Origin: Chaetoceros tenuissimus
Lineage: Eukaryota; Bacillariophyta; Thalassiosirophyceae; Chaetocerotales; Chaetocerotaceae
Assembly: GCA_021927905.1 (NCBI GenBank)
Contig: BLLK01000062.1
Coordinates: 930,001 to 994,000, forward strand
Direction of reading: 5' to 3'
DNA length: 64,000 nucleotides
Shown here: piece after piece, positions 1 to 64,000 of the stretch
How positions within the stretch are numbered: position 1 is the first letter of the stretch
How the letters are laid out: each line of letters begins with the position of its first letter
Notes under the pieces: model-generated
The model's database searches: none
Seen by the model: the letters and a program-made list of their open reading frames with translations, nothing else
Told to the model about the DNA's origin: nothing
Translations under genes and position numbers: made by a program

Positions 1-3000
1 CTCGGATATCGTCGAAATATGGGAAGGTCGGGTGACTGTACGTGAGGTAGAGTGGCCGGAGGGATGGAAACTTTTTGGGATGGAATGTTTGATGAACTTT
101 GGTAACTATATTATGTGATGTAGCTTCCGCATATTGGTCAGGGAATTCCATTGGTTTCGGTCGCGGTGGGAATGGCTTGAGCTCAGTGAAGGGTACATCC
201 TCCAGGAGTTCCTGAAAGTGAAAGTCAGGATCTTCAGTGTACGGGTATTGTTCTCGTAGAAGAGGTTCCTGTCTTGGTTGAAATATTTCTTCTGGAGGAA
301 TAACTTGATGGTGCACCGTGGACGGTATGATGTGACTAATGTAGCTGTAGGGAGTAGTATGGACAACTGTACTCATGTTGGGCGTTGTCCGATACGTGAG
401 CGTATACCATGTTTGTGCTGGATTATTTTGGATGATGATTGCCGTAAGGAAGCAGGATTCACAGGGCATATTAGGATATTTAATATCGTGGAGGACTTGA
501 TCACAAGAGATACAGGTGGTGTATGTCGCTTGGGAGACATCTGTCGGACGATGATTGTTTTTAATTAGGGACGAGCATTGTCGGCATATATTGGTGTCAT
601 TGTGGACAACTGGAGCAGATTCTGTGCACTTGCAGAATGTTGTTGCTCTTGTAAGTAGCCGATGGATGTGATATGGATTGCGGAGAGATGGGAATTCATG
701 TGTGAGAGCTGGGGAAGTAGAGATGAGGGTTGCATATGCCACATGTTGGAGGACTAAGTCCTGGAGGGAGTGATCTGGGTCGCTGTAGTGCGCATCGTCC
801 GGATGAAGGAAGTTCAGCCTAGGTGATATTTGGTTAATGATAGTGGTAGGAATGGAGTTGCAGATGATATCTCTGATTTCATCCAGTGGTACTGGGCTTG
901 CCGCTGTATTATTGGCTAGAGTATGGAGTTGCATTTGGTGTGGTGCAAGTGGTGTATATTGGGAAAGGAGCGCCATGGCCGATGGTCTTGGGATGAGCTG
1001 TGCAATAATTTTAGTGGAGAGCTGAACCGCTTCTTGCATGAGCGTACATTGGCTGCAGTCGGATGCTGTGCTTGTCAGTGTATATGGCATGGCCGCGAAC
1101 TGTTTGAGCGTGCACCATGTTCCTTGGCACGGAACCCTTGGTCTTTTCTTACTCGGGACTGGTGTTGGCTTTGGCGAAGGAAGCTCTCCTTCTTTTGGAG
1201 GTTGGGCTTTTTTATAGGTTTGAATCTGGTTGTCCTTGTACTCATTGAGTACACTCTGTATTTTGCTTTGGAGTTTTTCTGTTTTAGTTTGAAGCTGCTT
1301 GAGTAGTCGATAGTACATCTTGAGACAATATGCTGATAGTGTGCTTGCATCGGTAGGCTGTAGGAGATGGCATAGAGTATCTTGTTCGGCAGATTCAGCT
1401 CCTGTTGATTGTAACTGCGTATACAGTTCCGCAATTGTGAGAGGCTGTGCATCCAGTCTTTCCTGTGCTGTCTGATGAATGCGGATGGCTTGAGTGTATT
1501 TAGTGGTTATCATATGGATGTATTCTTCTACTGCAAGATGGGTATTTGTTGGGAGTAGTCCGAGTAAGGCAATGACGGCAGTGTGTTCATCTGGATAAGT
1601 TGGTGTTGTACTGGATGGACCCATAAGATGCGTGTAATGAGCATCTGTAGGCGTAAGAGGTGGATGGACAGTGGGGTTTCCAATCCAGTGCGGCTTACTA
1701 GGATAGCCGAGCTCTTCAAATGGAGGGTAGATGGTAGTGTTAATGTATTCCTGTTGCTCCTTTTCCGAGAGTGGTGTAATGAGTGTTGCATTCTGAATGG
1801 CTGCGCGAAGGAAGAGAGAGAATCTTGGGATAAATCTATTGGGCTGTGGGTTAGGTTGGATGGTATTTATCATGTATCTAGTGAGGCTGTCGAGAGCATG
1901 AAGGATGTCATTGATTGGTCCAAGGAGAGTTCTACGTTTATTCGAGATTGTGCCATGTGTACAAGCAAGGTGGAAGTGAGCTGTAGAAGCTGGTATTGAA
2001 GAATCTGGGCAGAAGGGACATGATAGCATGGTAGTAGTGATTTTTGTTTTTGGCATGGTTTCATTTGGATGACAAGAGAGCTGGAAGCATTTTCTGTAGT
2101 CGTCAAAGATGTGGATCATTCGCTGATGGGAATGTGCCTTCTCCTGAGCTATAGTTCGGAGAGTTTTTGAGGTTTGAAATGTATTGAGGGGATCAGAGAA
2201 GTATGGGCAGAATCGAAGGAACCACTGTGCCGGATTCTCGATTGCAAGCTTGTAGTTGTGACTCGTAAATTGATTTAGTATATATTGTGTGATGTCTGTG
2301 TTGACCAGTCGCGCTCTGTGCTGAAATATGTATTGTAGAGTTTGCATCGGCGGATGTGATATGTCTAATAGAAGGAAGTGTGGAAGTGCTGGAAGTAGCG
2401 CCAGGGCCATCCTAGATGCTGCTCTATCTGCCCATGTGTTAGCCAATGCTAGGGCAAGATTGGGGTGTGGTGAAATTTTAACTTGAACACCGTCGATAGT
2501 TTTGGTGCGGATCCTGCCATAGTTGGTGAGCTGGTGCGAATGTATGTGAAGGAAAAGATGATGTCCTATGCGGAGGCCTACTGTAGAGTTAGTGTAAGTC
2601 GATTCTTGTGTCTCCTCAGGGTTCATTGCTGAGTCTTGATTGAGGGTTGCTATGGTGGTATCTCCCAGTTGCTGAGCAAGCGTTGTGAGGAGGTCCTCGA
2701 AATGAGTCTGGACTGGGATAGGAATTTGATCGGAATACGTTGCTTGTGCTGGTCGACTAGTAGGATCGGGCCAGTGCTGCTGCAGGGCTTGGCTAAGTTC
2801 CGAGTAGTGATGTATGGATGTAGTGTGTATATGCTTACGGAGGTGATGTCTTATGGTCTGTGACTGTGGGTGAAAGTACAGGAATACCTGTAGCAGAACG
2901 ACTCTTGAGTCTAGTAGGAAGATAACTGGTGTTTGAAGGGGACTGGTATTAAGAGACATGGTAAGCGCTTGGGATTCTCCCATGTTGTTGTCAGTATGGG

Positions 3001-6000
3001 CCGTTCCATACGTCTTGGCAAGGATATGATTTCGAAGGAGGACAGGCTTGGGTGGAATGCTTAGAGGATGCTCCGTGAGACTTGTATCAAGGTGCATGAG
3101 GATGCTTGCAGCAACGGTATGATGGTGCTGGTGGTTATAAGCGGAATCAGAAGAGAATAGGAGAGGTGATGAGTATCTGCGAAAGATTCTTTGTATAGGG
3201 CATGTGTTGGAGTTAACGCTGCCGATTGAAAGGCGATGGGATGACTGGAAGTGGCGAAGGGAGTCATTTGGAGATGCATCCCACGTGGGAAATGGTTGAT
3301 TGTCAAATAGGGAGTATGACCTGAATTTCTGTATGGATAAGGGACTTTCATTTAGGAAAGCTGTCTGGTGTGTGGATACTTGGGATCTGAAGCGCATTTC
3401 AAGGAAATGCGAAAGGTGGTTGTATTGTGGAATAAGTTCTCTTGCTGCTGCTTGGATAGCAAGTCTTCGCTGGAATGGTGGTACTTCTGGAACTGATCGG
3501 AGCTGAACTGTGGAAAATATGTCTTGACATTCAGAATATGCCATTGGGCTATGGAATGGAGTCTCTTTTTCTTGATAGAGGGTAGATTCTTCGAGAAGAA
3601 GACCTCTGTAGTTCTCGGCAACCATGGAGTATTTGGTGTTGTTTCGATTCAGGATATGAGTGAGTGGTGACGGTAGTTTCTTGAGTTCTGGAGCCGGATA
3701 TCCAATTTCGTTGGTTGAAACATCATCCATATGTAACATAGAGAGAGCTTTATTAATTACTGGATAATCTGTTGAATGGAGGAAGATGCCCAGTAGTGCT
3801 AGTTGTTGAATGGCATGAGGGAGAAAGTTTTGTGTGTTACTCTTCTTAGACGATGTAGTAATACGATGGAGCATTGCTCGCGTTCTTGTTTGCAGGAGAC
3901 TGCAGGAAGCTGGATTTGGGGCATTAAGAGTAACGAAGAGTTCTCTTGCCATTGCTATTGCTAGGTGAATTGTAAGGCACCCTCGGAAGCCATGGCCCAG
4001 GGTTGTTTGTGGTAGGAAGACATTGTGAAATGTGTCTGCTGGAATCCGTATATTGTATGCCTTGGTGGCAAATTTGTAGAGTGTGATATGATCGTCCTTG
4101 ATAGCATCTTCTAGGCTGTATGACATGGCAAGAGTGTTGAAGCCAAGAGTGGATGTTACTAGTGCTGTGAACTGTGACGAGAAAGTGGTTGAAGTAAGGT
4201 GTCTGTTCTGAAACGATTTGCGTGCTGCATGCATTTTTGCAAAGTGTTTAGGGTGATTAAAGTTGGTATGGGCTTCTGGATTGCTGTATGTACCAAATTG
4301 GCGGATGAGTGATGTTTCCGAGAGAGCTGCCATATTGTCAGTAGGTATTCTCTCCATGCGGACCGTTTTGGTGAGGTGATGCCATGATATGTACGAGAAC
4401 TGGCGAACCGGCGTTTCCTTGGGCATATTGTAAATGCGGATGCGACTCTTCTTGGCGTTTATACTTAGCTTGGTGACTATTGACATGACATTGGACATAT
4501 GGACGTCATGTTCGATGTGTTCATATAGTTCTTCTAGAGTAGGAGCCGTGATATAAGCTGAGGAATCGTCACAGTATGAGTGCTTGGTCAGTGTCGCTGG
4601 GTTTTCATGTTTACGATCGTATGGATGGAGTTCTATAGGGGTATGTCCTGCTGGTGTGGGAAATCCTTCTAATGGTATTACCCATGGTGCAGCACATAGC
4701 CAGGCATCAGCATTTGCAATTGGACAGGAGAGGGCAGATCCTTGTCGGACTCCACAGAGGAATGATGTGGTGACCGGCCCATACGGAGTTGTGGTGATTA
4801 CTGTAACATTGTGTAGAGATTCCGCTATCCATTCCTGGTAGCCCTTGTTTGGAAAGCCCATGAGGTGAAACGGGAGCAGTTGCATTTCTGTAGTGATACG
4901 GTCAAAGTATTTTTCTTTGTCTTCATCTAGTTGGCACAGGAAAATGTCTGTTCTGTCTCGGACATCTTGTACAGCAAGTAAGTGGTTAAGGGTGCAGTCA
5001 GCACAGGAGTGTCCTGGTCTGTATGCTGCGATGGTGTCATCGTACACTCCTAGTTTTTCTATAGCTGATGAGAGGGCTTTAGCGACAATGGTGTCGATGT
5101 ACGAGTCATAGGCATGAAGGATAGATATTGGTCTCTTGTCAGTGGAGTCTGGTTTGTCGATAAGGACTCGGCCTGTCCTTTTAAGTTGTGGTGGGAGGAT
5201 ACGTGTAACTAGAATACTATTAGTAAGTTGATCTAATGCTTGCATCCAGCATGGGTGCAGTCGTGCAAGTACATTTAGTGTGAAGCCATTGAGACGGGCT
5301 GTTGATGGCGTATACTTTATGGTTTTTACCATAGACGGAATTTCTGCTGTGTATACCAGTGTTTCTTGGTGTGTGACTGTGCATTGTTCTACTGTCGCCA
5401 GATATGGCCATTGGGTATGTTTAGAGTTGACATTCGCAGCATGTTTCTTTTTGAGGTATTTAGTAATATCTGGAAAGATTTTGTGGGCTGCTATAATTTC
5501 CTCTTGGATTCTCTTTGGGAATTCTTCAGCATGGGGATGGTACTCTTTGAGATGAGCACTTGTAAATGGTCGATCTGGATCAAATATGATGTGACTCGGA
5601 CCAACTTCATCGGTCTTAATATCAACAAAATGCAGAGGTTTACCTGGTGGTAAATCAGCCTGTTGTTGTTGAGTAGCTCTTGTTGCCTCTTTCTGTTGCT
5701 TGGGCCCTATAGCCGGAATGTGAGTAGGTGCTGCAAGAGGGTTATCATAGATGGGAATCGTGATATTAGCGGCTGGCATTGGGTTCGTCTTGTTGTGAAT
5801 GAGAGCTGCTGGTCGCGATGCGTCTCCAAAGAGGTTGTGGAAATCGATAAGGATGGCGTCAAATTGATTGTTGATGTGCTTGGTACGTTTTTTGAGGTTG
5901 TTAATGTATTTATCTTTGATCTTGTTTACAAATGCTATAGTTGTTTTTCTGTCAGAGACATGGTCGGATTTAGAGAAGGCTGAGATTTTCTTTGCCATAG

Positions 6001-6190
6001 TGGTAACTGTGGTTTTTGTATGCCGAATGTATTGCAGGTACTTGTCTTGGTGAGTGAAAAATGTGTCTTCTTTGGTCTTAATTGGGGCAGCGGAGTCGAG
6101 AGAACATATCGGAGGCAGTGGTTTGATCGCTTTGAAGTCCTTGGATTTGGAGTTCTTCTTTTGTGGAGAGTCTTTGGCCTGTTGTTGTTA
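1..6190 (-). mobile_element. LINE-type non-LTR retrotransposon, partial (runs off left edge)
   Basis: The minus strand is open in one frame from an in-frame TAA at 6188-6190 to position 2: 2,062 codons without a stop. I checked every in-frame triplet across the region. The frame encodes a reverse transcriptase with the non-LTR signature GVRQG and a YCDD box, then an RNase H and a CCHC knuckle. No apurinic endonuclease domain is visible upstream of the RT; only about 250 residues precede it. The 5' end may therefore be truncated, as is common for LINEs, or the enzyme may lie elsewhere. The coding strand is rich in A and C, and the protein is rich in His, Pro, Thr and Leu, unlike the neighbouring host genes. 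An unbroken frame of this length implies a young copy or a selected gene. The 3' end and any target-site duplication lie outside the window. Confidence 0.9.
2..5998 (-). CDS. Giant reverse transcriptase/RNase H polyprotein of a LINE-like element (3' end missing)
   Basis: The first in-frame ATG is at 5998 and the frame continues 1,999 codons to the window edge. Visible parts, numbered from that ATG: RT about 255-520, with RPIS at 289-292, the first catalytic Asp at 358 (LDED, then KYFD), GVRQG at 416-420 and YCDD at 475-478. RNase H-like residues are D951, E1008, D1030, a late His (HSHQ) and D1191 in a WADRAA context. The C-x2-C-x10-H-x4-C knuckle spans 1327-1346. A helical, charged stretch lies near 1490-1590, followed by a Lys/Pro-rich linker. 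Two Cys4 modules follow: C1789/C1791 with C1805/C1808, and C1829/C1832 with C1846/C1849. The activity expected from the family is target-primed reverse transcription of its own RNA. The open frame extends 63 codons upstream of the ATG, so an upstream exon or another start is possible. The roughly 650 residues after the knuckle match nothing I recognise. Confidence 0.85.
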   Translation of the reverse strand, partial: MAKKISAFSKSDHVSDRKTTIAFVNKIKDKYINNLKKRTKHINNQFDAILIDFHNLFGDASRPAALIHNKTNPMPAANITIPIYDNPLAAPTHIPAIGPKQQKEATRATQQQQADLPPGKPLHFVDIKTDEVGPSHIIFDPDRPFTSAHLKEYHPHAEEFPKRIQEEIIAAHKIFPDITKYLKKKHAANVNSKHTQWPYLATVEQCTVTHQETLVYTAEIPSMVKTIKYTPSTARLNGFTLNVLARLHPCWMQALDQLTNSILVTRILPPQLKRTGRVLIDKPDSTDKRPISILHAYDSYIDTIVAKALSSAIEKLGVYDDTIAAYRPGHSCADCTLNHLLAVQDVRDRTDIFLCQLDEDKEKYFDRITTEMQLLPFHLMGFPNKGYQEWIAESLHNVTVITTTPYGPVTTSFLCGVRQGSALSCPIANADAWLCAAPWVIPLEGFPTPAGHTPIELHPYDRKHENPATLTKHSYCDDSSAYITAPTLEELYEHIEHDVHMSNVMSIVTKLSINAKKSRIRIYNMPKETPVRQFSYISWHHLTKTVRMERIPTDNMAALSETSLIRQFGTYSNPEAHTNFNHPKHFAKMHAARKSFQNRHLTSTTFSSQFTALVTSTLGFNTLAMSYSLEDAIKDDHITLYKFATKAYNIRIPADTFHNVFLPQTTLGHGFRGCLTIHLAIAMARELFVTLNAPNPASCSLLQTRTRAMLHRITTSSKKSNTQNFLPHAIQQLALLGIFLHSTDYPVINKALSMLHMDDVSTNEIGYPAPELKKLPSPLTHILNRNNTKYSMVAENYRGLLLEESTLYQEKETPFHSPMAYSECQDIFSTVQLRSVPEVPPFQRRLAIQAAARELIPQYNHLSHFLEMRFRSQVSTHQTAFLNESPLSIQKFRSYSLFDNQPFPTWDASPNDSLRHFQSSHRLSIGSVNSNTCPIQRIFRRYSSPLLFSSDSAYNHQHHHTVAASILMHLDTSLTEHPLSIPPKPVLLRNHILAKTYGTAHTDNNMGESQALTMSLNTSPLQTPVIFLLDSRVVLLQVFLYFHPQSQTIRHHLRKHIHTTSIHHYSELSQALQQHWPDPTSRPAQATYSDQIPIPVQTHFEDLLTTLAQQLGDTTIATLNQDSAMNPEETQESTYTNSTVGLRIGHHLFLHIHSHQLTNYGRIRTKTIDGVQVKISPHPNLALALANTWADRAASRMALALLPALPHFLLLDISHPPMQTLQYIFQHRARLVNTDITQYILNQFTSHNYKLAIENPAQWFLRFCPYFSDPLNTFQTSKTLRTIAQEKAHSHQRMIHIFDDYRKCFQLSCHPNETMPKTKITTTMLSCPFCPDSSIPASTAHFHLACTHGTISNKRRTLLGPINDILHALDSLTRYMINTIQPNPQPNRFIPRFSLFLRAAIQNATLITPLSEKEQQEYINTTIYPPFEELGYPSKPHWIGNPTVHPPLTPTDAHYTHLMGPSSTTPTYPDEHTAVIALLGLLPTNTHLAVEEYIHMITTKYTQAIRIHQTAQERLDAQPLTIAELYTQLQSTGAESAEQDTLCHLLQPTDASTLSAYCLKMYYRLLKQLQTKTEKLQSKIQSVLNEYKDNQIQTYKKAQPPKEGELPSPKPTPVPSKKRPRVPCQGTWCTLKQFAAMPYTLTSTASDCSQCTLMQEAVQLSTKIIAQLIPRPSAMALLSQYTPLAPHQMQLHTLANNTAASPVPLDEIRDIICNSIPTTIINQISPRLNFLHPDDAHYSDPDHSLQDLVLQHVAYATLISTSPALTHEFPSLRNPYHIHRLLTRATTFCKCTESAPVVHNDTNICRQCSSLIKNNHRPTDVSQATYTTCISCDQVLHDIKYPNMPCESCFLTAIIIQNNPAQTWYTLTYRTTPNMSTVVHTTPYSYISHIIPSTVHHQVIPPEEIFQPRQEPLLREQYPYTEDPDFHFQELLEDVPFTELKPFPPRPKPMEFPDQYAEATSHNIVTKVHQTFHPKKFPSLRPLYLTYSHPTFPYFDDIR

Positions 6191-6234
6191 ATGTAAAAAG
6201 TTAATTCCCACCAGCAATAATAATATGCCTGATA

Positions 6235-6750
6235 AAAGACTGACATCTGCATCGAGACTCTTAGGCACTTTCATAACTTTAAAGGTCACTCACAAGAAAA
6301 ATTAGAGACAACACTTCCCGAAAATGCATGATGTAAGGGCCTCATTCAAACAACTAAAACTGCATCCTCTTACTTTCTCTACACAATTCCCCGCATTAGT
6401 TACCTCGACCCTCGGCTTCAATGTACTTGCCATGTTCTATATACCCTTGAAGCAGCGATCAAAGATGACTACATAACTCTCTACAAGTACGCAGCTCCAG
6501 CATTTGGATTCAACCCTGCAGTAGATGCAAAATACGCAAGTTCCTCCCCCGATCTGCTTTGGGGCATGACTTTATCGGACTCCTCACACTTCAACTACCA
6601 ATTGCAACAGTCCATGAACTTTTTGATTTTGTAACTCTAAATGCACCGCATCCATTACAAACATCGTTACTTCAAGTTTGTGCAAGGGCGATTCGGTTCT
6701 CCACAGACAAACAACAACTGCTCCTACTTATGAACCTAAGGATATAAATA
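6235..6750 (+). mobile_element. Decayed LINE fragment, head-to-head with the larger copy
   Basis: Conceptual plus-strand translation resembles residues about 565-675 of the giant RT protein on the other strand. Examples are KMHDVRASF against KMHAARKSF, FPALVTSTLGFN against FTALVTSTLGFN, KDDYITLYK against KDDHITLYK, and LGHDFIGLLT against LGHGFRGCLT. The match passes through several frames and stops, so this is an old, broken copy. The short open frame at 6559-6747 is part of it. It begins only about 45 bp from the 5' limit of the large element, in opposite orientation. It corresponds to a downstream rather than an upstream part of the element, so it is probably a separate older insertion and not a twin-primed 5' inversion. 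Confidence 0.7.
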
Positions 6751-8100
6751 ATATCGCATGTAAAATTACTCGTGTATCAATGATAATTTATTCTCTTTGT
6801 TTCTTCTTCGGGTTCCGTGAAGTTAATAACATGCACGACGTACTTATAAAATTAAAACTACTATCAACGGATGTATTCTTTGCACTGCATATCTCAAACA
6901 TGTGATATTCAACTGGTAGCCACAACTTGGTTCTTCCCTCAAGGTCCATTCCATACTAGTTGGGGGTGGAAGGTCCACCTCACTCCTCTAGCAATATCTT
7001 GGAGATTGCGAAGTCGACTAAAACAATATGAAAGACGTAGTAACCTTTATGATGTTTCAAATCTGACTTGCTTGGTCACTGCTTCCCTCATGAGTCAATT
7101 CTTAGTCTAATACGAAGCTTTCTTCGCGCTTAGGTTCTATTATCTCGACTAGGTTGTCAAAACCTAACGCAAGAATGCTTATCTTCTAGGGCACTCTAGC
7201 GTCATCTAGCGTCATAAGGCTCTAGCACTTGCACCCTCAAAATTATCATTAAAATAAGGTTGGGTTGTTCCTATTCTAATTCTGATTCTGATTCTGTATC
7301 CAATGCCTAGGCAAGTATGATCCTGTCCAAGCACATCAAGCGCCTGTTGAATACAATTTTCAGTGATTGGATCCAATACAAAAGGTTATCTCCGGTGACT
7401 ACTAGTCCACGATGTTCTTGTCCAAGCGAAGCGCATCAAGAGCTGTACCAGTGAAAATGTCCGGTAATGGAGTTGCAACAACAATCTCACTCTTACTCTT
7501 CTTGAACTTTTAAAATGCAAACCAACATGAAAGTTCTGGTGGAGTAAAGTACGCAGAGCACAATCTCTGCACTAAAGAAGGATTCATTCTATCTTCAACT
7601 CTAATGGATGCCCGAAGAACAAAAAGAACTGCAATAGAAAATGCTCCTATGAATGCATGATTCGTATCCCCTTTTGGAATTCTTATTTGCAAGGGCCAGA
7701 TTATAGTCATGGCAAGAAATAAGATGAATACGCATAGCTAAAGAGAGTGTTGTACCACAGAAAGCAATATTGCCAATCTTCCTTTAAAGGAAACGGAGTT
7801 ATACCTAAATCAGGATAACTCGTACCCCCTTAACTCTACTTCTTCTGTGGCTCCCATCTCAAACTTTCTTCTAAACAGTCTGAATACAACTATGGTTCAG
7901 GAAACGCGGTTATCTCTTTTAAAGAAGATAATTGCACCCCCTTAATTCCTCTTTGATGATCTTAACAGCTTTAGTTGGCTAGGCTCAAAGGAATACTGAA
8001 AAGTTCCTTGGAGTCAAGATGAGTCGAATGGAATGGTAAGAGGCCCAAAACTCAAAATGTAGAATAGCGAAAATCAATTGCATTCAACTCTTTGTTTAGA
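6751..8100. other. Intergenic, no supported gene
   Basis: Only short open frames occur. A minus-strand frame at 7510-7710 encodes a hydrophobic stretch but has no recognisable domain and no convincing splice partners. Two loosely similar 60-bp stretches, near 7790-7850 and 7895-7955, share GGAAACG and ACCCCCTTAA blocks and may be an old duplication. I see no tRNA-like fold. Confidence 0.5.
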
Positions 8101-8121
8101 GTCTTCGTAAAATTATGCAGC

Positions 8122-8238
8122 TGAATTTTATCATAATTTTTATTCTTGTATGGAGGCAATGAAAACTGGCGATTATTTACAATGAATTTTATCATAATTT
8201 TTATTTCTTGCTCGGAGGCAATAAAAACTGGCATTATT
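8122..8238. repeat. Two-copy tandem repeat, about 57-bp unit
   Basis: Copies at 8122-8178 and 8183-8238 share the opening TGAATTTTATCATAATTTTT and the later GGAGGCAAT, AAAACTGGC and ATTATT blocks, with a few substitutions and small indels. No coding function is apparent. Confidence 0.8.
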
Positions 8239-10108
8239 CCAACTTCATTGAGACTGTTGCCCCGATAGCAGTGCCAAGCGCTACTCCAAGCTCATCTCCT
8301 ACCGCACAATAGAGAAATGCAGTAGTAGAGTTAAGACAGAATTATAATGAACTTGCTATGTCACAGACAATAGGCCTTTTATGATGGCCGTCATTGTCTT
8401 ATAGAACTGCTTCGAAGAAAAAGGAATCTTTACGAATCTAAAATGAGAAGCCTTTTGACAAGTTCGTTCTTTCTTCATCATTGTTTAGTACTTATAAAAT
8501 AAATAAATCACCAAAGCAGTTTGTTTATCCTTGACAATATAAATATAAATCAACACTTCTTTTCCCCTCTTGATTAATGTGGCCTTCAAATCGGCCATCC
8601 ACATCCACCCTCATCAACTCACAACCACGGCCCGTAATATTGAGACAAAAGAACGATGATCACATCTCTCAGCTAACAATGACCAGACTTTTAGTATATT
8701 TACATGCACAATTCAAGACTGATTAATTCTGACATTACGACGTATATCAAATACCAATTTGTCAATCACAACTTGGAGCAAGCTGCTCTACGACGAGACC
8801 ACTGGTATCAGAAGAGTCAGCAATTTATTTTCATGTCCGCTCGAAGAGAAATAAAAATGTGCAAAAGAAAACTTACTGCGAATGTACTGCTTTGTGAGAA
8901 TCAGAAAATTCTGTAACAAGGAAAGAGTATGCAAAAAGCTTACATACAAAATCAGTGAATCCTAGAACATTATTCAATGCATAATCATATTGTTTTTGCC
9001 ATCATTGTTTAGCATGTTACAAAATTCTTGAGATCAGGAACTCAGGATCTAACAAAATTTTTTAATTCAATATCTCCATTATTTACCCACATTCTGAAAT
9101 TGAGTACACTATATATTACAACATAATGAGTGTAAACTATAAACATGACAAGAAGGAATACCACAGCTAGGCTTGCATCATTATGACAAATACTACAAGG
9201 ATTCCGTTGATTTGTACAGATGGGTGATTTGATTAGAAATATCTGCTTTTCTTTTTTGTATTTGTGGTTGTTAACCCCTTTCCACCCAAGTGCGCTATGA
9301 GTGCGCTATTTTCAGTTTTTTCCATAAAATACTTAATTTTCATCTTCAATTTTTGCCAGACTCACAAGCAATATGTTTTCGACCAATCTACAAGTTTGTA
9401 GATTTGTTCCTCTATTGGATGATCTAGACATGTTTGATAGCTCAATCTTATCCTCAAAACGATGTGTATCGATCCCCAAAGTATGAGTTTTTGAGGTGGT
9501 ATATGGCAATTTGTTGAAATCGATCGCCCAAAATCGAGATTTTTAGAGGGTTCTCATGTACACATTCCGTAAAAACAGAGTAACCAAAACAAAGCACTAA
9601 TCCATTCAATATATATAACAGTAATAAGTCATGAACTTAGTTGTTTCTGAAATTAGATTTTATAGCTATTGTACACAATTTTCTGCAATCAGTCGTATTT
9701 GAGCCTCATTTCCATCTTCTTACAAAAATCTAACTCAATTGCATAAAAAAATCAAACTGAGCTTGGTATTAGCATTGCACTCCTATATTTGAATATGTAA
9801 ATCATTCCCTACGAAGTGCTAAAGTTCACACGAAATACATGACATTTCAGCACATATCACTCAGTTTGACAGCAATAAATAAGCTATATCGACACAAGCA
9901 AAAATTACGTCTATTTCTTAACTATGTATTAGATACGTGTGTAAATTTATATGCTCATTGGTAGTTTGATCTTTATGATATAAGCATGTGAATGTTGGTC
10001 GTTTCATGTGTATTAAGGTGTTGATCGCTGGTTTTTTTCTCAAGGATTAAGGGCCAGTCCGCGTCAGAACGCACGAGTTCTTGTGATAAATCTAAAATTG
10101 AATTTTCT
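8239..10108. other. AT-rich intergenic sequence
   Basis: No coding frame with recognisable content. A short direct repetition of AGTGCGCTAT occurs near 9290-9305. Short AT-rich homopolymer runs are frequent. Nothing else is supported. Confidence 0.5.
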
Positions 10109-10599
10109 TGCGAAACTCCAATGCCAATAATACCAATACCAATAATTTACATGTAATAAATTAAAATGCGCATCGATTGAGGTACTAATTAGCTTTACAC
10201 ATCATGTCTTAATTGAGTAGTAATGAATCGTTATGAAAAATCGATACGTGTTGATTGTTTTTTGTACCGATAAAAATTCAAATCAAGTCATACTGACCTT
10301 CGTTCCGCAGTCGTTTATGAAAATAGTTAAACACTTTACCACAAGCATTCTTCTCGAAGAACTTTCATTTGAAGAATTTTTCTGGACCAACAGTAGGAAA
10401 TGTTGCAAAAGGAAAAACTGACGGATCCCTTAGTACTGCTCGGGATTTTCAATCACAAAGTGGTAAATTTGCAGGTTCACAACGACATGATGGAACTCAC
10501 ATGATGCGTAAAGCTAATTAATAAGTACCTCATTCGATGCGCATTTTAATTTAAAATTATTATTACAAGTATCGAATATTGGCATTGGAGTTTCGCAGA
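10109..10599. mobile_element. Non-autonomous DNA transposon with ~100-bp terminal inverted repeats
   Basis: The left end (10109-10207) and the reverse complement of the right end (10499-10599) align over about 100 bp. Both start TGCGAAACTCCAATGCCAAT, both carry AAATTAAAATGCGCATCGA and GAGGTACT, and both close with CATCATGT. The interior, about 290 bp, holds only a 62-codon plus-strand frame (10233-10421) without recognisable homology, so no transposase is encoded here. I could not define a clean target-site duplication. The superfamily is unassigned. Confidence 0.75.
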
Positions 10600-13174
10600 A
10601 CTCTCCAGTACTTGTTCATCTTGATAACAAAACCATTTCTCCCTGGCCACTGATTTGTTTCAATGATTTAAGGATCCATTTGACTTCTGTATCTCCGTGA
10701 AACAAGCCATTCGAAGAGAAATCTCTACCATTTATATTTGCGTTTTGAATCTACCTTGCTGGACATTTCCTCTGAGTGAAACAAAAAGAGTGGAGACAAA
10801 AGAAAGCTAGGATGAGAAGTGTGGTGAAGAGATTGAATAGAATTGAAATAATCGTAGCTGAATACCATACAACTGTAGAAAAAAAGTGCAATGTTCTTGC
10901 GTGGCTCTCAATAAAAGTCCAATAGAAAAAATTAAACTGTTTCCCTCATAATTTTATGTGCAGATTCGCAGATTCGACTAAGATATTGTCTTGGTGAAGA
11001 TGTTGGCTCCAAATACAATGTTGTAGAATGCACTTTGCTAGGTTTTGAGTTGGATTGAATAATCGACCCGAAGTGAATAAGTTTGTATCTTCTTGCGTTT
11101 TTCAACTCATAAATATAAGTAGAGCTTACTTTTTCGACTCAGAGAGCTTCCGACAGTTTTAAAACAAGCGTAAAAAGAGCTTCTATAAAGGTATTTTATT
11201 GTCGGTCGATTGGATCGAATTTTAGATTTTTCAGCTGTAGCTTTTCTCACACGAATCCAAGAAAGAGAAAAGATTTATTGGCAAAAAATGTACTGAGCTC
11301 TTTCCCCATGCAGTCGTTTTCCTATTTGTCGCACAGTGCAATAAACAACCAATTATCTATATTTCCTATTTCATTCCAAAATTGAAACATCTTGTTCTTG
11401 CTTTTTTTAACAATAACTTTTTTATCTAAATATAAAAATTCGGAAGATGTGCAAACGTACGCGTGACCGCAATGAGACTAAATCCTAAATTTAAATATCC
11501 ACTTTTATCATTTAATTGGCTATTATCTATAATGCAGAGCTCAGACTTATGAACTTAGTTTGCTAGTTGCTTCAGTGACAGTAGAATTGCAGCGTCTATT
11601 TCGATTGCACTTGCTCTCTCTACACTTTTTAATTCATTCATGTCGTATTAAATTCTCTATTGCATATATACACAGAAACCTCAGTATTTATATTTCCAAT
11701 TTTGGAACTGAACTGCTACTGATTCGTTCACTTTCAAATCCTGTTCAAAAATTAATATGTCAGGTGTATTGGTGCTAATTTCGCTCTTGTACACTTCTTC
11801 TAAACGTGCATACAGTAGAGTCTGAGAATCAGGTTCGACCTGAAACATTATCGCACTACAATCCCTCTGTTCAGGAAGTCCAACATTCAACTTTCGTTAT
11901 TTGGTGAGTTAATCTCCTGTTGAAACTAAAGCTTATATCTCTTAGTATAAAACGATGTCAACATGAATAGATATGCACGCCCATGCACGCCCACCGTTTC
12001 CATTTATTCGAAGTCGTATGATTTTAATAATATTAATCCTAGGCCATATGTTTGAAGTATGACTGGAATTGCTCTGTTTCCATTTTACTTAGTATAAAAA
12101 GAAACGAGTGACTGTTGTTGATCTCCTCCACCTCCATGCTGAGTTTTTAATTTTTCTAATAAAAAAAGACATAATAAAAATATTATTCAATAGTAATGTA
12201 AAAATAATAAATAATAAACTTCAAAAATGTTCCTCTACATAAGGCATGGATGTTGTTATCATTTGAAATGAAATAAGTTTCTGTTTTTATTATTATCGAG
12301 TATGTAAAAAAATCAAATGTTACAAATTCTATTCAAAAAAGTGTGTTTGCGGAGTAATAAGGTGTTTCAAAATGTCCTTGTCATTTATAGTTATTATTAT
12401 ATTTTAAATATAATTTAATTCGCCCATTCATCCATTCATTCATTCATTGAGAGAAAAGGAATTTGCAACAAAATCAAGAAAACAATCTTTGAGAGAAAGT
12501 GGGCGTGTTGGATGCTCCAACGCTGGGAAAATTTCATGTCCGAGCCATGTTTATTGTTAAAATAATTAATGAAGTTGTCTAGGCAATGTGCAGTGTTGCC
12601 TTTTAGTCTAATAATCGAGAAATTGAAAATACCATTCGTGGTTATTTTTATAGATGACAAGAGAAGAAAATGTGGTCTGGGCAGCACTTGAGGGCGAAAG
12701 TAAGAAAAGGAGATAATATATTTATTTTTTTTGTGCATAAGAAAAAAAAAAGAGAGGTAGGGCAGGACGAACAAAACAGAAAAGATGAAAGCATTCATTT
12801 TAGAAACGAAAAAGTCACGCATTTTTATTATAGGAGAAATGCAGATGGGTTGTTTCGTTTCGTTTGTCTCGTTTTTTTTTTTTTTTTTTTTTTCCAATAA
12901 CACTTGTTCATCTTCGACGGCCTCTGTCTTTGATTGAATTTTGGTTCTAACCTCGCAGTAACATCGAAATCTTTGTCATTAATTTCATTTTTGCTCTTTT
13001 CATGTTGCTGTTTCTGGGCTTTCTGCGTATAGATATTCGTTGTTCCAGAAGGTACGGAAGAATGAATAATAACAGTGAATATTTTGTTATACACATTTTT
13101 TTAAAGCAATTAGCATCATCAGTACTGTTTCCGCTCTAGCATTTGGAAATGAAACTCCCTTACCCCATGTGTAC
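10600..13174. other. AT-rich intergenic sequence with homopolymer runs
   Basis: No gene is supported. The short frames here have the low-complexity composition expected of AT-rich DNA. A poly-T run sits at about 12872-12893 with shorter poly-A runs nearby. A small tandem of TTCA units lies near 12430-12447. The last few hundred bases are probably the 3' flank of the phosphatase gene that ends at 13175. Confidence 0.5.
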
Positions 13175-14978
13175 TTATCTCATTCTTCTCGCCAACAAAT
13201 CATCAGCTTGACCTGCTCTACCAATAACCGCTTCGCTTGTTTGATCATATTTCTTCTTCTTATCCTCATTTCTTTGATGCTGAGATGAGGAAGACAACAT
13301 CTTTGAAGGGGACATTCTCATTCTTTCTCCTTCATACCACATTTGTTGTTGAATTTCTTCAAGAAAGTGCTGTTGTGGTCCTATCACCATTCTATAGAGA
13401 CAAGACATTAGAAATGGAAAAAAAATAAACTACGATGGAAACAATGAATAACTTGGAAAACTTACCCTGGACGGCAAATTCTCATCCATCCAATTACTTC
13501 TCTAGCTGTAAACTTGAAATGTTTCATAATATAAGCACCAATGCAGGTACCCGTACGTCCCAACCCTGCTTTACAGTGCACCGCGATTGCCTTTTCCTTC
13601 GGAACCGACTCAAAAGCTTTCACAATCTTTCTTAAAATAGGTATCGAGGGGCAACTTCCATCCAAATAGTACTGCTCAAAATGCTCTATACCGTTGCGGC
13701 GAAAATCATTCTCATCATACATTTTCTTGTTTAGTCTTGCAACAAGACCGACGTTTTTGCTTTTAAAATAAGGGATATAATCACTAGGAGTCAATGTGTA
13801 ACAACCCTCTCTAGATACATTTCGTTTATATTGTGGGCCTGCAAACGCCAAGAATTTATCCTTGACAATCCAGTTGAGATCTCCATTCTTTACATTAATC
13901 AAAACAATAGAAAACATTAAGAAATATATGTGAATGAAATATTTGAAAAAATAGCGACATGACTCACCTCCACCTGCTCAAAGTATTCGTATTCTTGCAC
14001 ATTGAAGTGATCAAAGTTGAAGAAATTATTTGCTCGAGCTTTTGCTAGACCATTTAAGCAGTCCAAAATATTCAAGTCGTATGTACACTCGCATGGACTC
14101 GCATCGTGGAACGGTGGGACAGGGGAAAGAGGATCATGTCCTCTGGATGGCAAGACAGATCTTGGTGAATTATACTTCGATTGCTTTCTGTTTGAAATAG
14201 CTGATTCGAATGGCTCAATAGCTTGCTGTGGTGAGCACCCCATATATAGCACAAGCCACGCGCTCAAGAGATATATTGCATTTGCGCGTTTTTCAAAGGT
14301 GGCGTTGGAATAGAATATAATGACTCTATTTGCAAGACGTGGATCTTGCAATTTAGCGTTGAGTTTTTGACAGAATCTGAATAATTGGCCAAGATTTAGA
14401 GGTCCAAAGTCAAGAAAAAAGTTCCAATACACCAATTCTGAATCAATAGAAAAGAAGTGAACTTTCTTCTTTGTAGCAAATGACTGTTGGTCATCGTCCC
14501 TCCCTTGTACCACTTGAGAAATGTATGTATAGTTTGCAATACCTGATTCTGATGTTTTCGGATCAGTCGCATAAGCGTTATAGTAGAAGCGTCCCTGATT
14601 AGAAGCAAGATTAGAGATACGAGTGAGAAAAGTAAGAAGAGAAAATTTTGTTTGAAGATGTTTGTTTCCACATAGTTAAGTAATTCAAGAGCTCACAGAC
14701 AGGTAAATGTGCTGAAATTCTTCTTCAGTATGATGAACATGTCGAGAACATTTTTAGGCTTCTTTCAGCAGGCGTTTTTTTCTCACCTCGACTATTTTTA
14801 CTGCTCCTGAAAGGGCATCTTTCGACATTGTGTCACTAGCTGTGGTTTTGCCTTTAGTGAAACCGAAGTAACTTGTCCTAGTAGTAGAAGATGATTCTCT
14901 CGAGGAAGGCATCGTTTCATTCAAAGGAAAAGAGTGGAAGAATGAGGTGAACGCTTTCATAATTTTGAGGCAAATCAA
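13175..14978 (-). CDS. CDC14: CDC14-type dual-specificity protein phosphatase
   Basis: Removes phosphate from Ser/Thr-Pro sites and acts in mitotic exit, cytokinesis and cilium-related processes in other eukaryotes. Exons read 14978(or 14912)-14787, 14711-14697, 14594-13968, 13887-13466 and 13391-13175; the sum is a whole number of codons. The product is 468 residues from the 14912 ATG, or 490 from 14978. The N-terminal half shows the CDC14 signature FFSIDSELVY and FGPLNLGQL. The catalytic loop HCKAGLGRTG has its Cys at residue 361 (short start) and is followed by RICRPG and VIGPQQ, as in the family. Exon 2 is only 15 nt (HIYLS) and is inferred, because it restores the family spacing between KIVE and GRFYY. 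Which ATG is used is uncertain. Confidence 0.93.
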
Positions 14979-15505
14979 TCATGTAGAGAACATAAATCTA
15001 TTTTGTCGTTGATGATGTCGTAGTTTTGGAGTCAATGAAGGCGTTGAGTGCCAAAATAGGTTCATTATTGGCTAAATTATAAAAATGAAAGAGGAAAAAT
15101 TTCCGTTGATTTCTATCTCCCTTGCTATGAAAGTTCTGTGCTTATATGGCTATAAATTCTCTTCTACGACAGTTTATTTATCGAAGATTATCAACTAAAA
15201 AAAGGGAGAGAGGCCTTGATTACGATGCCATACGTATTGAATGTTTATACAATTTATTTGGTAACTTCATACAAAGAACTCCATGTTTTAGAATTATCAA
15301 GAAATTCCGAGTAATTACACACCCAGCACTATTCCTGTGCAAGCTATTGCGTTTTAATTTTATCGTAGGAATTGAGCAGAAAAGGACTCGTAATTAGTTT
15401 ACTGGAGGAACCGTACAGGAGAAAATCAGTTTTTATAATAAGAAAAATACGTAGTGTATATTTTACTATATATTTCACTCTGTAAATTTTTCATTTGAAA
15501 AACTT
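14979..15505. other. Intergenic between CDC14 and PRP38A
   Basis: Holds the CDC14 upstream region and the PRP38A 3' flank. A plus-strand frame at 15146-15397 has no recognisable content and probably occurs by chance. Nothing else is seen. Confidence 0.5.
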
Positions 15506-16450
15506 TTATTTCCGGAGTGGTTTTAGTCCTAACTTTGCTCTCTCGTCATTCCAATATTCATCACTGTTTTCGAATACACCATGTTCTGACGACTGATCTG
15601 CCTTTGATTCATTTGGTGACTTTCCTGTTGTTGATACTTTGAATAACGTTCCAAATTTACTTTTTGATTTTTTCTTTCCTTTCTCTTTTGTATATATTTC
15701 ACTCTTTTCGGTCTTCAAAATGTCATCAATATTCATTCCTCTTTCCGAAAGTGCTTCTGATGCGCATTTATTCCCCTGTTTAACCATTTCAATCAAAATA
15801 TTTTGAATTTTTTCAACTTCATTCTCTAAGCTATTTATGTCAATGTCTTGGTCGTTGAGATCAGTAAGAATAGAGTCGCCGCCTAACAATTTTGATATTG
15901 GACTGATTCTTGGTCCCTCTAAATATCCTGATTCAACTAGAACCTCTCTACTAGGCAATCTTGGAAGTGCAATACCACAAACTCTGTCTTCTGTCAGCAA
16001 TTGGTCAATGAACTCATCCATATGGATAAGAGACCAATCAGATGGATTTCGATACTTCAATTTTCTACTATCAGCATACAAAACCTCCAGTTTTTCGTAG
16101 ATATCAGAGGGGCGTCCCGTCAATCTTAGATAGAATGCCCCAAGAGCCCGAATATATTTAAATGAATCATTTTTTATCAGTTCGTCGACTATTTCGTCAT
16201 CGGGTTGAATCTGTAGCAACTTCAAAATGAGGCACAAGAAACGTGTAGGTTTTGCATTTCCACCAAAAACTCCACCAATAGCAGTCAACTGTGATGCAGC
16301 TTTCTCAGCTACATCAGTGGCTGTACATCCAAATAATTGTTCTTTCCAATACTGAGAATCATATATTCTTTGACGTGTAATGTATTCGATAAGGTTTTGA
16401 GGATTTGTTCCATGAATAGGACGGGCAAGAGGATCTGTAACGTTAGCCAT
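15506..16450 (-). CDS. PRPF38A: Pre-mRNA-splicing factor PRP38A
   Basis: Single-exon gene of 314 residues. PRP38 joins the U4/U6.U5 tri-snRNP and is needed to activate the spliceosome. The conserved PRP38 domain fills residues 1-180: a start with PIHGTNPQNLIEYI, then RIYDSQYWKEQLFGC, IGGVFGGNAKPTRFLCL and KYIRALGAFYLRL, and ending near DEFIDQLL and ALPRLPSR. The C-terminal 130 residues are charged and Lys-rich and lack the long SR tail of animal relatives. The start at MANVTDP fits the family. Confidence 0.97.
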   Translation of the reverse strand: MANVTDPLARPIHGTNPQNLIEYITRQRIYDSQYWKEQLFGCTATDVAEKAASQLTAIGGVFGGNAKPTRFLCLILKLLQIQPDDEIVDELIKNDSFKYIRALGAFYLRLTGRPSDIYEKLEVLYADSRKLKYRNPSDWSLIHMDEFIDQLLTEDRVCGIALPRLPSREVLVESGYLEGPRISPISKLLGGDSILTDLNDQDIDINSLENEVEKIQNILIEMVKQGNKCASEALSERGMNIDDILKTEKSEIYTKEKGKKKSKSKFGTLFKVSTTGKSPNESKADQSSEHGVFENSDEYWNDERAKLGLKPLRK

Positions 16451-17518
16451 AATTTCCTTTGTATTTCCTCCGTCTGTGTACCAATTAGATAGCTGGAAGT
16501 ATGGATATCAGCTAATGAAACTTAAGTGTATTGTTTGGTTTGTAAAGGAATACTTGGACCGAATACTTATGCCTTTTACTGTCATCATTCAATAAGGTAC
16601 TCAAATACGATAGTACACAACACTGGTCATCATCTCACTATCATCTCAAAATAGCAGCATCAATACATACCGGGCAATTGAAAATTGGTGGAAGGGAAAT
16701 GGGGGGACACTTTTTCTGCTCAAATAAGATTTTCCACAAAAACTTTTCGGGAAAACCGAAAACATACAGGCATAGAAAAAACAATTCTTTATGCCTGTAT
16801 GTTCTCGGTTTTTGGAATAGGTTTCTGCCGAAAATCGTATTTGAGCAGTAAAAAATTTGCTCCAATTTTTGTGTCGTCTCGACGTGGTCGTGCTTTTGGA
16901 GATGACGCTCAGACTATGACGTCATACTTAACAATCTTGTTTGAAAGTGTCCAATTTGTTAAGCTAATTCTCCAGAGACACATGAAGATGAAGTTTGCTT
17001 AATTATGTAGAAACTTCATTTCTGTCTGTTTTTTACTTTATTTGACGGAATCAACGGATTCTCTGTCGTAAGAGCTTTCGAATGATGTGTCGGGTTTGGT
17101 TGTGCCCCTCCAGGAAGGAGGTGCTCCCTTCCACCAATTTACAATTACCCGGTACATAATAAAATGTGAGCTTTAAAGCACTACGTAGCTACCTATTTCA
17201 TCAAGATTAAATGGCTAGGATTAAAGAGTACAGATTTATTGGTCCTGTTTCAATCTTGTCAAAAATTGGAACTTTTCAAGATTTATGTGGGAAGGCGGGA
17301 TAGTTGTCATCAAAGCAAAACGGTGAAAAAATACTTTCTTTGATTTCAAACGAACAGAAACGATCTTTTTCTTTATTACAGTAGTCTACTACTTATGAAA
17401 GATCTATACAGCAAGGTTTACATAACTGCTTTCATTCACAAATCTTGTATTGAATCGCACTACAACTATATACCTGGCAGTAGAAGTTCGTAGTTCATTT
17501 CAAATTTTAGCAACCGTA
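16451..17518. other. Intergenic between divergent PRP38A and LRR genes
   Basis: About 1 kb carrying the upstream regions of two divergent genes and the foldback element at 16716-16848. No additional coding frame is supported; the frames at 16641-17002 lie across the foldback and are artefacts of it. Confidence 0.6.
16716..16848. repeat. Foldback / MITE-like inverted repeat
   Basis: About 133 bp that folds back on itself. It begins CTGCTCAAATA and ends TATTTGAGCAG, and the two arms pair imperfectly over about 60 bp each, including AACATACAGGCAT against ATGCCTGTATGTT near the centre. Flanks are T-rich on the left and A-rich on the right, so a short target duplication cannot be read with confidence. 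Confidence 0.8.
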
Positions 17519-19653
17519 ATGAAGTCTACAATTACAATTAAATTGGCTCTCATCTTTGCTTTGTGCATTGGCTTAGATGGAGTCACCGGACATTCAAGTT
17601 CAAGTGTTAGTAAGGGATCCAAAAGTTCGTCGGGAAAGGGTTCTGCAAGCTCCAAGTCACCAAAGAGCAGCAAGAGTAAAGGAAGTCAAAGTTCGTCATC
17701 ATCCAGCAAGGGTAAAGGATCTAAAAGCTCCAAGTCTCCTTCATCATCATCTAGCAAGGGTAAAGGATCTAAAAGCTCCAAATCTCCTGACAGTAGTAGT
17801 AAAGGGAAAGGAAGTAAATCCAGTGGGAAAGGAAGCAAATCAAAAAGTTACAAGTCAAGACAGGGTGGAGTTGGCTCAAAGAATTGCAAATCCTCTGTTC
17901 GAGGATCAAATTGTGCGGACGATGAACAATCTTCAACCTGTCAAAGCGTCATCTTTGATATCGTTGAAAGAGTTTCTGGTACAAGAAACTTCGATGACGA
18001 CTCAGCACAACAAAAGGCACTTACTTGGTTACTTCAAGATGCAGAAGTCAATGGATGTGACGTGGAAAATGAGGTTATTGAGAGATATGCATTGTCAACA
18101 CTCTATTTCAGCACTAATGGCGAAGCTTGGAACAAGTCTGATGGATGGTTGAGCGAATTTGATGTATGTACAGGATGGCATGGAATTATTTGCCCCGATG
18201 CTACAAACATTGAGGAAATTTCACTTTGTAAGTATTCCTATGATAATTATTATATCATCTCGTTAGACACTTATCGGCTTTACTAACTACATTCTCATCA
18301 GCTGCAAATGGATTGGATGGTCCGTTGCCGAACGAAATCACAGCTTTGAGTACTCTCAAAATACTTCGTCTATATGACAACAAATTAGTTGGGGGTCTCC
18401 CAAAAGACATTGGAAATCTACCTCTTGAAATTTTGGATATTGAGGATAATAAGCTCACGGGAAATCCATTTACACAATCATTTTTCAAACTAACTGGTAC
18501 TCTGACTGAGTTGCTTGTTAATGGCAATAATTTTACTGAGAGTCTTCCAGATAATATCTCTGACTTCACCTTGTTGAAAGCCCTTACTGTTGGCAATAAT
18601 GGATTTAGTGGGAAAATTCCAAATTCCATCACAAAAATTGAAGGATTGGTAGATCTAGTTTTGAAAGACTGTAAATTTGATGGTCCTATTCCAGATGGCT
18701 GGAACAATCTCCAAAATCTTGAAGTTCTTTTGTTGGATGGTAATGAGTTGGTTGGAACTATTCCAGACTCCATCAGTACTTTGAAGAATCTGAAACAACT
18801 CACGTTGAGCGAGAACAAACTTGATGGCCCTATTCCAAAAGATTTTGAAAAACTAAAGAATTTGAGATACTTTCGAGCATCGGAAAATTCTTTGACCGGA
18901 GCTATACCCAAAGTGAAGGAAATGGAAAATCTAAGTAAGTCACCACTGAGAAAGATACCTGTCTAGGTCTATATTCGAACCCCACCTCTCATTTAAATCT
19001 CTTCCTTTCACAGTTGAATTGTTCCTAAATAAAAATCAGCTCAATAGAGAGCTTCCTGACTTTTCCAAAAATACCAAACTTTTAATTCTTGATTTATCCA
19101 GCAATAAATTGAGCGGTTCCTTGGAAAACAAGGGACTTTTTGAATTAGATACTCTTGAACGCTTGATTCTTGATAGGAGTAAGTGTCTTCATCTCTCATT
19201 CTCATGTTACTACTATCGTAATACTAACCTAGTTTCGTAGACGAATTAACTGGAGGAATTCCAGACGATTTCCTTGCAAATGAATCTTTAAAATATTTGT
19301 TCTTACAAGACAATCTTTTGGAAGGCGTTATTCCAGATGTTGAAGAAATCAAAGCAATCAACATAAGTAAGTTGTTCAAAAGTACTTTTCAGTGACACTT
19401 GATGATTGTAAAAGAAAATACTCAAACTCAAATCTTGCTCAAACCTTGTATAGAATCTTTAGCAATTCATAAAAATTTTTTGGAAGGCGAGGTTCCAGAC
19501 TCTATTTGCGCTCTTGTTGACAACAAAACTCTTACCAGATTAGACACAGATTGCGCACCTTTCGAAAATGAGGCTGCACAAATAATCTGTCAAAAGAGTT
19601 GCTGTGAAAGGTGTTTTGTGGGGAAAAGGCTTTCTGAAGATGAAGATCCTTAA
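17519..19653 (+). CDS. Secreted leucine-rich-repeat protein with Ser/Lys/Gly-rich N-terminal region
   Basis: Five exons: 17519-18227, 18302-18934, 19014-19178, 19241-19366 and 19454-19653, encoding 610 residues. The ATG at 17519 opens a clean signal peptide (KLALIFALCIGL, cleavage near VTG/HSS); the frame also runs upstream to 17450, but that start would bury the signal. Residues about 25-125 are almost wholly Ser, Lys and Gly with three near-copies of GSKSSKSP. A folded segment with WNKSDGWL and CTGWHGIIC, the plant-type LRR N-cap, precedes about 12-14 repeats of the LxGxIP type, which run from exon 2 into exon 5. A Cys pair region (CQKSCCERC) closes the protein. No transmembrane segment or kinase is seen. 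The likely location is the secretory pathway, cell wall or frustule; the function is unknown. Confidence 0.88.
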
Positions 19654-21706
19654 TGATTTTGAGAAGAAAGGAATAAAATATTTTAGCGACGCGATATGAT
19701 GCGCAAAGTGCAAAGAAATGTTATGAATCCATCATGACTGTGGTTTTCTTTTATGGTACAATTTAATAGATAATAATGTATGTGATGTTAAACAGAAGAA
19801 TTATTGAAGTTGTTCAGTAAGTTGCGTTAGTGATGGAGAGGAATTGTAATTTCTTTTACTTCTCCAGTGAAATAGCACAGACAAAGATGATCGGGAGGTA
19901 GAGTGTAGATGGAGTTCGAATCGAATCCGTCACGGAGGGCTTAAACCATCACAAAAAGAAGCTTTCTTACATTATATTACATTATTAATTTCTTAGAGGA
20001 CCTTTACTGTTAAATCTTTCTCCCTAGGTTTTGCTCTCGATGACATCCTGATTTTCGACTGGGTTCTGGGACAGTCCAAATCGACTTCTTCTTTTTCATC
20101 TTCCTTTTCTTCGTTCAGTTCCAACATCCTCGGTGATAAGAACAGGTGACAATATTAGACAGACTCTCGTGCAATTCCCAACGTTCATATTTCTTTTCGA
20201 TGAGAGCAACAATCATATCATATTTTCGAAGATTCCTATATCTAGTGAGAGTGGAATTGATGCTGCGCAAATCGTTATATCAGAATGATTGAAATGGATG
20301 AGAAAGGATTTTCACACAATACCGTTTTGAACGTGGACATCATTCCAAGTAACTTTCTGAAAAATTCCTTGCCGAAGTGCTGAATCTGTATTTGCGATAG
20401 TGTCAACTACTTTGTCAGCGCTGATAATTGCCACTTTTATAACACGACTTCAACAGCCCAGTCGGAAAGAGTCAAAATCCATCTTTATAACTACCTTTAT
20501 TATTACATGAAATACCTAAATGATCTAGACTACAGCATTTGCCTCACATCCTCAATAAAAGGTCACAACAGATATAATCTTGGAGTCATTGGACCGGTAG
20601 CTCTACCATCGTGTCTTTGCTTTGGGTGCAGAAATGAGAGCTATCCATGCTCCCAATTTTGATTTCATTTCACCACATTCAATTTCGAAATACACTCATA
20701 TCAACGAGATTATCATCTCACAACGCTTTGAAAAATGAAGTTGCAACTTGCACCTTGAAGGCAATCACGAAACATTCAACCTTATAACTCTGATTTTCTT
20801 CTCCTTGTTCCTTTCCTCTCTAATTTCTCGATGACTCGGAAAGATTTAGGGGATAAAGTGTTTGTCATTCCTCTCAAATGGAATAATAGGCAGCAAATCA
20901 CATAGAAGATAAATTGTTGGAATTTCTTGATAGATTACAAAACTCTTTATGAATAGCTCAAGTAGTTTGGATCGTCTGAAGTTGAAGCATGTGATTTCGA
21001 ATGGTTATGAGGGGCATTGGACAGAGCAGCAGTAGTTAGAGAATCATAAGCAACATATTTAGAAATTGGACAAGTCGAACCATGATATTAGCGTTTGCTT
21101 TCGAATCGAATCGTTAGGAGAGGCATTCGAAGTAGTAGAAGTTGAAGAATTGGATGCTGAAGCATTGTTCTTTTTTGACGAGGCAGTGTCTAGAATTCGA
21201 CTTTTCTTCTTCGTTGTTTCCAGACTTTCTAAAACAAGCAATTTGTGCACTTATGGACATCTAATCAGAGAAGTATTTGATGTTTATTAAGTTTTAGTCG
21301 CTACTGTGAATTGAATGGAATTGGAAAGAATTCAGTCCCATTTTTTGCTTCTTCAAAAAAAGGGAAAAAAGCATCCATTGCTAGACTACAGTAGAGTTGT
21401 TTATTAAAGATGAGCTTACAATGATTTATATGAAGACAACCCTCGTCTTATCCAAATAAAGTATTCAAAATGTAAGTTTTATATTAATGACGTAGGGAAA
21501 ATGATTCTTCATTCTTTTAAAAAAGTCCCAAGTCGGCAGGGAAGTCCCCCCCCCCCATTTATTGAAGCGCTTTCGCGTTTGCTTGCCAGTCAATCAATGA
21601 GATGATGAGATGATACTTAGGCCTTACAGAAGTCAAATACGAGTACGTTTTTTAATTTCATTAGAGTGAAACCCTGGATTTCTGGTGGATGAACTTGTAA
21701 TCAAAT
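19654..21706. other. Intergenic, no supported gene
   Basis: Two kilobases with only short frames. The Glu/Phe-rich 74-codon plus frame and its minus-strand shadow near 21060-21290 have no recognisable domain. A C-homopolymer of about ten bases lies near 21547-21556. No structural RNA is recognised. Confidence 0.5.
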
Positions 21707-24700
21707 ATGGAGAATTTCAGGAGACAATCATCTTCAAAACTGCACAGTCGGCACTCTGGCAATCGATTACAGGAAAGTAGGGTCCGTGAACAAGGAACAG
21801 TTCATACACTCCTTGACGGATTCGGATTCATTTACTCTGCTTCCCGACCTTGTGATGTGTTCTTCCATTATTCAGAAGTAAAAGGGATGCATTCTGATGA
21901 TTTGAAATGCGGGGATGAAGTGGAATTTTGGGTTGGACCTCGTAGACAGCGTAGAGGACAAAGAAAGAATGAGGGTGATGAACAGCTGTCGGCGTATGAT
22001 GTCCAGTCATTGGCACCTGGTACAATTCAATGGGAAGAAGCAGTTGATGCTGAGGGAATACGAAGAAGAGGAATTGTTGAGAAAGCGATTAAATGGAAAC
22101 ATCAAAGGGGTGATCGCAAGAATGCTCTCTTGTCAGAAGGGAGAATCCGTGTGCTTCCAGTGGATGTTGAAGAGGGAGACACTGGGGATTCTGAAAATTT
22201 GAAAGATGAAGCCTCTGTCAAACTCTATGCAAACTTTTTGCCTGATGACTACACAGGGGAAAATGAGAAGCACAAAATTCTTGAGAGAAATGACATTGTT
22301 GAATTGACTTTGGTAAAGGAGAAACGGTCGGGAAACCTGTTTGCGCGTGATATTTCCTTGATTCAATCAGAACGGCAAAAACTGTTGGAAAAACAAGAGG
22401 CTGAAATGCTAGCTAAAGCAACTCTTGAACAAGGCATAATAGTATCATTGAAGAATGGGTATGGTTTCATCAAGAGTTCTAGAAGGAAAGAAGAGGTTTA
22501 CTTTCATTTTTCCCATATTGAAATACCAATCAATACAAACGACGAAGGGGGAAAGGAAGGAGAAGAAAATCAGGACATGCTAGCATCAAGTGAATCATTA
22601 GAAAAGGTGCAAGAGGAATCATTGAAGGCAAATAGTGCAGAGTATACGGTTAGTTTGAATCAAGAAGTTGAATTCCTAGTTATCACAGATCAAGGTGGAA
22701 AAAGGAATGGAAAGAAGAAGTTAGCTGCAAGACAAATCAATTTTTTACCGAAGGGCACAGTTCAATTTGAAAAGACTCATGCTATGGGAGTAAAGGGAAC
22801 TGTTGTATCTCTACCTAGACAATCTTACTCTTCTCGTAATGGGAGCTCAGAAAACAAAGGAAGGGTTAAACTATGTACTCCAATAAAGCTTGATAGTGAT
22901 AGAGGCAATTTGGATAGTGAAACCACTGCCGTTTTTGAGATCAAAACTATCGATCTTACGCTCAATGATTGTAGAGGTTTTCTCAGAGATCTCCGTGAGT
23001 CCGACTCATGGTTAAAAGTGGGAGACGAGGTGTGTTTTGATGTTATTGAAGATTTTGTCGATGGTAGCTTCCGTGCAGGTCCGACAAAGTTTATATCAGT
23101 AAATGACGAGCTGGTGGAAGACAACAAATACGCACCTTGTATCCGATTAATGAGTTGCTCACTGATTGGTCGTGCAGAAGGCACAATTGCGTCTCTAAAA
23201 CGTGACTATGGTTTCATTAGACTAGCGCATAGAAATGTCGATGTTTATTTCCGCATTGGTGAAGTAGTACCGTCTTCGATTTGCCTAAATCCAGAAATGA
23301 AATCCAAATTAGAAGTTGGAGACGAGGTTTCATTTGATTTGTCATTACAAGTTCCTGCTTCTAGTGGAAGGCAAGAGAGGGAACAGCTTCGAGCTCAAAG
23401 ACTCATAATTCTCGAACCTGGATCATTAACGTTGACAAAAATTGATAAAGACGTAACAGGTGTCGTAACCAAAACCAGAGGGGGACTAGTAGGTCAAATC
23501 ACGCTTGATAAAAAGGTAAAGGCGTTGGCAAAATCTAAAATGTATCCCTTGATCATGAAGCTACTCCAAAATTTTGAAGAGGACACCACAGAAAAAAATC
23601 TAATCTTTGCGGAAGTGCAGAGTGAAAATGAAAACAAAATATTTGCTGATATCATTCAAGAGAGAGATGGACTTGAACTCAATTTTATACCAGATTCAAA
23701 TTTTGTAGGTAGCAATCAAGGACGGATTTCTATCAAAAAGGTAGAAAGGGAGGTAGAGATTAAAAGTAATGATAATGCATCCAGCGAGAATGATGCAGAG
23801 GAAGAAAATGACGCGGAATGCGGTGGAAATGATTTAGAAAAAGAGGAGGATGAGGAAGATGTTGATGAGATAGAGGACCCGAGCAGTGATATTCCGCAAC
23901 CTGTGACTAGGTCCTCAAAAAGAAATAGGAAGAAGAAAGTGCGTTCAATTAAGTCGATATTGTATACAAAGACAAGTTTGTCGCCAGAGCTTCTTTCAAA
24001 TCCATTAGGAAATGGTGATAAAGTTTCATTGACGATCACTTTCATGCGAAACACTGGGCAATTTGTGGCATCCGATATTACTTTGGTTGAAAAGTGTCAG
24101 CAGCAACAGAAAGAAGCTGAGTCTTCGACAAAGAACGTTGGTCTTTTGTTGTTAGAACCTTATAAATCACTAGAGGACTCATCAAAGTCTAGGAGACGTG
24201 GATTCGAGGGAGGTGGATGGGACATTAAACAAGAAAGATCTTTCAATGTTGATGGAATTATTTTACAACTAGAAGACAAAAGTGAAACTCGAACGGACCA
24301 GTCTGCTTCTGATGATGAGAAGTCAACTCATCTTTCATACACAATTTCGGGTCTTTCGAGAGAATCGGAAGTACCGAAAAGAGGTGACAAAGTCTCTTTT
24401 GTGACCGGAAAGAATGGTGTGGCAAAGGACATTCGTGTTGTTGAAAAAAATTGTGGCCAGCATGTGAATGGTAGTTTGGTGGATTTAGACACTGATGGGA
24501 ACAGAGCTGTCTTTGTTGTAGCCAATGACGGTAATGGTGAAAATAAATCTTACAACATTGGCCTTTCTGAAGTTGTGGGATGCGATGTCAAATTGCTGAA
24601 GGAGGAAACAGCACTTGAAGGTTTTCTTGTCAATGGGATGGTTGTAGGTCTCTGTAGAATCACTGATTTGTATCTTACCTCTACCTCCACACCCAGTAAA

Positions 24701-24913
24701 GGTACAGCAAAGGCTGAACGCAAAAAATTAAATTTGACCGTGAAAGAGGAACTCCGAAATCTTGGTGGAAAAATAATTGCTCAGTCTTCTATGGCTCGAG
24801 GACCCGATGGATCCCTAGGATTTGTAGTTGGATGGACCAAAAGAGAAAGCAAACATGACCAGACAAAGCTCAATGTTTCAGCACAACCCTTTATTCCCAA
24901 CTCTCAAGATTGA
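21707..24913 (+). CDS. Multi-cold-shock-domain RNA-binding protein, UNR/CSDE1-like
   Basis: Single exon, 1,068 residues. Cold-shock domains with the RNP-like pattern GxxxxxxGFIxS and FHFS are clear near residues 26-80 (GFGFIYSA, VFFHYSEV), 240-330 (GYGFIKSS, VYFHFSHI) and 488-570 (DYGFIRLA, VYFRIGEV). They are interleaved with diverged cold-shock-like units marked by repeated LxPGTI or LEPGS segments (ALAPGTIQW, FLPKGTVQF, ILEPGSL). This alternation of canonical and non-canonical domains is the arrangement of animal UNR/CSDE1, which controls mRNA translation and decay. A very acidic linker lies near 685-725, followed by a basic KRNRKKK cluster. The gene ends about 150 bp from the 3' end of the opposing helicase gene. 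Confidence 0.85.
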   Translation: MENFRRQSSSKLHSRHSGNRLQESRVREQGTVHTLLDGFGFIYSASRPCDVFFHYSEVKGMHSDDLKCGDEVEFWVGPRRQRRGQRKNEGDEQLSAYDVQSLAPGTIQWEEAVDAEGIRRRGIVEKAIKWKHQRGDRKNALLSEGRIRVLPVDVEEGDTGDSENLKDEASVKLYANFLPDDYTGENEKHKILERNDIVELTLVKEKRSGNLFARDISLIQSERQKLLEKQEAEMLAKATLEQGIIVSLKNGYGFIKSSRRKEEVYFHFSHIEIPINTNDEGGKEGEENQDMLASSESLEKVQEESLKANSAEYTVSLNQEVEFLVITDQGGKRNGKKKLAARQINFLPKGTVQFEKTHAMGVKGTVVSLPRQSYSSRNGSSENKGRVKLCTPIKLDSDRGNLDSETTAVFEIKTIDLTLNDCRGFLRDLRESDSWLKVGDEVCFDVIEDFVDGSFRAGPTKFISVNDELVEDNKYAPCIRLMSCSLIGRAEGTIASLKRDYGFIRLAHRNVDVYFRIGEVVPSSICLNPEMKSKLEVGDEVSFDLSLQVPASSGRQEREQLRAQRLIILEPGSLTLTKIDKDVTGVVTKTRGGLVGQITLDKKVKALAKSKMYPLIMKLLQNFEEDTTEKNLIFAEVQSENENKIFADIIQERDGLELNFIPDSNFVGSNQGRISIKKVEREVEIKSNDNASSENDAEEENDAECGGNDLEKEEDEEDVDEIEDPSSDIPQPVTRSSKRNRKKKVRSIKSILYTKTSLSPELLSNPLGNGDKVSLTITFMRNTGQFVASDITLVEKCQQQQKEAESSTKNVGLLLLEPYKSLEDSSKSRRRGFEGGGWDIKQERSFNVDGIILQLEDKSETRTDQSASDDEKSTHLSYTISGLSRESEVPKRGDKVSFVTGKNGVAKDIRVVEKNCGQHVNGSLVDLDTDGNRAVFVVANDGNGENKSYNIGLSEVVGCDVKLLKEETALEGFLVNGMVVGLCRITDLYLTSTSTPSKGTAKAERKKLNLTVKEELRNLGGKIIAQSSMARGPDGSLGFVVGWTKRESKHDQTKLNVSAQPFIPNSQD

Positions 24914-25064
24914 AGCTAAGGTATTTTAAAAATAGTGAAATTGAAAATGATCACGAGGAACAGCTTGCTATTTTACTTTTGACAAATATTTCATACTCTT
25001 TTTACAACGAATGATGAATGACTATGACAATTTGTCTGTATGCTCGGAACTCAATTGTACGATT

Positions 25065-27238
25065 TTACCAAGCCGAGTTTCCAAACCCGCCACCATAGCC
25101 TGAATTACCTCCGTATCCTCCTCCTCCTCCTCCACCACCGCCGTAGTTGGAGTTTCCGTATCCACCATAGGAGTTAGAATTTCCTCCTCCTCCTCCGCCG
25201 CCGCCACCACGGTTTTGGTATCTTACATCACGAGATCCATAATTGTTGTTGCGTCCACGACGGTTTCCTCCACGTCCACCTCTTCCTCCTCCTCCAAACG
25301 AAGAGCACATTTGACTTAGCCAATTAGGAACTTCTTGCTCATTTTCGTCTAGCAAATCTCTCAACTCTCTTGCAATTCCACTATTCTTCTCATTAACAAA
25401 GGATAGAGCAGCACCAGTATTTCCAGCACGACCAGTACGTCCAATACGGTGAACATAATCATCAATATTTGTTGGAAGATCAAAGTTAACAACATTTGTC
25501 ACATTCGGAATGTCGAGACCACGCGCTGCTACATCAGTAGCAACCATAACTGGTGTATGTCCACCACGGAAAGATCTTAGAGATTGTTCACGCTCGCGTT
25601 GACTCTTATCACCGTGAATGGAACATGCAGGGAATCCCTTCCCACAGAGTACATCCTCGATGTAATCACAAGACCTCTTCGTTTCAACAAAAATGAGAAT
25701 GAGTCCTTCTTCAATTGTGAGCAAAAAGCGCATCAAATGCTCAATCTTGTCTCTTTGATCGACGTATTCAACAGTTTGTTTCACATCTTTAGATGCACTT
25801 CCAACTCTACCTACTGTCAAGAAGATGTAGTCTTCGAGAAAGTCGCTTGCAAGACGCTGGATATTTGGTGGGAATGTTGCAGAGAAAAGCATAGTTTGTC
25901 TATCACTTCCCTGGGGCATACCTTCTTGTTCCACAATGCGACGAATCTGCGGCTCGAACCCCATATCGAGCATACGATCGGCCTCATCCAAACACAAGAA
26001 TTGAACGTTTTCCATGGAAAGTCTTCCACGCTCGATAAGATCTACTAGACGTCCAGGTGTAGCGATCAAAAGATCACAACCACGCTCAATTTGACGGAGT
26101 TGATCTCTTACATCTGCTCCTCCGTAAATTACAACGCTTGCTATTCCAGTGCAGTAAGTGAATTTACGAGACTCGTCGTGGATCTGAGATGCAAGCTCAC
26201 GTGTAGGAGCAAGAACAAGAGCAGTTGGGTAGACACGACGACGTGCATCTGGAGGTGCTGGAGAACCACCTTTCTTGATCATTGACATGATAACTGGGAA
26301 AAGAAATCCTGCGGTTTTACTACAAACAAAAATTATCAGAAAACTCTATAAGAATATTTTTCAAAAATGGAAGAAAAAAATATTGGAATGTAACGTACCC
26401 TGAACCAGTCTGTGCACAAGCCATAAGGTCGCGCCCTGCATTTCCAATTGGCACTGAGTACTTTTGAACAGGAGTCGGCTTACTGTATCCGCAAAGCTCG
26501 GTATTTCTCATCAACTCTTCGCCAATAGTATCAATGGAGTAGGTATCGATCGGTTCTGGGATATCGTTACCAGTAGTTTCAACAGGAATGTCGTCGTAAT
26601 TGTCAAAGTTAATTCCAGTAGTTTGAACATCGTCACGTTGAAACAACTGCCTCTCCAAACGAGGATCAGGTCTCATGTCTCCATGAAATCCTCTTTCGTT
26701 TACACGAGGTCCTCTGCTACCATAATTTCCTCCTCCAGATCTGTATCCACCACCACCACCACCACGTCCACGATTGTATCCACGTCCACCATATCCACCG
26801 GAATATCCACCACCTCCTGGTGCATGGGAATCATTATCTCTAGATCCATCGTCAGCTTCGATGCTGTTCCAGCGAGTGTTTGTGGAACGAGGAGGTCCGC
26901 GGTCAGATCTGCGATCTCCTCCTCCGTATCCCCTTCCGCCATAACTGCTCGAGTATGGTCGGGAGTTTCTTTCAGCTGAACTGTTTCCTCCATCTTGGGA
27001 AGATCCACCACTCTGATTTCTCAGATGCGGTGGCACATACTTGCTACCTAAAAGTTTATTGTAAAAAGTTCAATGAGATGCGATTTTTGAACAAAATTGA
27101 ATTCTTTGCGACTTGCATTGCTTTTCACTCAAATGGCTAAATCATGCATTTCCAATCGTATCAACGAATTTCCAAAGAGCTGCATATTACAAGCCACTTT
27201 TCTAACACTCCAGTAGTGAGCTACATACCATTTTGCAT
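25065..27238 (-). CDS. DED1: DEAD-box RNA helicase, DED1/DDX3 type
   Basis: Three exons: 27238-27229 (10 nt, encoding MQN and one base), 27047-26399 and 26319-25065; 637 residues. The tiny first exon rebuilds the family start [14 protein letters not shown], which is why I chose it. Motifs: AQTGSGKT across the second intron (about 215-222), PTRELA, DEAD at 331-334, SAT at 366-368, and HRIGRTGR at 510-517. The N-terminal 150 residues and the C-terminal 90 are Gly/Arg/Ser/Tyr-rich RGG-type tails. DED1 unwinds 5' leaders during translation initiation and condenses in stress granules. The tails are encoded by GGN runs and may vary in length. Confidence 0.96.
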
Positions 27239-27795
27239 AACCTTCTTGCGTAAGATATATTCCTTTTAGGAAAATACACTGAGCTCATTCATTAACAAAA
27301 GCTAGCTAGTGGAACCAAAAAAAGATGAGATTGTTGGTGCTCCATGAGTAGGAAATAGAAAGAAAAGGGAAGAGAAGGACCCTTGGATCAATATTATATT
27401 TGGCTAGGCAAATGATTAAAACTATCTGGCTACGTACAAGCATCTGGTAGACATCATCATCATCATATCGAACTCCCTTCAAATCACATTCATTGTTACA
27501 AAAGAACTACTTCAAGATTCTACACCACTTTAGACAGTCTATTAGAAACTCATTACACAAAGGTAAGACATTGAATACCATTGATTTGATCCTCTTCGGA
27601 AACGAGAGAATAGGAGAGGGGAGGAAGGAGAGTTCCTTTGAATTCTTGTTATAATTTCAATTCCTGTCTTGTCGGAAGCATTTTTGACACCCAATGATTA
27701 ATTCATTCAAGTAGACTATCTTCCGTATTTTTCTACATTTCCATACAATCACCATCCTAGTTTCTCACTGATTTTAGTCATTTTATCTTCTAGAA
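27239..27795. other. Shared upstream region of DED1 and the J/BRCT gene
   Basis: A 557-bp divergent intergenic region. It carries a short CAT-triplet run near 27457-27471. No coding or RNA gene is recognised; it presumably holds both promoters. Confidence 0.5.
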
Positions 27796-29770
27796 ATGGA
27801 AAATACCAAAACTCTAAAAGAGTGCTTGACGGTACTCGCTATCTCGCACGAAGAATTGGAGAACTTGAGTCTCCAATCTCAATTCTCACTCATCAAGGAG
27901 AATTATCACGACCTCATTAGACAAACTCATCCAGATAAGAATCCAACATTGGATGGGTCGAGGTTTAGAGAAGTGAGAGCATGCTTCAATGTTCTCAAAA
28001 AGAAGTATTCCGAGAATAAGGAATCGCAAGATTTCACGTTTGCAATCTTTTTTGATAATGGCGCTTTGGCTGAAGATTTTGAAGGGTACTTGAATGGAAA
28101 TATTCCAAGTTGGGACTTTTATGAAGCTGCTGAAGCGGTAGAAATGCCGAGGTGTAAGTTTTATTACACATTCATACTTTTGAAATGATTTGATATGCAG
28201 ACTGACTCTCAACTCTCTAAATAGATTGTGTAGAAGCTGCAAAGTCAGGCAGAAGCAAATGTAAAAAGTGCAAAGAAAATATTGAAAAGGGAGACATTAG
28301 AATTGGAGGACTCATGGAAGAATATGGAAACTACTCGCGCTGGAATCACTTGAATTGCTGGAAGATCCCAGAGAGAATCTGGAGTGCATTGAGTGATGAA
28401 AACAACGCTGATACTGTCTTGTCAGAGCTACTTGAAATGGATGAACTTGTACTCAAAGGTTTGAACGTCCTAGAACATTCTGATCAAGTGAATATTGTAG
28501 CATGCGTCAAAGATTCGACCAAATGGGCTTCTTATAGTAAGAAAAAACAGAAAGATAGAGAGGCTCGGCTAAACAGCCAGCGTGAAGCAATGGAAGCTGA
28601 TGATAGCAAACCTGCTGCTGTATGTGAGCCAGATGAAAACGAAGATGACCGTAAGCCTGCTGCAAAACAGGATAACGAAACAGAATCTACAATGAATGTA
28701 GATGAGAGTGCTGCGAAACATTCGAGTACAGAGACTAATGCCGTGTCATCTCAAGATTCCACAAACAATGAAACTCATACTTTTGAGATCCCAATTCCTG
28801 GGAAGAATGGCTGCCTCGTCGATAAGCTCAAAGATAAGGTCTTTGTTATATCTGGTTCTTTTGGTGATTTGGGAAACGGAAAGGGAAGAGGGACAACCAA
28901 GGCTAGAGCTGTAGTTGAGAGTTTTGGAGGCACGGTCAGAAAGGCAATTTCCGGAAATACTGATTATCTGCTCCTTGGGTCTCGAGCAAATTGCAAAATA
29001 GTTGCAAAGGGCAAGGAGATGAGTAATGTTACTTTGATCAGTGCCATTTCCCTTCAAAAGCTTTTGCTAAATAAGATCGATTTTGAATCCCTATCTCTTG
29101 AAGGCATTACCGAGTACGATAGAAACGAGGATGAAAAAGAGAATAAGCGTCCTGCAGGTGATAGTGATGAAAGAGCCGAGAAACCAGCAGCAAAACGGCA
29201 GAGAACAGGTGCTTTAGTGGAAGCTACCTCTATCTCTACCTCTGCCTCTGCGATTGCTCTTCCGGAGAAGAAGCAGAAATTTGAAATTCCAGTACCAGGG
29301 AGAGAAGGTGCTGTTCCGGACGCTTTGAATGGAAAGATCTTTGTTATCACTGGAGTATTCCCTGAGTTAGGCGGAGGGGCAGGCTTGACTCTAGGAAAGA
29401 ACAAGTGTACCAGTAAGTATCAACTCTTGTATCAACGCTAGGTTTCAAAGGTATCATAGTCCGGCCGACGGTTAGTATTTTTTTTCTGACTTTTTCTTGC
29501 TCTTGACCTAAAGCTATGATTGAGAATTTTGGCGGAGTTGTCAGGTCTGCAATTTCAGGGAAAACGAATTACCTAGTAGTAGGAAAGGAACCAGGACCTT
29601 CGAAGTACAATCAAGCGAAGACAAAAGGACTTCCAATGCTTGATTTGAGAGAGCTTCGGCGTTTGATGATGGGCGAAACAACTTTGGAAGCTATTGATGA
29701 AAATCCGCCTCAGCTTCAAATTCAAAAATTCTGTGATATCGCTAGTAGAAAGAGGATTGGCGAGTGGTAA
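27796..29770 (+). CDS. J-domain, PARP-type zinc finger and two BRCT domains in one protein
   Basis: Three exons: 27796-28153, 28225-29412 and 29514-29770; 600 residues. A J-like domain occupies about 8-75 with HPDK at 45-48. A PARP-type zinc finger follows at about 120-170, with C132, C135, H161 and C164 in the usual AKSGRSKCKKC and WNHLNCW settings. An acidic/Lys linker leads to BRCT1 (about 318-400; VFVISGSFG, ESFGGTVRKAISG, TDYLL) and BRCT2 (about 484-575; IFVITGVF, NFGGVVRSAISGKTNYLVVG), both closest in pattern to RFC1/NAD-ligase BRCTs. There is no PARP catalytic or ligase domain. The parts imply binding of DNA breaks in the nucleus with a co-chaperone link. A decayed copy lies at 52267-52965. 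Confidence 0.85.
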
Positions 29771-30054
29771 AAAGCTGAGATTTCCACTCGACTCATTTGA
29801 TCTCTTCTCTGCTTTTTCACAAACTTGGGAATTTCCAGAATCATTGTCAAAGCGATACGTGAGCTTCTATAGTGTTCTGCTTTTTCATGAACTTGGAACT
29901 GTGGAGAAACATAATTGTAAAATGAAAACGGGCAATACTGATAGAAATGCATCGTGGCTATTCATTTTTACTTTGTAAAATTGCATCAGTAAAATTAGTT
30001 TTTTATTTTAGACAATAATGACCTCTTCTGTAAAAGCTTTTTGTAGTAGGCACT

Positions 30055-33000
30055 CTATTCTTTCTCTTCATTATCGTTCTTTTTCAAAAAAATATTTCTT
30101 TTTCTCCGTTTTGTGAACCTATCCCCAGCACTTTGAATTGTTCGAGATGCCATTTTTCTGAAGCTATCCCTCTCCGACTCATATTCTTCGATTATTTCAT
30201 TCTTCTCTTGAACCATCTCTCTCAAAGCTTTCTTTTCCCTCACAGATCTCATATATGTTTCATTCCATTCTGCATTCAGTATCTCCCGCTCCTTTTCAGA
30301 CTTGACTTGGATTCTTGTCAAGGCGGACTTGTGCTCTTCTGCGAGTCTTTTCTTCTCTTCGTCAACCTTTTGTATTTCAGTTTCTAGAATTACCTTGTAT
30401 TTTTCTTCAACTTTACCAATTGCATCATCCTTCTCTTGCAATGCAGTCATACGAATATTTCTGACTTCGTCTTCATATTCCTCCTTCATCTTTTCAAGTT
30501 CAGACTGAGCTCTCATATTTTCTTCTTTTAGTTCGTTCGTAAGCTTTGAAATCTCACTGTCAGATTCTATCCTAAGCTCTGATAATTCAGTCTCTTTTTT
30601 CTTCAACAACAATTCTTGCTCAGATCTGAATGCTTCTTGTTGTGTTTCAAATTCCTTCTCAAGATTATGTTTCATTTCAGAAAGCTTAGACTCAGCCAGT
30701 TTTCTTCGTCTGACCATTAGTTTCTGAGCCTTTAGGATGATATTCTTCAGTCTGCTCTGATAATAGAGAGTATCATGGTCATCTTTTTCGTCAGATTTCG
30801 CACTCTGCTGGTTTGAAAGTTTCTCAATTTCTTCAATTTGCTTTTGGAAAGATCCCACGATATTCTTCAATTTGTCTACCTCCTCTGTGCTCGACTTGAG
30901 CTTCACTTCAGCATTTTGCGCTTTTGCTTGAAGATCGAGAATCTTTTTTTCCAATTCCTTCTTTTCTTCTTCTGTGCTTTTCTTCATCATTGCGATAGTA
31001 CTATCAACACTTTTCTCAGTGCCTGATGCATCAGCTTTCGCTTGGAGAGACTGAACCTCTAATTTCAAAGTATCGATCTCTTTCTGGCGTTTAGCCAATG
31101 CTGCCCTGAGACTAGCTTTTTCGCTTTCTGCTTTCACTAGAACCTGTTCTAACTCTTTTTCTTTGTTCTTTTTCAATTCTTCCAGTTCCGTTTTATACTT
31201 TTCGATGAGCATAGCCGTCTTTTCCTCATTTTCATTTGTGAAATCGTCATTCTGTTTGTCATTTTGACTATCGAGCTTAAACATTGTCAACTCTTTTTCA
31301 ACTCGCTTCAATTTATTGATAGTATCAAAAAGCTCATCTTCGACCTTTGAAAATTTAGTTTGTAAATCTTGTACTTCTTGAGAATACTGATTTCTTTCTT
31401 TTGTAATTATCTCCATCTCTATGTCACGCTGTTTATTCTTGCCTTGGAAGAAGGATGCTTCATCGCTCTTGTCATTTATAGCAGTCACATTTTTAAGTTC
31501 CTCTTCTTTGGACTTCAATTCGGATGAAGTTGCATGTAATTCTTTCTGTAATTCTTTTATCTTTTCTTTCAATGAACTTATCTCTCCATCACTTTGTTGC
31601 TTCAATTCTTCGAATTTTGACTCTGAAGACATGCCTAGTTTCATGATTTGATCATTAAGACTCTTGATCTCAATCTGTAGATCTTCTTTTTCTTGCCTAA
31701 ATTAAAGAAAAAACCTTAGCAAATGTAACCTACGCAAATGATAGTAAAAGAGAATTGAGTACTTACATGAGTTTCTCTTGTACGGAATCGCTCTTTTCTC
31801 TATCCTCTAAATTCTTTTTTACCAATTTCCATTTGCGCAGATTAGTTTCCATATTCTGCTTTTGCTCTTCAGTCTGGGATAAAGCCGCCCTGAATTCATT
31901 CAACTGAAGTTTAAGTCTATTTACTTGAGTTTCTCTATCCTGCTGTTGCTTCAGGAGGTAGCTAATTTGTTCACTTGTCGGTCTACTTTTTACGGTAGTT
32001 CCTTGTTGAGGGTTGAAGGATGCGGATGAAAATGTCTTCGTTGAAACTTCTTTGTCTGGGCTATGTGCCGATATCTTAGATGTTTTCTTACTTGGGATAT
32101 CGAAAGATGGATTACCATCTTTTACAGGGGAGTAAACAGTCTTTCCATCTCTCCTCTCCGTTTGTGCACCATTTGAATCTGTAGAGGATGGACTCATGGC
32201 ATAGCTTTGGTCGTCCGGTGCTCTCGGTTTCATTTCCTTCACTGGAGAAGTTGGTTTTTTACCATTTTCGCGAGAAGGATTCTTCCCAGACTTTTCAACA
32301 TCGTCTTCTTTGTTCGCAATTGATGCAAAATCTTTGAATCCATCAAGTTCAGCCGTTAAGTCGGTAGAACTCTCAATTCCTTTGTCAACCTTGTCCATTG
32401 TATCATCAATACCTGATTTTACTTCATCATCCGACGTTTCATTAATACTCTGAGGAGGGACAATGATAGCTTTTGGGACTCCTCCCACTTTTTCACTTGA
32501 AAATTCAACAGTCTTGGCAACCTTTGATCCCTCGCTGATGGAACTTTTAGATATATCTTCTTCAAAAGATGATGGTGGTGGTGGAATGATTACTGATTCC
32601 TTTTTTTCAATATCATCATCAACTGCTTTTTCATCACTTTCAGATGTTTGTGATGAAGGTGGTGGCGGAATCAGGGTTGATTTCTTTCCTTTGATTTCAT
32701 TACCATTGTCGACCTCCTCAGCAATGGAAGAGGATGGAGGTGGTGGTGGAGTGATAAGAACTGGCTTCTTGCTTTGAGACAAATCATCTTCATCGTTCTC
32801 ACTCGATGGGTTTGTTATTGGTGATACTGACTGGTTCTCCGAATTATTGGCATTGCTACTAATCGTTTCTTCAGAAGTATCTTTGGATACTGATGGAGGA
32901 GGTGTGATGATGACTGCCTTTTTCTCTGACTTTTGATTATCATCACTATCTTTCTCACCATCTGAAGATGAAGGTGGAGGTGTAATTAGTACAGACTTCT

Positions 33001-33826
33001 CGTCAGATGAACTATCTACGTCTTTATCTGATGGTGGTGGCGGTGGAATTATTATCGCTGGATTTCTCTTTGTAGGAGCACTATCTTGGTCTTTTTTATT
33101 TGGGATGTCTTCTGATGATGATGATGACGATGGTGGGGTGATAACTGTTTTCTTTTCAGCTATTTCACTCTTTTTGTCGTCATTGTCGATGATGGATTTC
33201 TCATCGGTTGTATTGTCATAATCACTATTTTTTGGAGGTGGGGTAATCAGAGTTGTGGATATATTCCCCTGCTTCTCTTTTCCATCACCACCCAAAAAGT
33301 CTTTTGGTTTGGTTAGATCACTATCTATATCTGACAATTGTTTGGCACTCTTAATTCCGTTCTGAAGAGCAGTGAGCTTAGCTCGAGCATTTTGAAGTTC
33401 CTCGATCTTTTTGCGGAGCGCTGGTGCTACATTATCGTCTAAAGGGGATGCTGTCTGTGGATCAAAAGATACATTCTTAGTCTTTCTCAAAGTTTGTTGC
33501 ATGCTTTGAATTTGTTTATCTAATGCTTCTCCTGATTTTTGCATGGACTGTAGCTGCTCAGCTTTGGAAAATTTATCACTGTTTATGAATGATGGTGTTT
33601 TTGACTTTCTATCAAGCATATCATCATCATCGTCGTCATCTGCAACCATATTTAGCAATCCCAAACGATCATTTTTCTGAGTAAAAGTGAAACTATGAAC
33701 CAATGATGATGGAATTGAACTGCTTGTTTTTGTGATGTGTTGAGAGGTGAAGGCAAAACTTTCAGAAATGTTTTCCTGAGAAAGAAGGACCAAGAAAAGA
33801 AACAGAGCTTCAGAGGAAACTCGCAT
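30055..33826 (-). CDS. Large coiled-coil protein with plastid-type leader and proline repeats
   Basis: Two exons, 33826-31767 and 31696-30055, joined in frame across a 70-nt intron; 1,233 residues. The N-terminus is a signal peptide ending in ESFAF, close to the diatom plastid-targeting motif, so plastid import is likely. Residues about 75-150 form a first coiled coil. Residues about 185-460 hold nine or so short units of the type VIITPPPSSS, separated by acidic Ser-rich spacers. From about 600 to the end the protein is one long coiled coil (Glu/Lys/Gln/Leu heptads), ending in a basic tail with KRRKR. No enzymatic domain is seen. The function is unknown; a structural or tethering role at plastid membranes would fit. 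Confidence 0.82.
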
Positions 33827-34215
33827 TATTTGATGCTAATTTTAATTCAAATATAGATATAGTGCGATTTATGTTGTGAATGGAAGTCTAAATGTATGAA
33901 TATGTGGTATGTTGCTGGTACGCCAGGCAGTATCTTCATCACTCATCACTCTCCCCCATTTTGATGCAATCTTTCCACTTTCTGGGAAGGAAGAGTGTCC
34001 TCACAGAGAAACAACAAATTTGAAAAAAGGTTTCCCGCCAAAATGCTTCCTTTGCCCCTACCTGACTAGGGCTTATTTATGTTGAGGTGGTATCTTCATC
34101 TTCCAGAAGATCGTCGTACGAACAGGGCTTCAGATCAAATTGTTTCTTAGCCTTTCCCTCTCGATAAACCACATCAACACCATCATATCATACAACTAAT
34201 ACTATCTAAATAAAA
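33827..34215. other. Divergent upstream region of psbU and the coiled-coil gene
   Basis: The 389 bp between the two start codons presumably contain both promoters. No conserved box is identified with confidence. Confidence 0.5.
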
Positions 34216-34943
34216 ATGAAGCTTGCTATCCTCGCTACTGTTGCTGCGTAAGTTTGAATGAATTTGTACATCTGAGAGAGTCCGCAACTTATGGACTGTA
34301 GATAGAGCTACGAGAAAGTCTTACAATACCTGCATCACCCAAAAGAAAGAAATCCAGAGAAAGGAAATGTTCAGTGGTACTCATCACATGGAATAATAAT
34401 GGGACTGTTGCTGAATTAAAGACGTTACAAACCTTCGCAGTTATTTGATGATGCTGTTGTCGGAAATGACTTCATTCATATATTTCAAAGATATTTACAT
34501 CTAACATATATTTTTATTCATACAGAACCGCTGCTGCTTTTGCACCAAACTCCTCCCCTTCCACCTCCACCGCTCTCAACGCAGAGGCTGGACGTCGTGA
34601 GTTCTTCTCCAAGGCTGCTCTTACCGCTGCTACCCTTGCTGCACCAGCTGCTGCAAACGCAGTAATTGATTACGAGAACGTTGGATACCTCGGAGGATCT
34701 AACATCGTTGATGTAAATAACGCAAACGTACGTGCTTACCTTAAGATGCCTGGAATGTACCCTGCTGTTGCAGGAAAGGTAGTATCAAACGGACCATACG
34801 CATCTGTTGGAGACCTTTACAAGATCCCAGGACTTACTTCCCGTGAGGCTGATGTATTGAAGAAGTACGAGAGCCGTTTCGTAGCAAAGACACCTTCCCC
34901 AGATTACGTAATCGACCGTATCAACAACGGACTTTACCGTTAA
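34216..34943 (+). CDS. psbU: Photosystem II 12-kDa extrinsic protein PsbU
   Basis: Two exons, 34216-34247 and 34526-34943, with a 278-nt intron, the longest I find in this window; 149 residues. The leader has three parts: an ER signal (MKLAILATVAATAA) ending in AFAP, which is the diatom plastid motif; a short transit stretch; and a twin-Arg thylakoid signal (GRREFFSKAALTAATLAAP) cleaved near AANA. The mature part, VIDYENVGYLGG followed by a helix-hairpin-helix-like GDLYKIPGLTSREADVL, is typical PsbU. It stabilises the oxygen-evolving Mn cluster on the lumen side. Nuclear psbU is a red-lineage trait. Codons are strongly biased (TAC, CGT, GGA), suggesting high expression. Confidence 0.97.
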
Positions 34944-35177
34944 ACACATTATGATGGGAGTCTGAGAGAACATAAGCAAATACATAGAAATCAGATGGAA
35001 GTAGCTTGGATATTTGAAGACCAGGCACTCTCCCTCTACAATATCTAGGATTAGATGCTTGCGCTTTGTTTGCATGGATAGCCTAATTTTAGTTTAGTTT
35101 TTTGTAACGTAACATCATTTACAGTTGCGATTTATTCCGCACTCGATTATTTATGTCTTCATCAAAAATGAATGAAG

Positions 35178-37286
35178 TTATAATTTAGTGAGTTGAAGTG
35201 CTAGTTTCTCCCTGTATAGTCCTTCTTCTATCAATGTGAGAAATTCTTCACAACCGGTCTTTATCAAACTTATTCCTGAATTCTGCGTAAGAAGCTGTTG
35301 AAGAACATGACTATGACAACGCTTTGAAGATGTAATGACAAAAGAAAGAATTGCGCTGAGTCGATAAAAAAGATCGCCACCACCTGCAAGTTTTGCATTC
35401 ATGGCTGCGAACTCCTCTACTCCCGATTCTACTAATTCTGCTTCCTCACTTTTGAAATAATTGTATTCTGCTTGTCTCATCTTCGTATCATATTTCAGGC
35501 ACAATTCGATCAAACGGTCGCACTTTTCACAGTCATTTTCAATGAATTTGGCAACAAGACGATCCTTTGCATCAAATGGGGTGTCGTCATCCAAGTATCG
35601 AGTCAAATGGAAAAGTATTTGGATTGCATATGATTCAATCTCGCGATACCATTCTCGGTTTAACGCAACTACTTGCTTCATTTTCTTGGATTTTTTCTTT
35701 CCAGATTTTGTATATTCTGCATACTTTTTTATAAGTTTGATATTCCCTGCATCACAATTTGGAGAAGGTTTTGGCAAAATACTTTTCTTTCCCATGATGA
35801 TAGGAAATAGCGACTTCAATCCACCTGCATTCACGAAAGCCTCGGTAGCCTTTTGGTAAGATTTTGATTTTGTGGAAAATGGTCCGGATACTGCAAAAAA
35901 TAAGACTTTGAGTGAACCTGAACCAGAGTGGACGCCCTGTTGAATGCATCTCTGCATCAATTCTACTCCTTCTTTTTCTACGAAAGAGTTCACATTTTCT
36001 TCTGATTGCATTGAGGACGCCAAAGAGTCAAATATATTTTCAATATATTCGCATTCTTCCTCCGACGACGGGTCTCTTTTGCGATATTGAGCCACACATT
36101 GAAGAAGCTGTTCCAATCCATCAATTTTCTCATCCTTTTTGTTGCCAGTATCGAGTTGTGATTTATATGATGAAATATCACATAAATCTCGTGTGCCTTC
36201 TTTCGAATCTTCGTGCTGAAGAATAGAAGCTAAAATTTCAGCACAGTGCAGCTTAGCGCTGAGGCTAAATCCAGAATCATCCTTCAATTTCTCAAAGAGA
36301 TAGCCAAGAAAAGTAGTGCTCTCTATGATCGATTTCACAACTGAAATATATTCCCTTTTGCTATTTTCTTCGCTGCTTGTTTTCAAAGCATATTTCACTG
36401 CGCCAATTTGATCCAAGTCTAGTACATTTTCGATCAGTGATAGAATGTCATCGATCCCTTTCATTTCCTCTTCTTCCTTGCAGTTCAAGCGTGCCAAGTT
36501 GTCTATCGTCAAACTTATCCCCCCATTTTTCCCACTGCCGAGAAATGCAAGAAGCAATGAAGCAAAGCTTGCACTTTTTGATTCATCCTCAAGGAAAAGA
36601 TTTTGATCTAAAAGCTCAACAAATACCCTAATCACAGCAAGTGCAATATCTGTATTTGAATGTGCCAAGAGTGCTAATAGTTGATCAACTACACCATAGG
36701 AGGCAAAAGTTTGATAATACTCGACGTTCGCCGCCAAATCATTTAGTACCTTGATATCTTCATATAGAGCAACTTCGCTCTCCATGAATTTTTCAGGCTC
36801 GTCTGCGTAGTCAATTCTCAGAAGTTCGTTTTTGGCAATAGATTGTTCAAGTGTCGATATCATAGATTTTACAGATGATTGACCTCTAGATAAGTCTAGT
36901 GTTTTTGTCTTTAGTGACCTCTGTCTTTCTTCGGCAGCTTTCAAAAGATCTTGAGCATCAGAGAGCATAATATCTGTTTTCTTTAAAGATGGAATTGTCT
37001 TCACTTCGTTGCTACCAAACCTCACCGTTCGTTTGTTTGACGACGTTTTACTTTCCGTTACGTCTCGTTTTCGCTTCAAAGACGATGAAGGCAATGACTG
37101 AGCTTTCAGGTCAATGTAATATCCCGTTCCTTCATCTGATGTTCCAAAGTAATACCCAGGTTTATATCCTTGAAAAGTTGTTGTAGGGATAAACGCTATC
37201 CTGTTTTCATTATTGTCTGTACCATCACCAACTTGCGCAGATGCAGCGAGAGCTTTAGATGTGATTTCATCAAATATATTGGACAT
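35178..37286 (-). CDS. CTNNBL1: Beta-catenin-like protein 1 (CTNNBL1)
   Basis: Single exon; I start at MSNIFDE (37286), giving 702 residues, although the frame is open about 12 codons further. The family signature begins near 150 with YADEPEKFMESE, then VLNDLAANVEYYQTF and GVVDQLLALLAHSNTDIA, followed by ARM-like helical repeats to the end. The basic cluster KRKR near 72 fits a nuclear signal. In animals and plants this protein sits in the PRP19/CDC5L splicing complex. It is the second splicing gene in the window with PRP38A, but they are 19 kb apart, so linkage is probably incidental. It is tail-to-tail with psbU (about 235 bp). Confidence 0.95.
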   Translation of the reverse strand: MSNIFDEITSKALAASAQVGDGTDNNENRIAFIPTTTFQGYKPGYYFGTSDEGTGYYIDLKAQSLPSSSLKRKRDVTESKTSSNKRTVRFGSNEVKTIPSLKKTDIMLSDAQDLLKAAEERQRSLKTKTLDLSRGQSSVKSMISTLEQSIAKNELLRIDYADEPEKFMESEVALYEDIKVLNDLAANVEYYQTFASYGVVDQLLALLAHSNTDIALAVIRVFVELLDQNLFLEDESKSASFASLLLAFLGSGKNGGISLTIDNLARLNCKEEEEMKGIDDILSLIENVLDLDQIGAVKYALKTSSEENSKREYISVVKSIIESTTFLGYLFEKLKDDSGFSLSAKLHCAEILASILQHEDSKEGTRDLCDISSYKSQLDTGNKKDEKIDGLEQLLQCVAQYRKRDPSSEEECEYIENIFDSLASSMQSEENVNSFVEKEGVELMQRCIQQGVHSGSGSLKVLFFAVSGPFSTKSKSYQKATEAFVNAGGLKSLFPIIMGKKSILPKPSPNCDAGNIKLIKKYAEYTKSGKKKSKKMKQVVALNREWYREIESYAIQILFHLTRYLDDDTPFDAKDRLVAKFIENDCEKCDRLIELCLKYDTKMRQAEYNYFKSEEAELVESGVEEFAAMNAKLAGGGDLFYRLSAILSFVITSSKRCHSHVLQQLLTQNSGISLIKTGCEEFLTLIEEGLYREKLALQLTKL

Positions 37287-38042
37287 TATTATTGATAATG
37301 CGAAAGATAAATTAGGATCCAATCTAGGCTCTGATGTGTTTAATCAAATATATCACCGAATAGAACTCAATAGAATGAACAGTGCTGTTGTTGTTTTGTG
37401 AGTGGTAAGTATTAGATAGCAGCATTTCATAGTAAACATCATAAAATCGTCGTCCTCCAATAAAAATCTGCCCGCTTCGCATATCTTCATTTATTTGTAG
37501 TGAATAGCCAAGGAAGAAGTCTATCTGACAAGTATATAGCCATTTACAAATGAATGTTTTAAAAGATAGATACGTAAGGTACCTATTTTTTATTAAATCT
37601 CCTAGTCTTAATACTAATCTTACATTCTTTAAAAAGCAGGGCCATAAATGAAGGTGAGGATCATTGATATTCAAATTCTTTGTCTGTATCATGATGGAAC
37701 TAAGTGCCTACTCTAGGCTTGCACATGGCGTATATGACTATTTATGAAAGAATACTTCTACCTTTTCTCTCATCACTTTATTCACAAAGTACTGAACTCT
37801 TACCCATCGTTTAGGAGGTGGTGGTGTTTATTTCTCTTTTTACACTATAGTGTTACGTATTGTTGACAAGATATCTTTGATATTTATTATTCATTTTTTA
37901 TAAGTATCAATTCAAATTTCATTTTCTTCAATGTTTTATGAGTAAAATGTTCAGAAAACTTTCAGAACACAAGTCTTTCTTCCTAAATCACTTGCTTGCC
38001 TACTTTAAAGGGGAGAAAATTTATCTATTTTTACTAGTTAAT
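37287..38042. other. Intergenic, no supported gene
   Basis: AT-rich sequence between the CTNNBL1 start and the 3' end of the dioxygenase gene. The minus-strand 122-codon frame (37324-37692) has no recognisable domain. Confidence 0.5.
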
Positions 38043-39254
38043 TCATCGACTTCCCAAGACCTTGAAAAATGAGGCGAACTTTTCTCCTGATGCCTTCCCA
38101 GCTAATCCACCAATTTTACTAACAATATCCTTTGGTGATCTACCTACTGTTCCTGCGTCTCTATTTTGCGCCTCTTTCTGATCAAATTGAGGGTATACTA
38201 TTGGGAAAAATGGGGAATCTAACTTGTCGCCGTCTTGAAGCCCGTGATGTCCAAGGTCCGAAAGTACACCACCGCTACCTGTCTTATCGTGATAAATTGT
38301 TCCACCTTTAGCTGCTGTTCCACCTAGTACACGTCTGTAGGAAGTCCAGATTCCATCATCAGGACCATCAACCTTATGAATAGTTCTAGGGTGCCAGATG
38401 AGCATGTCACCAGGCATAGTTCTAAATTCTGCAATCTCATTTCTGTACTCTTCTAAACCCTCTTGTTCAATGTCTACGAAAACAGCTTGTTCATCTACAA
38501 TATTATTGTTATGAGAGCCTTTCAGATATACAGGTGCTCCATATTCTGCTGGTGTCTCATCCATTGTAATCCAAAAGCGAATTCCCTCATCCCAAGTAAT
38601 TGGTCCGTTTTGATTGTCCTGATGCCATTTGAAACCTTTGTTTGGGTTGACCATAAGCAAATCTGTAGAGATACGGATCTCATCTGTGCGTCCACATTGA
38701 GCAAGAACATGTCCCATAGCAGAGTGGTAGTAGAAGTTAGCAAAAGCCTTGTTGGTTTGCCAGATATTGCGCTGAATGTAGTCATAAAGCTTAGATGCTG
38801 TACCAGCAAAAGCCCAGAAATGAGGCTCTTCAGTTTGATACTTGGTAGCGTCTCTGAGATATTGAACCCACTCTTTATCGAAAACATTCTTGATATGTAC
38901 AACTCCGTCTCTCTCGAGGGTTTGGATTTGCTCTTCGGTGATTTCAAATTTTTCTGGTGGTGTTACACGTTCTACGATTCCATGTGGCAGGGCAAGTTTT
39001 GGATCTTGAAGTCCAAAATTGTACTCCCAAAGAGCTGGTTCTTTCAGAACTTTTTCTCTTTTAGGTGACTTCATTGAGTTTGCATCATCTGATGATGGGA
39101 TACTAGGAGTAGTCGCGACAGCTTCTTCAGCAGCCCTGGTGGACTGTCTGATGGATGTTACGCCTCGTGGAGATGAAACATTGGAAGGGATGAAAGCCGA
39201 TACTGGTGCAGCGGAGATTGTAGCAAAAAGAGCGAGTGTAGAAATCTTCACCAT
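38043..39254 (-). CDS. Phytanoyl-CoA dioxygenase (PhyH) family protein with plastid-type leader
   Basis: Single exon, 403 residues from the ATG at 39254. I prefer it to the 65-codon longer open frame because it starts a signal peptide (MVKISTLALFATISAAPVSA) followed directly by FIPS, a diatom plastid-targeting pattern. The double-stranded beta-helix iron site is visible: H211 and D213 (KWHQDNQNG), the distal His at 288 or 293 (IWHPRTIHKV), and the 2-oxoglutarate-binding Arg near 307 (SYRRVLGG). The predicted activity is Fe(II)/2-oxoglutarate hydroxylation of an unknown, possibly lipid, substrate. It is head-to-head with the AAA+ gene, about 395 bp apart. Confidence 0.88.
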   Translation of the reverse strand: MVKISTLALFATISAAPVSAFIPSNVSSPRGVTSIRQSTRAAEEAVATTPSIPSSDDANSMKSPKREKVLKEPALWEYNFGLQDPKLALPHGIVERVTPPEKFEITEEQIQTLERDGVVHIKNVFDKEWVQYLRDATKYQTEEPHFWAFAGTASKLYDYIQRNIWQTNKAFANFYYHSAMGHVLAQCGRTDEIRISTDLLMVNPNKGFKWHQDNQNGPITWDEGIRFWITMDETPAEYGAPVYLKGSHNNNIVDEQAVFVDIEQEGLEEYRNEIAEFRTMPGDMLIWHPRTIHKVDGPDDGIWTSYRRVLGGTAAKGGTIYHDKTGSGGVLSDLGHHGLQDGDKLDSPFFPIVYPQFDQKEAQNRDAGTVGRSPKDIVSKIGGLAGKASGEKFASFFKVLGSR

Positions 39255-39649
39255 TGTGATGGAATTGAATATTAGAATTTGACAGAGATGTAGAATAAAA
39301 TTTAAAAAAGTCGATAGGGATTTGCCTGCGAGTTTGTAGTGTAATGGATTCCAATTACATAATGGTACGGCATTCATTAGAAAGAAAGCTGGAAGTTGGG
39401 ACATAAGGCGATGTGTAACATTGTTGAAGTTCAAGAGGATCTTCTTCAATCAAGATCGTCAATATCCCTCGTAAGGTCAGGGTTTACAATGGATGGAAAT
39501 AACCTAATGATTTGCAAACTTGGTAGGGTATAGGTAAGCAGAATAGGTCATGTGCCCACACACAAAATTGCGTGACCTCTTCATTTTTTCACCGCAAAAC
39601 GCATTTTTACTTTTAATAAAAACATATAGTAAAAGAGTATTCTAACGAA
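39255..39649. other. Divergent upstream region
   Basis: The 395 bp between the dioxygenase and ATAD1-type start codons presumably hold both promoters and leaders. No other feature is recognised. Confidence 0.5.
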
Positions 39650-41246
39650 ATGCCTACTTCAGATATTCAAAGCAAGCAAAAAAGCCCCAGTGGAAAAGAT
39701 ATAGCAGTTGGGTTGGCTGTTGATCTAATTAGTCTCTGTGCCGTCTGTGCTGTGTCATATGGACTTTCGCGTTACCTTGCTCAGTACATTCAGCAACAAC
39801 AGAAAGATGGAATGAACCGTGGTAATAACCAGCAAAATGTAGATCGCTTAAAGTCAATTCTAATTCAGAGAGAGATGGAGAGACTTGAAGAGGAAGAAGG
39901 TTCAGAATATGATGATGAAGCGGTACGGGAAAAAGTAGCCAGACAAGTTGTTCTTGCTTTGGAATTAAATGAATATGAACAGGCAATCGCAGAAGATGTC
40001 ATTGATCCAAGTGATATCACTACCAGTTTTCAAGACATAGGAGGTATTGACAATATCAAAGCTGAATTATTTGATCTAGTGGTATTACCCATTGTCAGAC
40101 CTGATTTATTTCAAAGCGAAAGTGGTTTAATTTCTCCACCTCGTGGGATTCTACTTTATGGGCAACCAGGGTAAGTCTCTTTCATAAAATATTAAATAGT
40201 TCAGTGTAGAAGGTTACAATTACTCATCGCTTCTTTTTAGAACGGGAAAAACAATGCTTGCTAAGGCAATTGCAAAAGAATCTGGGGCGACATTTATAAA
40301 TGTGCGATTGAGCTCCATCATGGATAAATGGTTTGGGGAATCAAATAAACTTGTTTCTGCAACCTTTTCGCTTGCAAAGAAAGTCGCACCTAGTTTGATT
40401 TTTATAGGTGAGACATATATTGGCTCTTAGCCCTTGCAATTTTACTTGTTGAAATATGATATATTAAATTTTTAAACTTTGTATACACAGACGAAATAGA
40501 CACGTTTCTTAATCAGGTGAGATATTTGTTGTCTATTAGCCCCTTTAATTTGATTTGTTGACATCTGCTTACATATAAAATTGCGCTTTTAGAGAGACTC
40601 CAGTGAAGGCTCAGCGGCCACTAGCATGAAATCAGAATTTTTAACTTTATGGGATGGTATGTTATCAGATGCAAAAGATAGTCCACCAATCACAGTCATT
40701 GGTGCTACTAATCGTCCTTATGACGTAGATTCTGCTATTTTGAGACGATTACCAAGAACGTTCGAGATTGGGCTACCTAATTTGAAGAGTAGATTACAAA
40801 TATTGAATTTATTCCTTGCAAAGCATAATTTGACTGAAGAAGCAAAATCATTCATTCCAACCGTTGCTAAGATGGCAGAGGGTTATTCCGGTAGCGATTT
40901 GAAGGAGCTTTGTCGTGCAGCAGCAATGGTACCTGTTCGAGAAATTACACAAGAAGCATCTAGAAATGCGGTGATGGGGTCAAATAAATCAAGAAAGAAA
41001 TCAGAGTTTGGTCTAGGAGCCAAAATGAGGGCAGTTAGTGTTTCGGATTTCAAAGAAGCCTTGAGAAAAGTTCGAAAGACTGGTGAAACCGCAAAAGCCT
41101 TTCTTGCAACAGATGAATCATCCGGTCGAAATAATGACATTGCTATTGATGCAAATAGTCTTGCACAAACTTTTCAATTTCTAATGAATAGGAATATGTC
41201 GGATGTTGGCAACAATGACAATGAAGATATACCAAATATAAACTAG
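39650..41246 (+). CDS. Msp1/ATAD1-type membrane AAA+ ATPase
   Basis: Four exons: 39650-40170, 40241-40407, 40491-40516 (26 nt) and 40593-41246; 455 residues. A membrane segment lies at about 19-42, followed by an acidic helix and a linker into a single AAA+ module. Walker A GQPGTGKT is at about 171-178 and crosses the first intron. Walker B FIDEID is at about 228-233, and the next short exon carries TFLNQ. Sensor 1 GATNRP and the paired [13 protein letters not shown] follow, as in Msp1/ATAD1. The family extracts mislocalised tail-anchored proteins from mitochondrial or peroxisomal outer membranes. The C-terminus is about 60 residues longer than in yeast Msp1 and is Ser/Asn-rich. Confidence 0.93.
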
Positions 41247-41632
41247 AAGTTTTCTTGTGTTATCAAATTCCTAATTAAAAGTAAAAATATTCAATAGTTT
41301 GACTTGAATATTTACGTGCAATCAATTTATTGGCCACTTGACATCATTGTTGATTTTGTTAATTGAATATTCTAGCCACGTCATTGTCATAATCAATTGT
41401 CTGTCTTTAAAATTGAATCTTTCCCCCCTCACCACTCACTGTCCTGATTAGTCATCACTCGTCATTTCACCACCACAAATCTGCAAAATTCGGAATATGA
41501 ACGAAGTTCAAAGACTGTGTGTGAAGATCATCAAATAATACTATTGTGCATTGTGCCAAATCATAATAAATGATATTGTAGGTTATATGGTAGAGCAGTA
41601 CTTAGAAATATTAAGAATCAAAACGTGAGAAG
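41247..41632. other. Intergenic
   Basis: A 386-bp AT-rich gap between two co-directional genes; the downstream half presumably holds the promoter of the ubiquitin-ligase gene. No other feature is seen. Confidence 0.5.
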
Positions 41633-44388
41633 ATGAATGATAATCAGTCTAGCAGCAAACCAAAGCCTTCAAACAATCAGAAGAAAGGTGGAAATAATAG
41701 AAACCGTAATCGCAATAGGCGTAAACCAAATTCCAACAACAAGAATGAACCAAAGAAACCAGATCCAGCCCCTCAAGTAGACGAAGAGGAAGAAGATGGA
41801 CCAGATCATCACTATTGCTTAATTTGCTACAATCCTACGCTACACGAAGAAAGAGGAATTGTACCTTGTGGTCATGATACAGTTTGTGCTTCTTGTCATC
41901 TTCGCCTAAGATCGCTGCTATCAGATAAAAAGTGTCCAATTTGCAAGGCTAATAATGAAGAATTAATCATAGATAGAGACCCAGATCCAGAAAAGGATGA
42001 ACATAAAGCGTATGATGATTATAAGCGTTGGGGCTCGGACATTGGACCAACTCATATTTTTCGTGAAGATGTGGGTATCTTCTTTCCACAAATGTATTAT
42101 CATACGAAAGTTACACCTCTATTTGCATTATCATGCAACGTTCCAAGTTGTCAGTTTACAAATGATTCTTCAGAATCCAATGAGCCTGGGACTTTGAAAG
42201 CTTTGACTCAACACTTGGCTACGGCACATTCCCCTCCATTGCAGATTTGTGATCTGTGTATCACACACAAACGTGATTTTATTAGTCGTCTTCCAAGATT
42301 CACTTCTAACCAACTGAAAGAACACAATAAGCATGGTGATTTTGGTGCTGGTAAAAAAGCAAGTGGTAGTGGAAAAGCAAACAAAGGACATCCATTGTGC
42401 AACTTTTGTGGTAAGTATCGATTTTTATGATATATCTTGGGTTCTGCCTGTTTTTTATTCGATATGGCTTGTTACTTACCATTTTGAAAGCTCCGAAAAG
42501 ATTCTATGACCTAACAGAGCTCCATCAGCATTTGAACAAAGATCATTATGAGTGCCATGTCTGCAAAAGATTGGAAAAGCCACTTCAGTTTTTCAAGGAT
42601 TATAACAAACTCAATCTTCATTTTGACAGGGAGCACTTTCTTTGTAAATTTCCTGAATGTCTAGCTGCTCGTTTTGTTGTATTTCCAAATGAAATTGATT
42701 TAAAGGCTCATGAAAGAGATGTTCATGGATTGATATCTGGTGGATCGACTAAGATACAAATGGAATTTAAAGTGAGAGGCTCAGGATTTGATGGTTCGGG
42801 TGTAGTACCTCAACAACAGGTTCCCAATATGGAAGAAGACTTTGGTTTTGGGTTAGATGGAGAAGTATTCGTTCCCGAGTCTTTAGATGACAATAATGGT
42901 GATGCTTTGCAACATGATGAACCTGAAATTACTCATGGCCCACATGCGGAAAGGACAGCCATGTTTCGAGAACAAGCTAGAGTTAGAAGAGAAGAACTCG
43001 GTGTTGATAATTCGCAAGAAGCGTTTCCTACCTTGGGTAATCAAGGGACTGGGAATCTCATAAGTTGGTCGCGGGAAGGAAGTCAGTCTGCAGCTTCTGC
43101 TATTCGAGGAAGAAATACGACAGCTTTGAATGAGGAAAACTTCCCAAGCCTAGGTCGTGCTGGTGATCGAAAGCCAAGTGCAAAAGTATCTAAACTTCGT
43201 GTAACCAAAGGTGCAAGTGCCAGTTTCCAGGCAATTACCAATGCAGCTAATATTGCGTCTTCATCATCCTCAAGACCATTTGCTAATGCTGCAACCACCA
43301 ATGCGTATGGAAGAAATACACAGTCAAACTTGAGCGCAAACAATTTCCCATCTTTAGGGGCATCGAATGCAACAGTTGGTAGGAATTCACAAGCCAACCT
43401 AAGTGCGAATAACTTCCCTACGCTCGGTCAAGCATCTTCTTCTGGACCAAAGTATGCTGCTGCACAGGCTTTTGCGAAGAAAAATAAAGCAAAGTCCTCC
43501 GGACAAAATATGAATTTAGATCAGCATTTTCCGTCACTAGGAGTGTCCTCAATGCAAAAAAAATCGAGTATTCTTGATAGAAAACCAGCTGCGAATACAA
43601 GCATTGGAATACAAAATACATTAGCATTCCCACCACCTACAGCTTCGTCGAAGAAATCTAATGGAAAGGATCAAGTCGAAGGAATGAAAGGAGTTTTAGG
43701 GCAGGTCAAGTACAAGCAATTAAAAAAGTACACAAAAGAATTCGCTGGTGGATCACTTGATCCAGAGTCATATGTTGCATCTATAGTTCCTCTTTTTGAT
43801 GATGGAATCAAGGACCCTTGCTTATGGGAATTCATTCCGGATCTTATTTCGTCTTGTCCAAACGAATCAAAAACTAAACGTGCACTGAAGTATTTGGAGA
43901 GTTTGAGATACTCGTCAGGACAAGGAGAACTTACTACAACAAATCAGACGAAATCAACTGCAACAACGGGAGGATGGTCATCGACTGCGGCGGCGGCAGG
44001 GTCAACACTGGCATCTGTCAGGTCAACATCGGTGCCGATGAAGTATGGTGCAGCTGCGAAGTATGCACCTTCAATATCAAAGCAGCAGACAGTTAACACA
44101 GGTTTCTCTGGTCGATCATTGCCAATCACTCAAGCAAAAAAGAAAAGTTCTTGGAACGGTAATACTGCCTCGATATCAGAAGTGGCATCAGCGAAGGCGG
44201 GAAGCAGGCTTTCAGCTGCAGCTGTGAAAGCTCCGGTGACTGGTACTGCTACTAAATTCATGGCAAAACAGAAGGCGAAAGAGAAAAAAGTCCAGAGTCA
44301 GGCAAATCAAAACGCAAACGCGAACACAAAGAAAAAGAATTCGAAGGCAAAGAAGCAGGAACTGAGAAATCTTGCGTTTGGGATGTAA
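41633..44388 (+). CDS. ZNF598/Hel2-type RING E3 ubiquitin ligase
   Basis: Two exons, 41633-42410 and 42491-44388; 891 residues. After a basic Asn/Lys/Arg-rich start comes a RING finger (C62-x2-C65, C79, H81, C85-x2-C88, C101-x2-C104). C2H2-type fingers typical of ZNF598 follow, including the exon-spanning CNFC, then KRFYDLTELHQHLNKDH, YECHVC and a final FLCKFPEC. A Ser/Ala/Asn-rich tail repeats an NFPSLG or NFPTLG motif at least five times, as in animal homologues. The family ubiquitinates uS10/eS10 on collided ribosomes to start quality control. The 3' end lies about 130 bp from that of CNOT3 on the other strand. Confidence 0.94.
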
Positions 44389-44521
44389 ACTGCAAAGCCA
44401 CATTACTAGAGAGAAATCAACTAAGCTAAAGAATATAAATTTTACCCTTATCTCGTAGTAATTATGTCTCAACTACAAGGTCATCAGTTATGATTCTATG
44501 TTGCGGAATACTTTTCCTGTC

Positions 44522-46673
44522 TTAGACAGGTAGTGAATCCTCTAGAAATGCATACTCAAATCTGAAGTCATGTTTGATTCTTTGACACCAACCAGATTCA
44601 TAATCAAAGTATACATATGTCCCTTGTTCGTACTCATCAGTTGTAATCTTTGGTTCCTCATGTCTTTGGAACCATGTCATGTACTTCTTGTGGTATCTCC
44701 AACTCTGCTTCTTCAACTCTCTTGCTGCAAGATACTGATGATAAGTACCCTGCGAGTAGTAGAAGATGAAGAACAAAGCATCAACGCCAATCTTTTCAAA
44801 TACTGCCGGACTATCAAAAACTGGGTGAGGTGCAGTTGGGTAAGATGATGGAGTTGGATATGGGTTGCGAGGAGTATATGTCTTTTGGCGCTCACTATCC
44901 GCAGTAGTTGGACAGTGCACAAATGACTCGTCAAGAGCTCCGAGGTATGAAGCAGCATCAAAGTTGTTTCCTCCTGCATTGATGCCCCCGACTACATCAC
45001 TTCCTTGACGAGAAATTGTAGATGAAGAAGCACCTCCAACAACATTGTCAGATCCATTGAGTGAAAGCCCATTAAGGCCAGAATTTAACAAGCCATCGAT
45101 TCCAGATTGAACTGCATTTTGTTGAGACTGTGTTTGTTGTTGCTTAGCAGCAGCTTCTTGTTGCTGTCTCTGCTGTTCTTGTTGTAGCTGTTGCTGTCTT
45201 TGTAGAGCCTCTTGTTGAGATTTTTGCTGTGCCGCTGCTTGTTGTTGTCTCAAAGCTTCCTGTTGCCTCAACTGTTCTTGCTGCTGTCTCTGCTGTCTCA
45301 ATTGCTCAGCTTGTTGACGAGCTTGCTGTTCCTGAAGCAATCGCTGAAATTGATTATAAGAATTGTTTCATATCAGTCTATATGATTCCAGTGAATAAAT
45401 TTGCTTACCTGTTGTTGCTGCTGTTGTTGCAAAGCAGCCTGCTTTTGCCTTTCCTTTTCTTGCTCACTTTCACGTTTAAGGATCGCAGCCATACTGGTGC
45501 CTCCGTTAGCAGGAGGGGCTTGAGCTCGAGCAGGGGGTGCAGCAGGTGATGGTGCAGTTAGTGTTGGAGCTGCCTTCTTGGTCGGTGTAGAGGAGTCATG
45601 GGACTTCTCATCGTCATCTCCGTCATTGTCCTTATCCTTCTTCTTCTTCTTCTCCTTTTTCACTCTTGCCCTTCCAATTGTTAGTGGAATCATGGTGCTG
45701 TTGGAAGTACTCTTTTTAGATTTTCTGGAATCTTTGGAAGTACTTGTTGTAGCCGATTCATCATCCTTTTTCGAACTCTTTGCTGTTGACCCAGCCTGAG
45801 TCACTCTATCAACGTTCACAACATCCAAATCTTCAAGACCTAAGGACTCATAGAAGAATTCTTCATCATAACTTTGCATGTAGTCTTCATCCTCATGAGA
45901 CTCTACATAATACTCAATTTCTTCCTTCATTTCGTCTACAAGTTCATTGTCAAGTCTATCATTCATAACTAATCTCATAATACCTTCAAGCTTGTTGATA
46001 TGGTATTTGTGGCTGTTAATGATCTCATTGTACTCGTCAATAACATGTCGATTTGTTTTCTTTCCTTTGCCCGAAGAAAGACGCTCAATCTCCAAGTCCT
46101 TCTCGTCAATGAACTCCTGCAGCTGTTTAACGATGTTTCCAACCCACTCACATGTATCATGCCTGGCCTGTTCCTCTGGACTTAATCTTTCAGCCCTCGC
46201 AAGACCTTCCTTGGAGTAAGTTTTTGTCTTGGTTTCCTTCTCGCACACTTTGAATTGCTCCATCTTCGTCTCAATAAGTTTCCTCGTTGACAAAAGGACA
46301 TCCTTGTCCTTCACATCAGAGCTACCTATCCATGTCTTGATTTGATCGCGCAAACGCTGCAGTTTCTTAATTTCCTTCTTGAGGTCCACCTCAAACTTCT
46401 CCTTCTGACTCTGCTGTTCGGCACTGTAGACTTTCTCCCATATCTCGTCAAAGATCTCGACTCCCTCGTCGACCTTCTTCAGCACTCGATCTATCTCCGC
46501 TATTTTATTGTTGAAGAGTAAAAGGATTAGTTAGTGTTAAATCAAGAAACAAATGATATACTACATGGTGCTGAGGGGGAGGGGAGAAGATACGAGCGTG
46601 AAATATGTGTCAAGAACATAAATGCCTTAAAAAGGCTCCTCTCCACCTTCCCTCTCCAATCCCTCGACGCCAT
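44522..46673 (-). CDS. CNOT3: CCR4-NOT complex subunit 3 (CNOT3/NOT5)
   Basis: Exons 46494-45409 and 45343-44522 are secure. A 27-nt first exon, 46673-46647, encoding MASRDWRGK is my inference because it gives the family start before IDRVLKKVDEGVEIF; with it the protein has 644 residues. The N-terminal coiled coil (1-230; WEKVYSAEQQSQKEKFE, LKKEIKKLQRLRDQIK) is the Not3 domain. A basic and Ala/Pro-rich linker, then long Gln-rich runs, precede the C-terminal NOT box (about 515-640; GVDALFFIFYYSQGTYHQYLAARELKKQSWRYH, quoted here only as its two ends GVDALFFIF and SWRYH). It links the deadenylase to stalled ribosomes and targets in the cytoplasm. The first exon could instead lie further upstream. 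Confidence 0.92.
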
Positions 46674-47024
46674 TGAAAGAAACCATGAAGGTGATGATTG
46701 GCTTGCTCTATTGGACACTTACTTTGCAATTTTCTGGCATTAGACATCGTTCTAGTTTATTATGTTTTCATCGTTGTTTTCATTAGCTACCATCTCTACT
46801 ACTCAATTTTCACTCCAAGTTGGGTTAGTATTTGGTACTAGGTTGTACGTAGCTACGTAGATAGAGACGACATTGGGCTCTCTCCGTCATAGCACCTACC
46901 ACCCTCTCTAGCAGTAGCACACACTAAAAACAACGGCAAAAAGAAAGACAGAGCGTCAAAGTACATTTAAACTATTCACTGTGGTTCTGTTTAGTACATA
47001 GAAGCTCATTTTTCAACGCATAAT
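46674..47024. other. Divergent upstream region of CNOT3 and YIF1
   Basis: A 351-bp gap. No coding or RNA feature is recognised. Confidence 0.5.
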
Positions 47025-48074
47025 ATGGCTGAATTTCACAGTTCAAACGCATATCAGAGACAAACTGGGGGAGGAGCAGGAAACCCATACCATTCAAATC
47101 CATATGGAGCAAATAACTCTGCTCCCAACAATGATCCCTACAATGCTTCTCAATGGCAAAGCTCTTCACAAGCTCAACAAAATTCATCGCAGCCATATGA
47201 ACAGCAAAATCAACAGCAGCGCAATGTTCCACAACAGCAACAAGGTCAGGGTGGATCGACTCCTTTTTGGAGTCCAGCAATGTCTCAATTCGTAAACATT
47301 GCAGCAACTGCTGCAGTACAAAACGCTGGAGCGAATAATCCAAATGCCATGCTTGATGCTGCCGGTAAAATTGGGCACACGTTCCTTGATGAAGGTACTG
47401 CTCGTATGATACCTGGTTTGGAAAACATGATGAGACAACTCAGAGTTTACTTTGCTGTCGACAATAATTATGTGAAAAAGAAAATGACTAGGGTTCTTTT
47501 CTCATTCTTTTTCAAAAACTGGGAGAGACTTCGAAATGATGGGTCGGATCCAAGTGCAGTTGGGATATATGCTTTACCAAATCAAGATGAAAATGCATTG
47601 GATCTTTACATTCCACTAATGTCCTTCATCACATATGTTTTGCTCTGTTCGTTATGTTACGGAACGTCCGGGGAATTCAACCCTGAAGTGCTGACTGATC
47701 ATTCAACCAAATGTTTTGTTATTTTAATTTTGGAGGTTTTATTACTGAGACTAGGATACTACATGATGCAAGTGTCTGTAAGTTTCCTAGATCTTTTTGC
47801 TGTGTCTGGATACAAGTTCCTAGGATTGTCCATCAACATGTTTGTTGGGTTTTCTCTTAGTCTAGCTTTTACCAGTGGGGGGCACAAAGGATATTATGGA
47901 ACCTTTTTATGGACTGCATCGGCAATGAGTTACTTTATGCTCCGTTTCATGGGCTACAACATCCCAGCTGTAACAAATGCTTCAGGGCCAAAGAAGGAAA
48001 TTGTTGTTTTAGCATTTGCTGGTTTTCAGTTTGCGTCCATGTATTTCCTTGGCCAAACGAAGTTTCTAAACTAA
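47025..48074 (+). CDS. YIF1-family Golgi/ER membrane trafficking protein
   Basis: Single exon, 349 residues, within the family's usual length. The N-terminal 75 residues are Gln/Asn/Pro/Tyr-rich and cytosolic. The conserved core follows: MIPGLENMMRQLRVYFAVDNNYVKKK shortened here to MIPGLE and RVYFAVDNNYV, then FPFKNW-like FFFKNWER and LYIPLMSFITYVLL. Five hydrophobic helices run to the C-terminus, ending with a basic/polar tail. YIF1 pairs with YIP1 and Rab GTPases in ER-Golgi transport. Confidence 0.93.
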   Translation: MAEFHSSNAYQRQTGGGAGNPYHSNPYGANNSAPNNDPYNASQWQSSSQAQQNSSQPYEQQNQQQRNVPQQQQGQGGSTPFWSPAMSQFVNIAATAAVQNAGANNPNAMLDAAGKIGHTFLDEGTARMIPGLENMMRQLRVYFAVDNNYVKKKMTRVLFSFFFKNWERLRNDGSDPSAVGIYALPNQDENALDLYIPLMSFITYVLLCSLCYGTSGEFNPEVLTDHSTKCFVILILEVLLLRLGYYMMQVSVSFLDLFAVSGYKFLGLSINMFVGFSLSLAFTSGGHKGYYGTFLWTASAMSYFMLRFMGYNIPAVTNASGPKKEIVVLAFAGFQFASMYFLGQTKFLN

Positions 48075-48475
48075 TGCATTCATTGTAAATATTCATTTTT
48101 GGTATTAGATATCAAATAAATATTATTGTATTGACTGTTGTTTGAAACTTATTGTCTACGTACTCGTATTTAGTTAATCTGGGTATTATAAGAAGAAGTC
48201 CAGTAACAGGTTTCATGTGTAAAATTTTCAAAACTGAAAACAAGACTCAACCCCGCTCGCAATTGCCCATGCCTGCTGCACATTATGTTTTCATGTATTT
48301 ATCAACACATCAATAATCAATACACAATATGTTCTTATCTTAGAGTGGATGAAAAGTCCATAGTACCAAAAACAGATCAAAATATTAGTTCATTTCGAGG
48401 GATAAATAGCTTGAACTACTTGCAACCACATTAAACTGAATGAGAAGTTAAGACGAAGAATACTTTATAAGAAAA
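48075..48475. other. Intergenic
   Basis: A 401-bp gap between co-directional genes. It is AT-rich, with an early AATAAA (about 48115) that could be the YIF1 poly(A) signal. No other feature is seen. Confidence 0.4.
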
Positions 48476-49536
48476 ATGAACTATCAAGACGAAAGCAGTA
48501 CAAACTATGATGCCCCAATGCTATCAGTACCTTCATTTAGTGGCAAGGCTGTTAACAAACGTCTAGATCCTACGCACATTGATGTGAATGATGAGGATAA
48601 TTCTTTTCAGGCGAAGGTGACCAGAACTATTGCTACAGTAGTCAGCCGAATTTTGAAGGTATGTTTAATTCTTTCGACTTTATCGTTTCTTCCCCAAGTC
48701 TTCTCGATGTGCACTCTAATGAATTCCTTGCATTGAAGCCTCGTCAAATTTTAGTGATTCTACGGGTTTTGAAAGCAATCACTTTCTGCACACTTTGCCT
48801 TACTATTGTAGCAGATCTTATGTTCATCTTTTGGGTTGAACTCAAAATCAGTGACGATGTTAGTATAAAACTTGGAGGCACAAGGGACAAAATTATTCGT
48901 GCGTATGGAACTGTGTTGGCTGGAATTGCTGTTCTTGTAGAGTTGGACATGACATTCATCTCCAGAAACCTGTCGGGCCTCAAACCATTTATTGCACGAA
49001 GTATAATGCTTTTATTCATTGCATCTGTGTCGGGAGTTTCACCCATGATTGGATATGAAAAGAGGCAAAACAAGAAAAACAATTATAACAACAACTACGC
49101 TTACGACGACGACGATGGGAATGCATACAATAATTACAGCAATAGCCAAAGCCATAGTATCAGCAATGAAGTTCCAGGGAGCACCGTTGCTTTCCAAGCA
49201 ATGACCTCATTTGTTCTGTAAGTTTTCTTCTTTTTTACCACGATATTGGAATGTCTTGTGTTTCCTCATCCGTTATTTCAATTTAGATTTGGTTGTGCAT
49301 GCGCATATTTTTTGCTTGGCATTTTGTGTTTAGATAGATTCACAGCAAGGGCATTCTTAGCTGATGATGACCAAGTCGCAGCGGCTATTTCTGCCACTGC
49401 GATTAGAGATCAAAGAAGAAGGGGTAGTTTTGACTCTTATGATAATGATCCAAGAAACTCGTCGTATAACAGCAGTGGCAATTTTTCGCAAGGGTATTCT
49501 AATAATAATTACAGCAGTCCAGAAAGAAGTGAATAG
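48476..49536 (+). CDS. Unknown four-helix membrane protein
   Basis: Three exons: 48476-48658, 48739-49217 and 49287-49536; 303 residues. Four hydrophobic segments are visible: about 65-95 (ILVILRVLKAITFCTLCLT), 115-140 (AYGTVLAGIAVLVEL), 158-178 (MLLFIASVSGVSPMIG) and 222-245 (FVLFGCACAYFLLGILCL, crossing intron 2). A cytosolic-looking loop of Asn/Tyr/Asp-rich low complexity separates helices 3 and 4, and the C-terminal tail is Ser/Asn/Tyr-rich. There is no recognised family signature; the layout resembles tetraspan vesicle proteins, but no diagnostic residues are seen. I do not assign a function. Confidence 0.78.
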
Positions 49537-51084
49537 ATGGAAAATAGTGACCTTGAATAGAATTATGATAAGAGAAACCAGATTACATTGATTCGAATTT
49601 TTTCGTTGACATTACACTTAAAAATAGAAAGTTTGTTAATAAATATCACAAACCATATATTAATGAAATTACAAATGCATAATGCTATATCTACTTGTAT
49701 TGGAGTAGGCTCTTCAATGACACACCCAGAACAGATCCCAGAATGGAGTTTTAATGTTGTGTATTACATCACAAGAATTAGAATATCACTTATATTACAC
49801 CACTAACTCAGTCAAAAAGATTCTTTTACTACCTTGCCTCATATCTCAACGTACAGCAGTATGAGAACTATTTTGTGGATAGTTGTATTTCCGCAAGACT
49901 GGATCGCCTGCTTAGTAGGTGGTGATATCCCGATCCACTATGTACTCGTATTTCTAAATGGTGTGAGCCATACCAAACCTACTTATTAGAAGGTCATTAC
50001 GGTAAAGCCATCAATAATCTAATCCCCTCTTGCCTACCGGGTTGATCGAATAGGACTCTCTTATGTGATGAACAATACTGAATTTGTACCTTGCAAAGGT
50101 TGTTCAAAAGGAGGACTCTACAAAGTTGGGCATAAAGATTGATACCTCAATGAAAGTTTCGTCAAGAAGTTGCAATCCTGTTATACGGTGGAGGTTTCAT
50201 GAAAAGAAAGTGGTTTAGTCTTCTCCCCGTATCGTAATGAAATTGTATATTATCCCCGGGTTGAGTGAAGCTCTTAACGGCTTCCATTGGTGTTAGAACA
50301 ATACCCTCTATAGCACACAAGATTTCCAAGAGGAGCTGTATGTTCCACTGACCAAATAAAGTTTGGGATGTATTTATTGTTCTGGCGTAGACAGAATCTA
50401 TATTCCTCAAAGTTAGGGCCGACTCCAACTACAATTGGTACATACCTTTGGTGAAAGTCGCTACCAGTATAGATCTTTTGCACTGAAAGAACAATTTAGC
50501 AAGATGCATTAGCATGTCGAAACCGAGTAGAAATAGAAGTGTATGTTCGTACATGGAATTTGATGCTGATAAATTACAAAAGAATCCATCTCCTGCAGAA
50601 TGGATATGCTAGACTGTTCAAAATCTTTTATATTGACCCAGAAAGACTTGTTTCGATATGATTTCTTTTGCTACGGAGGCAAAGAGAGTTAGGAGTACGT
50701 ATTGATCTTTTACTTGTAAAGAAAAAAAGATAATGAGAACTGATGCCAACAATCGCGAAAAGAACAATATTAAAAAGAACAGAGAATGCATTGATGTTAT
50801 AGAATGTAAATATGGTACTTATATTCGATCGTAAAGAGCAAGTGAAAGCAAGGAGGAAGATAACACTTTGAATAAATTCTATTTTAACGAAGATTGTTCG
50901 AGAGTAAATAAAAACAATAATAGAAAATGATTTACTTTTAGTCTCATTATGTATGTTTGCCGTTTAGATAAGTTAATCGAGATAAAGTCCATTTAATATG
51001 ATATCATTCGCATGCACCATTTAAGAAGAATGCGTAAAAGGAAATGAACAAAACATGATTACCTCAGTGATGAAGATACTTACT
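49537..51084. other. Accessory intergenic region, possibly with decayed coding remnants
   Basis: The minus strand near 50160-50490 has two overlapping short frames with protein-like composition (GVGPNFEEY, LLEILCAIEGIV) but no recognisable domain and many stops. It may be a remnant of a lost gene. Otherwise the region is AT-rich sequence without features. Confidence 0.35.
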
Positions 51085-51774
51085 GAAATCATGCTGTGGG
51101 GCGCTATAACAAAAGAGATCTACACTTTAGTAACTTGTGCGGGATATGACTCAGGGAATACTTCGGTGATAACAAAGATCTTTGAATTTATTGACGGGAT
51201 CCGCGCACCAGAATTTGGGCACTATCATGAAGCCCATTTTGATGACAATCTCCCAGATCTGGATCGATCACTACCCCATGTAGACATTGTACCAGTTGCT
51301 ATACATCAATATCATCCCATGAGAGAATACATGTCTGGTATAACAGGCCGCCTGACAAGCACCTGGAGCTTCCAATCCCATGATAAACGTGATCCTAACA
51401 AACCACTAGGACCAACACCCGAAATCTTTATTCTAACCTTCTATCCTCCTCTCCCAATGAACCCTCCTTTCCAATTCAGGCTCCTATTTTACGAAGGAAA
51501 TCATCTTGACGAACTCCCGGAACCAACTCTGGATCAGACAGACGTATTCCCGTGCCTTGCCAACAGAACAAATGAAACACTAACTATATATGTACTTGCC
51601 ATAATATATCTCATGGCAACTCTACCACCTGAGTTCGTAAAAAACAGAACACTCTACCATTACAGACTCCTTCTCCCAAACAACCTCCGTAAGCTCAGCA
51701 ATGAAATGGTTTACCGACAACCATGCTGTCCTCCTCCGATCAATCACATCCCCATGGACACTTACATACAATAA
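51085..51774 (+). CDS. C-terminal fragment of a LINE protein
   Basis: Open frame that nominally starts at 51055, although its first dozen residues appear to derive from flanking sequence. The segment is intact to its stop, with patterns such as FGHYHEAHFDD, TPEIFILTFYPPLP and QPCCPPPINHI. No domain is recognised. Composition and codon use match the giant frame at 1-5998 rather than the host genes around it. Its N-terminal part would lie upstream in a full-length element but is absent here, as expected for 5' truncation. Confidence 0.55.
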   Translation, partial: EIMLWGAITKEIYTLVTCAGYDSGNTSVITKIFEFIDGIRAPEFGHYHEAHFDDNLPDLDRSLPHVDIVPVAIHQYHPMREYMSGITGRLTSTWSFQSHDKRDPNKPLGPTPEIFILTFYPPLPMNPPFQFRLLFYEGNHLDELPEPTLDQTDVFPCLANRTNETLTIYVLAIIYLMATLPPEFVKNRTLYHYRLLLPNNLRKLSNEMVYRQPCCPPPINHIPMDTYIQ

Positions 51775-51922
51775 ACCACAGCCACCACACAGCAACCATA
51801 CAATATCGAGAAAATGCAACACGTCGAAATCACTACAAACGACATCGTGAAATATTTGAATCCCAAATCAACAACACAACATAACACAGGAAGATGGAAT
51901 AGTCTGGGTATATATCGAACCA

Positions 51923-51952
51923 GTGGAGCAGCTGCCTCGGCAGCAGCTCCAC
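51923..51952 (+). other. Hairpin in the LINE 3' region
   Basis: A 14-bp stem with one A/A mismatch and a two-base loop: GTGGAGCAGCTGCC pairs with GGCAGCAGCTCCAC. Flanking ACCA and TGGT could extend the stem. Its position in the 3' region, about 150 nt after the stop codon, suits a recognition structure for the element's own reverse transcriptase. Confidence 0.75.
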
Positions 51953-52230
51953 GAATTGGTGGTGGGTTGGTGACCTACCCCTAGGAGTTCTCTTCGCTTG
52001 GAGGACTTCTTTGTAACCGGGGCATGGATAGGAGCACCTTTCTCCGTCAGTGTCCCCGATCTCGTCTAAAGGAGGATGAGTGCACACGGCACGCAAAGTG
52101 ACGTGCGGCACACATCATCCTATTTGATCATGGTCCCGAGGCGTGCTACAAAACATCTTATAACACTGCCCTTCACAGTGGCGTCATAGTGGGACCGGTG
52201 GTAGCATGTTCAAGTGTAATAGAACGATAA

Positions 52231-52266
52231 CCTAAACCTAAACCTAAACCTAAACCTAAACCTAAA
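52231..52266 (+). repeat. (CCTAAA)6 tail, TTTAGG on the other strand
   Basis: Six perfect CCTAAA units directly follow GATAA and end at AAACTTATTT. They resemble, but differ from, the TTAGGG telomere repeat known in diatoms. I read them as the 3' tail of the LINE copy, not a true chromosome end, because unique sequence continues on both sides. Confidence 0.9.
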
Positions 52267-52965
52267 AACTTATTTCAAAGCGTTCGAAACAGCGCCTTCT
52301 CCCCATGCTTTTTCTCCTTTTAAGAGAGCAATGGCAGAGGCAGAGATACCTTCCAATAGAGCATCTGTTTTCTGCCGTTTTGCTGCTGGTTTCTTATCCC
52401 CTTTATCACTATCATATACAGGACGCTTATTCTCTTCATCACACTTGTCATACTCAGTAAAATCTTCAAGAGATATGGTTTCAAACCAATCTCTTTAAGC
52501 AGCATCTTTTCAAGGGAAAAGGCACTGTCCAAAGGATCATGACTGTCTTGTTGCCCTTTACATCTCTAGATCCATGGAGAAGATAATCAGTATGTCCAGA
52601 AATTGCCTTTCTATCCGTGCCCCCAAAACTCTCAACTACATCTCTAGCCTTGGTTGTTCCTGTTCCCTTTCCGTTCCCCAAATCACCGAAAGAGCTAGAG
52701 AAACCTTTCTTCGAGCTTATCGACGAGGCAACCATTGTTTCCAGGAATTGCTGTATTAACAAATTGTAGAATCTATTTCGTGATCACCTTTTGTATTAGA
52801 ATTGCGGTCATCTTTGTTATCAGCAGTCATCAGCTTCCATTGTTACAAAGTGAAGTTGGCCAAACCTCTCTAGGAAGCCCATATGGCCAAATCTCTAATG
52901 AATGCTCAATATTCTTATTCTCTAGATCAGAATTTTGTAGGAAATTCAAACCTTTGAGTACGACT
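52267..52965 (-). pseudogene. Decayed copy of the J/zf-PARP/BRCT gene
   Basis: The minus strand resembles the region of the gene at 27796-29770 that runs from just before BRCT1 to the start of BRCT2. Matching blocks are NGCLVDKL, FGDLGNGKG, GTTKAR, VVESFGG, RKAISG, TDYLL, then ENKRPV against ENKRPA, KKPAAKRQK against EKPAAKRQR, and SASAIAL. Frames shift and stops interrupt, and a segment of about 25 codons between BRCT1 and the linker is altered. The match breaks exactly at the CCTAAA tail, and a weak continuation (AAG, then ATCACTG) may resume on the far side near 51055-51085. The LINE therefore probably inserted into this old copy. Confidence 0.8.
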
Positions 52966-53863
52966 TAGTCCAAACTTAATGTACTCCTTCCGGTAATATC
53001 GAGCTTTGAACATGAAGGCATACATGTCTTCGTTATTGAACAGCTTTTTTATTGCAAGCTATGATGTTTGCCATTCGTAAGAAATCTAATCGTAATACTA
53101 AACACTAACATGCACATCTTTATGATATCTATGTTATAACATTGTTTATTCTCGTCTACTGCGAAACCCTCTATCCTACGTAATTCAATTATTTTGTATT
53201 TTTCTAAAACTGGACTCGATACATGCCTATGTCTATTTTTGTGCTAAAACGGATTAGGCGAATTGAGTTTGAGCGTGTATCCACTAGCACTTTGGTTATT
53301 TCTTCTTAGCCATGTATGTGAAGGTCACTCCTTTCGCACACATACCTCTGTCTTACTTATGAGTTGTCAGCTTCTTAAATCAGGCATCCATCTGCACGTG
53401 TCTGTGTTTAAAGTAGTTTTAATATTGATGTATTAATATTGATGTATTAACGAAGACTCTACTCGAGCAGGCTCTACATTGTTCTTCCGATCAACTTTGC
53501 CAATTTTATCAATCGCTATGGATATGCCAATTAACGAGAAACAAAAGCATGAGTCTTGTTCACATAATTAGGATCTACATCGATTAAATATGTTTCGCAC
53601 AAAATTTCGAAGAAGTGAAATGGTAAGTTGCGATGTTGGATTTGGGATACTTATTTTTCATAAAATCTTTGACGAGGCTAACTCTTAACTCTCTCTCTCT
53701 ACTTGATCGATATACCAAAATTTGAGCAAACCAAGCTCGATCTACTTAGTGCAAATCCTACAGTCAGAAAGAAAAACAAAGAATCCGCAAAGAAATGTAG
53801 TTTTTATGGGGATAAATTATGATGTATAAGCTTTACTCATCTGTAGTTTCACTATGTTAATTT
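52966..53863. other. Intergenic, no supported gene
   Basis: AT-rich sequence between the BRCT pseudogene and the protease 3' end. It contains a short direct repeat (ATTAATATTGATGT type, near 53419-53448). Nothing else is seen. Confidence 0.5.
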
Positions 53864-56800
53864 TTAATTATTTATAATATTGCTCAATCTTGAGTGATCC
53901 CCATTATTCTTCGAAATAAGTATCGGATAGTACTCATTACATTCGTTATCTCCTTTATGAGAAGAAGAATAAGAATTCAATTCAGATTTGTCACTCTCTG
54001 ATCGTACACTGTTGAGGTCCACACTTGACACTGATTTCCTTGAAGAGCTGACAAATTTTCGCTTGACCAGATCAAATGGTTTATGAGAGAATGTCGAGGC
54101 TGTATTCGAGAGCAAGGCTCCACCTAGAGAGAATTTTTTGCTCTCTTGCAAGTATTTCTTCCTTCTTGCTATGTATAAACTTACAAGGATCGGCAACATT
54201 AAATATGCAATTCTTGACGGGGTCAAAAATCCAAAGTAGGCAGGGGTGATTTTTGCATAGTGGAGTGGATGTGGGTAAGGGTCCTATAGAATAGATAATT
54301 AGAACTTTGTTGGAAAACAATGATGTAACACTAAATAAAGCCAAAGACTTACCAACTCATGGTCATATACGCTTGATCCACCAACCTCTGTTTTAATGGT
54401 CCAAGATGAAAATACAATGCTTTCCTTCACGTATTGCTCGTTCTGCATCAATGCTGTAAATGCTGTCATCTCATTCTGTTCTATTTGTTGGTGATACTTC
54501 TCAAGAGAATTTCCCATGTTCTGCATGAATTCACTGTCTTTCAAGACAAAATGAATCTTATGAGCTCTCTGCGCCAAGTTAAAAACATCAGAATTCTTAC
54601 ACTCAGAAAGCCTCCCAGTATCTGCTCTTCTTTGCATCATAGAGGTGATTTTACTTGCACCGACAGTTTTGAGTGCAGGCAACGTGGCCTTTTCATTGTA
54701 CATGTGTACTTCCATCACTAGCTTGGAACCTAGGATTTGCGACATATTCTCATGGGCAGAGCCACTGATATCCAGAATATCCTGATACCAAGGACTGATC
54801 ATAAGTATTTCTACATCTGAGGGCTGAAATAGGTTTTCACCATTCTGATCCTTAACTGCATCAGAAAATGCTTCTATGATGATTCTCTCTGAATTTTTGT
54901 TCCAGGCAGTATGATCTACTCCGCGGAATGCCAAAATGATGTGAACAACAAATGGAATTAAACACGGATCCGAAATACCACAAAATTCAGTATGGCATTC
55001 TCGTTGCTCACGTGTAGAAATATCCTCGTAACATTTACCATCAGACATACGTGAAGAGCTCACTTTTGATTGGTGACAGGTTTCAAGGCAAGCGCCCCAC
55101 TCTCCCTTGGGACATTGATTGGGAGACCCATCTTGACTAGTGGGTTCAGGCTGCGGCTCAACTGGAGCAGCGTATCTACATGCTATTTGGCATTTTTGCT
55201 TTGAAGTGCACAATCCTGCATTGTCACACGTAACTTCTATGCCATCTAAAGAATTGCCAGGTATCATCTTTCTTCTCACTACATCTTGACAACTCATCCC
55301 ACGATCAGTACCAGGATATTCAACAACCATAGCCCATTCTTCATAACCTGACAGTATTTCATCTGGATTGTCTCTTGTACAAATTGATGTGTCAACTGTA
55401 GATAAACATGATTTTGTGACAACTGGATTCTGAAATATACAATCAGCACCTCGTGCATCAGTACCTTCCGACACTAAACCTTGTCTATTCTCCCGCGTAT
55501 CATTTACCTTGCAACTACTTTCTGCGAAACCTATTCGCCCATAATCCCAATCAAATACAACATCGTGTCCTTGGAGAGTATTTGCTCCCAACACTCCTCC
55601 CCGACTCTATCCGAGTTACAGTTAGACAAATGAGAAAAATTGGAACATATTAGGCAACATCAAGTTATTTCTCACCTCCGTGAAGTAAAATCTCGAAGTA
55701 TAAACATTTTTTGAAGGACTGTATTCCATGTAATGAGTGGCAGGCACTGCTATCAGCACATCTGATGGATTTGTTCGGTCTAATTTGCTTCCAACTAAAC
55801 CCACAATATTGTCTGGCACCCCGAATGATTTCTCACCATTATCAAAAGGCAGCAACTGAATCAGAATTGTTGGTAGCTTAGCCAACTGTTCCCTTGTCAA
55901 TTTGACAGGCTGGTTTGTATACTGCTTACCAGTGACTTTTTTCCACGCTTCTTGGAAAGGCTTAGCAAGGCTTTTATGGAGATATGTATCAGTAGTTCCG
56001 CTATCTAGAATGACTCCTTTACCGCTGTTAATACTAAATAAATCAGCTGTTATCGGGATGATGTTTTCATGATCATCAATCTTAGCACTATTTCCCCCAT
56101 TTGGCCTCAGATACAATTTCTTCACGTAGACAGTAAACCAACCTGTTCGTGCCAGATTTCGGGCCCAAACCATTGGAGTTGAATGAAGCCTCCTATCAAC
56201 ACCTCCTAACGTCATTGCACCAGCACTAATCCCCTTCTTACTGACAACCATCTCTGTTCTGAAACAGAGACCGAACATTCTATTACTCAATTTCCCTTGA
56301 TTATACATGGCTCTTGGAAGCGTTGCATCATGTTGAGATAAACCCATAATACCATCAGCAAGTTGGGAAACAAAGAGCCCGCTAGAAAAAGTTTGACATC
56401 CAAATGTAAAATTTATTGCGTAACGCTTTGCTATGGGATCAGCAGCAGAAAAAACATCTTTGCCTCCAACAAAAACCTGGTCCTGCACTTGAAAAGCCTT
56501 CCAAGAACTTAAAAAAAGTGAGCGTCAGATTTTTGCCAAAACCAGCCAAATTCATTCCATCTTTTCTTACCTCCCTTCTGTGTAGGCTTGTTGGAATACA
56601 CATCCTTCAGGCTCTCCAATAAATGATGTAGATGGAGACGTGTTTTCGTTCATATCTTGCTTCTTCATAGAAAAGATTGATAAAATGTTTCCTTGATCTC
56701 CATCATCTGACCCAATATTTAAAGTTTCACATTTAGCACCCCACATACATTCTCTGCATGTTAAAGTATGAAATGTTTTGCTCATTTCAGGATCAAAGTA

Positions 56801-57517
56801 TTTGTCCGTGTGATGTTTCTCTCCACATCTTTTACATCCCCGACATGGAAATGCTGTGTGATGAGAACCCGTATCTACAATCAGTGTTTTCCGCTGTGGT
56901 GTATCTGAACCAACCCATAGTGTCACATAATGAGTTCCATATCCCTGAGCTAATGGTACAGAATGAAATTCACTATAAAGACCCCCATCAAGAGATCCTG
57001 CACCACCACCACCACCACCACCAAATGCAGGAATCTCATCTCTCCATTGTTGTAATTTTCTATGCGAATGAACTATTTCTGCATCATTAGTTTCTTCTTC
57101 ATATTGCTCATATCGACTTTTATGCCGTATCTTGTTCAGATCCTTGACCTTTTCATTATGTTCTTGTATTAATCTTCTCATTTGCTCCGAATAAGTATTG
57201 TTGATTTCAATTTCTGTCATGGAAGCATACACACCACTAAGAGACTCCAAATCCTGTAACAGCATAGATGCTTCTATACTGTTGAATTTATCATTTTCAT
57301 TCTCTCCACTTTCATTGTCATCCAAGAGTCTACGCCTCCTTACATTATTGTCATTAGATTTGGTGTTGTAGTGCAATTGTTCTCTGTGAAGAAGAGCAAG
57401 AGAGGGTTCAAGATCCAGAGATATTATTCCTGCAGCGTGCGAAGTTGGAAGCCACACTGAGAAGTAAAGCGTAAGGCATATAAGTGGGTACTTCATGTTC
57501 AATATGTTTTGATGCAT
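53864..57517 (-). CDS. Membrane-anchored pepsin-type aspartyl protease with TSP1-like module
   Basis: Four exons: 57517-56571, 56507-55676, 55606-54353 and 54283-53864; 1,150 residues, about three times a simple pepsin. A signal peptide starts at MKYPLICLTLYF (57496) or slightly earlier. A long propeptide-like region with RRRR precedes a Gly-rich run and the catalytic domain (about 183-600), with active sites DTGS at 215-218 and DSGT at 484-487. A Cys-rich insert, CRGCKRCGE and CRECMWGAKC, follows the first site. After the protease come Cys-rich segments and a thrombospondin-1-like WGACLETC, then a roughly 200-residue unknown domain, one membrane helix at about 1030-1050 and a Ser-rich cytosolic tail. 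It is probably a surface or secretory-pathway sheddase-like enzyme. Confidence 0.9.
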
Positions 57518-57877
57518 TTCCTCAAAGGATTGTAAAGAATGAATGAAGTTATGTTTGTTCTTCGGCGATACTACTACTTATGCATTCCGTTTGGATGGTG
57601 GTCACATCCCAGTGCTTCTAAATACGCTTCTACTACGAGTAGTCTTGTCTTTGAGTCATTGTCGCGTTTCTCCGAAATATTTTTCTCCGAGTCTACTACC
57701 GTATCAAAAAAGAGGTTTTGAGGCCTTCGATCAATATTTATTTGACGGGATTCACACAAAATTTCAAATTCAAAAAAAAACGCCTGCGCGTCAACAAGTC
57801 CTTTCCTTTACCTTCACTAGACAAGGTATCGAAAGTACTCATACATTCATTCCACAAAACATAAGAATCCAGCTACC
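57518..57877. other. Divergent upstream region of protease and WW gene
   Basis: A 360-bp gap between two start codons; it presumably holds both promoters. No other feature is recognised. Confidence 0.5.
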
Positions 57878-60115
57878 ATGGCAGAAGGAAGAATGAACCC
57901 ACCGCCTCCGCGCACCCAACCACCTCCTCCAGTGTTCTCTCCTCCAGTGAACTCCTACAGGTCAGCTAGAAGAGAAGAATTGGATGCTCTCCGTCAGAAA
58001 GGTCTAACAAAGATCTTTAACAAGCACTTCACTTCTGTGGCTGATAAGATCCGACAAGAGCGTGAAGCTGCAGAGCTTGCACTTGCTGAGATTATCAAGC
58101 GCAAAGCAGAATTAGCTGCGAATCCAAAGAGTTTCAAGGAGGGCGGCCTGACACTCACTCAGTTGGACAAGCTCCACATGGAGCTTCAAAAAAGAAAGAA
58201 TGAAGTACAGAGAAAAGAGAGAGAAACTCAAGAATTGTACAAGAGATACTGCAGCCAATATGGCGAAAACGAACATGACTTTGCCGATGTAGCAAACTGG
58301 AAGAATGCTACTGAGATTATTGGTCAACATGACTACAATCCAGCTGATCTTGTTCGCCAGCAAGATCTGACTTCTAGAAAAACTACTGGAGAAAATGGTA
58401 GTACTGATGGCGTAAATGTTAACAAGCTTACTGCAAATATTGAAGAGAAAGAGAATCAGCAGCTTATTCTACCTTCATCCAACACAGATGTTGGTAAACT
58501 ATCCAATCAAGGTCCATCCCAATCAGATAGTACTCCAGATGCTATCGCACCATCTGCGAAGCTGACACCAACAAAGCTACAACTTAATTCTAGTGGCTTG
58601 GATCAAACTGCTGCGTCTACTCCTTCACCATCTCCTGTAGAGATAAAAGACTCACCATCTGTGTTTGGAGCAGCGTCAGTTATGGATCGTTCTCTTTACT
58701 TTGCTAGATTTCATGATGATGATGATGATTCTGCAGTATCGGGACTTACTGATATTGATGGTGCAACTGTGGCAGAAGCTGAATGGAAGTTAACAGAATT
58801 CCTAAGAACCGAGACAGAAAATATCAAGAAAATGTTAACCAAAGAGCCAGAATTCAGCCCTGTGCACGAAGACGACAATTACAGCATCTTTACCTACAAT
58901 CGCTCTCTTGTGAGCGGAGAGAGCGACCGCGTCGGTAAAGCTGCGAGAGAGGCAGAAGAAATGGTTGCTAAAATGGCAGAAGCAACTGCATGGATGAATG
59001 ATCCTACTCTGTTGGAAGAGGATTCTGACTCCGAAGATGAAGAGGAAAAGCCTGAATGGGTTGCATTTTGGAGTGAGGATCACAAAAGAGAATACTTCTA
59101 CAACACTGTTACTCACCAGACTTGTTGGACAAAACCTCAAAGTGTTGAAATCGACTTTTCTCATGCAATTGAGCAGAAGAAATCTAAAAAGTCTAGCAGC
59201 AACAATAGCGTCCATAGCCATTCCAAGTCACAAGCATCATCTACAGAGAAAGATTCAACTTCTGTCAAACGCAATGTCCACTTTGACAGTCCTGCAAAGT
59301 CAACAATTTCAAAGATTGAGTCTCCTCTCTCTGATGAAAAAGTAGCTGTGAAAGACTTTACAAAGAAGGGGCCATCCCCAGAAGCATTGCATCTATCAAG
59401 GTCAACAAACAATCACATGATCAAGTCGTTCCAAGACGATTCAGGCAGTGCCATGTCTCCAAGTATCAACTCAATGGGTACTTCTAGCGTTCGCAGCACA
59501 ACTAAGACATCAAAGGTGATACAATATAGAAGAAAAAGAGCAAGAATTGCAAAGAGAAATAGACGCATCGCCATTGTGTCAGTTGCTGTTGCAGTCTTTG
59601 CATTTATCATTTTAAAGAACCAATGGTTCTCATCGTCTCCTGCACAAACCTCTTCCCCAGAGATCGACGAAGCTAAAAGAGAAGCTGAAGCTACAAAGAA
59701 ATTAGAACTTGCCAAGAAACTCGCTGCTGCAGAAGCTGCCAAAGCTGAACGCAAGCGAATCCTTGAAGAGCAGCGAAAAGAACAAGAACTAAGGATTGCT
59801 CAAGAGAAAAAGAAGGCCGAGGAGGCACGACTTGCCGAAGATGCACGAAAAGCGGCCGAAGAGAAGAAGCTGAAGGAGCAACAAGAGCAGCAGAGAAAAT
59901 TCAAGGAACAAGAAGACAAGAAACGTCAAGAAGAGCTCCAGATAATGATGAGACTAGAAGAAGAAGCAATGCAGCTTCAACTTCAAGAAGACATGAAGAG
60001 ACCATGGGCTTGCAATATTCCATTTACCTACATCATGTCCAGAAAATGCTGGAAAGTTTCTAAGTTGAACCCTATTTATGATGTGAAGTATATTACAGAT
60101 GCAATGATGGAGTAA
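57878..60115 (+). CDS. WW-domain protein with a membrane helix and coiled coil
   Basis: Single exon, 745 residues; the ATG sits in CCATGG. Pro-rich start, then a helical region (about 28-150). A long Ser-rich middle follows, and a WW domain at about 390-424 (EWVAFW, EYFYN, TCWTKP). A basic stretch (RRKRARIAKRNRR) leads directly into a membrane segment at about 565-585 (IAIVSVAVAVFAFII). An Ala/Glu/Lys coiled coil of about 110 residues follows. The last 40 residues are not low-complexity: RPWACNIPFTYI, CWKVSKLNP, YITDAMME. The positive-inside rule puts the WW domain in the cytosol. WW domains bind Pro-rich ligands; the partner is unknown. Confidence 0.83.
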   Translation: MAEGRMNPPPPRTQPPPPVFSPPVNSYRSARREELDALRQKGLTKIFNKHFTSVADKIRQEREAAELALAEIIKRKAELAANPKSFKEGGLTLTQLDKLHMELQKRKNEVQRKERETQELYKRYCSQYGENEHDFADVANWKNATEIIGQHDYNPADLVRQQDLTSRKTTGENGSTDGVNVNKLTANIEEKENQQLILPSSNTDVGKLSNQGPSQSDSTPDAIAPSAKLTPTKLQLNSSGLDQTAASTPSPSPVEIKDSPSVFGAASVMDRSLYFARFHDDDDDSAVSGLTDIDGATVAEAEWKLTEFLRTETENIKKMLTKEPEFSPVHEDDNYSIFTYNRSLVSGESDRVGKAAREAEEMVAKMAEATAWMNDPTLLEEDSDSEDEEEKPEWVAFWSEDHKREYFYNTVTHQTCWTKPQSVEIDFSHAIEQKKSKKSSSNNSVHSHSKSQASSTEKDSTSVKRNVHFDSPAKSTISKIESPLSDEKVAVKDFTKKGPSPEALHLSRSTNNHMIKSFQDDSGSAMSPSINSMGTSSVRSTTKTSKVIQYRRKRARIAKRNRRIAIVSVAVAVFAFIILKNQWFSSSPAQTSSPEIDEAKREAEATKKLELAKKLAAAEAAKAERKRILEEQRKEQELRIAQEKKKAEEARLAEDARKAAEEKKLKEQQEQQRKFKEQEDKKRQEELQIMMRLEEEAMQLQLQEDMKRPWACNIPFTYIMSRKCWKVSKLNPIYDVKYITDAMME

Positions 60116-60587
60116 AAAGCACTTTGAACAAAATATTTCTTGGTTGCCAATGACGTAGAAAATAGAAAAATGTATTGAGGTGTACTTGGAGTATCCCTGT
60201 GGTGTAGAATTAATTTTCAGGAACTCCTCCCTCTGAGATATTATGCCATGGACTGAATTGTAAATTGAATAAATTGCTATCGAATAAAATAACCAATAGA
60301 ATTTAGAACCGATGCATCTTCAACGAAAAGAAAAAATGAAAATGATTTCAGGGTTCTCATCGGAAAGATTCAAAAATAGAATCCGTCTGTCCGTCGTCCG
60401 TAAGATACTTCAACAGCCAATGTTGCAAGATTGAGGCCAAGGCACAGTTCTCAAGTGATGTGTTCGTCTCCTTGCGCGATAAGTTTACGTAATAACGAAC
60501 AAAATAGAAATCCATCGTTATAGCATTTGTACCGTTCTAATTCACTGCATAGGAAACTGTCAATAAATACTCAAAACGCAAATTAAA
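60116..60587. other. Intergenic
   Basis: 472 bp between co-directional genes, AT-rich, with AATAAA-like sequences near 60270-60290. No gene is seen. Confidence 0.5.
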
Positions 60588-61259
60588 ATGAAAGTTAGAT
60601 CTATAGTACTCGCAGCAGCTCTTACAAGCAGCGCTACCGCATTCACTGTTGCTCCAGCAACCAGAGCATTTGCTCCAACTCCACTTTTTGCAGAGGAGGC
60701 AGATGCTGCTCCAGAAGAATCAACTGGAGGAGCTCTCGTTCCAATCAAGGAGGAAACAATTGAATTCACCGCTGGACTTATTGGAGGAGCAGTTGGTTTT
60801 GCAGTAGGAGGACCAATCCTTGGAGCAATCACTGCTGCAGCTGCTAACTACGCATCCAAGACAGACCAAGAAGTTGGTGAAATCGTTCAGTCTGTATCTA
60901 AGACCTCCATCGAAGTATACAACTACCTTGCTACACTTGATGCTAAGTACGAACTCCTCAACAACGCTAAGAAAAGCCTTAGTGACTCCCTTGAGAAGAT
61001 CAAGAAGGCGGACAACGTCGACCCAGAAACTGTCAAGAAGGTTGAGGATGCTCTAGCAAGCACTACTTCTAAAATCAAGGAGATCAATGAAGAATATGAT
61101 CTTGTAGGAGCTGGAAGCACTGCGTTTGGCGTTGTAGGAGATCTTGTTGAGAGAGCAGTAAAGCAAGCTGGAGTTATCAACGAGGAATACAAGCTCACCC
61201 AAAAGGCTAAGGATGCTCTTTCGCAAGCTGTAGAGAAGGCAAAGGAGGCGAACAAGTAA
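60588..61259 (+). CDS. Small plastid-leader protein of unknown function
   Basis: Single exon, 223 residues. A signal peptide (VLAAALTSSATA) is followed by FTVAPATRAFAP, giving two candidate AF/AFAP cleavage points, then LFAEEADAAPEE. The mature part starts with a Gly/Ala-rich hydrophobic segment (about 62-88; GLIGGAVGFAVGGPILGAI), which could be one membrane hairpin. The rest is an Ala/Lys/Glu amphipathic helix in which KYELLNNAKKSL, EEYDLVGAG and EEYKLTQKAKDAL look like a degenerate internal repeat. Codon bias is strong and like psbU, suggesting abundance. I know no named family; a role at thylakoid or plastid membranes is inference. Confidence 0.82.
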   Translation: MKVRSIVLAAALTSSATAFTVAPATRAFAPTPLFAEEADAAPEESTGGALVPIKEETIEFTAGLIGGAVGFAVGGPILGAITAAAANYASKTDQEVGEIVQSVSKTSIEVYNYLATLDAKYELLNNAKKSLSDSLEKIKKADNVDPETVKKVEDALASTTSKIKEINEEYDLVGAGSTAFGVVGDLVERAVKQAGVINEEYKLTQKAKDALSQAVEKAKEANK

Positions 61260-61867
61260 ACAGATTTCTCCACATCTCATTTCATCGATATCCACTCCCC
61301 ACCCAAGAATCTAACAGCATATGTTGTACCAAAATAACACCTCCATGGGAAGATGGAGGCCAAATAATATCATCTTCGTTTTCTAACAATAGACATGTTC
61401 AAAGCAGAACAAAAAGAACGCACTAACACATATAGCTATGTTCGAATAATCTAATTTTTTATTTAATAGAAATCTAGCTACTTAGAGAAAACATAATTCA
61501 CCTATCTTCTTCATAGGTCCAATGAAATCTCTGGCCGACACTTGCTTAGACTTGATTCATGCAGAAGTTTTCCTTCTCGTAGAATTTTATCCTACACTTA
61601 CTATGTAACACATTTCGAACGTCGATCAGAAACTTTACGATCTATTTCATCGTAGAAAGAGTTTACGAGTACAGCCAATCAATCGCGTTGTTACCCCATG
61701 CATGCAAAACTTCTTACTGTGCAAATGAAAGTATCCGTTCTACTCATCCATACTATCGAAGAAGAAAATATTTTCAGTCAACAGATACCTTGCAAGAAAT
61801 ATAAAACTATTGAATTTATATTATAATTATAGAGATCAGTATAACTAATAAGGGTTTATATAGATCC
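61260..61867. other. Convergent intergenic gap
   Basis: 608 bp between two gene 3' ends. AT-rich; no coding or RNA feature is recognised. Confidence 0.5.
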
Positions 61868-63485
61868 CTACCTATCATCGCCCGGGAGAGGAAATGTCTT
61901 TGAGATATCCAGTGTTCTATACCAAGAAAAAGGGATAGTGGCAAGTTTCTCCCACTTGCTTACATACGCTCTTTTTGTCAAACAGTCATACCCATTTTCT
62001 TCAATCTTGTCTAAAATCTTGCCGTAGCAATCGAGCGAACTTTGCACTGGTAGTCTACTTTCCGGAGACAGCATAGGGACACCTCGCAATGCGCGGTCGT
62101 AATACATTCGAGCTCTCTCAATCTGAAATTTCATCATTTTCACAAAGTTCTCGTCCATTCTCTGAGCAAAGATTTGCTCTTCAGTTACTCCAAATCTTTC
62201 CATATCTTCACGAGGAAGGTAGACGCGTCCACGTTTCACTGCATCTTCACCAACATCACGAAGGATATTGGTGAGTTGAAAAGCAACTCCTAGCGAAAGG
62301 GCAGGCTCCCTAAACGAGAGAAACAAAGAGTATATTGTTAGAAGCTACATGGTTGATTTGGAAACTACGGTGAAAAATCAGATGTACTTACTTCGCTTCT
62401 TCTTCCGTGTATCCAGGTGCACAGCCAAACACTGGCATACTCATCAAACCCACAGTACCTGCCACCCTATAACAATAGAGATGTAACTCTTCAAATGTTT
62501 CATACCTATCTTGTCCCAAGTCAGGGATATCCATTAACATTCCTCTCACCATATCTGTGAATGGTTCGATTGGAAGATTTGGATATTTGATTTTACAATC
62601 CAATAGAGGTAAGTCTAGCACATCTTCAACTATTCCATATTTGAAAAGATTTTCTAATCTCACTTCCCATGCAGATAAGTCAGTCAGCATACCCACATCT
62701 TCGGGTTTACGTGGGGCATCTACAATTTCATCTGTTCTACGACACCATACATAAACTGCCCAGATTGCTTTTTGCGCAGGTTCAGGTAACAGTTGGGTTC
62801 CTAAGTAGAATGTTTTTGCAAATGCTTCAGTCACAAGACCAGATTCGACGTAGGCTTCTTGTAACAGATTTTGAAGATTGGATTTCTCCTCGGAACTTAA
62901 ATCCTTCTCGGATAAGATCTTTGCATCGGGATGTTCTTGAAAGAGTCCTGCTGGAGCAAGGGATCTCAAGTATGCTCCACACTGCTGTATTTTTGAATAA
63001 TCTTCCGGTTTCACAAACGCTCCAACTTCACGTCCAACCTCTTGTACTACTTCATCATTAATTCCCATCAATCTAGAATTTCCATCTCCAGCAAATCCTA
63101 ATTTCACTACTTCTTCCCCTGCCTCCTGAAGTGACTTGATGTATTCTTCTCTAGCTTGTGAAAGTGCGCGTTCTGCCTTTGAAGACTCATCCTTGATCGA
63201 TCCAAAGTCGATGACAGGTCCATCTTCTAGAATTCTACCTGATGAAAGCTCATTTTCGATTTCTTCCCTAGTTCTGCCAGTTCTATCATCACCTGGTTCA
63301 GATATTGATTGCTCTGTTTCTTCCATAGGTGAAACAGACATGCGTGTCGTGAAAGATTTACCGAAATGGCTACATTCTGTCTTAATTGCAACAGGTGTTT
63401 GCAAACTAAAGCAATTTATTGGAGAGATATTGTGGGAGATCGTCGAGATCAAGAACACCGATATCACAGATTTTGGGTACTTCAT
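61868..63485 (-). CDS. PSY: Phytoene synthase, plastid-targeted
   Basis: Two exons, 63485-62392 and 62309-61868, separated by an 82-nt intron; 511 residues. The enzyme condenses two geranylgeranyl diphosphates to phytoene, the first committed step to carotenoids such as fucoxanthin. The signal peptide ends near INCF, again a diatom plastid motif. The catalytic domain starts near 212. The two Asp-rich motifs are DEIVD at 252-256 and DVGED at 383-387, within LTNILRDVGED and followed by KRGRVYLP. A roughly 170-residue spacer between leader and enzyme is long compared with plant enzymes; GFAGDGNSRLMGIND suggests a conserved lead-in. The intron falls just before the second motif. Confidence 0.96.
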
Positions 63486-64000
63486 TTTTAGAAAATTTTG
63501 ATGCCCAAGTTACATATAATGGAGATCTGATTCTACGAAGTTGATTTAGACACAGTGAAAAATATTTTCACCTTAGCGATGCAGTCAAATATTTTCTTTG
63601 ATGATAATACTTGCTTCAACTTGGAACGATGTGTATCTGGCTTGGAAATCGAACAGAATCAAAAGAAGGTAATTTCCACTGTTGCCATAGCAGTTTCATG
63701 AAACCACGTTGAATGAGGATTGTCCTTCAATCTCATTGGCTGAAACGGAAACAAACTTCAATGTGGTTAGTCTGTCCTTCGACTTCAATTCAAAGCCAAC
63801 AAAAGTGCGTATGTAAAAAACCCGGAAATTGAGATAGCAAAACTCAAAACCTGTTTTATTCAATAGTTGTTTTTGGTCATTACTTTTACCCCTTCTTTCA
63901 AGTAAGTATCCTCTCTTCTTCTCCCAGCCTCTCATCTCCTTTGGCTCTCGCAACAACAACTTGACCTTTTTACTCAAAGGACCGCCAGTTCCTCACAAGT
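63486..64000. other. Upstream region of phytoene synthase to window edge
   Basis: 515 bp. The minus-strand 93-codon frame (63696-63977) has no recognisable content. The last 100 bases are pyrimidine-rich on the plus strand and may be the leader of a gene beyond the edge. No other feature is seen. Confidence 0.45.

Follow-up and report, generated by a model that had tools for sequence, protein, structure and literature searches.

What kind of gene occupies the left edge of this DNA? The window (the whole stretch that was analysed, 64 kb) carries on its minus strand a reading frame that runs from position 6187 to position 2 and exits at the window edge, a span of 2,062 codons with no stop. The preliminary description had reported this frame as uninterrupted, and the observation is confirmed; with the frame's own base composition and independent bases, the probability of zero stops is ~7e-42. 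The remaining two sense frames over the same span contain 56 and 104 stops, against 82, 91, and 162 in the three antisense frames. The first ATG is at 5998 and leaves 1,999 codons within the window (2–5998, minus strand). The in-frame codon score is above zero in 30 of 31 windows of 63 codons along the frame, with a mean of 0.14 (s.d. 0.08, 31 windows), compared with out-of-frame means of −0.23 and −0.27. The sense strand is A-/C-rich (A 0.32, C 0.30, G 0.15, T 0.23), and the codon composition differs from that of eight pooled neighbouring ORFs. No internal repeats were found in the frame protein by blastp up to E 5. We put a probability of about three in four on the following answer: the frame belongs to a recent, probably 5'-truncated LINE-type (non-LTR) retrotransposon insertion in a nuclear genome, whose host is a photosynthetic eukaryote and probably a diatom or another heterokont alga.

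The frame encodes a reverse transcriptase (RT), as had been proposed. Pfam RVT_1 matches residues 343–584 (4436–5161, minus strand) with E 1.2e-7 when the whole frame is searched and 6.4e-9 when the region is searched alone. The RT motifs follow each other in the order A-B-C-D, namely LDEDKEKYFDR, GVRQGSALS, YCDD, and SINAKKSRI. Motif B has the form GVRQGxxLS, which we take to be the LINE-like consensus. The CCHC knuckle of the preliminary description is also present, as C-x2-C-x10-H-x4-C at 2020–1955 on the minus strand (within residues 1390–1411, the motif itself spanning 1390–1409), and its location downstream of the RT is presumably another LINE-like trait. The RT domain with these motifs points to an element of LINE type, an assignment made from the motif consensus.

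Residues 1012–1260 (2408–3154, minus strand) form a putative RNase H-like region. In this region, a D-E-D-H-D series (D1014, E1071, D1093, H1218, and D1254) is arranged in RNase H order, with a last spacing that exceeds the one typical of the RNase H family. No Pfam model was listed over the region up to E 10, a limit below which HMMER filters still discard most matches above ~0.1. The earlier RNase H claim thus agrees with the residue order and has no Pfam match behind it; an RNase H in this protein is plausible but unproven, judged by the order of its putative catalytic residues. Single-sequence AlphaFold2 predictions gave a mean pLDDT of 31.6 for the RNase H region and a pLDDT of 29.7 for the RT region, too low to indicate a fold. 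Residues 1–282 have no Pfam match. Neither an apurinic-type nor a restriction-like endonuclease is matched by Pfam in the visible protein, both ends of which may lie out of view.

The knuckle is followed by a C-terminal extension of at least 651 residues (2–1954, minus strand), the end of which lies beyond the window; the hundreds of extra residues noted earlier are thus borne out. Pfam and PDB sequence searches assign the extension to no recognised family. It contains an eight-cysteine cluster, C-x-C-x13-C-x2-C-x20-C-x2-C-x13-C-x2-C, at residues 1852–1912 (452–634, minus strand). A simple pattern search finds a single PD-x(n)-[DE]-x-K string, located at residues 1987–2004 (229–176). A DUF7615 match at residues 1571–1603 (E 0.019–0.21, under its cut-off) was rejected as weak, as were Pfam matches to Syntaxin_2, Spt4, zf-C2HC5, and DUF3429 (E 0.15 to 9.9). 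The long extension is real and unusual, in that it falls outside the common LINE layouts.

These parts suggest how the element would propagate. Through target-primed reverse transcription at a nicked target, the protein would turn the RNA that encodes it into DNA. Within it, the RT would polymerise and the RNase H-like region would clear away the RNA template, and nucleic acid would be bound by the zinc knuckle and the cysteine cluster. The endonuclease would have been part of a lost N-terminus or would be encoded beyond the window edge. Because the 3' end of the element is outside the window, no tail or target-site duplication is in view.

A second, diverged copy of the family lies next to the frame in inverted orientation. 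When the frame was compared with the rest of the window by tblastn, the plus strand from 6204 matched residues 614–782 in three pieces with 43 to 51% identity (E 9e-26), and plus-strand positions 8695–8808 matched residues 1286–1323 with 45% identity (E 7e-5). Frameshift-aware alignment extends these matches to two fragments, 6204–6717 with a score of 324 and 8695–8842 (residues 1286–1334) with a score of 99, against maxima of 51 in eight shuffled controls and 56 in reversed-sequence controls. The first fragment contains an in-frame stop and frameshifts. No third copy is clearly above control level on either strand in the rest of the 64 kb (best score, 57). The evidence for more than one family copy is this one decayed relative, in two fragments within the window, and it covers neither the N-terminus nor the C-terminal extension of the frame. 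Between the two fragments, two similar stretches around 'ttaagggggt...ccg(c)gtttcc' were seen by eye on the minus strand at 7770–7970, possibly a separate small repeat.

The intact and the decayed copy encode the same residue at 97 of 196 aligned codons (~50% protein identity), counted in six hand-picked alignment blocks without the few residues around frameshifts and at the ends. Twin-priming inversion of a single insertion is rejected as the origin of the inverted neighbour, given that only about half of the residues agree between the copies. The 266 mismatches are distributed over codon positions 1, 2, and 3 as 74, 66, and 126, and position 3 is the highest in all six blocks. Because nearly half of the mismatches are at codon position 3, much of the divergence arose under protein constraint; it accumulated while both lineages encoded a working protein, as in active element lineages. 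The A-/C-rich sense strand is also seen in the decayed copy, more weakly than in the intact one. Strand-biased composition of LINEs is known (PMC9099904). Judged from the two sequences, the locus holds a mobile-element family with at least two lineages.

The boundary between the two copies bears on the missing N-terminal endonuclease. The last open base of the frame and the edge of the decayed relative are 16 nt apart, separated by 6188–6203, which we list as a probable insertion junction: the first in-frame minus-strand stop is on one side and the plus-strand relative is on the other. Plus-strand GC skew in 100-nt windows changes from 0.38 to 0.46 (the four windows starting at 5950–6100) through 0.11 (6150) to −0.18 to −0.54 (the four starting at 6200–6350), and the upstream limit of the frame falls within this ~100-nt zone of composition break. 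The intact element probably inserted into the older one or next to it; the other half of the older one, if it exists, would sit to the left of the window.

Upstream of the first ATG, 63 codons (5999–6187, minus strand) are open and were read as remnant coding sequence of a 5'-truncated ORF. They score 0.132 per codon in frame, similar to the frame mean, and this score was reached in 8 of 4000 shuffles and in 6 of 228 stop-free shuffles. The other two frames of these 189 nt score −0.03 and 0.00, against means of −0.23 and −0.27 within the frame, so that the contrast between frames is smaller here, and one of the two is open here as well. Coding sequence thus seems to reach the junction, as a 5'-truncated insertion would predict, with the modest strength that one 189-nt stretch of weak frame contrast can give. 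5' truncation is common for LINE insertions. In addition, ~340 residues precede the RVT_1 match, which is roughly what a LINE ORF2 would retain once its N-terminal endonuclease had been lost. Truncation rather than a new layout best explains the absent endonuclease, because the frame opens 16 nt from the relative, near the composition break, with a modest coding signal up to the junction.

The main alternative is a full-length element without an N-terminal endonuclease, in which the endonuclease would be C-terminal, after the knuckle or past the window edge as in the R2/CRE-like order, and an RNase H would have been added. The ATG at 5998 has what we take to be a good start context (A at −3 and G at +4), so that the element could be full-length with a short leader. 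The opening of the frame near the composition break, the weak contrast between frames ahead of the ATG, the long C-terminal extension with its zinc cluster, and the PD-x(n)-[DE]-x-K string are compatible with such an element. However, the coding signal continues from the ATG up to the junction, and the PD-ExK string has no profile match and is of a kind of short pattern that often arises by chance. Moreover, the Utopia LINEs of oomycetes, a family with a restriction-like endonuclease, have RNase H upstream of RT (PMC4640811). We therefore regard a full-length element as unlikely. The preliminary description had placed the RT without an N-terminal endonuclease off the standard LINE layouts. This is not established: the frame starts at a probable insertion junction with coding signal running up to it, and a new layout without endonuclease is unsupported because neither end of the element is fixed and the 5' end looks truncated.

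Searches for relatives bear on the class of the RT. Among plasmids, tblastn up to E 10 returned 13 records. One is an RT-domain protein (2e-5) and six are group II intron RTs (3e-3 to 0.7); the other six, all from Bradyrhizobium (E 4 to 8), carry no RT annotation. The same search of phages gave no match. Viral and prokaryote genome contigs were scanned with short exact peptides as seeds, so that close relatives only were within reach. In viral contigs, 10 stretches matched the pattern of the ATG-start whole protein and 4 that of the RT core, none of which encoded a relative, and the RT motif pattern had no match. In prokaryote genome contigs, 21 stretches (ATG-start whole protein) and 32 stretches (RT core) matched, again with none encoding a relative. 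PDB was searched by sequence with four queries, namely the frame from the ATG, its last 600 residues, and the RNase H and RT regions, and gave nothing up to E 10. One weak match each in NCBIfam (E 2.2) and PHROGs (E 0.11) was rejected. Beyond the weak bacterial RT matches, these searches of viral, prokaryote, phage, and plasmid collections yielded no relative; the element may yet match a named eukaryotic family.

Another RT class, namely a group II intron-derived, DIRS-like, Penelope-like, or LTR element, is very improbable. The group II intron annotation of 6 of the 13 plasmid records speaks for it. Against it, motif B and the CCHC knuckle after the RT are LINE-like, no integrase, tyrosine recombinase, or GIY-YIG family is among the Pfam matches, and no Rfam family, group II introns included, reaches cut-off in the window.

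The surroundings of the element point to the host. Eight of ten neighbouring ORFs scanned have Pfam matches, which include phytoene synthase, PRP38, YIF1, a DEAD helicase, and cold-shock domains; one of the eight matches, BRCT, is just under cut-off. We read these ORFs as the nuclear genome of a photosynthetic eukaryote. Leader peptides of plastid type with an ASAFAP-like motif occur in window ORFs, which we take to indicate a diatom or other heterokont. No tRNA was found in the window. Part of the weak-BRCT gene (ORF 28314–29441, plus strand), 28851–29245, has an inverted partial copy at 52328–52699. This copy consists of two blocks of 136 and 121 nt that are 88% and 79% alike, and its translation contains stops and frameshifts. 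Elsewhere, an imperfect palindrome at 16711–16853, between listed ORFs, has 69-nt arms that are 80% complementary and a 5-nt spacer; it could be a fold-back element.

The frame contains no disabling change in 6,186 nt, and 3.75% of single substitutions in it would create a stop. From stops alone, neutral divergence is at most 1.3% (95% upper bound); assuming an indel-to-substitution ratio of 0.05 or 0.1 lowers this limit to 0.55% or 0.35%, respectively. Because zero disabling changes bound the neutral age to ~0.35–1.3% divergence, a recent insertion would suffice to explain the open frame, and selection need not be invoked. The frame had been described as recently active or domesticated. Recent activity fits the intact frame and the diverged relative that adjoins it; domestication has no positive support. 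A domesticated single-copy host gene of LINE origin, which would account for the long stop-free frame, is the least probable reading, given the transposon-like strand composition, a codon use unlike that of the pooled neighbouring ORFs, a start at an insertion-like junction adjoining a decayed inverted relative, and an intactness that recent insertion explains.

A recent, probably 5'-truncated LINE-type insertion can be set beside known LINE groups. In LINEs of the I group, RNase H lies downstream of RT, and the protein has a CCHC knuckle. If our motif reading holds, the frame is like the I group (I, Ingi, Nimb, Loa, R1, Tad1, Loner, and Outcast) in carrying RT and RNase H in one long ORF. It differs in that no N-terminal apurinic-type endonuclease is visible (probably truncated), its RNase H is putative, and at least 651 residues follow the knuckle. 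The I-group clades are listed with RNase H in PMC4640811. The same source reports Dualen/RandI with both endonuclease types, a combination that would allow for a C-terminal module. Compared by description, Dualen/RandI pairs RT with RNase H, as the frame putatively does; unlike Dualen/RandI, the visible part of the frame here has neither endonuclease detected. If the host here is a stramenopile, Utopia of oomycetes comes from the same host group; it is a LINE of stramenopiles that carries RNase H and zinc fingers. In contrast to Utopia, the RNase H-like motifs here are downstream of RT, in a protein whose N-terminus may be truncated. Utopia inserts in U2 snRNA genes, and U2 fragments are usually seen in its 3' flank (PMC4640811); U2 has no Rfam match in the window, and the 3' flank of the element lies outside it. 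Ambal and RTETP are both on the Repbase non-LTR clade list (PMC5753468), and their common ground with the element would be the non-LTR type.

Three oomycete retroelement groups are reported to have captured RNase H independently (PMC5348765), and RTE-like elements (PMC2806351) and LINE/Ambal repeats (PMC12803021) are reported in diatoms. Text from PMC7017206 offered no information on how LINEs are laid out. An element with a C-terminal extension of this kind was not found in the literature searched, as far as its accessible text goes, which is not proof of its absence from print. In the same literature, the LINEs of diatoms and related algae are described only briefly. The C-terminal extension is the sole feature here that merits follow-up. 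It could, as a decidedly doubtful proposal, mark an algal LINE lineage in which one protein with RT, RNase H, and zinc knuckle continues into a new module with paired zinc ribbons, more than 650 residues long, that would target or nick DNA instead of the usual N-terminal endonuclease.
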